48,096 nucleotides of DNA, taken from assembly GCA_023134135.1 (NCBI GenBank), contig JAGLVB010000011.1, forward strand, positions 1-48,096. The letters run 5' to 3'. Made by a program: the position numbers and the translations under genes. The notes under the pieces are model-generated. The model searched no databases. It saw only the letters and a program-made list of their open reading frames with translations, and was not told the origin of the DNA. This DNA is from Candidatus Aenigmatarchaeota archaeon (GTDB taxonomy: Archaea; Aenigmatarchaeota; Aenigmatarchaeia; QMZS01). This document shows, one piece after another, positions 1 to 48,096 of this stretch (the first letter of the stretch is position 1; each line of letters begins with the position of its first letter).

Positions 1-1
1 G

Positions 2-23
2 ACAAACTGTCAAAGTTAGGATA
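2..23 (+). repeat. Left copy of a 22-nt terminal inverted repeat (ACAAACTGTCAAAGTTAGGATA)
   Basis: Exact reverse complement of 48075-48096. Confidence 0.9.
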
Positions 24-63
24 CAGATAAATGTAAAAAACATTATTAATCAATATTTGGGAT

Positions 64-900
64 TTATTTCTTTTCTTCAACAGATTCTTCAGGTTTTGTG
101 TCTTTCATTTCCTCAACTGGTTTATCTTCTTTCACATCTTCCTTTTTTTTTGTTTCTTCCTTTACTTCTTCAACGGGTTTATCTTCTTTAGTTTCTGTTT
201 CTTTTGGTTTATCTTCTTTAGTTTCTGTTTCTTTTGGTTCTTCTTTCATTTCTTTTGGTTTATCTTCTTTAGTTTTTGTTTCTTTTGGTTCTTCTTTCAC
301 TTCCTCAGTTTTAGCCTCTTTAAATTCCTCGACTGGCTTTTCTGTTGCCGGAGCCTCATTAATTTTTGCTCCTTTTTCAGAACCAGTATCGGTGTTTTCA
401 CCTTCAGGAACTTTCTCAACAACTTTTGGTTTCTTAATTTTCTCTTTTAATTTAATCTTATCTTCTTCGTCCTTAAGCACAAGGTAATTTGGCTGATTTA
501 CCATTTTTTCCCCAACCCTCACTTTTTTGTGCGCTATGAACTGTCTTGCCTGTTTTAAAGTGGTTGCAAGACCTTTTTTGAAGAGGATTGTCTGAAGTCT
601 TCTCTCGCATAAATCCTCAAAACTCATGCTAAGTATTTCATCAATATGAACCTTTTTCTCAATTAATCCCATTTTTATCAGTTTATTCATCAATATCTCT
701 TCAGCTTCCTTGTCTTTTGTGGCAAGAATCTTTCTTGCTCTTCTCATAAGGTGTTTAAAAGCGTAGTCGAGTTTCCATATTTCCTTTTTTCGCCTGAAAC
801 CATAATTTTTCTTTAATTCTTTGTCTGCGGCAATACGAGCTGTGTTAAATGTTTTCCTTGGTCTTTTCCATTTCCGCCTTAATTTTTTTGGATCTCCCAT
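64..900 (-). CDS. rps4: Archaeal ribosomal protein uS4 with long Lys/Glu/Pro/Thr-rich C-terminal extension
   Basis: N-terminal MGDPKKLRRKWKRPRKTF...ERRLQTILFKKGLATTLKQARQFIAHKKVRVG is S4-like; directly downstream of S13 as in archaeal operons. Confidence 0.95.
   Translation of the reverse strand: MGDPKKLRRKWKRPRKTFNTARIAADKELKKNYGFRRKKEIWKLDYAFKHLMRRARKILATKDKEAEEILMNKLIKMGLIEKKVHIDEILSMSFEDLCERRLQTILFKKGLATTLKQARQFIAHKKVRVGEKMVNQPNYLVLKDEEDKIKLKEKIKKPKVVEKVPEGENTDTGSEKGAKINEAPATEKPVEEFKEAKTEEVKEEPKETKTKEDKPKEMKEEPKETETKEDKPKETETKEDKPVEEVKEETKKKEDVKEDKPVEEMKDTKPEESVEEKK
181..291. repeat. 30-bp coding repeats (three near-identical units at 181-210, 211-240, 262-291) in the rps4 tail
   Basis: atcttctttagtttctgtttcttttggtt(t/c) repeated; encodes KETETKEDKP-type decapeptides. 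Confidence 0.85.
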
Positions 901-902
901 AA

Positions 903-1391
903 TTATTTACCTCCTTTGGAACCAGAAGTCCCACCTTTGGAAGCAGGGTTTGATTTCTTCCTGCTTACTCCAACAGTCTTTCCTTTCCTAAAGTGGCTCT
1001 TTGTTCTCTGACCTCTTACAGGAAGACCAAACTGGTGTCTGATTCCAATATAACATCTGATTTTCCTTAAAAAAGAAATTTCATTCTTATTCTTCAAAAT
1101 AAGGTTTGATTCAATATAATGTTTATCCTCACCTGTTTCCATGTCTTTCTGGTGATTGCGCATCCAGGAAGGTATTTTGTAATTTCCCGGGTTGTAGACA
1201 GCATCCTCAAGTTTTTTGATTTCCTCTTCTGAAAGCTCATTTAGCTTCATTTCTGCGTTAAATCCAAGAGAAACTCTTAGAGCATGGCTGAAATTCTTCC
1301 CCACACCTTTTATTTTCCATAAAGCTCTTTCAATAGGCATAGTTGCGTCTAAATCCTTTCTTGCCAGTCTTATTATCCTTTTCTTCTCCAT
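903..1391 (-). CDS. rps13: Ribosomal protein uS13
   Basis: RKIRCYIGIRHQFGLPVRGQRTKSHFRKGKTVGVSRKK is a typical S13 C-terminus. Confidence 0.96.
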   Translation of the reverse strand: MEKKRIIRLARKDLDATMPIERALWKIKGVGKNFSHALRVSLGFNAEMKLNELSEEEIKKLEDAVYNPGNYKIPSWMRNHQKDMETGEDKHYIESNLILKNKNEISFLRKIRCYIGIRHQFGLPVRGQRTKSHFRKGKTVGVSRKKSNPASKGGTSGSKGGK

Positions 1392-1596
1392 TAATAATTA
1401 AAAATTTAAAAATAGGGTAATAATTCTATATTTTAGCGTTTGGTTATTCAGAAATGACTTGTTGTTTGGGGTGCTAATTACATACTAAAAGTGAGTGATT
1501 ATAGAGGATTTCTATGGACCCAGAATCATTATTCTTAAATTCCCCGTGAATATATTTTCTTAAGAACTGATTTAATTAAATTCAAATAAGTGAATT

Positions 1597-2721
1597 ATGA
1601 ACAAACTATATTCCGCAAGTTTCACTCTTGCAGGAACAATTATCGGAGCAGGTGTTCTCGGTCTGCCTTATGTTATCGGGCAGTCTGGTTTTTTAATAGG
1701 TCTGTTCTGGATGATTATAATTGGTTTTCTCACTCTTTTGGTTTATCTAATGTTAGGGGAAGTAACCCTGAGAACAAAGAAACCCCACCAACTTCCGGGT
1801 CTGGCTGAAAAGTATGTTGGGAGAAAAATGAAACACATTATTGCATTTCTTTCTGTATCCTGGATGTATGGTTCCCTGATTGCTTATGTGCAGGGAAGCG
1901 GTGAATTAATTAATTCTGTTTTAGGAATACCGCCTTTTGCAGCAAAATTGATGTTTTTCATTCCTTTCTCAATAATTGTTTATTTTGGGGTCAAAGGCGT
2001 TGAGAAAACTGAATATTTAATGACACCTGTAATAATTTTCAGCACTATTGTTTTATCTATCGCGGCTCTTTTTTATTTTGAGCCCTCAAATATCTTAAAG
2101 ACTGAAATGTCTAATTTTTTTGCCCCGGTTGGCATAATAATGTTTGCTCTTGCAGGAACTTCCGCAATTCCGCAGATGAAAGAAATTTTATGGAAAGAAA
2201 AAAAGAAATTAAGAAAAAGTATTTTGATTGGATTTTCAATCCCGTTTTTTGTCTATATCATTTTCACAATGATTTGCATAGGAGCTCTTGGGGGAGGAAA
2301 TATCTCTGAAGTTGCAACAATCAGTTTGGGAGAACAGTATGGAACTTTCTTCCTTGTTTTCGGCAATTTATTTGCATTCTTCGCCATGGCAACATGTTTT
2401 GTTTCAATAGGAAATTCACTGATAGAGACTTATAATCAGGATTATGGCATAAACAAAAATACCTCTTTTCTTGCCGCAATTCTCCCCGCATCAATTGCTT
2501 TTTTAGGGCTTTCAGGCTTTACTGAGATATTATCACTCACAGGATGTTTATTTATTGCTCCTTTAATGGTCTCAATCGTATATCTGTTTATAAAAACAAA
2601 GAAAAAAGGCGAGAGAAATCCCGAATATGAGTTAAAAATACCTAACTGGTCTCTGTGGACAATTACCCTGTTCTTTGTATTTGCCACAGCTTTGGTTGGG
2701 TGGCAGTTTTTGTTGTTTTAG
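1597..2721 (+). CDS. Amino acid permease/transporter (AAAP or aromatic amino acid permease-like)
   Basis: Multi-TM; N-terminal TLAGTIIGAGVLGLPYVIGQSGF motif typical of this superfamily. Confidence 0.8.
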   Translation: MNKLYSASFTLAGTIIGAGVLGLPYVIGQSGFLIGLFWMIIIGFLTLLVYLMLGEVTLRTKKPHQLPGLAEKYVGRKMKHIIAFLSVSWMYGSLIAYVQGSGELINSVLGIPPFAAKLMFFIPFSIIVYFGVKGVEKTEYLMTPVIIFSTIVLSIAALFYFEPSNILKTEMSNFFAPVGIIMFALAGTSAIPQMKEILWKEKKKLRKSILIGFSIPFFVYIIFTMICIGALGGGNISEVATISLGEQYGTFFLVFGNLFAFFAMATCFVSIGNSLIETYNQDYGINKNTSFLAAILPASIAFLGLSGFTEILSLTGCLFIAPLMVSIVYLFIKTKKKGERNPEYELKIPNWSLWTITLFFVFATALVGWQFLLF

Positions 2722-2748
2722 ATTTAATTATTACCCGTTGTTGTGAAA

Positions 2749-2958
2749 TTATACTTCTACCCATTCACTACACGCATATTTACAGGCTAATGGTTCACCA
2801 TCTTTAACTGGATGAGGACAACCCGCACAATCCATAGTAATTCTTAATTCATTTATCTCATCATTACTTAAATCAGATAGATTACTTAAATCAGGGATTG
2901 CTGAAGCTAAAGTGCACCTTCCATAAACTTTTCTATCTTCTCCAATTGCATAAATCAT
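2749..2958 (-). CDS. Small Cys-rich hypothetical protein
   Basis: 69-aa ORF with CAGCPHPV...CKYACSEW Cys pairs. Confidence 0.5.
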   Translation of the reverse strand: MIYAIGEDRKVYGRCTLASAIPDLSNLSDLSNDEINELRITMDCAGCPHPVKDGEPLACKYACSEWVEV

Positions 2959-3229
2959 CTCAGGCTGACCCGCAAAAGGACAAATTATAATTAGGTGATA
3001 AATTATTTAACCGTATTATATTTTATGGCTAATTCAAATATAATTAGTGGTTGGATTCATTAAATCTTCATCGCTTGCCTTTTCCCATATTATTAATTCC
3101 TGTTTTAAGTTTTTTTCTGTTTCCATAATTATTTTGATAAAATTCATATAAATACTCAAATGGTGAATTAAGTATTGTAAAGGGAATGATATTAATCTTA
3201 GGTTTAATTATTGTCGGTTGTTTTAGTGG

Positions 3230-3742
3230 TTAGAAATTTTGTCCTCCACCCGGTGGTTGTCCTTTTGGATTATCACCCGGCCATTTCAATTTTCCGCCAA
3301 CACTCAAAATCAGAACCACAAAAACAATCCCGGCAATTAACAAAATATCATCAGAAGAAATCATTGAACCCGAGGGCAATGGAATTGACTGATAAACACT
3401 CATAAACACAAGGAACAGGATACCTATTGCAATCAACATCTCCCAAGTTGCAGCAGATTTAGTTCCATCCTTTTCTTCAAAAAGCAGATTTTTCAGCAGA
3501 ACAAACACAAAAAGGATAATGAATAAAATACAGAGATAAGGAAGCCACGAATATAATAATGTTACATAAGCCTCGGAAATCAGCGAGAACATAGCCATCG
3601 ATAGGGCAATCAGAACATTTACCTCTTTCTTGTTAAATATCCTTGAGATTGAAAGAACCCCGAAAACAAGGGCAAATGTGAATATTAAGGGAATTATATA
3701 ATAGATATATCCAGAGAGCATCCCTGAAGAGAAGAATACCAT
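3230..3742 (-). CDS. Multi-TM membrane protein of unknown function
   Basis: 170 aa with several hydrophobic helices; Pro/Gly-rich C-terminus. Confidence 0.7.
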   Translation of the reverse strand: MVFFSSGMLSGYIYYIIPLIFTFALVFGVLSISRIFNKKEVNVLIALSMAMFSLISEAYVTLLYSWLPYLCILFIILFVFVLLKNLLFEEKDGTKSAATWEMLIAIGILFLVFMSVYQSIPLPSGSMISSDDILLIAGIVFVVLILSVGGKLKWPGDNPKGQPPGGGQNF

Positions 3743-3771
3743 AATTAGATTATTTTTATATTAACATTTAT

Positions 3772-4083
3772 GCCCCTGTAGTCTAGCTCGGTTAAACCCT
3801 TTTAAAAGAAATCAAATCTTAATAAAATAAAGGGACCATGGATACCGGCCTCTCGTGAGGTTTTCTTTCTCGAAAGAAACACCTCAAGCAAAAGAAAGGA
3901 AAATTCAAAAATAACTCAAGGAGACAGCCGGTGACCCGGGTTCAAAGCAACCTTTCCTACTTTTGTGAAGCAAAAGGAGGCACCGTTTGCAAAGCAAACG
4001 AGTGTTCTAATTCAAAGATTAGAAAGGTCTGCACCCCAAAGAAAGGAAAAGCAATGGGTGAATTGAAAATCCCGGCAGGGGCA
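3772..4083 (+). tRNA. tRNA-Glu(CTC) interrupted by three introns (about 3795-3839, 3856-3925, 3947-4069; ends approximate)
   Basis: Acceptor GCCCCTG (3772-3778) pairs with CAGGGGC (4076-4082); anticodon stem CCGGC (3845-3849)/GCCGG (3927-3931) with CTC at 3852-3854; T stem CCGGG/CCCGG. Spliced product GCCCCTGTAGTCTAGCTCGGTTAGGATACCGGCCTCTCGAGCCGGTGACCCGGGTTCAAATCCCGGCAGGGGCA. Confidence 0.88.
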
Positions 4084-4112
4084 GATATCTTATATATTTA
4101 AGTTATTTATAT

Positions 4113-4364
4113 ATGGTAGAAAGAAATTCTATAAATACTAATATAACATTTGATAAATCAGTTAAAAAAGATATTTTGGCTCTTTTAGGCAAAGATATTA
4201 ATGAAGATAATTTAATTGTAGAAAAAACGGATCTTGAACAAAAAGTATTGACTTTTGAAGGTGAAGAAATCTCTTTAGAAGAATTTGGAGGAATACAAAA
4301 GGGTTCTGAAGTTTTTATAAAAAATAATTTGGTTTCTCTTATAAAACTTTCAAAGAAGGTGTAA
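4113..4364 (+). CDS. Small hypothetical protein
   Basis: 83-aa ORF, 2 nt before the next CDS. Confidence 0.6.
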   Translation: MVERNSINTNITFDKSVKKDILALLGKDINEDNLIVEKTDLEQKVLTFEGEEISLEEFGGIQKGSEVFIKNNLVSLIKLSKKV

Positions 4365-4366
4365 TA

Positions 4367-5155
4367 ATGAATTGGTTCGATAAATTAAAAAAACTTATCC
4401 ACATTGAAATTAATTCTCCAATAATTAATATAAATATTATTAAAGATTCAGATAATTCAACTATTGGAAAATATGATTATGATGAAACCAAAGAGAAATT
4501 AAATTTGTATTTAGATAAACTTGATGATAAAACAAAGGAACAATTAAACCCTATATTTCAAGAATATCTTGGAGAAGGAAACAAACTTTTAGAAAATGAA
4601 ACTTCTGAATTATTGTATAGTCTTTATAGATATAATAAAGAAACAAAAAATAGACCTATTCTGAATTTTTTTAAACCAATTATTCCAATTGAAGATTTTA
4701 GAGCTTTAGAAGCTTCTTTATATCTTAGAGAGAGTTTTATTAAAAAAGAAGATATTAGAAAATTAAAGAGAGATATAAAAGATAGATTTGGAAATAGAGG
4801 AAATAATATTTCTAATTTGTGCACTGCGGGTTATTTTGAAGAATTTTTAATGCCACTTCATAATTACTCAAGGGACCAATTTACAAAATTGTATGAACTT
4901 ATTGTATTAAATGCTGTATTGGCAATTTTTGTGCATAAACAAATGCCTTTGGAAGAAATAACCAGTCAAATAAAGAAGAAATTAGAAATATCTAAAAGAT
5001 ATGGCATTAAATTTATCCATATCCATGGAATAGGAAAATCGAATATTGCTAAAATTAAAAATTGTATAGCTTATGAAAAAAAGTTTTTTGATTTTTTTGA
5101 GAAAAATAATTATGAAAAGGAAGATATAATTATAGTTGAATTGTTATTGAAATAA
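4367..5155 (+). CDS. Hypothetical protein, 262 aa
   Basis: Long ORF in apparent operon with 4113-4364; no recognised family. Confidence 0.7.
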   Translation: MNWFDKLKKLIHIEINSPIININIIKDSDNSTIGKYDYDETKEKLNLYLDKLDDKTKEQLNPIFQEYLGEGNKLLENETSELLYSLYRYNKETKNRPILNFFKPIIPIEDFRALEASLYLRESFIKKEDIRKLKRDIKDRFGNRGNNISNLCTAGYFEEFLMPLHNYSRDQFTKLYELIVLNAVLAIFVHKQMPLEEITSQIKKKLEISKRYGIKFIHIHGIGKSNIAKIKNCIAYEKKFFDFFEKNNYEKEDIIIVELLLK

Positions 5156-5162
5156 ATTAATT

Positions 5163-5741
5163 ATGGCAAACCCCTATCTAATTGTCTCAATAGAAACAGT
5201 CCCAATCAAGATTGAGAAATATATGGATTTGGACGAAGATTCAAGAAAGGAATTATTAAACCCAATTGACTCGAAAATAATCGCTATTGGGATACGGTGT
5301 CAGGGCGAAAATAAAATATTCTGCGGGGAAAATGAAAAGGATATTCTTGACAAATTCTGGTTTGAATGGAATCTGATTACAAAAGGAAGTTCCTATAATT
5401 CAATAATCGGATTCAATATTTCAAGTTTTGATATCCCTTTTATTGCAACAAGAAGTTTCATTAACGGGAACATTATCTCCCCCTTTTCTTTGAAACAAAT
5501 GATTGATTTAAGGGACAAGATAAATGCTTATAGGTATGGAAAAACAAGAGGGAAACTTAAGGAATACGCTTCTTTGCTAAAACTAAAAACTATAGAAATC
5601 GAAGGCAGGGATATTGCAAAATTATATTACAACAAAGACCTTGATAAAATAAAATCCCATCTTTCAAATAATCTTGAAATTGTTGATGGGTTGTATAAGA
5701 GGGCAGTTGAGACAAATATAATTAAAATTAATAGATGGTGA
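5163..5741 (+). CDS. PolB-type 3'-5' exonuclease-like protein with altered Exo I motif
   Basis: SIETVP in place of the usual DIETxP; IIGFNISSFDIPFI Exo II-like; EIVDGLYKRA Exo III-like. Confidence 0.7.
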   Translation: MANPYLIVSIETVPIKIEKYMDLDEDSRKELLNPIDSKIIAIGIRCQGENKIFCGENEKDILDKFWFEWNLITKGSSYNSIIGFNISSFDIPFIATRSFINGNIISPFSLKQMIDLRDKINAYRYGKTRGKLKEYASLLKLKTIEIEGRDIAKLYYNKDLDKIKSHLSNNLEIVDGLYKRAVETNIIKINRW

Positions 5742-5831
5742 TTAAAATTATCAATGTTTAGTTTAGTAAAAGTAACAGAAGTAAATTATAGTTGTCAATA
5801 CCCCATTTAATAAAAAGATTGATGGTAGATT

Positions 5832-6407
5832 ATGTACTTATTCTTTGACACGGAGACAACAGGATTGCCGAGAGATTATAAAGCCCCAATCTCGGAACTG
5901 GATAACTGGCCAAGAATGGTTCAGATTGCCTGGTTGCAGTATAATGATTTGGGAGAGAAATTGCTGGGCAGGACTTATATAATAAAACCTCAGGGATTTA
6001 CAGTACCTGAAAACGCATCAAGAATTCATGGGATTACAAATGAGATGGCTGTTAATGAAGGTTCTGATTTAAAAGAAGTATTGCTGGAATTTTCAGAAGT
6101 CCTGAATAAATCAAAAACTTTGGTTGCCCACAATATTAGTTTTGATGAAAAAATTGTGGGAGCTGAATTATTAAGAAATAATATTGAAACCAATATTTTG
6201 GAAATTCCGAAAATCTGCACCATGAAATCCTCGATGGATTTTTGTAAAATACCTTCTAGGTATCGGAGATATAAATGGCCTAATCTATCAGAACTTCACA
6301 GCATCTTATTTAATAAACCTCTTCTAAATGGACATGATGCGATGGTTGATACAACTGCCTGCGCTGAATGTTTTTTTGAATTAAAAAGCCGTGGGGTTAT
6401 AGAATAA
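5832..6407 (+). CDS. DnaQ-like DEDDh 3'-5' exonuclease
   Basis: FFDTETTGLP, LVAHNISFDEKIV and HDAMVDT motifs. Confidence 0.9.
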   Translation: MYLFFDTETTGLPRDYKAPISELDNWPRMVQIAWLQYNDLGEKLLGRTYIIKPQGFTVPENASRIHGITNEMAVNEGSDLKEVLLEFSEVLNKSKTLVAHNISFDEKIVGAELLRNNIETNILEIPKICTMKSSMDFCKIPSRYRRYKWPNLSELHSILFNKPLLNGHDAMVDTTACAECFFELKSRGVIE

Positions 6408-6455
6408 ATTTCCCCTTGCAATAAAATAGAGTATTAATAAAACCATAAAATTATT

Positions 6456-7376
6456 ATGCCTAAGAAAAAATCAGTTAATATGAAAACCAAAAAATCTTCT
6501 GAAAATAAAACTTCCAATAAGAAACCAAAAAGCACTCAAAAGAAGAAAGTTGAAAATGTTTCTGGAAAGAAAACACTAAAACACAACATAATTCATTTTG
6601 AATCTGAAGTTAATTCTCTGGGAAGAAAATTTGAAAAAACTGCGGATAGAGGATGCGAAAGAACTGAGTGCTGGTTTAATAAAACTTTTGGGTGGGCAGG
6701 TCCCTTAATTTCAGGAATATTTGGATTGCTATTTCTTGTTTTAGGTGTCTGGGTATTGGGATTTATGAATTTTCATATAAAAAATAATATTCTTTCAGGA
6801 ATACATTTATTTTTTCTTGCAAATTTAGGTCTGTTTTTTCTTATATTTATTTTCTTTTCGTATACTTCATATTTTTCCAGAAATCATAGAAAAACATATC
6901 TGCCTTTTTCCCCAATCATAGATGCTTTGGGTTTTGTAATAGGCGCCTGGGTTGTTTTGCGTATAATTGGAATTGTTGGTATTTATGAAAATATTTCAAC
7001 AATTTACACTATTGCTTTTTATGCGGAGAAAAACTTATTTTGGATTTTCTGGTTTGTTGTCCTGTTTGGATATTTCATCCTATTGATTAAAATACTTTCA
7101 AAAGAATCAATAAAAAACACAAAGAATAATATTATGGTAAAGAAAACTTCCAAAACAAAAATCTCTAAAAAAGAAATCAAGAAAATTTACAGGTCCGGAG
7201 AAGAAAGAATTCTGGGCGGTGTTTGCGGGGGTATTGCAGAACATTTAAATGTTGATCCTACATTAATCAGATTTCTCTGGGTATTAGGAAGTCTTGCTTG
7301 GGGGACGGGAATTTTATTATATATAATTGCGTGGATTATAATTCCAAGAAATCCCGAGCATAAGTGGGAGGCTTAA
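6456..7376 (+). CDS. Membrane protein with C-terminal PspC domain
   Basis: RSGEERILGGVCGGIAEHLNVDPTLIRFLWVLGSLAWGTGILLYIIAWIIIP is a PspC signature. Confidence 0.9.
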   Translation: MPKKKSVNMKTKKSSENKTSNKKPKSTQKKKVENVSGKKTLKHNIIHFESEVNSLGRKFEKTADRGCERTECWFNKTFGWAGPLISGIFGLLFLVLGVWVLGFMNFHIKNNILSGIHLFFLANLGLFFLIFIFFSYTSYFSRNHRKTYLPFSPIIDALGFVIGAWVVLRIIGIVGIYENISTIYTIAFYAEKNLFWIFWFVVLFGYFILLIKILSKESIKNTKNNIMVKKTSKTKISKKEIKKIYRSGEERILGGVCGGIAEHLNVDPTLIRFLWVLGSLAWGTGILLYIIAWIIIPRNPEHKWEA

Positions 7377-7385
7377 TTTCTAGTT

Positions 7386-8279
7386 TTATAAACCATTTAT
7401 GTGATTATAACAATTTACAGGACAAGAAGCCTCATAAAAAATTTCGTTTATTTGTTCTTGTTTATTGTATATTTTCTCTGCTAAATAATCCAGCGCAGTT
7501 TCTCGGTCCATACCAATTAAATCATCTATGGAACCTACAGGGTCATCCTGCTTACAAAGACAATATAAAAATTCACCTTTTGGATTGAACAGTATTTTTC
7601 CAATATCATTTTCATCCATACATTTTCCAAAAGATTCATCTCTGGGATTGGTTTTTATATATCTGGAACCTTCATGATAATAAAAATTTGAATCAAAGTC
7701 AAAATCCGACCAGTTTCTTACTGCTCTTTTGGAAGGAATTATCCGATCTAAATAATTATAGAAATTAATAGAAAGTTCCATGGAATAATTGTTAAAAATT
7801 GCATACTTTTCAATCTCTTTTATTTCTTCTTTAGTAATTCTATGAAGTTCATCATTGCTTATAGCAAGTCTGTCTTTTGAGTCTAATTTTTTCAAACTAT
7901 CCCAGATTTCTGTATCTTTTTCGATTAATGGTAATCCGGAAGAAATAATTATAACTTCATAATTTTTGTTTTTTAGATAATCTATAATTTCTGAAAAATC
8001 TTCATGTATCAGTGGCTCGCCACCGCTTAAAATAACATCTGTATTTCTCACATTAACGACTTCCTTATCTCTAGTTTCAGGTTTAATTATTTCTAAAACA
8101 GATTTTATTTTATCTTTATCTAAATCAATCCTTTTTTTTGAAAAAGGTGAAACAGAATCCATGTAACAATGTTTGCAATTATCAGGACATGCATTGGTTA
8201 TATGGAAATGAATTAAAGAATCTCTTGCTATTTCATATTCATAAATAAAAGCATCTTCGTATGTTGCCATAATAATCAC
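7386..8279 (-). CDS. Radical SAM protein
   Basis: CPDNCKHCY (CxxxCxxC), ILSGGEPLIHEDF; extra C-terminal cysteines CLC...CPVNC. Confidence 0.88.
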   Translation of the reverse strand: MIIMATYEDAFIYEYEIARDSLIHFHITNACPDNCKHCYMDSVSPFSKKRIDLDKDKIKSVLEIIKPETRDKEVVNVRNTDVILSGGEPLIHEDFSEIIDYLKNKNYEVIIISSGLPLIEKDTEIWDSLKKLDSKDRLAISNDELHRITKEEIKEIEKYAIFNNYSMELSINFYNYLDRIIPSKRAVRNWSDFDFDSNFYYHEGSRYIKTNPRDESFGKCMDENDIGKILFNPKGEFLYCLCKQDDPVGSIDDLIGMDRETALDYLAEKIYNKQEQINEIFYEASCPVNCYNHINGL

Positions 8280-8348
8280 TATTATTTAAAGGTAAATATG
8301 AAAGAAGTATTTTAAATCAGAATATTTAAATTCTATTTAAACTATCTT

Positions 8349-9758
8349 ATGGTAAACGAATTAGAAGCCATAAGCCCCATAGATGGCAGATACAGAAATG
8401 ACACGCAGCCATTGCAAAATTTTAGTGAGAAGGGTTTAATTAATTATCGTACATTAGTAGAATCAGAATATCTCATCGCTCTATCTGAATATTCTGGATT
8501 AGGTCCAAGAGAACTTTCTGATGATGAAAAAGAATTTGTTAGGAACTTATATACTGATTTTTCACTTGAAGATGCGCAATTTGTTAAAAAAATAGAAAAA
8601 ACCAATCATGGTATTGAATATATAAATAATGGCAAGAAAACTGAACATGATGTTAAAGCCGTAGAATATTTTATAAAAGATAAACTAAGAAATACCCCTT
8701 TGCAGGATTCTTCGGAATGGGTGCATTTTGCTTTAACTTCCGAGGATATTACTAATCTTTCTTATGGGTTAATGTTGGGTGATGGAATTGTAGAAGTAAT
8801 TCTGCCTAAAGCAGGAGAATTGTATGAAAAGATAAATTGGTTTTCAGAAAAATATAAAGATGTTCCAATATTGGGGAGAACGCATGGACAACCAGCATCA
8901 CCAACTACTTTTGGCAAGGAGTTTAAAGTCTATGCATCAAGATTGAAAAATCAACTTGAACAACTCAAGAATTATGAGTTATTAGTTAAACTTAATGGCG
9001 CAACAGGCAACTATAATGCTCATCATGCTGCTTATCCGGATGTTGACTGGATAAATTTCACCAGAGATTTTGTTGAAAAATTGAATGAAAAATCAAAAAT
9101 AAAACTTAAACCCAATTTAATTACCACTCAGATTGAATCTCATGATACTTATGCAGAATTATTTGACAATATGAAAAGATTAAATAATATTCTTATAGAT
9201 TTTAATCAGGATGTTTGGAGATATATAAGTGATGGTTGGATTATACAAAGACCTATTGAAGGAGAAGTTGGTTCTTCAACAATGCCCCACAAAGTAAATC
9301 CAATAAATTTTGAAAATAGTGAAGGAAATCTTGGTATGGCAAATGCTCTCTTTGAATTTTTCTCAAGAGAATTACCTAAGTCCAGACTTCAGAGAGATTT
9401 ATCTGATTCTACAATTGAAAGAAATTTTGGAGTTTCATTAGGATATTGTTTAATTGCATATAATTCTACACTAAGAGGATTAAATAAAATTGTTGTTGAT
9501 GAAACAAAAGTTATTGAAGAATTAGAAAATCACCCTGAAATTATTTCTGAAGCATTCCAAACAATATTGAAGCGAGAAGGCGCTGAAATGCCGTATGAAA
9601 GATTAAAAGAATTAACTAGAGGAAGAAAAGTAGATATGAATGATTTTAGGAGATTTATAGAAGAATTAAAAGTTTCTGATCAAGTTAAAGCAGAATTAAA
9701 ACAAATAACCCCAATAAATTATACGGGACTTGCTAGAGATTTGGTTGAAGTTTATTAA
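8349..9758 (+). CDS. purB: Adenylosuccinate lyase
   Basis: N-terminal AISPIDGRY and signature GEVGSSTMPHKVNPINFEN. Confidence 0.96.
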   Translation: MVNELEAISPIDGRYRNDTQPLQNFSEKGLINYRTLVESEYLIALSEYSGLGPRELSDDEKEFVRNLYTDFSLEDAQFVKKIEKTNHGIEYINNGKKTEHDVKAVEYFIKDKLRNTPLQDSSEWVHFALTSEDITNLSYGLMLGDGIVEVILPKAGELYEKINWFSEKYKDVPILGRTHGQPASPTTFGKEFKVYASRLKNQLEQLKNYELLVKLNGATGNYNAHHAAYPDVDWINFTRDFVEKLNEKSKIKLKPNLITTQIESHDTYAELFDNMKRLNNILIDFNQDVWRYISDGWIIQRPIEGEVGSSTMPHKVNPINFENSEGNLGMANALFEFFSRELPKSRLQRDLSDSTIERNFGVSLGYCLIAYNSTLRGLNKIVVDETKVIEELENHPEIISEAFQTILKREGAEMPYERLKELTRGRKVDMNDFRRFIEELKVSDQVKAELKQITPINYTGLARDLVEVY

Positions 9759-9838
9759 GTAATTCTTGAAAGTTATTAGACTCAATCTAACAAATGTGAC
9801 TTTCTGCAATCAATTCTTATTATTTCACACCTATAATT

Positions 9839-10825
9839 ATGAACCAAGAAATCAAAAAATTAAACTCACAGGCTCAGATTTACTCAGAGAAATTAAATTT
9901 AGTGTTGGATGAAGTAAAAAAAGTTATCGTGGGGCAGGAAGAAATTCTTGACAAACTACTTATCTCATTAATCGCAGACGGTCATGTTCTGCTTGAAGGA
10001 GTTCCCGGACTGGCAAAGACTTTAATGGTAAATACCTTGTCAGAGACCTTTAATGCAGATTTTTGCAGGATTCAGTTTACCCCTGATTTACTGCCGGCTG
10101 ATATAACAGGAACCCAGATTTACGACAATAAAAAAGGAAACTTCTACACCCAGAAAGGACCAATATTCAGCAACTTTATTCTTGCTGATGAAATCAACAG
10201 GGCTCCGCCAAAAGTTCAGTCCGCTTTGCTTGAGGCAATGCAGGAAAAACAGGTAAGCATTCAGGGAAACACTTTCAAACTTGACAAACCATTTCTTGTT
10301 TTAGCTACCCAAAATCCAATTGAAACCGAAGGCACTTACAAACTCCCGGAAGCTCAGGTTGACAGATTTACTTTTAAATTAATAATCGAATACCCAAAAA
10401 AAGATGAAGAAAAAAGTATTATCCAAAGAAATACTCAAGGGATTGATATCAAAACAAAAACAATCCTGAACTCAAAAGAACTGATTAAGATGCAGGAATT
10501 CAACAAAAAAATTTATGTTGATGAGAAAATTGAAGAATATGTTGCCTGCATTGTTGATGCAACAAGACATCCAAAAGATTACGGATTAAATATAGAAGAA
10601 CTGATTGATTACGGGGCTTCTCCAAGAGCCTCAATATGGTTTATTCTGGCTGGAAAAGCTCATGCTTTATTAAACGGTCGCGGTTATGTGATTCCTGAAG
10701 ATATAAAAGCAATAGCTCATGATGTATTAAGGCACAGGATAATATTAACATATGAAGCGGAGGCAGAAGATATAATAGCAGATAAAATAATCGATGATAT
10801 TATTTCAAAAATTAAGACTCCTTAG
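9839..10825 (+). CDS. MoxR-family AAA+ ATPase
   Basis: LLEGVPGLAKT Walker A, LADEINRAPPKVQSALLEAMQEKQVS, ATQNPIETEGTYKLPEAQVDRF. Confidence 0.95.
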   Translation: MNQEIKKLNSQAQIYSEKLNLVLDEVKKVIVGQEEILDKLLISLIADGHVLLEGVPGLAKTLMVNTLSETFNADFCRIQFTPDLLPADITGTQIYDNKKGNFYTQKGPIFSNFILADEINRAPPKVQSALLEAMQEKQVSIQGNTFKLDKPFLVLATQNPIETEGTYKLPEAQVDRFTFKLIIEYPKKDEEKSIIQRNTQGIDIKTKTILNSKELIKMQEFNKKIYVDEKIEEYVACIVDATRHPKDYGLNIEELIDYGASPRASIWFILAGKAHALLNGRGYVIPEDIKAIAHDVLRHRIILTYEAEAEDIIADKIIDDIISKIKTP

Positions 10826-10830
10826 ATAAA

Positions 10831-11712
10831 ATGCCTAAGGTAAAAGAGATAATTGGAAAAGTAAAAAAACTCGAGATAAAAACAAACAAATTAGTTGAAG
10901 GTTTAATGTGCGGAAACTATCACTCTGTTTTTAAGGGAAGAGGGATAGAATTTTCCGAAGTGAGAGAATATATACCCGGCGATGACATCAGAACAATTGA
11001 CTGGAAAGTTACAGCAAGATATAATTCTCCTTTTGTAAAAGAGTTTATAGAAGAGAGGGACCTTGATATTTACATTGTATCGGATGTTTCAGCAAGCAAC
11101 AATTTCGGTCACAAAAAAGCAAAGAAGGAAATTGGATTTGAAATATCCGCGGCGCTGATGTTTTCAGCATTAAAAAACAATGATAATGTGGGTATGTGTT
11201 TGTTTACAGACCGCATCGAAAGATTTTTCAGACCAAAAAAAGGCAGGAAACACCTGCTCGCAATGCTAAGAGAATTGATTTATTATGAACCAAAATATAG
11301 GGAAACTAATATAACTAATTCTCTGGCTCACCTGAGCAAAATAATTAAAAAGAGGAGCGTAATTTTTATAATCTCTGATTATGTTTCAGGCTCTTTTGAA
11401 AAACCCCTGAAATTCCTAAAGAAAAGACATGATGTAGTACTTGTGAAATTATCCGATGCAATAGAAAAAGAGATTCCTGATTTGGGATATGTTTTCCTTG
11501 AAGACGAAGAAACAGGGGAACAGGTTCTTGTGAACACCGCAGACGAAAACTTCAGGAATATTTACAAAGCCCAGACCACCAAAACAAATGATGATTTATT
11601 AAGGAAAATGAAAAAATTAAAGCTGGATATTATTCAGTTAAATACAGATGATTCTTTTTATGCTCCTCTTAGAAAATTCTTCGCGCTCAGGAAAAAGAGG
11701 ATGGTGAGATAA
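10831..11712 (+). CDS. DUF58 domain protein
   Basis: GRGIEFSEVREYIPGDDIRTIDWKVTAR. Confidence 0.93.
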   Translation: MPKVKEIIGKVKKLEIKTNKLVEGLMCGNYHSVFKGRGIEFSEVREYIPGDDIRTIDWKVTARYNSPFVKEFIEERDLDIYIVSDVSASNNFGHKKAKKEIGFEISAALMFSALKNNDNVGMCLFTDRIERFFRPKKGRKHLLAMLRELIYYEPKYRETNITNSLAHLSKIIKKRSVIFIISDYVSGSFEKPLKFLKKRHDVVLVKLSDAIEKEIPDLGYVFLEDEETGEQVLVNTADENFRNIYKAQTTKTNDDLLRKMKKLKLDIIQLNTDDSFYAPLRKFFALRKKRMVR

Positions 11713-11713
11713 A

Positions 11714-12664
11714 ATGGGATTTGAATTTGGAGAACCGATTGCATTGATTTTTTTATTAGTGATTCCTCTGATTATTTATTTCTACAAAATTTACAATGAA
11801 AAGAAAAAAAGAAGCTCCATTAAATTTAGCTCTCTTGGAATTATTAAAAAAATTCCACATCAGAAAATAAATATTCGGGCTCACCTGCCTTTTATTCTTC
11901 TTTTGGTTGCGGTAGCTTCAATAATAATTGGTTTGGCGGATCCAACAATTCCCCTGAAAACCGAAAAAGAAGGTGTGAATGTAGTTCTTGTAATTGATGA
12001 TTCTGGAAGCATGACCGCGGCAGATTATAAACCAACAAGACTGGAAGCCGCTAAAAAAGCTTCGGAAATTTTGATAAATAGCCTTGAACCAAAAGATAAT
12101 ATTGGGATAATTATTTTTGAATCCGGGGCCACCACTGCGGCTTATCTAACACCTTTTAAAGATCTCGCCATTGAAAAATTAAAATCCATTGAACAAAGAC
12201 AGGGGAGAACCGCAATAGGCGATGGTTTGGGTCTTGGAATTGATATGGCAATTTCAATACCAAACAAAAAAAAGGTTGTAATCCTATTAAGCGATGGGGT
12301 AAATAATGCGGGAGTTGTAAGTCCGGCAGAGGCTGTTGAATTTGCGAAAATAAATGAAATTCAGGTTTATGCTATTGGAATGGGTTCTGAAGAGCCAACA
12401 ATACTTGGGTATGATTATTTTGGAAGACCCCAATACGCTGAACTTGATGAAGGAACCCTGAAAAATATTGCTCTTGAAACAGGGGGGAAATATTACAAAT
12501 CAGTTGACCAGAATACTTTGAATGAAGTTTATGAAAACATCAGCGAGAATATAAAAAGGGAATGGGAGAACACAAGCATCAAGGATTGGTTTTTTGTGTT
12601 TGCTTTAATTGTGTTGCTGATAAATATTTATATAATTTACGGCAGGTATAGAATAATTGTTTAG
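11714..12664 (+). CDS. BatA-like VWA-domain membrane protein
   Basis: MIDAS DDSGSM; N- and C-terminal TMs; follows MoxR-DUF58. Confidence 0.92.
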   Translation: MGFEFGEPIALIFLLVIPLIIYFYKIYNEKKKRSSIKFSSLGIIKKIPHQKINIRAHLPFILLLVAVASIIIGLADPTIPLKTEKEGVNVVLVIDDSGSMTAADYKPTRLEAAKKASEILINSLEPKDNIGIIIFESGATTAAYLTPFKDLAIEKLKSIEQRQGRTAIGDGLGLGIDMAISIPNKKKVVILLSDGVNNAGVVSPAEAVEFAKINEIQVYAIGMGSEEPTILGYDYFGRPQYAELDEGTLKNIALETGGKYYKSVDQNTLNEVYENISENIKREWENTSIKDWFFVFALIVLLINIYIIYGRYRIIV

Positions 12665-12670
12665 ATTAAA

Positions 12671-14191
12671 ATGAATATAAATTGCGGATTATTGGGAAGA
12701 TTGATTTTTGCATTGATAATCTGTTTTTTATTTGCTGGAACAAATATTGTTTTTGCAGAAGAAATTGTATTTTCATTAAATCAATCAGAATATTATTTTC
12801 TTGTTGGTCAGGATGCAATAATTGTGATGGGGGTCAATAATACTCATGGAAAACAAATTGATGGACAATTAATTTATACAATTACGCAGGAAATTAATCA
12901 GGGCGGTTTTTACAGTTCAAAGGTTCATTCCCAGTCAAAATCATTTATTGTGGAAAAAGGAGAAACAGAAATGAACTTTGCTTTTGGGACTTCTGATCAA
13001 CCAATAACTTTAAAGGTAAAACTGGAATTCAATTACAATGAGTGGGGACAGATAAAAGTTGAACTTAATGAATTTTCAATTTATTTTGTGGAAAATCAGA
13101 ATCAGCAGAAAAATGAAGAAAACCAAATGCAAAGTTCTTCGGAAAAATCAGAACAGCAGTCTCAGGAACCGCAACAGTCACCGCAGGAACCTAAACAACA
13201 TCCCGCAAGCAGCAAGATCCAGAACAACCAGATGAATCAAGACACAAAAGCCCTGAAACAACAAATGGATAAACAAGTTCAGGAACAAAAACAGATGGAA
13301 GAAGAATTTAAAAAGAATCTTGAGAATAATTCTGAATTGCAGAAAAAACAACAGGAATTGATGGATAAAGGGTACACCCCTGAAGAAACTTCTTTTGACC
13401 CCTCAGCAAATGATTCAGGAAAATTTGAATTTAATTACAGCAAGCCCGGAGGGGAAAAAGCTTCTTTGAAAGGGGAGATGAAGAATGGGACTATGGAAAA
13501 TTTAAGGTCTTTGACTGAAGAAGACAAACAGGAAATGTTGCAGAAACTCGGGGAGAACAAACAGTTTCAGGAATTCAATAAAGAACAGTTGAAAGGACTT
13601 AACCAGACACAGCCTTTATTTGAGCAGATAACCCAGAACCGCACAAAAATAACTGTGCCTTACAATAACAGCGAGGGAAAATCAATGAATATTACTGCGG
13701 AATATATTGACGGGGAAATTGAAAAAGTGAGTTTATCAGAAAAAAAGGATGAAGAAAAATCAAATAATTTGTGGTGGGTGTTGCTGGTTTTGCTGGCTTG
13801 CATTATCGGATGGATTCTTTACAATAAATATTTTAAACCTGCGCCTCAAACAGAAATTGCTGAAATAAATTTAAACAAACCAATCAATTACAAAAAAGAG
13901 GCAAAGAGAATGATTGTTGAAGCAGAGAAACTGTTCGATGATAAAAAAGAAAAAGACGCCTATGAGAAAGTTTCGCGGGGAGTGAGATTTTATTTTTCAT
14001 ATAAACTCGGAACTAAAAAAGAAATCACAAACACAGATTTGCTGAAACTGATGAGACAGAAAAAAATTGGAAAATACCTTGATGTGCAGAAATGTCTGGG
14101 TATGTGCAGTCTTGTTGAATTCGCAAAATATAAACCCAATCGGAAAGATTTTGATAAGATTATTGGGATTGCGAAGAAGGTTGTTGTTTAA
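12671..14191 (+). CDS. Membrane-anchored protein of the MoxR/Bat operon with Gln/Glu-rich region
   Basis: Signal peptide, Q-rich central region, TM (LWWVLLVLLACIIGWILY), cytoplasmic tail; 4th gene of tight operon. Confidence 0.7.
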   Translation: MNINCGLLGRLIFALIICFLFAGTNIVFAEEIVFSLNQSEYYFLVGQDAIIVMGVNNTHGKQIDGQLIYTITQEINQGGFYSSKVHSQSKSFIVEKGETEMNFAFGTSDQPITLKVKLEFNYNEWGQIKVELNEFSIYFVENQNQQKNEENQMQSSSEKSEQQSQEPQQSPQEPKQHPASSKIQNNQMNQDTKALKQQMDKQVQEQKQMEEEFKKNLENNSELQKKQQELMDKGYTPEETSFDPSANDSGKFEFNYSKPGGEKASLKGEMKNGTMENLRSLTEEDKQEMLQKLGENKQFQEFNKEQLKGLNQTQPLFEQITQNRTKITVPYNNSEGKSMNITAEYIDGEIEKVSLSEKKDEEKSNNLWWVLLVLLACIIGWILYNKYFKPAPQTEIAEINLNKPINYKKEAKRMIVEAEKLFDDKKEKDAYEKVSRGVRFYFSYKLGTKKEITNTDLLKLMRQKKIGKYLDVQKCLGMCSLVEFAKYKPNRKDFDKIIGIAKKVVV

Positions 14192-14228
14192 GAAAATAAT
14201 CTAACCTAATTTTTAAATTAGATATATA

Positions 14229-15644
14229 ATGAAAGGGAAAAATAATCCAACTGAGGGATCTATTTTAAAATCCCTGATAACTTTATCAGTGCCAATTATT
14301 TTTGCGAGTATATTGCAATCAGCTTACCAGTTAACAGATACTTTCTGGGTTGGACGGCTTGGGACAGATGCAATCGCCGCAGTTTCTATTAGCTTCCCTA
14401 TTATTTTTTTGATTATTTCTTTAGGCGGCGGATTATCAATAGCCGGCACTATTCTTGTTGCTCAATACAAAGGAAAAAAAGATAAAAAAGCGGTGAATCA
14501 CATTGCAGGCCAAACTTTTTTGATGGTTATTATTGTCTCAGTTATTCTTTCTGCTTTGGGTTATTTTTTATCCCCTATTTTTGTCAGTCTAATGGGCGTT
14601 GAATCAAATGTTTTTCTAAACGCAGTTTCGTATATGAAAATTTCTTTTATTGGGCTGATTTTTATGTTCACTTATATGGTATTTCAATCCTTAATGAGAG
14701 GTGTTGGAGATGTTAAAACCCCTTTATATATTGTTTTTGGGACTGTTCTTTTAAATCTTATTCTTGATCCTTTGTTTATTTTTGGTTATTGGTTTATTCC
14801 CGCTCTTGGGGTGGCTGGAGCTGCTGTTGCCACAATATTAACACAGGGAATATCCGCAGTTATTGGTATAATAATATTGCTAAGAGGGAAGCATCAGATA
14901 CATTTGTGTTTAAATAATTTGAAACCTGATATTTTTTTACTCAAAAAAATGTTTAGACTTGGATTTCCAGCTTCCATTGAACAATCAACAAGAGCATTAG
15001 GAATGATTATCATGATATTTTTGGTTGCAAGTTTTGGAACTCTCACCTTAGCTGCTTATGGTATTGGGGGAAGAATATTGAGTTTTATTGTTCTCCCAGC
15101 AATAGGATTGTCAATGGCAACATCAACATTAGTTGGTCAGAACATTGGCGCAGGAAAGATGAAAAGAGCTGAAAAAATAGCAAAATTAAGTTCTTTAACA
15201 GGCTTCATTGTTTTAACTCTGGTTGGAATTTTAACATTTTTCTTTGCCGGACAAATCTCCGCAATTTTCATCCCCGGGGAATTAGAAACTATTCAAGCAA
15301 CTGCTTTGTTTATTAAAATAATGGCTTTAACTTTTGGATTTATTGGATTGCAGATGAGTTTGAACGGGGCTTTCAGGGGTTCAGGAAATACAATGATTCC
15401 TCTGATTTTATCTATAATCTCTTTATGGGTTTTAAGATTTCCCATAGCCTATATTTTATCAAAACACACAGTTCTTGCAGAACTTGGCATTTGGATAGCA
15501 TTTCCCATAGCCAATGTTATTGCCGCAATTATAACAATTGTTTGGTTTGCCAAAGGAACGTGGAAACAAAAAAGATTAACCAAAGATATTAAGTTGACAA
15601 AAGAAGTTACCAAAGAAACAATAATTGAAGAGGGGGTAAGTTAA
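14229..15644 (+). CDS. MATE family efflux transporter
   Basis: SLITLSVPIIFASILQSAYQLTDTFWVGRLG and multi-TM MATE pattern. Confidence 0.95.
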   Translation: MKGKNNPTEGSILKSLITLSVPIIFASILQSAYQLTDTFWVGRLGTDAIAAVSISFPIIFLIISLGGGLSIAGTILVAQYKGKKDKKAVNHIAGQTFLMVIIVSVILSALGYFLSPIFVSLMGVESNVFLNAVSYMKISFIGLIFMFTYMVFQSLMRGVGDVKTPLYIVFGTVLLNLILDPLFIFGYWFIPALGVAGAAVATILTQGISAVIGIIILLRGKHQIHLCLNNLKPDIFLLKKMFRLGFPASIEQSTRALGMIIMIFLVASFGTLTLAAYGIGGRILSFIVLPAIGLSMATSTLVGQNIGAGKMKRAEKIAKLSSLTGFIVLTLVGILTFFFAGQISAIFIPGELETIQATALFIKIMALTFGFIGLQMSLNGAFRGSGNTMIPLILSIISLWVLRFPIAYILSKHTVLAELGIWIAFPIANVIAAIITIVWFAKGTWKQKRLTKDIKLTKEVTKETIIEEGVS

Positions 15645-15675
15645 AGATATTGTTGTTTGAATTAAATAAATAGTT

Positions 15676-16248
15676 ATGAACTTGGGGAAAAATTTAGATA
15701 AATTATTTGTAAAATTTACAAGTTACATAAATGCCATCTTAAAATTAGATGAAAAAACGAAAAGCAATTATTACTCTGACAAAGATGAATTAATTTATTT
15801 ACCCTTAAGTCATATAGAACTTTTGCAAAAAAGCATCATAAAAATGTACGAGAAAAGTGATGACCCTATTGCTAAAGGTTATATGTCAAAAAGCAATTTG
15901 GAATTTATTTTAAACTATGTTAAAGATATGTATGATGATTCTAAACCTAAAGAAACCAAATTAATTAACAAAGCAGCATTTGTATTTTATAATATTGCTC
16001 TTAAACATCCATTTGCTGATGGGAACAAAAGAACTTCAATAATCGCCTGCAATGCTTTTTTAGAAAGTAATGGATATAGTATTAGATATATCCCATTTAG
16101 AGATTCAAGGAAATTTATAATTGAAGTGGCGATGGGGGAAAAATCCGAACTTGAATGCCAAAAATTCATAAAAAAACATATTTCAAAATATACAATATCT
16201 AAAAAAATGAGAGAAATTATAAATAAATTAAATAAAATTGAACCTTAG
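15676..16248 (+). CDS. Fic/Doc family protein
   Basis: HPFADGNKRTSIIACNAFL Fic motif. Confidence 0.9.
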   Translation: MNLGKNLDKLFVKFTSYINAILKLDEKTKSNYYSDKDELIYLPLSHIELLQKSIIKMYEKSDDPIAKGYMSKSNLEFILNYVKDMYDDSKPKETKLINKAAFVFYNIALKHPFADGNKRTSIIACNAFLESNGYSIRYIPFRDSRKFIIEVAMGEKSELECQKFIKKHISKYTISKKMREIINKLNKIEP

Positions 16249-16291
16249 ATTAAAACTAAAGATATATGATTTGATAAGGTAATTAAGATAA

Positions 16292-16402
16292 CTAATCGGC
16301 TAAAGAATCTATAAGTTTTTTGTTATTGTGTTCATAGAGAAATCTGCGCAATTCATCTTTAACTAACTCTTCCAATAATCTTTCTTTCTCTTCATTAACC
16401 AT
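16292..16402 (-). CDS. Small ORF (36 aa: MVNEEKERLLEELVKDELRRFLYEHNNKKLIDSLAD)
   Basis: Read by hand on the minus strand, convergent to Fic/Doc; charged helical composition. Confidence 0.35.
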   Translation of the reverse strand: MVNEEKERLLEELVKDELRRFLYEHNNKKLIDSLAD

Positions 16403-16538
16403 AATATAGAATATTTATAAGATATATCTTTTACACCCTCTTTAGCAGTGCTTATGACCTCCCTAACAGTACAAATGATGTCTTTGCAATACCAATAATT
16501 CTTTTATAAACTGCATTAATTTAAAATCTAATATTTCT

Positions 16539-19500
16539 ATGGAAAAGGAATTATTTAACCCGAAAACAATAGAGAAATTTTGTTCCAAAGTGATTTTAAC
16601 TCCTTTGCAAAAGAAATCCGCAAAAGAATGGCTTAAACTTCTTGATGAAGGGAAATTGAAGAAAGAACGGGAAAGTTACCCTTCTTTCATGACTATTATA
16701 CTGAAAGATTTGCTTGGATATGATATAAGTTTAGATAGTCTTAAACATGAAGACAAAAATATGGAATTTTCTTTTGAAGATGAAAACAATAACAAATTTG
16801 TTTGTTTTGAAGCCAAAGGAACAGACACAAAAGACCTTTGGGCTTATCAACACAGGGATACAAAAGCCCGCGAAACTCCGGTAAACCAGATAAATGATTA
16901 TCTCTACAAACTGGTAATTCCTTACGGAATTTTAACAAATTACAAAATTTTTGTTTTGTTTGACAGAAATAAGGGTTATGAATCCTACCACAAATTTGAT
17001 TTTTCAGAGATTAAAGATGATGAGGAAAAATTAAAAGAATTTGTCGCAATATTTTCCAAAAACAGTTTAGGCGGAAATTTTATAAAAGAATTGGAAGAAG
17101 CTTCTTCTGTTGAGGACAGGAACTTTACAAAAGAATTCTACAAATTGTTTCATGAGACAAGATTAATGCTGATAAAAGATTTTGAAGAAAACGGGCTTAC
17201 AAAAGAAGAAGCTGTTCATTACGCGCAGGTTTATCTAAACAGATTAATGTTCATATTTTTTGCCGAAGATACTGGTTTATTGGATGAAAGATATTTTGAA
17301 GAAAAAATATTGCAGGTTCTTAAAACAGGAATTTTGGATAAACACAGCGATTATATTTCCACTAAAATTAAAAATATGTTTTTGGAATTGAATAAAGAAA
17401 TACCCCGCCAGATAAAAGGATTTAACGGGGGTTTGTTCAAAGATGAACTTCCAAGAAATGTTTGTTTCAATGATATGAGGGAAGATAAATTTTTCAAAGA
17501 TATTTACAAACAGTATAAGTTGGACAAAAAAATAAAATTATTTGAACAGGATAAAGAAATATTCGAAAAATATTCAAATAAGATAAACCCTGTTATTAAG
17601 AACCTGCTGCTGATGGCTTCATTTGATTTTAAGACCGAGGTTAATGTAAATATTTTAGGTCATATTTTTGAGCAGTCTCTTACAGATTTAGGGGATTTGC
17701 AGGAAGGGGTAATTTCAAAAAGGAAAAAAGACGGGATATTTTATACCCCTGAATATATCACAGAATATATTTGCAGAAATACAATTATTCCTTATCTCTC
17801 AGGGAAAAAAGCGACTACCTCAAGAGAACTTGTGCTTGAATACAAAGACAATATAGAAGAACTTGAAGTGAAGTTTAAGAAGATAAAAATATTAGACCCC
17901 GCCTGCGGTTCAGGAGCATTTTTGATAAAAGCAGTTGATATACTGCTTAATATTCAAAAAGAGATTCAGTTGTTTAAGCAGAATGAAGGGGAATATATTG
18001 CGATTAAGGTTGGTCGAAAGGTTAAGAAAAACAAAACCCAATTTAACCTGTTAAAATGGAAAGAAGAAGATGAAGCAAGAGATATAATCAGCAACAATAT
18101 ATTCGGAGTTGATATTAATGAAGAATCTGTGGAGATAACAAAACTAAGTCTTTTCCTCAAAACAGCGAGGAAAAACAAAAAACTGCCTGTTCTGGACAGC
18201 AACATCAAATGCGGAAACTCTTTGATTGATGATAAAACGGTTGATGTTAAAGCGTTTAAATGGGAAGATGAATTTAAAGAGATAATTAATGGGGGAGGTT
18301 TTGATGTGGTTATTGGGAATCCTCCTTATGTAAATTCAAAACAAATAATCGAAAGAGATTATTTATGGAAAAAATATGCTGAAGTTCTTATAATGGATTT
18401 GGATTTATATGAAATTTTTATCTATTCTGGTATCAATAATTTACTTAAAGATGAAGGACATTTTGGGTTTATTACACCCGATTCATATTTTGCGAACCAA
18501 TCTTTTGAGAAACTAAGAAATTTTCTGATAAAGAATACTCAAATAATTAATATTGTTGATTTTCCTTACAGATTTTTTCCATTTGATGAAGTAAATACAG
18601 AAACTGCAATATTAATATTAAAGAAAAAAAGAATCAATAAACAAGATGTAAAGGTTAATAAAATTATAAAAAATGAAGTGCTATCACTTCCTTTGATTTA
18701 TCACAATCCCAAAATAGTTTCTATTCCTATGATTAAAAACACTAACTGCTTCTTTATTAATATGAGTAAAATGGGAATCTCAATTGTTTCGAGAATTAAG
18801 GATAGATTAGATTTTAATGAATATTTCAAATTAAGCAATCCCTCAAGTTTGGATAGAAAAAAAAGGTATCCTAAAACAAGATTAAGGAAATATGATAAGT
18901 GTGTATTCGATAGCATTGACCTTAAGAATGATTCTGAATTAAAAGAAATCTCTGCTCCTTGTATTGAAGGAGATAATATCCTTAGATATCTATTACATGG
19001 ACAGGATAAATTTACAAATATATCTTGGAACGAAGGTAATAAAATTAAAACAATAAATTCAAGCACTTTAAATTTTATGCGTGAGCCAAAATTGGTAGGT
19101 CAGAGAATTACAGGACAAGCAAAATATAGAATAGTTTTTACATATGATGAGAATAAATATATCACCATGCCTAGTGTTAATATAATAAATTTAATTAAGG
19201 CGAACGAAAATAAAGACATTTTGTTTTATCTCTTAGGAATCCTCAATTCAACATTATATAATTTCTTGTATAAAGATATATTCGCAGAATCTAATACTAA
19301 TATAACTTCTGATGTCTTCACTACAATTCCATTCCCCGCACCCGATTTAAAAATTATACCTGAAAAAGTTAAGTATATAATACAACTAAATAAAGAGTTA
19401 TACGACAAAAAGTTCAAATTCATAAACAGAATCCAGCAGAATTTAAAGTTGCAGAAAATTACAAAGAAATTAGATAATTTCTTTGATTTAGATTTTAAAC

Positions 19501-19703
19501 AATTCTGCGAAGAATTGAAAAAGCAGAAAATAGAATTTTCACTAAAAAAGCAGGATGAATGGGAGGATTATTTCAATCAATACATAAAAGAACTTTTAAA
19601 ACTGAAAGAAGATATTGAAACAACTAATAAAGAAATTGATGAAATGGTTTATAAATTATATGGAATTACTGATAAAGAAAGGAAGATAATTGAAGAGATA
19701 TAA
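16539..19703 (+). CDS. Type IIG-like restriction-modification enzyme (nuclease + N6-adenine methyltransferase + specificity region)
   Basis: ILDPACGSGAFLIKAVDILL (motif I), VIGNPPYV (motif IV); N-terminal nuclease-like FSFEDENNNKFVCFEAKGTD. Confidence 0.9.
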   Translation: MEKELFNPKTIEKFCSKVILTPLQKKSAKEWLKLLDEGKLKKERESYPSFMTIILKDLLGYDISLDSLKHEDKNMEFSFEDENNNKFVCFEAKGTDTKDLWAYQHRDTKARETPVNQINDYLYKLVIPYGILTNYKIFVLFDRNKGYESYHKFDFSEIKDDEEKLKEFVAIFSKNSLGGNFIKELEEASSVEDRNFTKEFYKLFHETRLMLIKDFEENGLTKEEAVHYAQVYLNRLMFIFFAEDTGLLDERYFEEKILQVLKTGILDKHSDYISTKIKNMFLELNKEIPRQIKGFNGGLFKDELPRNVCFNDMREDKFFKDIYKQYKLDKKIKLFEQDKEIFEKYSNKINPVIKNLLLMASFDFKTEVNVNILGHIFEQSLTDLGDLQEGVISKRKKDGIFYTPEYITEYICRNTIIPYLSGKKATTSRELVLEYKDNIEELEVKFKKIKILDPACGSGAFLIKAVDILLNIQKEIQLFKQNEGEYIAIKVGRKVKKNKTQFNLLKWKEEDEARDIISNNIFGVDINEESVEITKLSLFLKTARKNKKLPVLDSNIKCGNSLIDDKTVDVKAFKWEDEFKEIINGGGFDVVIGNPPYVNSKQIIERDYLWKKYAEVLIMDLDLYEIFIYSGINNLLKDEGHFGFITPDSYFANQSFEKLRNFLIKNTQIINIVDFPYRFFPFDEVNTETAILILKKKRINKQDVKVNKIIKNEVLSLPLIYHNPKIVSIPMIKNTNCFFINMSKMGISIVSRIKDRLDFNEYFKLSNPSSLDRKKRYPKTRLRKYDKCVFDSIDLKNDSELKEISAPCIEGDNILRYLLHGQDKFTNISWNEGNKIKTINSSTLNFMREPKLVGQRITGQAKYRIVFTYDENKYITMPSVNIINLIKANENKDILFYLLGILNSTLYNFLYKDIFAESNTNITSDVFTTIPFPAPDLKIIPEKVKYIIQLNKELYDKKFKFINRIQQNLKLQKITKKLDNFFDLDFKQFCEELKKQKIEFSLKKQDEWEDYFNQYIKELLKLKEDIETTNKEIDEMVYKLYGITDKERKIIEEI

Positions 19704-19705
19704 AA

Positions 19706-20167
19706 ATGAAAAATATTAAAGAAAACCACAATTTAACAATTCTTGAAGAGGCAAGAAAAAGGTTTGATTATTTTGAAGAATCAAATAAATTATTAGAAAC
19801 AAAAAACAATTATTTGTTAGTTTTGAATACAGGTATTTTAATATTTTTTATTAACTTATTTGAGAATATTTCTTGTTATCTTATTGGTTCTTTAATCTCA
19901 ATATATTTTATAGGAACTATAAATTTAATACTATTAATTTACAATATGACTTCACGGAAATTTTTAAGTAATCCCAAAACTCAAATAATTAAAGAAGAAT
20001 ATGATAATTCTTTTATTGATGATTTAATCACGAGATATGAATACATAATTGACAAAAATCAAAAAATTGTGAATGAAAAAGGAGTTAAGATAAAATCTAT
20101 AGCTATTCTTACAGCCATAATTTTAATATCGTTAACGGTAATTTATATATTAAAAATGTTTATCTAA
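19706..20167 (+). CDS. Small membrane protein with 2+1 TM arrangement, coupled to the RM gene
   Basis: ATG 2 nt after RM stop; TM pair near N-terminus, cytosolic helix, C-terminal TM. Confidence 0.7.
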   Translation: MKNIKENHNLTILEEARKRFDYFEESNKLLETKNNYLLVLNTGILIFFINLFENISCYLIGSLISIYFIGTINLILLIYNMTSRKFLSNPKTQIIKEEYDNSFIDDLITRYEYIIDKNQKIVNEKGVKIKSIAILTAIILISLTVIYILKMFI

Positions 20168-20168
20168 T

Positions 20169-20267
20169 ATGGAAAACGAAGAAAAAATTAAACGTAAAAA
20201 GAGAAAAAATTTAGAAAATGCAGGAGAGCCTTGTATGAAAAGTGAACCTCTAAATATTTCGGAATAA
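20169..20267 (+). CDS. Possible small ORF (32 aa, Lys/Glu-rich)
   Basis: MENEEKIKRKKRKNLENAGEPCMKSEPLNISE, starts 1 nt after the preceding stop. Confidence 0.3.
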   Translation: MENEEKIKRKKRKNLENAGEPCMKSEPLNISE

Positions 20268-20428
20268 TGTGTATTTGATTTATGAAGTATAATTTATATA
20301 TTAACTAAAATCTATTGTTACTGCAATCTCTTATTTAAGCTATATTAAGCAATAATAAAGAAGAATTTCTATAGAAACTATTATAAATACTTTTTTATAT
20401 ATATATATATATAAAGATAAAAAAGTAA

Positions 20429-20481
20429 ACCCCTTGTTCCGGTAGAACAGGAGTTAGCTTAACACTCATTCCACAAGGGGT
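20429..20481. ncRNA. Candidate structured RNA element (strand uncertain)
   Basis: ACCCCTTGT (20429-20437) perfectly complementary to ACAAGGGGT (20473-20481), with internal hairpins; TATA-rich sequence about 25 nt upstream on +, T-rich tract on - strand side. Confidence 0.4.
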
Positions 20482-20648
20482 ATGTTTCAGGCACACCAAA
20501 AACATAATTATATTGAGTTTAAATTATATATAGAGCCTTTTGATTGTGTATTACAATATATTAAACTACCAATCCATAATATTATTTTAAAATTCATCCA
20601 ACCTATTGTTAACAAGAAACCTCAACTAACCCTTAACAGGTTACAAAA

Positions 20649-21644
20649 TCACATAAACCTACTTAACAATTCCCCTCTTGAACGAGGACTTATGTACGCG
20701 GGAGGGATATCCAACATTGTAAATGCACCATATTGAGATTCATTGTATAATTTATCAACAGCTCTTGCGCAAGCCACCAGAATACTTCCGGTTGCTTCAG
20801 GATTGCTTTCCCATTGATTTCCATATTCTATGCTTGCTTTGTTTCCAATCCCGGTTTCTCCCACAGCAATCATAACCCCATCATGGGGCATCCCATAGCA
20901 TATTTTTTCCAAATCATCCTGCGAAACAAATTTAACTTTAGTTTCGTATTCATCAAAATAAGCGGGCATAGATATTATCTCATTTTCAATTTGTTCTCTA
21001 TCCGCGCCTTTTTTTGCCACAACATAAACTTCCCTGCTATGCATTTCTCCGGGGGAAAGATTTGGGTTTTCTCCACTTTTAACCCTGTTCATAGCATCAT
21101 CCAAAGCATGGGTATATTGTCTGGCATCTTCAACACCTTCCACTCTCCTTACAGCATCAGAATGCCCCATACTCAATCCCCCTCTTTCTTTCAGACCATA
21201 AAATCCTTTTGGAATGCAGCCCGGGATAAGCGCATCCGCTAAAACCCGATTTACAGAAAATGTTCCCGGATCCCAACCACCGCTAATAACTGATGAATGT
21301 TCTTTTGAACGGGCTGTTTCATCCATTTTTTTAAAATATGCGGGGATATTTGCATGAGTATCAAAACTATCCACTGTATTATAAATCTCTGAAAAAACAG
21401 GACCCTGTACAGGTAAATCGCTTTTAGAACCTCCGCACAATATCGCAACATCAGCGTCAAGAATATCCTTTTTTTCTAATATATCTGATTGTAAATATAC
21501 AGGAGTAATATCATTTAATTCCGCTTCAACCCTTGCGGGATTTCGGGAAATAATGCCTCCCAGCTCAATATCATCATTTCTTAGGATAGCTTCATAAACT
21601 CCTTTTCCAACATTTCCATATCCCACAATTGCAACTTTTGCCAT
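20649..21644 (-). CDS. ddh: meso-Diaminopimelate D-dehydrogenase
   Basis: MAKVAIVGYGNVGKGVYEAI, VDSFDTHANIPAYF, SGGWDPGTFSVNRVLADA, AFTMLDIPPAYISPRSRGELLSRFM. Confidence 0.9.
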   Translation of the reverse strand: MAKVAIVGYGNVGKGVYEAILRNDDIELGGIISRNPARVEAELNDITPVYLQSDILEKKDILDADVAILCGGSKSDLPVQGPVFSEIYNTVDSFDTHANIPAYFKKMDETARSKEHSSVISGGWDPGTFSVNRVLADALIPGCIPKGFYGLKERGGLSMGHSDAVRRVEGVEDARQYTHALDDAMNRVKSGENPNLSPGEMHSREVYVVAKKGADREQIENEIISMPAYFDEYETKVKFVSQDDLEKICYGMPHDGVMIAVGETGIGNKASIEYGNQWESNPEATGSILVACARAVDKLYNESQYGAFTMLDIPPAYISPRSRGELLSRFM

Positions 21645-21723
21645 AATAAAAACTATTATTAAGTTATAAATAGTGGTTTCACGGTTTACTAAACAGGATT
21701 AATCTAAAACTATTTTTCAACAT

Positions 21724-22440
21724 TTACTCATAACTAATCCAATCACTTTTATTGGAAAGTATCTCCCCATTATCAATATCCAGTTCAACTATCCAAGCCC
21801 CGATATCTGGTGAAACTTTATTGTTTTTCCTATTTGGTTCATTAAGAAAAGTTCCTAAATGATAACAAGCAATATCATTATACAAGTGGCAATTGGATAT
21901 ATGTTTATGACCTACGCCAAGAATATCCGGGTTAGTTGAGAATAAATTTAGATATTCACCAAATTCAAATAATCCTCTATATGGAGATCCTCTGCTCGGA
22001 TGGATTATTTCCATAGTAACTCCATCTTTTAGTTCAACAAGACCATCATATTTACCAAGATAATCTATATCTTTTCTTTTGTAGCATAACTCTTCAACAA
22101 CATTTTTGCCTTTATGATTCTTAATCAAATGATTGCCTGAGATTAATTTCATATTCAAATCTTTTTGTCCCGGAATTAATTTATTAAAATATTTTATCTG
22201 TTCTTTTATTCCAAAACAATCAGGAAGCAAATCATTTAATTGTGATCTATATATCCGATAACCTTCAAACAAATCACCCCCGTGAAATATCTGTTTAACA
22301 CCCCGTTCTTTTAGCAAGTCTAGATAATCCAAAATATAATTTTCATTTGCATGTTTATTGCCTATGTGCCAATCACTTGTAAATCCAAAAAAATCAGAGT
22401 CGGTTTGGTGAGGATAATTCAGCTTATCCTTACGCCTCAT
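21724..22440 (-). CDS. Calcineurin-like metallophosphoesterase
   Basis: TSDWHIGNKH, HGGDLFEG, SGNH, GVGHKH. Confidence 0.85.
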   Translation of the reverse strand: MRRKDKLNYPHQTDSDFFGFTSDWHIGNKHANENYILDYLDLLKERGVKQIFHGGDLFEGYRIYRSQLNDLLPDCFGIKEQIKYFNKLIPGQKDLNMKLISGNHLIKNHKGKNVVEELCYKRKDIDYLGKYDGLVELKDGVTMEIIHPSRGSPYRGLFEFGEYLNLFSTNPDILGVGHKHISNCHLYNDIACYHLGTFLNEPNRKNNKVSPDIGAWIVELDIDNGEILSNKSDWISYE

Positions 22441-22491
22441 ACTTATCTATTAACTTAAAGAATAATAAAAAATTGAAGAAACAATTACAAT

Positions 22492-23502
22492 TCAAGCACG
22501 AATCTCATACAAACCACTTACATTCTTAACCTCAAACCTCCTGTCCAAAAATTTCTCTGTAACCCAAATATTGGTTTTTGTGTGGTTGGTGAGTTCAGAA
22601 ACTTTGCAACCTGAATTTCCATCCGCAAGACCCATAAACGGAATCAACTGGTCTGCAAGATGCTTGTCAACTGTCGCCCCTGAGTTAATTTCCTTAGCTA
22701 AAATCTCGGCGCATTCACTCCCAACCTTTTCTGCCTTTTTTCCAATCTCTCCGAGAGTTCCTGCCCCCAAAATAGTTTTATCTGTCCAGAGTTCAATTCC
22801 TGTTCCGACCGAAGTTGAATTAACATATTCTGTTTTTATTTCCACCGGAAGATTTAGTTTTTCAAGAATTTTCTCTGCTCCCTCAACCTGCCTTTCAGCA
22901 ACCTTTGCGTTTCTCAGTTTTTCAGAAACAATTGAAATTCCTTTAATTTTGTCAACCCCCTTTTCGATAGAAAAACCTTTTAATTTAGACGGGAAAATCT
23001 CCGCAACAACTCTAGCCCCGCCCTTTGGATAAAACCCGTGTTTTAGAATTTTTACATCTGCCTTAAAACCAAATCTTTCGAGAATTGGCAAAAATACTTT
23101 CTGAAGATAAACAACTGAAGGAGCCCATTTACCAAAAGTCCCCCCGCCTTCAATTTCAATTTTGAGAGGTTTAGTCAAATTAACGCAGGCAGGAAAAATC
23201 GCCTGCAAAACTAATCCCACAGAACCCGCTGTTGAAATATTAATTGTTAATTTTTCCTTATCAATTTTCCCAGGATGAAAAGAGATCTCTTCTGAGCCAA
23301 TTTTACCCCCTTCCAGTTTTGCATTGCACAATTCAGCAACAGCGGATATCGCCGCCAGATGTTGAGCTTTTAGCCCGGGTGTTGGTCTCCCAGCCCTTAT
23401 ATTAAATATACGAACAGGTTTCCCTGTTAAACAGGATAAAGCAACAGAAGTCCTTAATATCTGCCCTCCACCTTCAAGGTAATTTCCATCAATCTCCATC
23501 AT
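22492..23502 (-). CDS. rtcA: RNA 3'-terminal phosphate cyclase
   Basis: EIDGNYLEGGGQILRTSVALSCLTGKPVRI...RPGL-like start; HLADQLIPFMGLA. Confidence 0.95.
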   Translation of the reverse strand: MMEIDGNYLEGGGQILRTSVALSCLTGKPVRIFNIRAGRPTPGLKAQHLAAISAVAELCNAKLEGGKIGSEEISFHPGKIDKEKLTINISTAGSVGLVLQAIFPACVNLTKPLKIEIEGGGTFGKWAPSVVYLQKVFLPILERFGFKADVKILKHGFYPKGGARVVAEIFPSKLKGFSIEKGVDKIKGISIVSEKLRNAKVAERQVEGAEKILEKLNLPVEIKTEYVNSTSVGTGIELWTDKTILGAGTLGEIGKKAEKVGSECAEILAKEINSGATVDKHLADQLIPFMGLADGNSGCKVSELTNHTKTNIWVTEKFLDRRFEVKNVSGLYEIRA

Positions 23503-23543
23503 AATTTATTGATAATAGTTTTTTTAGAAAAACAATAGATTAT

Positions 23544-23777
23544 GCGGCTGTAGTCTAGTGGTTAGGATCCTGGCTTCCCATGAACCTTTCCTAATTTGCA
23601 AAGCAAATTTGGGCACCGTTTAAAGGACGAGTGTTTTTTTGGAAAAGAAAACTTCAATGAAAAGAAAGGAAAATTTTGATATTATAAACCAGGTCAAGTT
23701 TCGGTAACAGCCAGTAACTCGGGTACATTCGTTTGACTCTGTTTGAACAATGCCGTAATCAAATCCCGGCGGCCGCA
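23544..23777 (+). tRNA. tRNA-Gly(CCC) with two introns (about 23581-23708 and 23725-23758)
   Basis: Acceptor GCGGCTG/CGGCCGC; anticodon stem CTGGC/GCCAG with CCC at 23577-23579; spliced product GCGGCTGTAGTCTAGTGGTTAGGATCCTGGCTTCCCAAGCCAGTAACTCGGGTTCAAATCCCGGCGGCCGCA. Confidence 0.88.
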
Positions 23778-24532
23778 TTTAACTTTTTAAAATTAGGTGG
23801 GTAATAAATTCCAATCCAATCGCAAAGCTTCTCTATTTTACTTCTTTCATAAGGCGGCAATTCCCCAAAAGATTTAGTCTCTAAAACCTGTTCTGAATCA
23901 GAGTTTACCCCATAAATATCATAAATTGCATTGACTGTGTCTTCAACCACATTAAGATATGGTGGTATATCTTTTCTTAAATTTTCTTCACTGGCAAATT
24001 TTATAGGGGATTCTATCATAATTATTGGATAAGCTGATGAAGCAACCAAACTGCATTTATCACTACCTTCTTTATACACATAAAATCCTCTTTCTTTTTC
24101 TGAATCAATACAATATTTTTTGCCAAGTTTTTCCTTTAATTCAGGAAATTCATCTAATATCACATCATCTTCGAGTGAATCTAATTTTAATAGGTCAAAT
24201 AATATTATTGAATTGATATTATAATCATAGGATCTAAAACTAATTTGTATTCCTGAATCCTGACTGGTTAAATGATTCTTAACAAAAATAGGCATTAATT
24301 TTTCAAGAGGTGATTCTAAATTATATTCAGGACTAATCTCTTTACTCACTCTGCTTACACCAGTTTCACACATACTTGTTCCAGGCACCCAATAATCATA
24401 TACCCCTCCTTTAACTATAGAATATCCTGTTTTTCTAACCTTTGTAGTACAAGGCTCTATTCTACTTTTACCTTCATCAAGCCCAGATTTTATGTTATAA
24501 TATCCTTCAATATTGTTATTTATTCTAAACAT
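23759..24532 (-). CDS. Hypothetical protein whose last codons are antisense to the tRNA-Gly 3' end
   Basis: 257-aa ORF; 19-nt overlap with tRNA-Gly. Confidence 0.65.
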   Translation of the reverse strand: MFRINNNIEGYYNIKSGLDEGKSRIEPCTTKVRKTGYSIVKGGVYDYWVPGTSMCETGVSRVSKEISPEYNLESPLEKLMPIFVKNHLTSQDSGIQISFRSYDYNINSIILFDLLKLDSLEDDVILDEFPELKEKLGKKYCIDSEKERGFYVYKEGSDKCSLVASSAYPIIMIESPIKFASEENLRKDIPPYLNVVEDTVNAIYDIYGVNSDSEQVLETKSFGELPPYERSKIEKLCDWIGIYYPPNFKKLNAAAGI

Positions 24533-24646
24533 AATTATTATTATAAGAAAATTTTAAATAATGTTATTACTTTTAAATTAGAATAATATTTAAATAAAAT
24601 TAGATAAACTAAACTACCCGTTTATTCTATTACAGGAAAGATAATT

Positions 24647-25249
24647 ATGAATTCCAAAAAATTCAAAGGCGCCTCTGTAATAATAAGTTCAATCATGCTT
24701 ATAGGAGTTCTCCTTGTAATTACTTCTGTTGCATACACATGGGGGATGCCAATGATTCAGAGAAATATGGATAAACCAACTTTGTACAAAGCGGAAAACT
24801 TCCTCGATAAACTTGATAAAAAAGTTGATGAAGTCGCCAAATTAGGTTCAATAGAAGAACTTGTTTTTAACATACCCGGGGAAATAAAAATAGATGCAAA
24901 AAACAATACAATAGAATTTTCAGTGCAAACAGAGACTGCTATCTACGGGGGAGGACAGTTTATATGTTTCAGCAAAAGCTGCAATCTAACAGGAGGAGAA
25001 TTTGGAGAAGATTCTTATTCAGTTACCGGGGCTTATGTTCATATGCTTGATACTTATGCTTCCCTTACAACATACAAAATAATCTACAGGAATCTTACAA
25101 AAAGCGACGGAAGTGTTTATCTCTTAGATATTGTAACACCCTACAACGCAACCATCATAGGCTCTGAGAATTCAAAAATAGTGATAAGTAAAATAGGAGA
25201 AGAAAGGGGAGCCCTGACAAAAACTCTTGTATTAGTAGATATTAGATAA
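24647..25249 (+). CDS. Archaeal type IV pilin/archaellin-like protein
   Basis: N-terminal SKKFKGASVIISSIMLIGVLLVITSVAYTWG. Confidence 0.7.
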   Translation: MNSKKFKGASVIISSIMLIGVLLVITSVAYTWGMPMIQRNMDKPTLYKAENFLDKLDKKVDEVAKLGSIEELVFNIPGEIKIDAKNNTIEFSVQTETAIYGGGQFICFSKSCNLTGGEFGEDSYSVTGAYVHMLDTYASLTTYKIIYRNLTKSDGSVYLLDIVTPYNATIIGSENSKIVISKIGEERGALTKTLVLVDIR

Positions 25250-25263
25250 AAATCTATATTTTT

Positions 25264-25680
25264 ATGAAGGGGCAGCATAAGATAATTAATGAACTATTGT
25301 TATTTGGGATTGGCGCATTAGTAACCTTATCTCTTGCTGGAACAGTAGCTTCTTTCGTCACTTCACTTCAAAGACAGGCGCAGACAGAACAATATTATAT
25401 AATATCCAACCTTGTATCAATGGCGACAACAAAAGCATATCTGTGCGGCAAGTCAGCAGATTGCAGCATCACCGTAGATATACCGGAAAAATTATCTGAT
25501 GCAAGATATACAATTTCATTAAGTAAAAATCACATTAATGTCCGAAATTTTAGAAGCGATAAAGGAATAACCAGGAAGCTACTCAACCTTGAATATATTT
25601 TAACAAACGGACTAGCAACAAGTTCCGCAGGATATTTTATTTTATCTTCAACTGAAGGTAATATAAGAATTTCAAGATAA
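25264..25680 (+). CDS. Pilin-like/secretion-associated protein
   Basis: MKGQHKIINELLLFGIGALVTLSLAGTVASFV N-terminal helix; operon with ATPase. Confidence 0.6.
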   Translation: MKGQHKIINELLLFGIGALVTLSLAGTVASFVTSLQRQAQTEQYYIISNLVSMATTKAYLCGKSADCSITVDIPEKLSDARYTISLSKNHINVRNFRSDKGITRKLLNLEYILTNGLATSSAGYFILSSTEGNIRISR

Positions 25681-27563
25681 TGGTAAAAGTAATTATTAGA
25701 AAGAGGGTTAAAAAAATCAAACCAATAAAACTCAAGAAAAATATGGATTACGTGTTCAAAAAAAGACCTATTGTAATCAATTACATACCCCCTAAAATAG
25801 AGAGACCTAAAGAAGAACCAAAAGAAAAGAAACAACAAATACCTCAATGGCAATTCCCGCCCTCGCCTAATTTTGAATGGATGAAAAGAGATAAAGATAA
25901 AAAAAAGGATATCAAATGGGAAGGTTTGCCTTTCCCATACACAGAATCAGATATAAAACAAACTGAAACATCATTTAAAAAACAGGATTTGCGCGCAATA
26001 TCAATGAAATATCCTTTAATTCCAAACCAACCAAAAAGAGGAGAAGAAATATACGCTTACGCGCATATACACTGGAATGAAATTAATAGTGAACTGATTT
26101 ATCAGATTGTGGAGCCTGAGATAAGTGAATATGATAAACAGGTTTTGAAAGTTCTAAAGGATTACATCAGGGAAAAAATTGACATTGATTTTGCGGCAAT
26201 AAAAAAATTTGAGGCAAGAAATTATATCTTTAAAAAAATTGATGATGCTATTGCTTACTTTAAATTAGATCTTCCTGATTTAATGGTAAAAATTTTCAGG
26301 TATTATGTTTACAGGGATTTCCTTGGTTTTGATATGGTGGAACCCTTATTGCAGGATGAGAATATAGAAGATATTTCATGCGATGGAACAAATATTCCAT
26401 TCTACATCGTGCATAGGGATTCAAGATTTGGCTCAATAAAAACAAATGTTGTTTTTGATAATCCTGAAAAACTGGATTCTTTTGTAATGAAATTGGCTCA
26501 GAAATGCGGAAGAGACCTTTCTGTTGCGCACCCTTTGCTTGATGGAATTTTGCCTGATAACAGCAGAGTCCAAGCAACCCTGGCAACAGACATTGCAAGA
26601 AGAGGTTCAAATTTTACCATCCGTAGATTTAGCAAAGAACCATTTACACCGTCAAAACAAGTATTATCCCACACCTGCGATGTTAATATAATGGCTTACC
26701 TGTGGTTTGCAATGGAAAACGGGCGTTCCATATTAATTTCAGGAGGAACCGGTTCAGGTAAAACTTCTTTTCTAAATTCAATTTCAATGCTTGCGAGACC
26801 AGAAGAAAAAATTGTGAGCATAGAAGACACAGGCGAACTTCAGTTGCCGCATCCCAACTGGATACCGGAAGTCGCAAGGTCAGAACTTACCACAGGAGGC
26901 AGGGGTTCAGTAACATTATTTGATTTGTTAAGAGAGAGTTTGAGGCAAAGACCAGACCGGATTATTGTTGGTGAGGTGAGAGGAAAAGAAGCTTTTGTTT
27001 TATTTCAGGCAATGGCTACAGGACACCCCGGACTTGCAACAATCCACGCCGAGAGCATAGATACTTTAATAGATCGTTTAATAACAGAACCAATAAATCT
27101 TCCTTCAACATTGCTTGAAATATTGGATGTAATTGTTTTTATCTCAAGAGTTAAAATAGGCGACAGGATATTCAGAAGAATAACTGCTATAGAAGAAATT
27201 GCGGGGATGGATTATAAAACAAAAAGACCCTTGGTAAACAACTTTGCGAAATGGGACCCAAAATCAGACGAATTTAAAATTGCTGATAAATCTGTGGTAT
27301 TGAAAAATATTGTTGACCGGACAGGAATAGATAAATATGATATGGAAGCGGATATATTAAACAAAGCAAAAGTTCTTGAATGGATGACAAAAAACCAAAT
27401 CAGCGATTATAAACAAATAGGGGAATATTTTGCTCAATACAACGCTGATAATGCCAAATTTCTGGAAAGTATTGGCGAGACAGATGAAAGAAAAATTTCA
27501 CCAAAGGAAAGAGAACATCGCGATAGACATAAAAAATCACAGCATAAAAAGAAACATGATTGA
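25680..27563 (+). CDS. Type II/IV secretion system ATPase (archaeal GspE/TadA/ArlI-like)
   Basis: ILISGGTGSGKTSFLN Walker A, IVSIEDTGELQLPHPNW, RPDRIIVGEVRGKEAFVLFQAMATGHPGLATIHAES. Confidence 0.95.
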   Translation: MVKVIIRKRVKKIKPIKLKKNMDYVFKKRPIVINYIPPKIERPKEEPKEKKQQIPQWQFPPSPNFEWMKRDKDKKKDIKWEGLPFPYTESDIKQTETSFKKQDLRAISMKYPLIPNQPKRGEEIYAYAHIHWNEINSELIYQIVEPEISEYDKQVLKVLKDYIREKIDIDFAAIKKFEARNYIFKKIDDAIAYFKLDLPDLMVKIFRYYVYRDFLGFDMVEPLLQDENIEDISCDGTNIPFYIVHRDSRFGSIKTNVVFDNPEKLDSFVMKLAQKCGRDLSVAHPLLDGILPDNSRVQATLATDIARRGSNFTIRRFSKEPFTPSKQVLSHTCDVNIMAYLWFAMENGRSILISGGTGSGKTSFLNSISMLARPEEKIVSIEDTGELQLPHPNWIPEVARSELTTGGRGSVTLFDLLRESLRQRPDRIIVGEVRGKEAFVLFQAMATGHPGLATIHAESIDTLIDRLITEPINLPSTLLEILDVIVFISRVKIGDRIFRRITAIEEIAGMDYKTKRPLVNNFAKWDPKSDEFKIADKSVVLKNIVDRTGIDKYDMEADILNKAKVLEWMTKNQISDYKQIGEYFAQYNADNAKFLESIGETDERKISPKEREHRDRHKKSQHKKKHD

Positions 27564-27588
27564 TTGCAGATTTTAGAAGTATATATAT

Positions 27589-27608
27589 ATAATACTTATA
27601 AGTATTAT
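27589..27608. promoter_or_regulatory. 20-bp perfect palindrome overlapping the start codon of 27607-27912
   Basis: ATAATACTTATAAGTATTAT. Confidence 0.5.
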
Positions 27609-27912
27609 GTATCTTAACAAAAAACTTACTTTAGGAATCTTATTAACTTTTATAATTTGCATAGGCTCCGCAATCTTCGCAACTTATTCAATAGGACCTT
27701 ATGGTGATTATCCAAATCCGGGGGTTCATCCTGGGATGATGGGTCCCGGAACTTTTAATGCTTCTGGTGTAGTCAACCCTCAATGGAATTTTCCAGGTGA
27801 TTTAAATATTGATGGAACTATTGTTAGCTCCACACTTAATATATCCGAGATTTGTTTAAATGGAGAATGTGTTACTTCCTGGGAAGGATTATTTGCTATA
27901 ATAACTGATTAA
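27607..27912 (+). CDS. Small secreted/membrane-anchored protein
   Basis: N-terminal hydrophobic segment; 1 nt before next CDS. Confidence 0.6.
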   Translation: MYLNKKLTLGILLTFIICIGSAIFATYSIGPYGDYPNPGVHPGMMGPGTFNASGVVNPQWNFPGDLNIDGTIVSSTLNISEICLNGECVTSWEGLFAIITD

Positions 27913-27913
27913 A

Positions 27914-30136
27914 ATGGCAATAAATAATAAATGGTTGGGTATAATTGCAATATTTTTATTAATAAATTCTAATCAGATAATAGAGGCGAGAGAAAAAATA
28001 ACAACTTACTCCTTTTATGATACTTTAATTAAATTTAATTTTCCAGATAACTCAATTTACAATGCCGGAAAAACAATTGATTATTCTTTTGAATTAATTA
28101 ATGCAGAGGGATATGTTATACAAACCCCAGTAATTGTTATATTATTGACAAATTGTGAACTATCTGCAGATGGAATTAAAAGCTGCAAAATAGTTAAAGA
28201 AAAGCAAATCCATTTAGATTCAATAGATAGGGGAAAATATACTTATAATGTTTCATTCAAACTTCCTGAGGATTTAAATGATGGAGTCTATTTTATGGAA
28301 AATTATATCTATACAGAAAGAATCCAATTAAGTGGAAATTTTGAATCTTATAAACCTGCGAAAAATACTGTATTTCTTATTGAAGTAAAAAATGGAGAAA
28401 ATAAATTATGCGCTTATATAAGTAAGGAAAATACCCATATTGCAGGAGCATTTGAACAAAGCGGTCCTGTAGTCAATCAAAATACTAATGTTCCCGGCGC
28501 AATGGAAATTAAAAATAACTGTTTAGAAAAATTTACTGGAACTTTAGAAACATTTTTATGTCGATATAGTGATACAAATAACTGCACTAGAGTCAATCAA
28601 TATCCTATTTCAATTAATAGCTCTTCTTCTTTATGGATATCCACTTCGATACCTACATTCACAGAACCAGATGCTTATGTTATAAAATATGTTTTGAAAG
28701 ATGATAATAATCTTGTTAATTCCATTTATAAGAATAGAATTATTATTGATGGAGAATATACCCCCATCATTGACTTGACTATAAATAAACTCAATTATCT
28801 TAAAGGAGATAATATAAAATTTAGAATTGGTCTTACCGGACCTTATTACCCAATAAAAAATTCTGCTAAAAATATTGAGGTAAAACTTACATTTTCTGAC
28901 TTGGATGATAAAAAAACATTATACAATAATTCTTATTATTTGGAAGAATTGGAAGTTGATGATATCGCAGTAAAAGAATTTAATTTCTCGGCACCTTTTG
29001 ATTTAGAAGAATATCAATTATGCGCTGAAATTTATATTAATAACCAGAAGAGTGATCAAAAATGCATTTTTCACGAAAAAAAAGAAATTTCTTTTTTAGA
29101 ACCAATTGAACCTGAACCGCAAGGAGAAAAAACAAATTATTTTCTTTATCTGACAGGCATATTAATAATTGTTATTACCTTGTTTTTAATAACCAAAAAA
29201 TATAAAAAAAAGAATCTACTCCTTATTTGTTTGGTTTTTTCAGGATTTTTTATTAACCCTGTAATTTATGCAGAAAGTTGTGATAAGGTTCATATGACTT
29301 ATAATTACAAAGGTGAAGATATAACTGCTAAAATATTAACAGATTTTGTAGATGCAGAAGGTAATAAATATTTACCTCTAAATACTACTATAAAAAGTAA
29401 AGGTGTCTGTGTATCACATTATCATTGGTGTGGAAATACTGCTTACACAACAATAAGAACACCCCATAAATTTACTATTCTTAGAGAAGGAGAATTAACT
29501 ATTACCGAAATATTGCATTATGATTTAACTAATTTAAACAAGGCAATTCTTGCTGAAGCTATTAACAATCATATTTATAAAAATGGATTTTTTATAGAAA
29601 AAAAACTTTTACCCGTCATAGAATCAGATATACCTTCGGATTTTAAAAACAATTATCCTTTCTTAGAAAACGCCTTAATAAATATAATACCCCAGAATGC
29701 TTTAAAAAGAATTGAAAATACTAATTGTTCTGGCTGCAGTGCAAGTTGCGGTGCTGGAGCAAATTACACAAAAATAAGTGATGCTTGGGGTTATATCACA
29801 GATAAAAAATGCAAAAAAGATGCTGAGGAATCATACTCAATGCATACAAACATTTATCATTTCGAATTTGAAAAAATATTTGAGAGTTTGATTATAAATA
29901 ATTATGTTGGTCTTAGTATAACTCTTGAAAAGGAAATTTTGGGTTGTGAAAAAAATTGCATTATCGTAGAAGATGCAGTAGAATATACTCTAACAGAAGC
30001 TGGTGTTTATCAGTTATTTGGAAGTGACACTACTTTGATAGTAGAAAATGATTCTAAATTAAGCTCTGATACTAATACATCAAATGTGGGTTGGTTTGAT
30101 TCTATAATAAACTATATTAAAAAAATATTCTTCTAA
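27914..30136 (+). CDS. Large secreted protein with two extracellular regions separated by TM/signal-like segments
   Basis: N-terminal signal peptide; internal TM and a second signal-like KKKNLLLICLVFSGFFINPVIYAES. Confidence 0.7.
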   Translation: MAINNKWLGIIAIFLLINSNQIIEAREKITTYSFYDTLIKFNFPDNSIYNAGKTIDYSFELINAEGYVIQTPVIVILLTNCELSADGIKSCKIVKEKQIHLDSIDRGKYTYNVSFKLPEDLNDGVYFMENYIYTERIQLSGNFESYKPAKNTVFLIEVKNGENKLCAYISKENTHIAGAFEQSGPVVNQNTNVPGAMEIKNNCLEKFTGTLETFLCRYSDTNNCTRVNQYPISINSSSSLWISTSIPTFTEPDAYVIKYVLKDDNNLVNSIYKNRIIIDGEYTPIIDLTINKLNYLKGDNIKFRIGLTGPYYPIKNSAKNIEVKLTFSDLDDKKTLYNNSYYLEELEVDDIAVKEFNFSAPFDLEEYQLCAEIYINNQKSDQKCIFHEKKEISFLEPIEPEPQGEKTNYFLYLTGILIIVITLFLITKKYKKKNLLLICLVFSGFFINPVIYAESCDKVHMTYNYKGEDITAKILTDFVDAEGNKYLPLNTTIKSKGVCVSHYHWCGNTAYTTIRTPHKFTILREGELTITEILHYDLTNLNKAILAEAINNHIYKNGFFIEKKLLPVIESDIPSDFKNNYPFLENALINIIPQNALKRIENTNCSGCSASCGAGANYTKISDAWGYITDKKCKKDAEESYSMHTNIYHFEFEKIFESLIINNYVGLSITLEKEILGCEKNCIIVEDAVEYTLTEAGVYQLFGSDTTLIVENDSKLSSDTNTSNVGWFDSIINYIKKIFF

Positions 30137-30208
30137 AGGCGAACTGTGAGTACTTTATTCTCTAAATATCCCATTATTCTATGAGAAGAACTTTATAAAA
30201 ATTTAAAA

Positions 30209-30380
30209 TGGGCATGACAGGATTCTCTAATTTGTGTTTTTGGGGTTGAGACCTTTTTCAACAATCACATTGAAAAGGGTTCATTCGAACCTGCGACCCC
30301 CGCCTTAGAAGGGCGGTGCTCTATCCAATTGCTCAAAACCGCAGTTTTTAACATATGCAGTTCTACTGAGCTACATGCCC
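30209..30380 (-). tRNA. tRNA-Arg(TCT) with two introns (D-loop about 30327-30364; T-loop about 30223-30283, + coordinates)
   Basis: Reverse complement splices to GGGCATGTAGCTCAGTGGATAGAGCACCGCCCTTCTAAGGCGGGGGTCGCAGGTTCGAATCCTGTCATGCCCA. Confidence 0.88.
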
Positions 30381-30409
30381 ATTATTTAACTTAACAAATA
30401 AAAAGGTTT

Positions 30410-31483
30410 ATGGATGTGGACAAACTTAAGCTGAAAAAAATACTAAGAGAACTTGAAAGCGTGAGAGGACGGCATACAGAACTGGTAACCTATTATATTC
30501 CGGCAGGAAGCGATTTTAACAAAGCCTCGGAGTTTATAGGTCAGGAAATTGCATTAACAAGAAATGTGAAAAACAAGACTGTAAGAAAGAATGTTCTTGG
30601 GGCTCTTGAGAAAATCACCCAGGAATTAAAATTATACAAAAGTCTGCCTGAGAATGGTTTTGCAATATTCTGCGGAAATGTGTCAAAAGATGAAGGTAAA
30701 ACAGACATTAGACTTTATATAATAACCCCTCCGGATAAAGTAGGAATAAAATTGTATAGATGCGACCAGAAATTTGAAACAGAACCTCTAAAAGAATTTA
30801 TGAAAGAAAAAGCAAGTTATGGGGTTATTTGCCTTGACAAAAGTTCAGCTGATATTGCGGTAATCTACGGAAAAAGAGTAACTATTTTAAAACACATGAC
30901 TTCTCTTGTTCCCGGAAAAACAAGGGCAGGAGGACAAAGTAGTGTGAGGTATTCAAGAGTAAGAGAAAATTTATTGATTTCATTCCTCCAGAAAATTGCG
31001 GCAACAGCCAGAGAACTTCTTGAAAAAGAAGACATTAAAGGAATAATTTTATCAGGTCCAGGACCAATAAAAGAAAAATTTCAAAAAGAAAGTTATCTTC
31101 TTAAATCACTTGCAGACAAAGTTATTGGGATTGTTGATACCTCAGATACAGATAAACCAGGAATCAGGGAGACTTTGGAAAGAGGCAGGGATTTAATAAA
31201 AGAAACCGAATTTGTGAAAGAACAGGATTTATTAAAAGATTTTTTCGTTAAATTGAGTCAGGGAAAAGGCGAAGTGGTTTACGGGGCAGTTGATACTTTT
31301 TCAATTATTAATGAAAATAAAGCGGAGATTGTTCTTGTCTCAGAAGAATTTGATGATATGGATAAAATTGAAGATTTGTGCGAGCAAATGGGAATTCAAA
31401 TGGAAATAATTTCCATGTCATCGCAGGAGGGCGTTGAGTTCAAGAACCTTGGGGGGATTGGGGCTATTTTGAGATATGTTTAA
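30410..31483 (+). CDS. prf1: Peptide chain release factor aRF1
   Basis: GGQ motif (PGKTRAGGQSSVRYSR), YRCDQKF (YxCxxxF); NVKN where NIKS is expected. Confidence 0.95.
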   Translation: MDVDKLKLKKILRELESVRGRHTELVTYYIPAGSDFNKASEFIGQEIALTRNVKNKTVRKNVLGALEKITQELKLYKSLPENGFAIFCGNVSKDEGKTDIRLYIITPPDKVGIKLYRCDQKFETEPLKEFMKEKASYGVICLDKSSADIAVIYGKRVTILKHMTSLVPGKTRAGGQSSVRYSRVRENLLISFLQKIAATARELLEKEDIKGIILSGPGPIKEKFQKESYLLKSLADKVIGIVDTSDTDKPGIRETLERGRDLIKETEFVKEQDLLKDFFVKLSQGKGEVVYGAVDTFSIINENKAEIVLVSEEFDDMDKIEDLCEQMGIQMEIISMSSQEGVEFKNLGGIGAILRYV

Positions 31484-32186
31484 TTCCTTTCGGAAACAGA
31501 CTTTTGATTATCTCTTTAAGAAATTCATCTTTAGGGATATCACATTCTAAAGAAAAATATTGGTTTGTAATATAACATCTATCTATTGCATTTTCACTAT
31601 AAGCACCATAGGGTGGGTAAGCTTCCTCGTGAAACTGAATTATTAAATAATCTATCTCCACAGGATTACACCTACCTCCACAGAAATAAGTCAAAGGAAT
31701 AACCTTGTTTTGAATATCATCCAATTTAGAAAAACAATAGAAAAATTCATATATAGCAGGCACAGCATCACAATCTATGTCAACATGATTGGCAATCTCT
31801 TTGTCTGATCTCACTTGACCTCCAAACCTCTCCATCCACATTGCAAGCTCATATGTTTTATTTTTTCTAAATAACATATAGTCATCACAGCAATAAAGAG
31901 CATTTTTATCATCTTCACGCTCTGACCATAAATCATATGTTTGTATACCTGTTCTGTAAGGTTTCTCATTTATTGTCTTAGGAGTCAGACCGGTTTCATA
32001 TTTTCTCTTAGGCATTCTTTGAATATATGGATATTCCATTATTCCCTCCTGTGGATATAAAAAACCAATCCAATATGCAGTCATTCCATTTTGTTTTAGG
32101 ATATTATTCATTAATACTGAAAAATCAGGTGGATATAATTCTGGTACTTCGCTCGAATCTTCTAAGTTTATCTTTAACATAATCAT
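31464..32186 (-). CDS. Hypothetical protein, 240 aa
   Basis: Long ORF, convergent 20-nt overlap with prf1. Confidence 0.6.
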   Translation of the reverse strand: MIMLKINLEDSSEVPELYPPDFSVLMNNILKQNGMTAYWIGFLYPQEGIMEYPYIQRMPKRKYETGLTPKTINEKPYRTGIQTYDLWSEREDDKNALYCCDDYMLFRKNKTYELAMWMERFGGQVRSDKEIANHVDIDCDAVPAIYEFFYCFSKLDDIQNKVIPLTYFCGGRCNPVEIDYLIIQFHEEAYPPYGAYSENAIDRCYITNQYFSLECDIPKDEFLKEIIKSLFPKGIKHISK

Positions 32187-32223
32187 TAATAAATAATAAT
32201 TCAGTTAAAAATCATTGTACTAA

Positions 32224-32457
32224 TTATTTCTTAAAATCAGCTTTCCTGAACTCAAATGCTCCGCTTGCAAATTTTGTCTTGCAGTTTTTGCATTCCCAGA
32301 TTCCGAAAGAAGTTCTTTTTACTGATTCTTCTCTTGCGCAAACAGGACAATTATGCTGTTTCTTTGAAGTCTCAAATACTTTATTATAAATTGCTCTCAG
32401 TTTTTTCCCGTATCTCGCTCCAAATTTTCCTGCTGCCTTTGCTTTCTTTGTTGCCAT
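32224..32457 (-). CDS. rpl37ae: Ribosomal protein L37Ae (eL43)
   Basis: GKFGARYGKKLRAIYNKV...CPVC...KRTSFGIWECKNCKTKFASGAF. Confidence 0.95.
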   Translation of the reverse strand: MATKKAKAAGKFGARYGKKLRAIYNKVFETSKKQHNCPVCAREESVKRTSFGIWECKNCKTKFASGAFEFRKADFKK

Positions 32458-32509
32458 AAATAATAATAAATTTTTTAAAGAAACCTTATTTATCTAATGT
32501 AATGTATAT

Positions 32510-35500
32510 ATGAGTCAGATACTTAGTAATCTATTTAAAACTTTTCTCTTATTTACAGGGATTCTATTCTTAAGTTCTCCCATATTTGCAATTAATTTAA
32601 CCTCATGTTCGACCCTCGGAGACACAAATACAGAATATAATCTAACAGGCGATATTATAGATATGAGTTCTGAAATATGCCTGAAAGTTACTGCAACAAG
32701 AATAACAATTAATTGTCAGGGGCATACAATATCAGGGAACGGAACAACGGGTATTTATTCAAACAAATACAACACCATTATAAAAAACTGTATTTTAGAA
32801 GGATGGGATAAAGGAATTCATTATGAAGGTTCTAATAATGGGAAGATAGAAAATACAACAATATCCTCCTGCGGAGAAACAGGAATCCATTTCTCAGTAT
32901 CTTCAGACAATATTTTTAAAAATAACATATTAGATAATAATTATTGTGGGATAAAAATGGGATATTCATCAAATAACAGAATTTATAACAATTTATTCAA
33001 CAATACAAATAATATAGAATTTTACGGGACAGGCTCAAACAATTTTTGGAATACAACAAAACAAAAAGGCGCCCGAATCTATTCTGATGGAAATTATATA
33101 GGCGGGAACTACTGGGCAACTTCAGGTAAAACAGGTTACTCAGAAATATGCACTGACAGCAATACAGATGGATTTTGCGATGAAGAATATGCAATCACAG
33201 AAGATGAAAATAATGTGGATTATATTCCACTAAGCAATAAATATGCTCCGGATTTAATCCCGCCGGAACTTGAAATAATTTCACCATCTGACAACCAAAT
33301 TTTCCATACCTTCAATTTGGAAATTACCATTAATGTTCAGGATCCAACTTTGCATTACACAAATATTTCTATAGGAAAAAACAGTCTGATAGAAAATTAT
33401 ACTATTACTTCTGATAGCGGGATAGTTACAGTTAATTTAAGTGTTTCTGTTGGAGGATATTATAATATTACCGCTATTGCTTATGATTTGAGCGATAATT
33501 CAAATTCAACAACAGTATTCCAAATCTTAACTCCAATTAAAGTTACTGAATGTTCCAATCTGGATATATCTGGAGGAAAATATTACCTTACCAAAGATAT
33601 AACCAACACAGAAACAGCAAGTTGTATAAATATACAAATTGATAATGTAACTTTTGACTGTATGGGACACACCATCTACAGTTCCGGGGGAGTTTATACC
33701 ACAGGAGTTTATTTAAATAATATTGATAATACAAATATAAAAAATTGCTTAATCAACGGTTGGGATTACGGTCTTTTGCTGGAGTCTTCTTCAAAAAGCA
33801 CAATTACAAATTCAACATTTTTCAATAATGTTTTAGGTATGTTTTTCAGCGCATCATCAGATAATAATATTTACAACAATAGGTTCAAGAACATAAACAA
33901 CATAGAATTTTACGGGACAATCTTATTTAATTCGTGGAATACAACAAAACAAGAAGGGATCAGGATTTATTCTACTGGGAGCTGCATAGGCGGGAATTAC
34001 TGGGCAAACCTAACCGGACAGGGATATTCAGATTATTGCAAGGATTCTGATATGGATGGATTTTGCGATGAAGAATATGCAATCACAGAAGATGAAAATA
34101 ATGTGGATTATCTTCCACTAAGCAATAAATATGTTCCTGATTTAGAAGCTCCAAACACAACAATAATTGGAATAGAAGATACAGGAGATTCTTATAATTT
34201 CGAAGACTGGACAAATGCGGATTATGTAGAAATAAATTTAAGTTGTTCTGATTTGCGTTTGGGCTGCAACAAGACTTTTTATTGTATTGATTTAAATAAT
34301 ACCTGTACGCCGGATTTAATATATTCAGAATCTATTTTTGTAGACTCTGAAGGAACAAGTTATATAAGATATTACAGCGTGGATAATGCAGAGAATGAAG
34401 AATTATTAATAACAAAAACAATTAACCTATTATCCAGCGATTATAAAGTATTAATAAATTACCCCTTAAGCAATTCTTATTTAAACAACTACAATATTAC
34501 CGCAAGCATAAGTGTGCTGGATAATAAAACCTTGGATTATGTTGTTATAATTTTAAGCAATTCAACAGACATAATAGAAAATATTACTACCACCAAAAAC
34601 GGAACTTTCACAGTAAATTTATCTGTTTATGAAGATGGAATTTATAGTATTTCCGCAACTTTTTATGATAAAAATGGATTCAAAAACGAGCATGTTTCAG
34701 AAAACCTTGTAATGGATACAGTTCCTCCAGTTATAACTTCTTTTGAAATAATAGAAGAATATGATTTTGGAAGCAGTTTTATTCCTCTCTGTATGGCAAA
34801 TGATAATCTAAAAGGTTCTTTTAATGGATTTGTCGCAGGATGGAATCCATTGACCTCTGGCGAACAAACAACAACTTGCACTGCAACAGATGATGCGGGC
34901 AATTATGCAATAGAATCCAGAAATTATACAATAATAGCTCTTATATGCGAAGATAATCAAAAAAGATGCATGGGAAAACAATCTCAGGAGTGTATTAGCA
35001 ATGCCTGGATTACAAGTGAAACCTGCGATTATTCCTGCAGTCCCATTACATTCAACTGCGTGCCAAAACCTCCTGACTGCGAAGGAGAAGAAAAAAGATG
35101 CAGCGGGAATGACCTGCAAATATGCGCCAACAATTCCTGGAAAACATCTAAAATCTGCGACCTTGGGTGCAACAATACTTTATTGGATTGCAACAGTTCA
35201 AAAAACCCAGTGGATATGTCCTTAATAATTATGCTGGTTGTTGCGCTTGTTTTTGTAATTGGCGGAGCGGCTCTAGTTATGTATTTTAAATCAACAAGAG
35301 AACCTGATACTGATGATTTAACCAAAAAATTTGAAGGAATTAAAAACAAAATAAAAGAATTAAAAATACAAGGAATTAATACAGCTCGTTCAGAAAAAGA
35401 AATGGGTCTTGCAAAACAGGACGCAAATATGGGTTTAAGTGAAATGGCAAAAACAAGACTGGAAGCAATTGGAAAAAGACTGGAAAAGGCAAAGCAAAAT

Positions 35501-35551
35501 GTTGGAAAACCCGCACCTCAAGATAAACCCCCAGAACCTCCCAGTAAATAA
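32510..35551 (+). CDS. Cell-surface protein with NosD-like parallel beta-helix repeats, Cys-rich modules and C-terminal TM
   Basis: Repeated N-I-x-N/NxI motifs; two related Cys modules (CEDNQKRCMGKQSQEC / CEGEEKRCSGNDLQIC); TM LIIMLVVALVFVIGGAALVMYF. Confidence 0.8.
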   Translation: MSQILSNLFKTFLLFTGILFLSSPIFAINLTSCSTLGDTNTEYNLTGDIIDMSSEICLKVTATRITINCQGHTISGNGTTGIYSNKYNTIIKNCILEGWDKGIHYEGSNNGKIENTTISSCGETGIHFSVSSDNIFKNNILDNNYCGIKMGYSSNNRIYNNLFNNTNNIEFYGTGSNNFWNTTKQKGARIYSDGNYIGGNYWATSGKTGYSEICTDSNTDGFCDEEYAITEDENNVDYIPLSNKYAPDLIPPELEIISPSDNQIFHTFNLEITINVQDPTLHYTNISIGKNSLIENYTITSDSGIVTVNLSVSVGGYYNITAIAYDLSDNSNSTTVFQILTPIKVTECSNLDISGGKYYLTKDITNTETASCINIQIDNVTFDCMGHTIYSSGGVYTTGVYLNNIDNTNIKNCLINGWDYGLLLESSSKSTITNSTFFNNVLGMFFSASSDNNIYNNRFKNINNIEFYGTILFNSWNTTKQEGIRIYSTGSCIGGNYWANLTGQGYSDYCKDSDMDGFCDEEYAITEDENNVDYLPLSNKYVPDLEAPNTTIIGIEDTGDSYNFEDWTNADYVEINLSCSDLRLGCNKTFYCIDLNNTCTPDLIYSESIFVDSEGTSYIRYYSVDNAENEELLITKTINLLSSDYKVLINYPLSNSYLNNYNITASISVLDNKTLDYVVIILSNSTDIIENITTTKNGTFTVNLSVYEDGIYSISATFYDKNGFKNEHVSENLVMDTVPPVITSFEIIEEYDFGSSFIPLCMANDNLKGSFNGFVAGWNPLTSGEQTTTCTATDDAGNYAIESRNYTIIALICEDNQKRCMGKQSQECISNAWITSETCDYSCSPITFNCVPKPPDCEGEEKRCSGNDLQICANNSWKTSKICDLGCNNTLLDCNSSKNPVDMSLIIMLVVALVFVIGGAALVMYFKSTREPDTDDLTKKFEGIKNKIKELKIQGINTARSEKEMGLAKQDANMGLSEMAKTRLEAIGKRLEKAKQNVGKPAPQDKPPEPPSK
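33167..33245 (+). repeat. 79-bp direct repeat copy 1 within surface protein gene
   Basis: One mismatch to 34055-34133. Confidence 0.9.
34055..34133 (+). repeat. 79-bp direct repeat copy 2
   Basis: One mismatch to 33167-33245. Confidence 0.9.
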
Positions 35552-35648
35552 TTAGTTATAATTTATGAAATTATTATAGCTTATTTGGGCTAAATAAGGT
35601 GATTTTACGGGAATTTGAACTATAAATAGTTATAATCATTACTCATTA

Positions 35649-35936
35649 ATGGGAGTAGATTATGAAAAGTTAGGTAAAGAACAAATAGAATATACTCTAA
35701 AAAATGTCAAGGTAGGCTTTAAAGATGCACCAAGTTTTTTAATTAACGGTATAGTTGGAGGAAATCTGATAGGTTATGGACTAGAAGAAAACAATATTTA
35801 TGCAATAGGGGCTGGTGGTGCTTTAGTTTATGTTATGATAAAAGAAATTTATTATAACCATAAAAAAGACAAATCTGTTGAAAAATTAGAAAGATACTTT
35901 CAGGAAGCAGGGATTTTAGATAAACCCAAAGAATAA
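35649..35936 (+). CDS. Small hypothetical protein
   Basis: 95-aa ORF with TATA-like upstream sequence. Confidence 0.55.
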   Translation: MGVDYEKLGKEQIEYTLKNVKVGFKDAPSFLINGIVGGNLIGYGLEENNIYAIGAGGALVYVMIKEIYYNHKKDKSVEKLERYFQEAGILDKPKE

Positions 35937-35938
35937 AT

Positions 35939-37816
35939 TTATCCAACAAAAGTTATCTGCTTTGAAACTTCTCTCTGAATTGGCAATGGTCTGAAAGGCA
36001 TCTCTTTTGTTTCTTCTTTAATATAATCAACCAATGCATCATATTCCATTTTCTTAACTTCTCCGGATTCCCTGAATCTTACTGGTAAATCACCACTTCT
36101 TTCTTTGTCCCCGAGAACAATACTCATAGGCACCCAGTCAACTTCCGCATCTCTTATTTTTTTCTGAACACTTTCTGTCCGGTCATCCACTTCAACCCGG
36201 ATATTTTCCTTCTCTAATTTATCCGCAAGTTCATTTGCAAAATCAATATACTGGTCAGAAACAGGACACAATCTTACCTGCGAGGGGGAAAGCCATAAAG
36301 GAAGTATTGGATTTATTCCCTTTTCTTTCTGCGTTATAACGCAATTTTCAAGCAGACTTGCAAGAGTTCTTTCTATACTTCCAAATGAAGAAGCATGAAG
36401 AATTACAGGGCAGTTTTTTTTGGTTCCATCTTCATCTATGTAGCCTATTCCAAATCTTTCCCCGTCTTTAACATCCCACTGCACTGTTGAAACCTGTATA
36501 TTTGCGCCCTGCTCTGAAATTGTCTGGTATTCGTTTTTAATCGCATAATAATGGCTCATTTCCGGCATCAATTTGAAAAATGCGGGAACCTTCATTTTCT
36601 TGTTTATGTCAATCAACCATTCCTTGTTTTCTTCATAAAAATCAATTGTGCCTTCCCATCCAAGCACCCATCTACCATTTGCAATAGTATCATCCATAAG
36701 ACCCGCAAATTTCTCGCACAGGTAAATAAATTCCTTCTTTGCTTCTTCAATAGAAGAACATGCTGCGTGCATATCAGTCATCAGGAAATTTCTTACTCTC
36801 TGCAATCCTGAAAGTTCGCCTTTTTGTTCCCTGCGAAAACAGGTTGCTTCTTCATACACTTTTAACGGCGCCTGTTTATAACTAAAATTGATTTTTTGCA
36901 TGAACGGAAATCCAAGAGGATCAGATGCATATCTTAACAGGAATTTGTCTTTTCCTCCTATCACCCAATAATCTCGTTCATGGAATTCATTCATTAACTG
37001 ACCAACCTCATTGTGGTCGCTTCTTATCAACAAAGGATTTTTCATTTTAACTGCGCCCCATTCTCTCGCAAGTTTGTAAGCGTAATCCAAAATTAAATCC
37101 TGAATTAAGCAGCCTTTTGGATACCATTTAAAATGTCCGGAATCAGAAACATCGCAGTAATCAACAAGTTCGAGTCTTCTCATCAATTCAATGTGTTTTG
37201 GCTCGCCTTTCTTTTCTTTCCCTTCAAGTTCGTTTTTTACAAACTGCCGGAGTATTTTTATTTTTTTGTCCTCGGATTTAAAAATTTCGCAGTCCTTCCA
37301 GTTTTTTTCTGTGATTTCATAGGTTTTTCCATTCCCATCTGCGAGAACAAATCTTGTAAATTCGCTCCCTTTCTTTTCCTTTTTCTCAACCTCTTTTTCG
37401 CTTGTTACAACCCTGCTCAGTTCTGCCAAGGGATGTCCTTTGCATTCAATCCCAAAACTTTTGTAATAACCAAAAGGAGCTTTGTAAAATTCAAATTCTT
37501 TCTTTAATTTTTCCCCGAGTTTCTTTTCAATTTCAAGAGCTGTTTCTTTTGAGGCTGGTTTGCTCCCGAATAATAGATGAACATAAGGATAAAGAACAAT
37601 TGTTTTCTCATTTACCTGCTCAGCAACTTTTTTTATCTCCTGGAAAGAATTTTCAGCAATTTTCTCAACATTTGCATCCGCTTCCTCAGCAGTCCAGAAA
37701 ACCACCAAACATTGCCCGATTTTCCCTTCTTTTTCTCCTAAAATCTCAATGTCTTTTAATGCCTTTTTTGTGGCTTTATATTCAAGCTTATTTGAGTGAA
37801 TTAATAAGAGTCTCAT
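35939..37816 (-). CDS. thrS: Threonyl-tRNA synthetase, archaeal type with N-terminal editing domain
   Basis: MRLLLIHSNKLEYKATKKAL editing-domain start; class II motifs RNFLMTDMHAACS, HASSFGSIERTLASLLE. Confidence 0.96.
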   Translation of the reverse strand: MRLLLIHSNKLEYKATKKALKDIEILGEKEGKIGQCLVVFWTAEEADANVEKIAENSFQEIKKVAEQVNEKTIVLYPYVHLLFGSKPASKETALEIEKKLGEKLKKEFEFYKAPFGYYKSFGIECKGHPLAELSRVVTSEKEVEKKEKKGSEFTRFVLADGNGKTYEITEKNWKDCEIFKSEDKKIKILRQFVKNELEGKEKKGEPKHIELMRRLELVDYCDVSDSGHFKWYPKGCLIQDLILDYAYKLAREWGAVKMKNPLLIRSDHNEVGQLMNEFHERDYWVIGGKDKFLLRYASDPLGFPFMQKINFSYKQAPLKVYEEATCFRREQKGELSGLQRVRNFLMTDMHAACSSIEEAKKEFIYLCEKFAGLMDDTIANGRWVLGWEGTIDFYEENKEWLIDINKKMKVPAFFKLMPEMSHYYAIKNEYQTISEQGANIQVSTVQWDVKDGERFGIGYIDEDGTKKNCPVILHASSFGSIERTLASLLENCVITQKEKGINPILPLWLSPSQVRLCPVSDQYIDFANELADKLEKENIRVEVDDRTESVQKKIRDAEVDWVPMSIVLGDKERSGDLPVRFRESGEVKKMEYDALVDYIKEETKEMPFRPLPIQREVSKQITFVG

Positions 37817-37857
37817 AAATCAATTTAAAAAAGATAATTAAATTAGTAATAATTGTG

Positions 37858-38502
37858 TTAAGGTCTTGTATTTATTTGACACCCGGCACCAGAACTGGGT
37901 CCACACCCGTCAACAGTGCAGGTACCAGACAAACATTCATGGTACTTTTCACAAGATGCATCCTCTGGCTTGCCTGCACTACATACCCATACTTCATTAC
38001 AACAATCAGTTTTACATTCATAACTCTTACTGCATCCGACACCATCATTTTTTAAAGGAGAACAAGTAGTACTATCGCTACAATAACAATTACCACTGCA
38101 AAGAGAACCTGTATCTGTTGCAAAACAATAACCTGAAGCATCAGCTCCAGTAGGACAGGTTGTTACTCCACCTGTGTCGCCCACCTCACCAAAAGGGAAG
38201 ACTTCCCTGCATTTTTCCCTACAACCCTCATCATCCATGCTTGAATCCATATAATGCAACCTGCAGACCGTCAACAAACTATCTTCTTTGCCATCATTAG
38301 TTATATCACCAAGCATAATAGTTGAAGGTAACCTGCCTTCTTCAATATAAACCCTGCAACCCCTGTTAAAGGCATCCTGGTTAGTGACTAAACTCATATC
38401 TGTACCCTTGATAACCATATAGACTATCAAAACAAGAACTAAAATAGCAACAACAAGTATAATAACTGTATTCACAGGCAACTCAATTCCTTTCAACTTC
38501 AT
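37858..38502 (-). CDS. Pilin-like N-terminus with Cys-rich C-terminal region
   Basis: MKLKGIELPVNTVIILVVAILVLVLIVYMVIKG; many paired Cys. Confidence 0.65.
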   Translation of the reverse strand: MKLKGIELPVNTVIILVVAILVLVLIVYMVIKGTDMSLVTNQDAFNRGCRVYIEEGRLPSTIMLGDITNDGKEDSLLTVCRLHYMDSSMDDEGCREKCREVFPFGEVGDTGGVTTCPTGADASGYCFATDTGSLCSGNCYCSDSTTCSPLKNDGVGCSKSYECKTDCCNEVWVCSAGKPEDASCEKYHECLSGTCTVDGCGPSSGAGCQINTRP

Positions 38503-38530
38503 AATAAATAGTTAGATATAATATATAATT

Positions 38531-38833
38531 ATGGACCGCAAATTAAAAGGCATGTCGCTTCCAATAGAAACTATTGTGGTTATTGTTGTTTGTATCCTAA
38601 TTCTTGTAATTGTAATCTTATTTTTTGGCGGGGGTTTTAATCGTCCTGCCGGCGAGATAACTCTTGAGGGACAACTAAGAACAGAATGTAATGAATGGGG
38701 AAGGGATTCTGGTTATCAACATAATGCTGCTACTTACATGGTACCCGAGGCCTATCCTGCTTTGCATTTGAAATATGGTGAAGATGAAGCCGGAGCTACA
38801 GCCGCAAAAAGATTCTGCATTGGGCATGAATGA
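38531..38833 (+). CDS. Small pilin-like protein
   Basis: MDRKLKGMSLPIETIVVIVVCILILVIVILFF, paralogous to the frameshifted neighbour. Confidence 0.65.
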   Translation: MDRKLKGMSLPIETIVVIVVCILILVIVILFFGGGFNRPAGEITLEGQLRTECNEWGRDSGYQHNAATYMVPEAYPALHLKYGEDEAGATAAKRFCIGHE

Positions 38834-38838
38834 TAAAT

Positions 38839-39131
38839 ATGAAATTAAAAGGTATTTCATTATCAATAGAAACAATTATATAATTACTGTATATCTTCTG
38901 GTGCTTATAACAACTATCTTATTTTGGACAGAAGGATTTAATCCTCCGGCAAAAGATATAATTCTTGAAGGGAAATTGAGGAATGAATGTTTTGAATGGA
39001 ATATTATATCTGTTTACGAATATGACCTCAACAATTATGCAAATAATGATTATCCTGAATTACAAAAAAGATATCCCAAAACAGAAGAAGGTGTAAAAAT
39101 GGCTAAGAAATTTTGTGTTGGTTTAGAATAA
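38839..39131 (+). pseudogene. Frameshifted paralog of 38531-38833
   Basis: Frame from 38839 gives MKLKGISLSIETII then TAA; homology resumes in the frame of ORF 38775-39131 (IITVYLLVLITTILFW..GFNPPAKDIILEGKLRNECFEW). Confidence 0.65.
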
Positions 39132-39134
39132 TTT

Positions 39135-39848
39135 TTATCTTACCTTAGGTTTGATTTTCCCCAACTCAGTTTCATAATCCAGATATCTTGAAGCAATTTT
39201 TTTGAGACCTTCCCGCGAATGAATATCTGAAATTCCCTGAAATAATAATTCAGCTCCTTCCAAAATTGAATTTATATTTGGATTGGAAGTTATATAATCA
39301 GGCAACTCTTTTTTAGGAATAATCTCCGCTTCTTCAATTGTCTGGTCTATTTTCTCAATAAGAGATTCCATTTGTTGTTCTCTTTCTTCAGGGGTTTTTG
39401 ATGGCATATAATGCGAAATAAATTCATTGCACTGATAAGCCGGGAAAAAATGCATGCCTTTTAAATCATCTTCTGAAGAACCATAAGGGGTTCTCGCATC
39501 AGTTCTAAAACCAATTGTGCATTTATCCATATCTTTTGCGCGAGTTAACTCAACAACAGCCCCTTCATCAAGAGGTTCATCCAACCTCGCCAATACCACA
39601 TCGCTATCCGGCACAAGAACACCCATATCAAGAAAATAAATAACATTTTGCACCGCAGGACCAACCTGATCAGGATTGAGATAATCTGTAAGAGCTTTCT
39701 CCAGATTGCCAAATTCAAATCCATCTCTTTGAGGGAGATTTGTGGCATATCCTATTTTTTCCAATCTTTCCGCTATTTGAGAATTAAAATAAGTATCTGC
39801 GGCATTAAATAAAGGTGCTGCAATATAGATTGTGAGTTTTTCATCCAT
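39135..39848 (-). CDS. Nucleoside 2-deoxyribosyltransferase-like protein
   Basis: IYIAAPLFNAADTYFN...LPQRDG, LDEPLDEGAVVELTRA. Confidence 0.85.
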   Translation of the reverse strand: MDEKLTIYIAAPLFNAADTYFNSQIAERLEKIGYATNLPQRDGFEFGNLEKALTDYLNPDQVGPAVQNVIYFLDMGVLVPDSDVVLARLDEPLDEGAVVELTRAKDMDKCTIGFRTDARTPYGSSEDDLKGMHFFPAYQCNEFISHYMPSKTPEEREQQMESLIEKIDQTIEEAEIIPKKELPDYITSNPNINSILEGAELLFQGISDIHSREGLKKIASRYLDYETELGKIKPKVR

Positions 39849-39936
39849 AATTGAAATCTAATTAAAAATAATCCTTTGACGCTGAAAGCTTAAATCAATA
39901 AAACATCCTTTTAATTATTTAATTTGTAAAAGGCTT

Positions 39937-40629
39937 ATGGGTAAGAGAATTGTTGCAAGAAGGAGAGGTAAGGGAAGTATGACTTACCGGGCTCAAAGAA
40001 AAGTAGAGTTAAAATTACCAAAAACAGAGGGAAATGCCAAAGTTACGGATATTCAGCACATATCAGGTTGCAACTCCCCTGTGGCTAATTTAGAATTTGA
40101 AGATGGCACAAGATGCCAGATTATTGCCCCAATCGGGACATATACCAATAAAATTATAGAAGTTTCAGAAAAAGCGGAAATTGTGGCTGGAAATATTACC
40201 CCAATATCCAAAATACCTGATGGAAGTTCAGTTTACTGCATAGAATCTGTTTATAAAGATGGTGGTAAATTTTGCAGATCTTCCGGTTCTTTCGCAATTA
40301 TAAAATCCCATGAAAAAGATTATTGTTTTGTTGAATTCCCATCAAAGAAAATGAAGAAATTAAGCGGAAATTGCAGGGCAATTATTGGCAAACCTTCTGG
40401 TTTCGCAAGAACAACAAAACCTTTCTTAAAAGCCGGAAATAAATGGAGATTTATGAAATCAAGAGGACATCACTTCCCAACAACTTCAGGAAGCAAGATG
40501 AATCCTGTTGATCATCCTTACGGAGGTAAAACACATCCGGGTAAATCAACATCTGTTGCGAGAAATGCACCACCAGGACAGAAAGTTGGTTCAATTGCTC
40601 CGAGAAGGACTGGTAAGAAAAAGAAGTAA
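39937..40629 (+). CDS. rpl2: Ribosomal protein uL2
   Basis: MGKRIVARRRGKGSMTYRA..., MNPVDHPYGG, SVARNAPPGQKVGSIAPRRTG. Confidence 0.96.
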   Translation: MGKRIVARRRGKGSMTYRAQRKVELKLPKTEGNAKVTDIQHISGCNSPVANLEFEDGTRCQIIAPIGTYTNKIIEVSEKAEIVAGNITPISKIPDGSSVYCIESVYKDGGKFCRSSGSFAIIKSHEKDYCFVEFPSKKMKKLSGNCRAIIGKPSGFARTTKPFLKAGNKWRFMKSRGHHFPTTSGSKMNPVDHPYGGKTHPGKSTSVARNAPPGQKVGSIAPRRTGKKKK

Positions 40630-40649
40630 TTTTAAATATATGCTATATT

Positions 40650-41840
40650 ATGTATATAAAAAAACTAGAACTAAATAATTTTAAAGGAATCTCTGAAATG
40701 GAAGTGAAACCAAAAAAAATAAATCTAATAGTTGGAAGAAACAATACTGGAAAAACAACACTAATAGAATCTATAAATTTGGCAAATAATATTCCTGAAA
40801 TAAACAGACACTATAAAGGATATTTGTCTAAATTAATAAATATTAATTCTGAAAAAGCAAGTATTACTATAGCCACAGAAGAAAATAAGAAAATAAAATT
40901 AGAATTTAAAAAGCCAAGTATTCAAAATGTTGGTATTGATTTTAAAAGAAAATTAATTAATGCTTTTAAAGAATATTTAACAAAAGTTGAAAAAAGAAAA
41001 TTAACCAAAGAATTAGAGAATTATTTGGAAAAGGTATTAAATAATATTTTAACACCTAAAATACTTTTAGATTTATCTCAAAATTGTATTTTTATTATAA
41101 TTAATGGAAAAAAGAAAATATATTATCCGGTTCATTTTTTAAGACAAAATGAATCAATAGAAAATGGAATTTCAGAAAACATAACTAATAAATTGAACAA
41201 AAAATTTAACTCGTATTTTGATTCTTTTATGCTACAGCTATTTATAGCCGAACAATACAAGCCTGACATTAAAACAAACAATAAATCTAAAAAAGTGATT
41301 TTTATAAAAAATCCAAAATCAGAAATAAATTTAAAGGGTGAAGAAGGAGAAACAACAAAAATTTATAAAATAGAAAATATTATTAAAGAATATAAATTAA
41401 TCAAGAATCTAAAAAGATTTAGTTTTGAATATTTGTCATTTGAAGATTCACCTGAAATTCCTTATGACTTTATGGGAGATGGATTTAAACAACTGGTTGG
41501 AATCTTATGGTGTTTAAGTGATGTCAAAGACAAGGTAGTATTAATAGAAGAACCAGAAACTAATATGCATCCTGGATACATTGGACAATTAATGAAATTT
41601 ATATTGGAACTTTCAGAAAAGATGAATATTCAGTTTTTTATAACTACCCACAATATAGATTCAATCGAATCTTTTTTTAATGAAGAAATTTTGTCAAAAA
41701 AAGAAAAAAAATATCTGGAAAAAGAATTTTCAATATTGAGACTGGAAAAAATAAAAAATCATATTATTCTTAATGAAATGTCTTATAAAAAAGCTAAAGA
41801 AGATAGAAAGGATCTTTTAATGGATTTAAGAGGAATATAA
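40650..41840 (+). CDS. OLD-like/AAA ABC-type ATPase
   Basis: KKINLIVGRNNTGKTTLIE Walker A, MGDGFKQLVGILW signature-like, VVLIEEPETNMHP Walker B, FFITTHNIDSIE H-loop. Confidence 0.88.
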   Translation: MYIKKLELNNFKGISEMEVKPKKINLIVGRNNTGKTTLIESINLANNIPEINRHYKGYLSKLININSEKASITIATEENKKIKLEFKKPSIQNVGIDFKRKLINAFKEYLTKVEKRKLTKELENYLEKVLNNILTPKILLDLSQNCIFIIINGKKKIYYPVHFLRQNESIENGISENITNKLNKKFNSYFDSFMLQLFIAEQYKPDIKTNNKSKKVIFIKNPKSEINLKGEEGETTKIYKIENIIKEYKLIKNLKRFSFEYLSFEDSPEIPYDFMGDGFKQLVGILWCLSDVKDKVVLIEEPETNMHPGYIGQLMKFILELSEKMNIQFFITTHNIDSIESFFNEEILSKKEKKYLEKEFSILRLEKIKNHIILNEMSYKKAKEDRKDLLMDLRGI

Positions 41841-41841
41841 A

Positions 41842-42423
41842 ATGAAAAAGATAATACTTTGTGAAGGAAAACAAGATATGACTTTCTATAAAGAGTTATT
41901 TAGTAAATTAAAACTAAAGACAAAAACTTACACAATTTTTGATGCAAATAATTGTAAATCAAACAAATATAAAGCAGAAGAAACTAAAGCGATAAGGAAT
42001 TTGGGTCACACCTCAAAAAATATACTCATAAAAGCCGAAAAAGGTGGAAATTTAGTTAAAGTTTATCCTTATTTAATAAGTCTAATAGATGATGATATAA
42101 AAACAATTTTATCCATAGATTTGGATATAAAAAATACAAGAGAAAAATTTATGGTTTATCTAAGAAAAAATTTTACTTCTAAAAATATAACTTTAACCTG
42201 TAGCAACATTAAAGAAAAAACAAATCTCATAAGCTGGGACATTCTTATAAAACATAACAAAACGTATTTAGGGAATACTTCTGTAATTGCATTTAACTCT
42301 AGTTTAGAAAAAGTAGCAGGTATTAAGAGATACCCTGAAGGAGCTGTTAAGATAAGAAATAAATCAGCTAAACTATTAAAAGAAAAAGAGATCTTTGAAT
42401 CTTTTAAAAATATTCTAAATTGA
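41842..42423 (+). CDS. TOPRIM-like (DUF3226/DUF4435-type) putative nuclease partner
   Basis: ILCEGKQDMTFYKELF and SIDLDIKN acidic motifs; 1 nt downstream of the ATPase. Confidence 0.6.
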   Translation: MKKIILCEGKQDMTFYKELFSKLKLKTKTYTIFDANNCKSNKYKAEETKAIRNLGHTSKNILIKAEKGGNLVKVYPYLISLIDDDIKTILSIDLDIKNTREKFMVYLRKNFTSKNITLTCSNIKEKTNLISWDILIKHNKTYLGNTSVIAFNSSLEKVAGIKRYPEGAVKIRNKSAKLLKEKEIFESFKNILN

Positions 42424-42436
42424 ACAAAATAACTCG

Positions 42437-43039
42437 TTATCTCAATCTCCCAACAATAAACAAGTGGTCGTGTTCGTAAGGCTCCAAATCAACAGTCTCA
42501 ATAATCTCAAAGTCATCGCTTAATTCTTTGACTGCTTCTTTGTAAATTTCCTTTATATCTCTGACAGAATCAATTGCCTTTGCTTTCAGGGCTATTGCAA
42601 TCAATCCCCCCTTTTTCAGGAAAACCTTGTTTTTCTTCAAGATTGTTGTCTGGTCTCTCTGCGCAATATCCTCATAAACCAAATCAACTTTTCCAATCCA
42701 CCCGTAATTTTCAGGGAACTTTGCGTCTTCAAGCAAGGGAACAATATTTGAACTTTTCCCCGCCTTCTCAACAAGCTTGTCAATTATCTTTCCAGAGACT
42801 TCAATTGCGTAAATTCTTCCATTATTTTCAACAATATCCGAGAAATGCGAAATTGTGGTTCCATGAGCTGCGCCAAGATACAGAATTTTCTGACCTTTTT
42901 TCGCAGGGAAATTATTCAGCCCATTTAAAATCGCTGCGGCTGGTTTTGACTTGCGAGGATTCCACTCTTCAAACTTACCGCTTTTTGTGTAAAGTTTGTC
43001 ATCTTTTTTATACACATTATGAAATAATTGCGCTCTCAT
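42437..43039 (-). CDS. flpA: Fibrillarin-like rRNA 2'-O-methyltransferase
   Basis: KILYLGAAHGTTISHFSDIV, YAIEVSGKIIDKLV, VDLVYEDIAQRDQT. Confidence 0.95.
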   Translation of the reverse strand: MRAQLFHNVYKKDDKLYTKSGKFEEWNPRKSKPAAAILNGLNNFPAKKGQKILYLGAAHGTTISHFSDIVENNGRIYAIEVSGKIIDKLVEKAGKSSNIVPLLEDAKFPENYGWIGKVDLVYEDIAQRDQTTILKKNKVFLKKGGLIAIALKAKAIDSVRDIKEIYKEAVKELSDDFEIIETVDLEPYEHDHLFIVGRLR

Positions 43040-43075
43040 AATACTAAATTTCTTAAAAACATTCTAATATAATTT

Positions 43076-43837
43076 ATGGTAAAGATAAAATCACCTTTTG
43101 GGATTATTGAAAACAATAAAATTATAGAGAAATTCTCAGAAAACCCGAAAACCGCAGCAAAAGAATTCTCTGAGAGCAATTTTGATTCAGATATTCTTGA
43201 CTGCGAAATTGATAAAATTTCCCCTTATAAAAATCCCGGGAAATGGCTGAGAGATTTCGGTATTGAAATCACAAAACTAAAACTCAAAAATACTGATTCC
43301 GGGGAAGAGAAATTAATATTATCTTCGCGAACACTTGATGAATTAAGCCACATTATAAATGTCCTAAATAATAGGGAAGAAATATTATCTGGATTTGACA
43401 GTTTTAAAATTTCTCTTGAGAACACAAAAAAATTAAAGGAGAAACTGGAAAACAGAATCCATAAAGAGAGTTATTTAATTGCCCCAAATCTTACAACTTT
43501 GGTTGGTCCCATCCTCACAGCAAACCTGATTTCACAGGCAAGGGGATTAAAAAATCTCTCAAAGATGCCCTCTTCAAAAATACAGATTATCGGAGCAGAA
43601 AAAAGTTTATTCAAACATCTTGCGGATAAAGAATCCAATAAGATTCCAAAATATGGGATAATCTATAAATCAACTTACATTCAAGAAGCCAAAAAAGGAC
43701 TTGGGGGGAAAATTGCCAGACTGCTCTCCGCAAAATTAATGGTTGCGGCAAGATTGGATTATTTCTCTGATGAAAATAAAGGAACAGAATTAAAAGAAAA
43801 ACTGATTGAAGAAATTGGAAAAATTGATAGGAAATAG
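43076..43837 (+). CDS. nop5: C/D box RNP protein Nop5 (Nop56/58), compact
   Basis: APNLTTLVGPILTANLISQARGLKNLSKMPSSKIQIIGAEKSLFKHL. Confidence 0.95.
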   Translation: MVKIKSPFGIIENNKIIEKFSENPKTAAKEFSESNFDSDILDCEIDKISPYKNPGKWLRDFGIEITKLKLKNTDSGEEKLILSSRTLDELSHIINVLNNREEILSGFDSFKISLENTKKLKEKLENRIHKESYLIAPNLTTLVGPILTANLISQARGLKNLSKMPSSKIQIIGAEKSLFKHLADKESNKIPKYGIIYKSTYIQEAKKGLGGKIARLLSAKLMVAARLDYFSDENKGTELKEKLIEEIGKIDRK

Positions 43838-43884
43838 CTGAATAGGGGCAATTTATGCCCATAAATACTTCCAATTGATTATAT

Positions 43885-44115
43885 TTGATGAAATACAAGA
43901 AATATACCCCAAATTTGATTAAAAAAATAGAGAAATATTCTACAAGAAGTATGAAGGAAATAAGTGAAACAATTGAAACTTATCCTGAAGGAATTGTTCT
44001 GGGTGTTGTGCTTGGAGTAATGGCTTACAGCAACCCAATAAATTTAGACCCAGATATTTTATATCAATCAGCAAATTACCTAAAAGATGTAATAACTCAT
44101 ATAAACCCATATTAA
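43885..44115 (+). CDS. Small hypothetical protein
   Basis: 76-aa ORF with TATA-like element (cataaatactt) upstream. Confidence 0.5.
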   Translation: MMKYKKYTPNLIKKIEKYSTRSMKEISETIETYPEGIVLGVVLGVMAYSNPINLDPDILYQSANYLKDVITHINPY

Positions 44116-44675
44116 TAATTAATCTGATAATTTTTCAGTTCTGCAATTCTGGCTTCAACAGTGTACTTAGGACAGACATATAGTTCACTTAATCCTTTAA
44201 TATTATAATCTAATTCTCTTACTTTTTTTTTAAAATCCCAGGCAGGCATAAGAATTATTCTAGCCAGGTAATTACTGGAATCTTCAAACACAAGTTCATG
44301 CTTAAAATTAATTAATTTATGACCTTCCAAATCATACTCTGATAATCTATGCGAGGTTTCATGAACAACGGTAAATCTTTTCTCAGAATCATCATCTTCA
44401 CCATCCACTATTATTTTAAATGCCGTTTTATCATTTTCATCGTAATATGGTATTAACCGTCCCTGTCCTTTCTTTAAATAAGGGTCTATCAAAACCTTAT
44501 CAATCCCTATAAAATTTGCTGATTCAACAGCAAGAAATGGAGGCTCGTAATCCTTTTGTATCTCATAAAAGAATCCGGAAACTTCTTTTTCAATATCCTT
44601 CTGGATATTACTTAAATCACACTTGATATTCTTTGCAAGAATACTATAACATTCGTCAGGAATTTTAATAGACAT
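44112..44675 (-). CDS. ImmA/IrrE-like HExxH metallopeptidase (copy 1)
   Basis: FTVVHETSHRLSE; paralog of 45349-45900. Confidence 0.7.
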   Translation of the reverse strand: MSIKIPDECYSILAKNIKCDLSNIQKDIEKEVSGFFYEIQKDYEPPFLAVESANFIGIDKVLIDPYLKKGQGRLIPYYDENDKTAFKIIVDGEDDDSEKRFTVVHETSHRLSEYDLEGHKLINFKHELVFEDSSNYLARIILMPAWDFKKKVRELDYNIKGLSELYVCPKYTVEARIAELKNYQINY

Positions 44676-44710
44676 AATTCCAATTACTTTTAAATTTAGA
44701 TTATATATTA

Positions 44711-45331
44711 ATGGTAAAAAAGAAATATCCTACAAATCCTATAGAAAATCTGAAAAAATCATACATACGCGTTAAACCGGATACTTATTATAGTATGTCC
44801 TGGAATTATTTTGAAGATATAATTGGAGATTATGGATTCAAAGAGGTTTTATCTGATATCTGGAGACATGATGATAAAGAAGATTATTTCAAAATATTCG
44901 CAGATACTGATAAAAGTTTATTGATTGGAGCAACAACTTATAATCAAAAAATGAATGGCGGGACTTTATATGGAGAAATTGTTTCAAAAGAGGTTATTGA
45001 AGAAGATATGTTAAATGCCCGCATTTATGATTTATGCGATATTTTACAGGGCGGAAGTATTGGAGATTCAAATAAGATAAATGAAGGCGTGCATTTTAGC
45101 GTATCTATAATGGAAGAATTAATAGGATATTTAAAAAGTATTGAAAATTCAGAATATTTTAAGTTTGCTAATCCCTGGAAAACAAAATACTCATCTTTCG
45201 ATCTTCCTTTTTTGCGGCTTGTAACTCCTGAAGAATCAAAAATCGAGGGATATGATTACAAAGCAATAACTGAAAATAGAATTAAGAGACTGCCTAAAAA
45301 TGTGCGGGAAATGATTGGGGTTATTGATTGA
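44711..45331 (+). CDS. Hypothetical protein, 206 aa, between metallopeptidase paralogs
   Basis: Long ORF divergent from 44112-44675. Confidence 0.65.
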   Translation: MVKKKYPTNPIENLKKSYIRVKPDTYYSMSWNYFEDIIGDYGFKEVLSDIWRHDDKEDYFKIFADTDKSLLIGATTYNQKMNGGTLYGEIVSKEVIEEDMLNARIYDLCDILQGGSIGDSNKINEGVHFSVSIMEELIGYLKSIENSEYFKFANPWKTKYSSFDLPFLRLVTPEESKIEGYDYKAITENRIKRLPKNVREMIGVID

Positions 45332-45348
45332 TAATATCAACACAATAA

Positions 45349-45900
45349 TTACCTGAATTTATAAACTCCCAAGTCTTTAATTCTTTCTTCAACCGCGTAT
45401 TTAGGACAAACATAGAGTTTACTTAATTCCGGAGTATTGTAATTTAATTCCTTTGCTCTTTCTGTAAAATCCCAAGCAGGCATAAGAATTATTCTTGCCA
45501 AATAATCACTGGCATCTTCGTATCTCTCTCCATCTGGAATTACCTTTTTATGACCTTCTGCATTCCATTCCAACAAACTATGCCCGGTTTCATGAGCAAC
45601 TACAAATCTTTTTTCCTCAAGAGGATCTTCATCACCCATCAATATTTTAAAATCTCTTTCACCCAGAGAATTCGGATACAAAGCACCTCCACCTCCATTT
45701 AAAAAAGGAACTGGACGAAACTTATAAATCCCCGCAAGATTTGCGGGTTCAACAACAGAAAATGGAGGCTTATAATCTTTTTGTATCTCATAAAAAAATC
45801 TGGAAATTTCTCTTTCAATATTCATCCTAAGATCCTGTGGAGTGCAATTCAGGTTCTGCGCAAGAATTTTATAACATTCGTAAGGAATTTCAGTAGACAT
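45349..45900 (-). CDS. ImmA/IrrE-like HExxH metallopeptidase (copy 2)
   Basis: FVVAHETGHSLLE; shared SxxIPxECYxILAxN start and YLARIILMPAWDF. Confidence 0.72.
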   Translation of the reverse strand: MSTEIPYECYKILAQNLNCTPQDLRMNIEREISRFFYEIQKDYKPPFSVVEPANLAGIYKFRPVPFLNGGGGALYPNSLGERDFKILMGDEDPLEEKRFVVAHETGHSLLEWNAEGHKKVIPDGERYEDASDYLARIILMPAWDFTERAKELNYNTPELSKLYVCPKYAVEERIKDLGVYKFR

Positions 45901-46004
45901 AGTTCTAATTACTTTTAAATTTAGATTATGTTTTAATAATTAAAGGATTTCTATGGAGCTATGAAACTATAAATACTTTTAATAAATTATATATTAGTGG
46001 TAAA

Positions 46005-46301
46005 ATGAATAAAGATGCTGAAAAAGGAACACAAAATTATTTAAAAAGAATAAAAGAAAAATTTATAAAAAATGTAGTGGACCATACAATGGAATCTGAA
46101 CCTATATTACGAGTTATAGAAGATACAACCAAAAAAGCATATAAATTATTGTTGTTAAATAGATTTGTTGCAGAATATGCAATAATGCCTGCAAATCAGA
46201 AAGCTCAAATAAATGAAACATCATATCTCTCTGATTTATATTCCGGAATTGATGGAAAAAAAGAACTACAAATACCCTACAATATTCAGATATATAACTG
46301 A
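46005..46301 (+). CDS. Small hypothetical protein
   Basis: 98-aa ORF with TATA-like upstream (ctataaatactttt). Confidence 0.55.
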   Translation: MNKDAEKGTQNYLKRIKEKFIKNVVDHTMESEPILRVIEDTTKKAYKLLLLNRFVAEYAIMPANQKAQINETSYLSDLYSGIDGKKELQIPYNIQIYN

Positions 46302-46337
46302 AAACATTGAATTTCCTAATATATTTCTAATTAATTT

Positions 46338-47474
46338 ATGATATCAATCACCTCAGATTTCCACCTCGGATACGGTTACAATACTGAAAGAGAAAATGAC
46401 TGCTTTTTTGTGCTTGATGAACTTCTAAAAGAACAATCTGACTTGATTTTGTTTGCGGGGGATTTGTTTGATTCAAGAATTCCCCGATTGGAAGTCCTGT
46501 CAGAGGCAATGCATTTTCTTGCAAAACTGAAAGAAAAAGAAACCAATATTAGCTTTCTGGAATGCGACAAAAAAATAAACAAAAGGGCGATTCATGGGAT
46601 TCCATTTATCTCGATTTACGGTAATCATGACCGGAGACCAAATCTAATAAACCCTGTGCAGAGTCTTGAGAAAGCAGGATTATTAATTAACCTTCACTGC
46701 CAGAAAATTGTGTTTGAATTAAACGGCGAGAAAATAGCAATCCATGGGATGAGCCATGTTCCTGAAAAATATTCAAAAGATGTTTTGATGGAATGGAATC
46801 CAAAACCAGTTCCAGGCGCAAAAAACATTTTATTGTTGCATCAGAACATTGAACCATTTATTTACTCTGATGGCGATGAAGTTAATATGAAAATATCTGA
46901 TTTACCTCTGGGCTTTGATTTGATTGTAAACGGGCACATCCACTGGAAAAATGAAGTGCAACTGAATGAGGGGAAATTAATCCTGCCCGGCAGCACCGTC
47001 CAGACACAACTAAATAAAAAAGAATCTAAAATAAGAAAAGGATATTTTATTCTTGAGCCTGAATTGAAATTTAAGGAAATAAAACAGAGAGACTTCTATT
47101 ACGAAAAAGCCAACACAAATGAAGAAGTTGAAGAATTCCTTAAAAACCTGCCTGAAAAAGAATTAAACCCAATAATCAAAATACAGATAAAAAACACAAG
47201 CAAACTTGACCTTAATATCATTGAAAAAAAATACAAAGACAAGGGAATCCTTGTTTTCAAAAAGGAGATATTTAACACTTTTGAAAAGCAGAAAACCGAA
47301 ATATTAAGGAAACAATTAAGCGCAGAGGAATATGGGATAAAATTGCTAAATGAAAAAAGCAAATTTAGAGACCCGGAGGATTTATTGAACCTGATAATTG
47401 ATGATGATTCAAAAGGAGTTGAAGATATTTTAAGAGAGAATTTTAGGGATAAAGAAAAAGTTGCCAATAATTAA
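46338..47474 (+). CDS. mre11: Mre11/SbcD-like DNA repair nuclease
   Basis: ITSDFHLGYG, LFAGDLFDSR, IYGNHDRRP, LLHQNIEPF, VNGHIHWKNE, LPGSTVQTQL. Confidence 0.9.
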   Translation: MISITSDFHLGYGYNTERENDCFFVLDELLKEQSDLILFAGDLFDSRIPRLEVLSEAMHFLAKLKEKETNISFLECDKKINKRAIHGIPFISIYGNHDRRPNLINPVQSLEKAGLLINLHCQKIVFELNGEKIAIHGMSHVPEKYSKDVLMEWNPKPVPGAKNILLLHQNIEPFIYSDGDEVNMKISDLPLGFDLIVNGHIHWKNEVQLNEGKLILPGSTVQTQLNKKESKIRKGYFILEPELKFKEIKQRDFYYEKANTNEEVEEFLKNLPEKELNPIIKIQIKNTSKLDLNIIEKKYKDKGILVFKKEIFNTFEKQKTEILRKQLSAEEYGIKLLNEKSKFRDPEDLLNLIIDDDSKGVEDILRENFRDKEKVANN

Positions 47475-47523
47475 AAGATTATTACTCAATAATTAGCTAA
47501 AGTTTTCTTATATATTAATTTAG

Positions 47524-48033
47524 GTGAAAAAGATGAATGAAATATCTGTTGGAATAATATATACTCCAGTTAATTATACTAAATCCATAAATTTAGATCT
47601 GATTGAAAGATTAGACAAAATAACTGAAAATGGAGAATTTGTTATAAATCGGCATACGGATAATTTAACAGAATTTTATAATCCTGATAAAAAAACAGAG
47701 ATTACAATTTATTCCCGTAATTCTATCTATTTTCAAAGAAATTTAGAGAAAACTGCTTTCTCTCCAACTCAATTGAAATTTATTGCAAAAGAAGGTTTGG
47801 ATTTTGCACAGAAAAATACCCCAATAAAAGACTATTCAAGACAGATTGGGTTAATAGTAAAGGGAGATGATATGAAAAATTTCTATAGCTCCAAAGCAAA
47901 AGAAGTTATTAAAAATTTTGGTGAAGAATTATTCGGAGAATACGCTGATTGTAAAGAACTAAAATTGGATGACAGGGGATTTCATATTTCTGTAAAATCT
48001 ACTGAAATGCCTGTTCTTGAGATTCCTGATTAA
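47524..48033 (+). CDS. Hypothetical protein, 169 aa
   Basis: Long ORF; no family recognised. Confidence 0.6.
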   Translation: MKKMNEISVGIIYTPVNYTKSINLDLIERLDKITENGEFVINRHTDNLTEFYNPDKKTEITIYSRNSIYFQRNLEKTAFSPTQLKFIAKEGLDFAQKNTPIKDYSRQIGLIVKGDDMKNFYSSKAKEVIKNFGEELFGEYADCKELKLDDRGFHISVKSTEMPVLEIPD

Positions 48034-48074
48034 TAAATTTAAGAAAAAATCAATAATTGTTTAAAATTTTCTTA

Positions 48075-48096
48075 TATCCTAACTTTGACAGTTTGT
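48075..48096 (-). repeat. Right copy of a 22-nt terminal inverted repeat
   Basis: tatcctaactttgacagtttgt is the exact reverse complement of positions 2-23. Confidence 0.9.

Follow-up and report, generated by a model that had tools for sequence, protein, structure and literature searches.

A PDC-M38-like pair of genes for an OLD-type ATPase and a putative TOPRIM protein, inserted between the uL2 and fibrillarin genes of an archaeon

Described OLD-type systems and the gene pair

In PARIS, AriB is sequestered by a hexamer of AriA until a viral trigger frees it, and the released AriB cleaves tRNA (PMC12409363). AbiL is a two-gene abortive-infection system, and pairs composed of an AAA protein and a TOPRIM_OLD protein are treated as toxin-antitoxin modules (PMC10440598). 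The published phylogeny and survey of OLD proteins placed the split proteins of Class 4, to which PARIS belongs, in bacteria only; it also describes Cran1, an archaeal fused OLD protein that is essential for the cell cycle and does not act in defence, so that an ATPase of the OLD type need not serve immunity (PMC12796447). PDC-M38 is a candidate system of PADLOC composed of an ATPase (M38A) and a DUF3226 protein (M38B). According to an archaeal survey, most such PADLOC candidates are unvalidated, and DPANN archaea are enriched in several of them (PMC12988326). In the literature searched, no paper dealt with PDC-M38 or DUF3226 by name, including experiments on PDC-M38. Immunity is poorly charted in archaea, above all in those with small genomes.

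The window analysed here is a stretch of 48,096 nucleotides (contig JAGLVB010000011.1 of assembly GCA_023134135.1) from a Candidatus Aenigmatarchaeota archaeon with a genome of only 0.99 Mb. A first-pass annotation had reported an ATPase of 396 residues and a small protein of 193 residues between the genes of uL2 and fibrillarin, and both open reading frames are present (Table 1). The upstream flank is uL2 (Ribosomal_L2_C, 1.9e-36); the downstream flank is fibrillarin in convergent orientation (1.5e-63), with Nop5 beyond. The two genes had been described as overlapping in an operon, but they abut on the same strand with a gap of 1 bp between the stop codon of the ATPase (TAA, 41838-41840) and the start codon of its partner (ATG, 41842). 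No clear defence island was seen around the pair in the window.

Table 1. Coordinates of the inserted cassette, of its two genes and of their motifs in the window
Feature	Position	Strand	Basis or conservation
Inserted cassette between the uL2 and fibrillarin stop codons, 1807 bp	40630..42436	.	53 bp in G004
ATPase gene, OLD/ABC-type (AAA_15/AAA_21; PDC-M38A-like), 396 aa	40650..41840	+	ORF and profile matches
Walker A GRNNTGKT, residues 29-36	40734..40757	+	GxNNTGK(S/T) in G009 and G307
MGDGFKQLV at the ABC-signature position, residues 275-283	41472..41498	+	MGDGF invariant in aligned archaeal homologues
Walker B/D-loop VVLIEEPET, residues 296-304	41535..41561	+	kept in homologues
H-loop TTH, residues 332-334	41643..41651	+	kept in homologues
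C-terminal DLRGI, residues 392-396, proposed partner-docking tail	41823..41837	+	D[LI]R shared by archaeal paired ATPases
Partner gene, small TOPRIM-like protein (DUF3226/PDC-M38B-like), 193 aa, proposed nuclease effector	41842..42423	+	
TOPRIM motif I CEGKQD (E8)	41860..41877	+	
Second-strand/GG(K)-type motif ILIKAEKGG, residues 61-69	42022..42048	+	KxExGGK conserved in the archaeal subfamily
TOPRIM DxD motif SIDLD (D93, D95)	42112..42126	+	D93 and D95 invariant in 4 aligned partners; DxD or DxN in the wider set

The ATPase, its partner and their relation to known systems

The ATPase matches the Pfam families AAA_15 (1.9e-24) and AAA_21 (1.4e-21). Its best PADLOC match is PDC-M38A (6.9e-31, 106 bits), which aligns residues 2-394 with positions 4-366/367 of the profile PDLC04608. 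The next matches, AriA (5.4e-26, 90 bits) and AbiLi (1.1e-24, 86 bits), lie within about 20 bits of PDC-M38A and rank first for the homologues of G009 and G307, AbiLi being the top match for the ATPases of G009 and G362. These matches and the conservation of Walker A, MGDGF, Walker B and TTH indicate an ABC ATPase of the OLD type that lacks a fused nuclease domain. In the ATPases of bacterial plasmids, the sequence [ML]GDG[IM] is found where the archaeal homologues have MGDGF.

Concerning the partner, the TOPRIM arrangement is expected to display a glutamate in the first strand and a DxD in a later strand. The motifs CEGKQD and DLD noticed in the first-pass annotation are both found, with MKKIILCEGKQD at the start of the protein and SIDLD at residues 91-95; the residues E8, D93 and D95 are present and conserved. 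When 13 partner proteins are aligned, hhhDxD or DxN always comes after a GG(K)-like turn, and hhhxEGxxD precedes both in the sequences that include the N-terminus. The spacing from motif I to the GG(K)-like motif is longer in the subfamily of the window than in bacterial DUF3226 proteins, by about 25-30 residues. As a single protein the window partner gives weak matches only: PDC-M38B (0.0024, 15.7 bits), DUF3226 (0.004; 17.4 bits, below the gathering cut-off of 27 bits) and OLD-like_TOPRIM (0.012). The partner of G307, an archaeon of another phylum, matches PDC-M38B (1.6e-5) and DUF3226 (2.7e-5) over a stretch that covers the EG and DxD motifs, and two of the 13 aligned partners, from G364b and G182, are above the DUF3226 cut-off.

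The alignment of archaeal partners was compared with seven DUF3226 proteins from plasmids using hhalign, which gave a probability of 90% and a score of 46.7. After addition of the partner of G010 to the DUF3226 side, these values were 93% and 50.8, against 21.9 for the best of 200 column shuffles; a smaller comparison scored 39.2 versus 20.9 for the best shuffle. Searches of the PDB by sequence gave no match with the partner and only chance CRP matches with a two-row partner profile, and no relatives of the partner were recovered from the phage, plasmid and viral-contig searches. AlphaFold2, with the single sequence as input, gave no usable model (pLDDT 37), so that the assignment of the fold rests on motifs and profiles. 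It is very improbable that the partner is not a TOPRIM nuclease, its EG and DxD motifs being coincidental and the ATPase acting alone. The sub-threshold Pfam score and the low pLDDT would fit such a situation, but 13 partners, of which two score above the DUF3226 cut-off, share three motifs in an identical order, and the hhalign scores are far above those of the shuffles. From the profile-profile comparison and the three motifs of the relatives (EGxxD, GGK and DxD), the partner likely adopts a TOPRIM fold. The proposal of a split ATPase and TOPRIM-like module is thus borne out by the family matches of the ATPase and by the motifs E ... GG(K) ... DxD conserved in the partner.

The pair shares with PDC-M38 the gene order, the sizes, the domain types, a full-length ATPase match and the tight spacing from ATPase to partner, in an order common to archaeal and plasmid loci. 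It differs by far lower scores, 106 and 15.7 bits versus 501 (PDC-M38A) and 295 bits (M38B) for the strong PDC-M38 pair of the Acinetobacter sp. TAC-1 plasmid, by the longer spacing after motif I in the archaeal TOPRIM protein, and by a tail of the form DLRG[ILV] instead of EVR. Judging from these profile matches, the pair is most likely a divergent archaeal member of PDC-M38, a known candidate family. With regard to the earlier suggestion of a distinct archaeal version, the partner is indeed divergent, but the same architecture is present across archaea and on bacterial plasmids.

A parallel with PARIS and other OLD-family systems had also been drawn. It holds for the split architecture, since PARIS also has separate genes for an ABC ATPase and a TOPRIM protein in an operon; the nearest known kind is nevertheless PDC-M38 and not PARIS itself. 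The partner gave no match to AriB in the PADLOC scan at E<=1, and by this criterion the pair is not PARIS, although by analogy its mode of action is probably similar. AbiL (AbiLi/AbiLii) likewise combines in two genes an ATPase and a TOPRIM-related effector, of the RloB-like type; similarity to RloB or AbiLii, however, was not seen for the window partner and was marginal for the partner of G307 (RloB, 0.0019). Fused OLD nucleases (Class 1/2, GajA) and the archaeal Cran1 contain the same ATPase and TOPRIM domain types, which are split in the window pair. Contrary to Gabija, in which a fused GajA is accompanied by the UvrD-like GajB, the window pair consists of split proteins with no UvrD-like helicase neighbour.

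The uL2-fibrillarin slot

The cassette is inserted, was recently acquired and is not inherited vertically at this locus. In G004, whose uL2 and fibrillarin are 98% and 93% identical to those of the window, the two genes are neighbours (53 bp from stop to stop). In G001 the slot is occupied by an unrelated, roughly 115-aa ORF with no Pfam or PADLOC match, and in G007 uL2 is followed by a degraded remnant resembling this ORF and then by a different gene. The GC content of the ATPase (22%) and partner (25%) genes is low compared to uL2 and fibrillarin (38%) and to the whole window (32%). Taken together, the empty site, the other ORF, the remnant and the low GC define a variable slot. The small partner was undetected in all eight congeners searched (genomes 65-89% complete) and was found within the genus only in G000; the ATPase matches in these eight congeners are short partial alignments to other ATPases. 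The syntenic empty site is independent of the completeness of these genomes. The presence/absence comparison proposed in the first-pass annotation therefore speaks against vertical inheritance here. A search for terminal repeats yielded only short imperfect matches, and there is no integrase-sized ORF besides the pair between uL2 and fibrillarin.

These data bear on a housekeeping function, in which the pair would serve DNA repair or chromosome processing, as might be suggested by the cell-cycle requirement for Cran1, an archaeal OLD protein (PMC12796447). Vertical inheritance may indeed apply in G182, G242 and G280, where the pair occupies the same ABC-transporter neighbourhood. We nevertheless regard such a function as improbable in view of the restriction of the partner to G000 within the genus, its absence from the searches of eight congeners, the syntenic empty site, the low GC and the scattered insertion sites.

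Distribution of the pair and proposed function

A profile of the ATPase was searched against 392 archaeal genomes (E<=1e-12) and detected 18 places. In 15 of them, the ATPase ends in D[LI]R and the adjacent gene encodes a small protein that carries the EG motif of TOPRIM; the others are two fused OLD proteins and one ATPase without a TOPRIM-like neighbour. Intact pairs in the same order are found at unrelated loci in G009, G307, G397 and G362. G009 belongs to the same family as the window genome (41% identity for the ATPase, 34% for the partner), while G307 and G397 represent another archaeal phylum. The neighbours of the pair in G362 are AbiEi/AbiEii genes and a transposase of the mutator family. 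Two of the 15 pairs are broken (G293 and G363), and in G103 the partner is truncated and lies at the end of a contig, leaving the ATPase side out of view. Finally, Ca. Aenigmarchaeota ex4484_52 (L046:4400-6900) has a heavily frame-disrupted copy of the pair adjoining eIF2-alpha and eIF6-like genes (named from reading of the sequence), which shows that the module decays after capture. Its recurrence in the same order, together with this decayed copy, indicates that the pair is not a chance association of ORFs. The archaeal pairs suggest that split architectures are more widespread than a bacteria-only Class 4 implies, although a strict definition of Class 4 may not include these pairs.

In G182, G242 and G280 (L088, L089 and L091; one family), an ATPase ending in DLRG and a DUF3226-like protein are encoded between genes read from their sequences as the permease and ATP-binding subunits of an ABC transporter. 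Another split pair was observed in G010 (L029:252-1776), from the same archaeal family, with a HEC-01A/PDC-M25A-like ATPase and a DUF3226-like partner of 152 aa. The ATPase loci of G010 and G002 were discarded as relatives, being of different types (HEC-01/PDC-M25-like; no TOPRIM match), as was the viral match L073, a different, fused OLD-like protein.

In bacteria, the best plasmid match to the window ATPase is the ATPase of 386 aa of the Acinetobacter sp. TAC-1 plasmid, directly followed by a DUF3226 protein. Six further plasmids display the order ATPase-DUF3226, the ATPase being annotated in two pieces in one of them. Two plasmid pairs lie beside BrnT/BrnA and one beside RelE/NadS. Such neighbours, the plasmid location of the bacterial PDC-M38 pairs and the ready decay of archaeal copies (ex4484_52, G293 and G363) would be in line with a plain toxin-antitoxin or addiction module, where a TOPRIM toxin is neutralised by the ATPase for the persistence of the module, without specific anti-viral sensing; AAA antitoxins and TOPRIM_OLD toxins have been described in work on toxicity neutralisation (PMC10440598). 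We consider this reading unlikely, if credible: a large ATPase is costly in a genome of roughly 1 Mb if the module serves addiction only, and toxin-antitoxin and abortive-infection systems overlap (AbiL, PARIS), so that the distinction is partly one of emphasis.

Every archaeal paired ATPase inspected has D[LI]R within its last nine residues. The forms are DLRG[ILV], DLRGP, DLRG and DLR, with the near variants DLRQT and DIR followed by a few residues; these ATPases were found with a profile that contains the tail, so the conservation may include an ascertainment bias. In bacterial plasmids, EVR forms the C-terminus of each of the six ATPases inspected. The tail is close to the point where fused OLD proteins run on into TOPRIM, which makes a role in docking or control reasonable; the conserved D-L-R would likely be a docking element for the partner. 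It offers a concrete, mutable hypothesis for the control of the partner by the ATPase.

From the analogy with PARIS and AbiL, we infer a defence function, with the ATPase as sensor and antitoxin and the partner as effector. The reading we favour, with some confidence, is that of a horizontally acquired split-OLD immunity module of PDC-M38, in which the ATPase would hold a TOPRIM nuclease. In the predicted complex, the ABC ATPase would oligomerise and serve both as sensor and as an antitoxin-like scaffold on which the TOPRIM protein is kept inactive. A putative viral trigger, or a change of nucleotide state, would release or activate this protein, which would then cut nucleic acid (tRNA as AriB does, or DNA) through a two-metal site formed by E/DxD, and the cleavage would arrest the infected cell. 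More speculatively, and with distinctly less confidence, split ATPase/TOPRIM pairs with a D-[LI]-R tail could constitute a widespread archaeal immune class so far unrecognised as OLD-type, the tail being a latch that holds the nuclease off and the subfamily of the window, with its insertion after TOPRIM motif I, having a target of its own. The repeated split architecture in archaea and the empty site in a close relative bring forward compact two-gene candidates.

Two other groups of genes were observed in the window. Near the pair, two IrrE-like genes (Peptidase_M78; 44112-44675 and 45349-45900, both on the minus strand) share 52% identity and surround a gene of unknown family encoding 206 aa, forming a duplicated ImmA/IrrE-type cassette. 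At 37858-39131, several short genes share a similar hydrophobic start segment (KLKGxxLPxxTxxxxVV...); they probably encode pilin-like or secreted proteins, and their partial duplicates vary among congeners.
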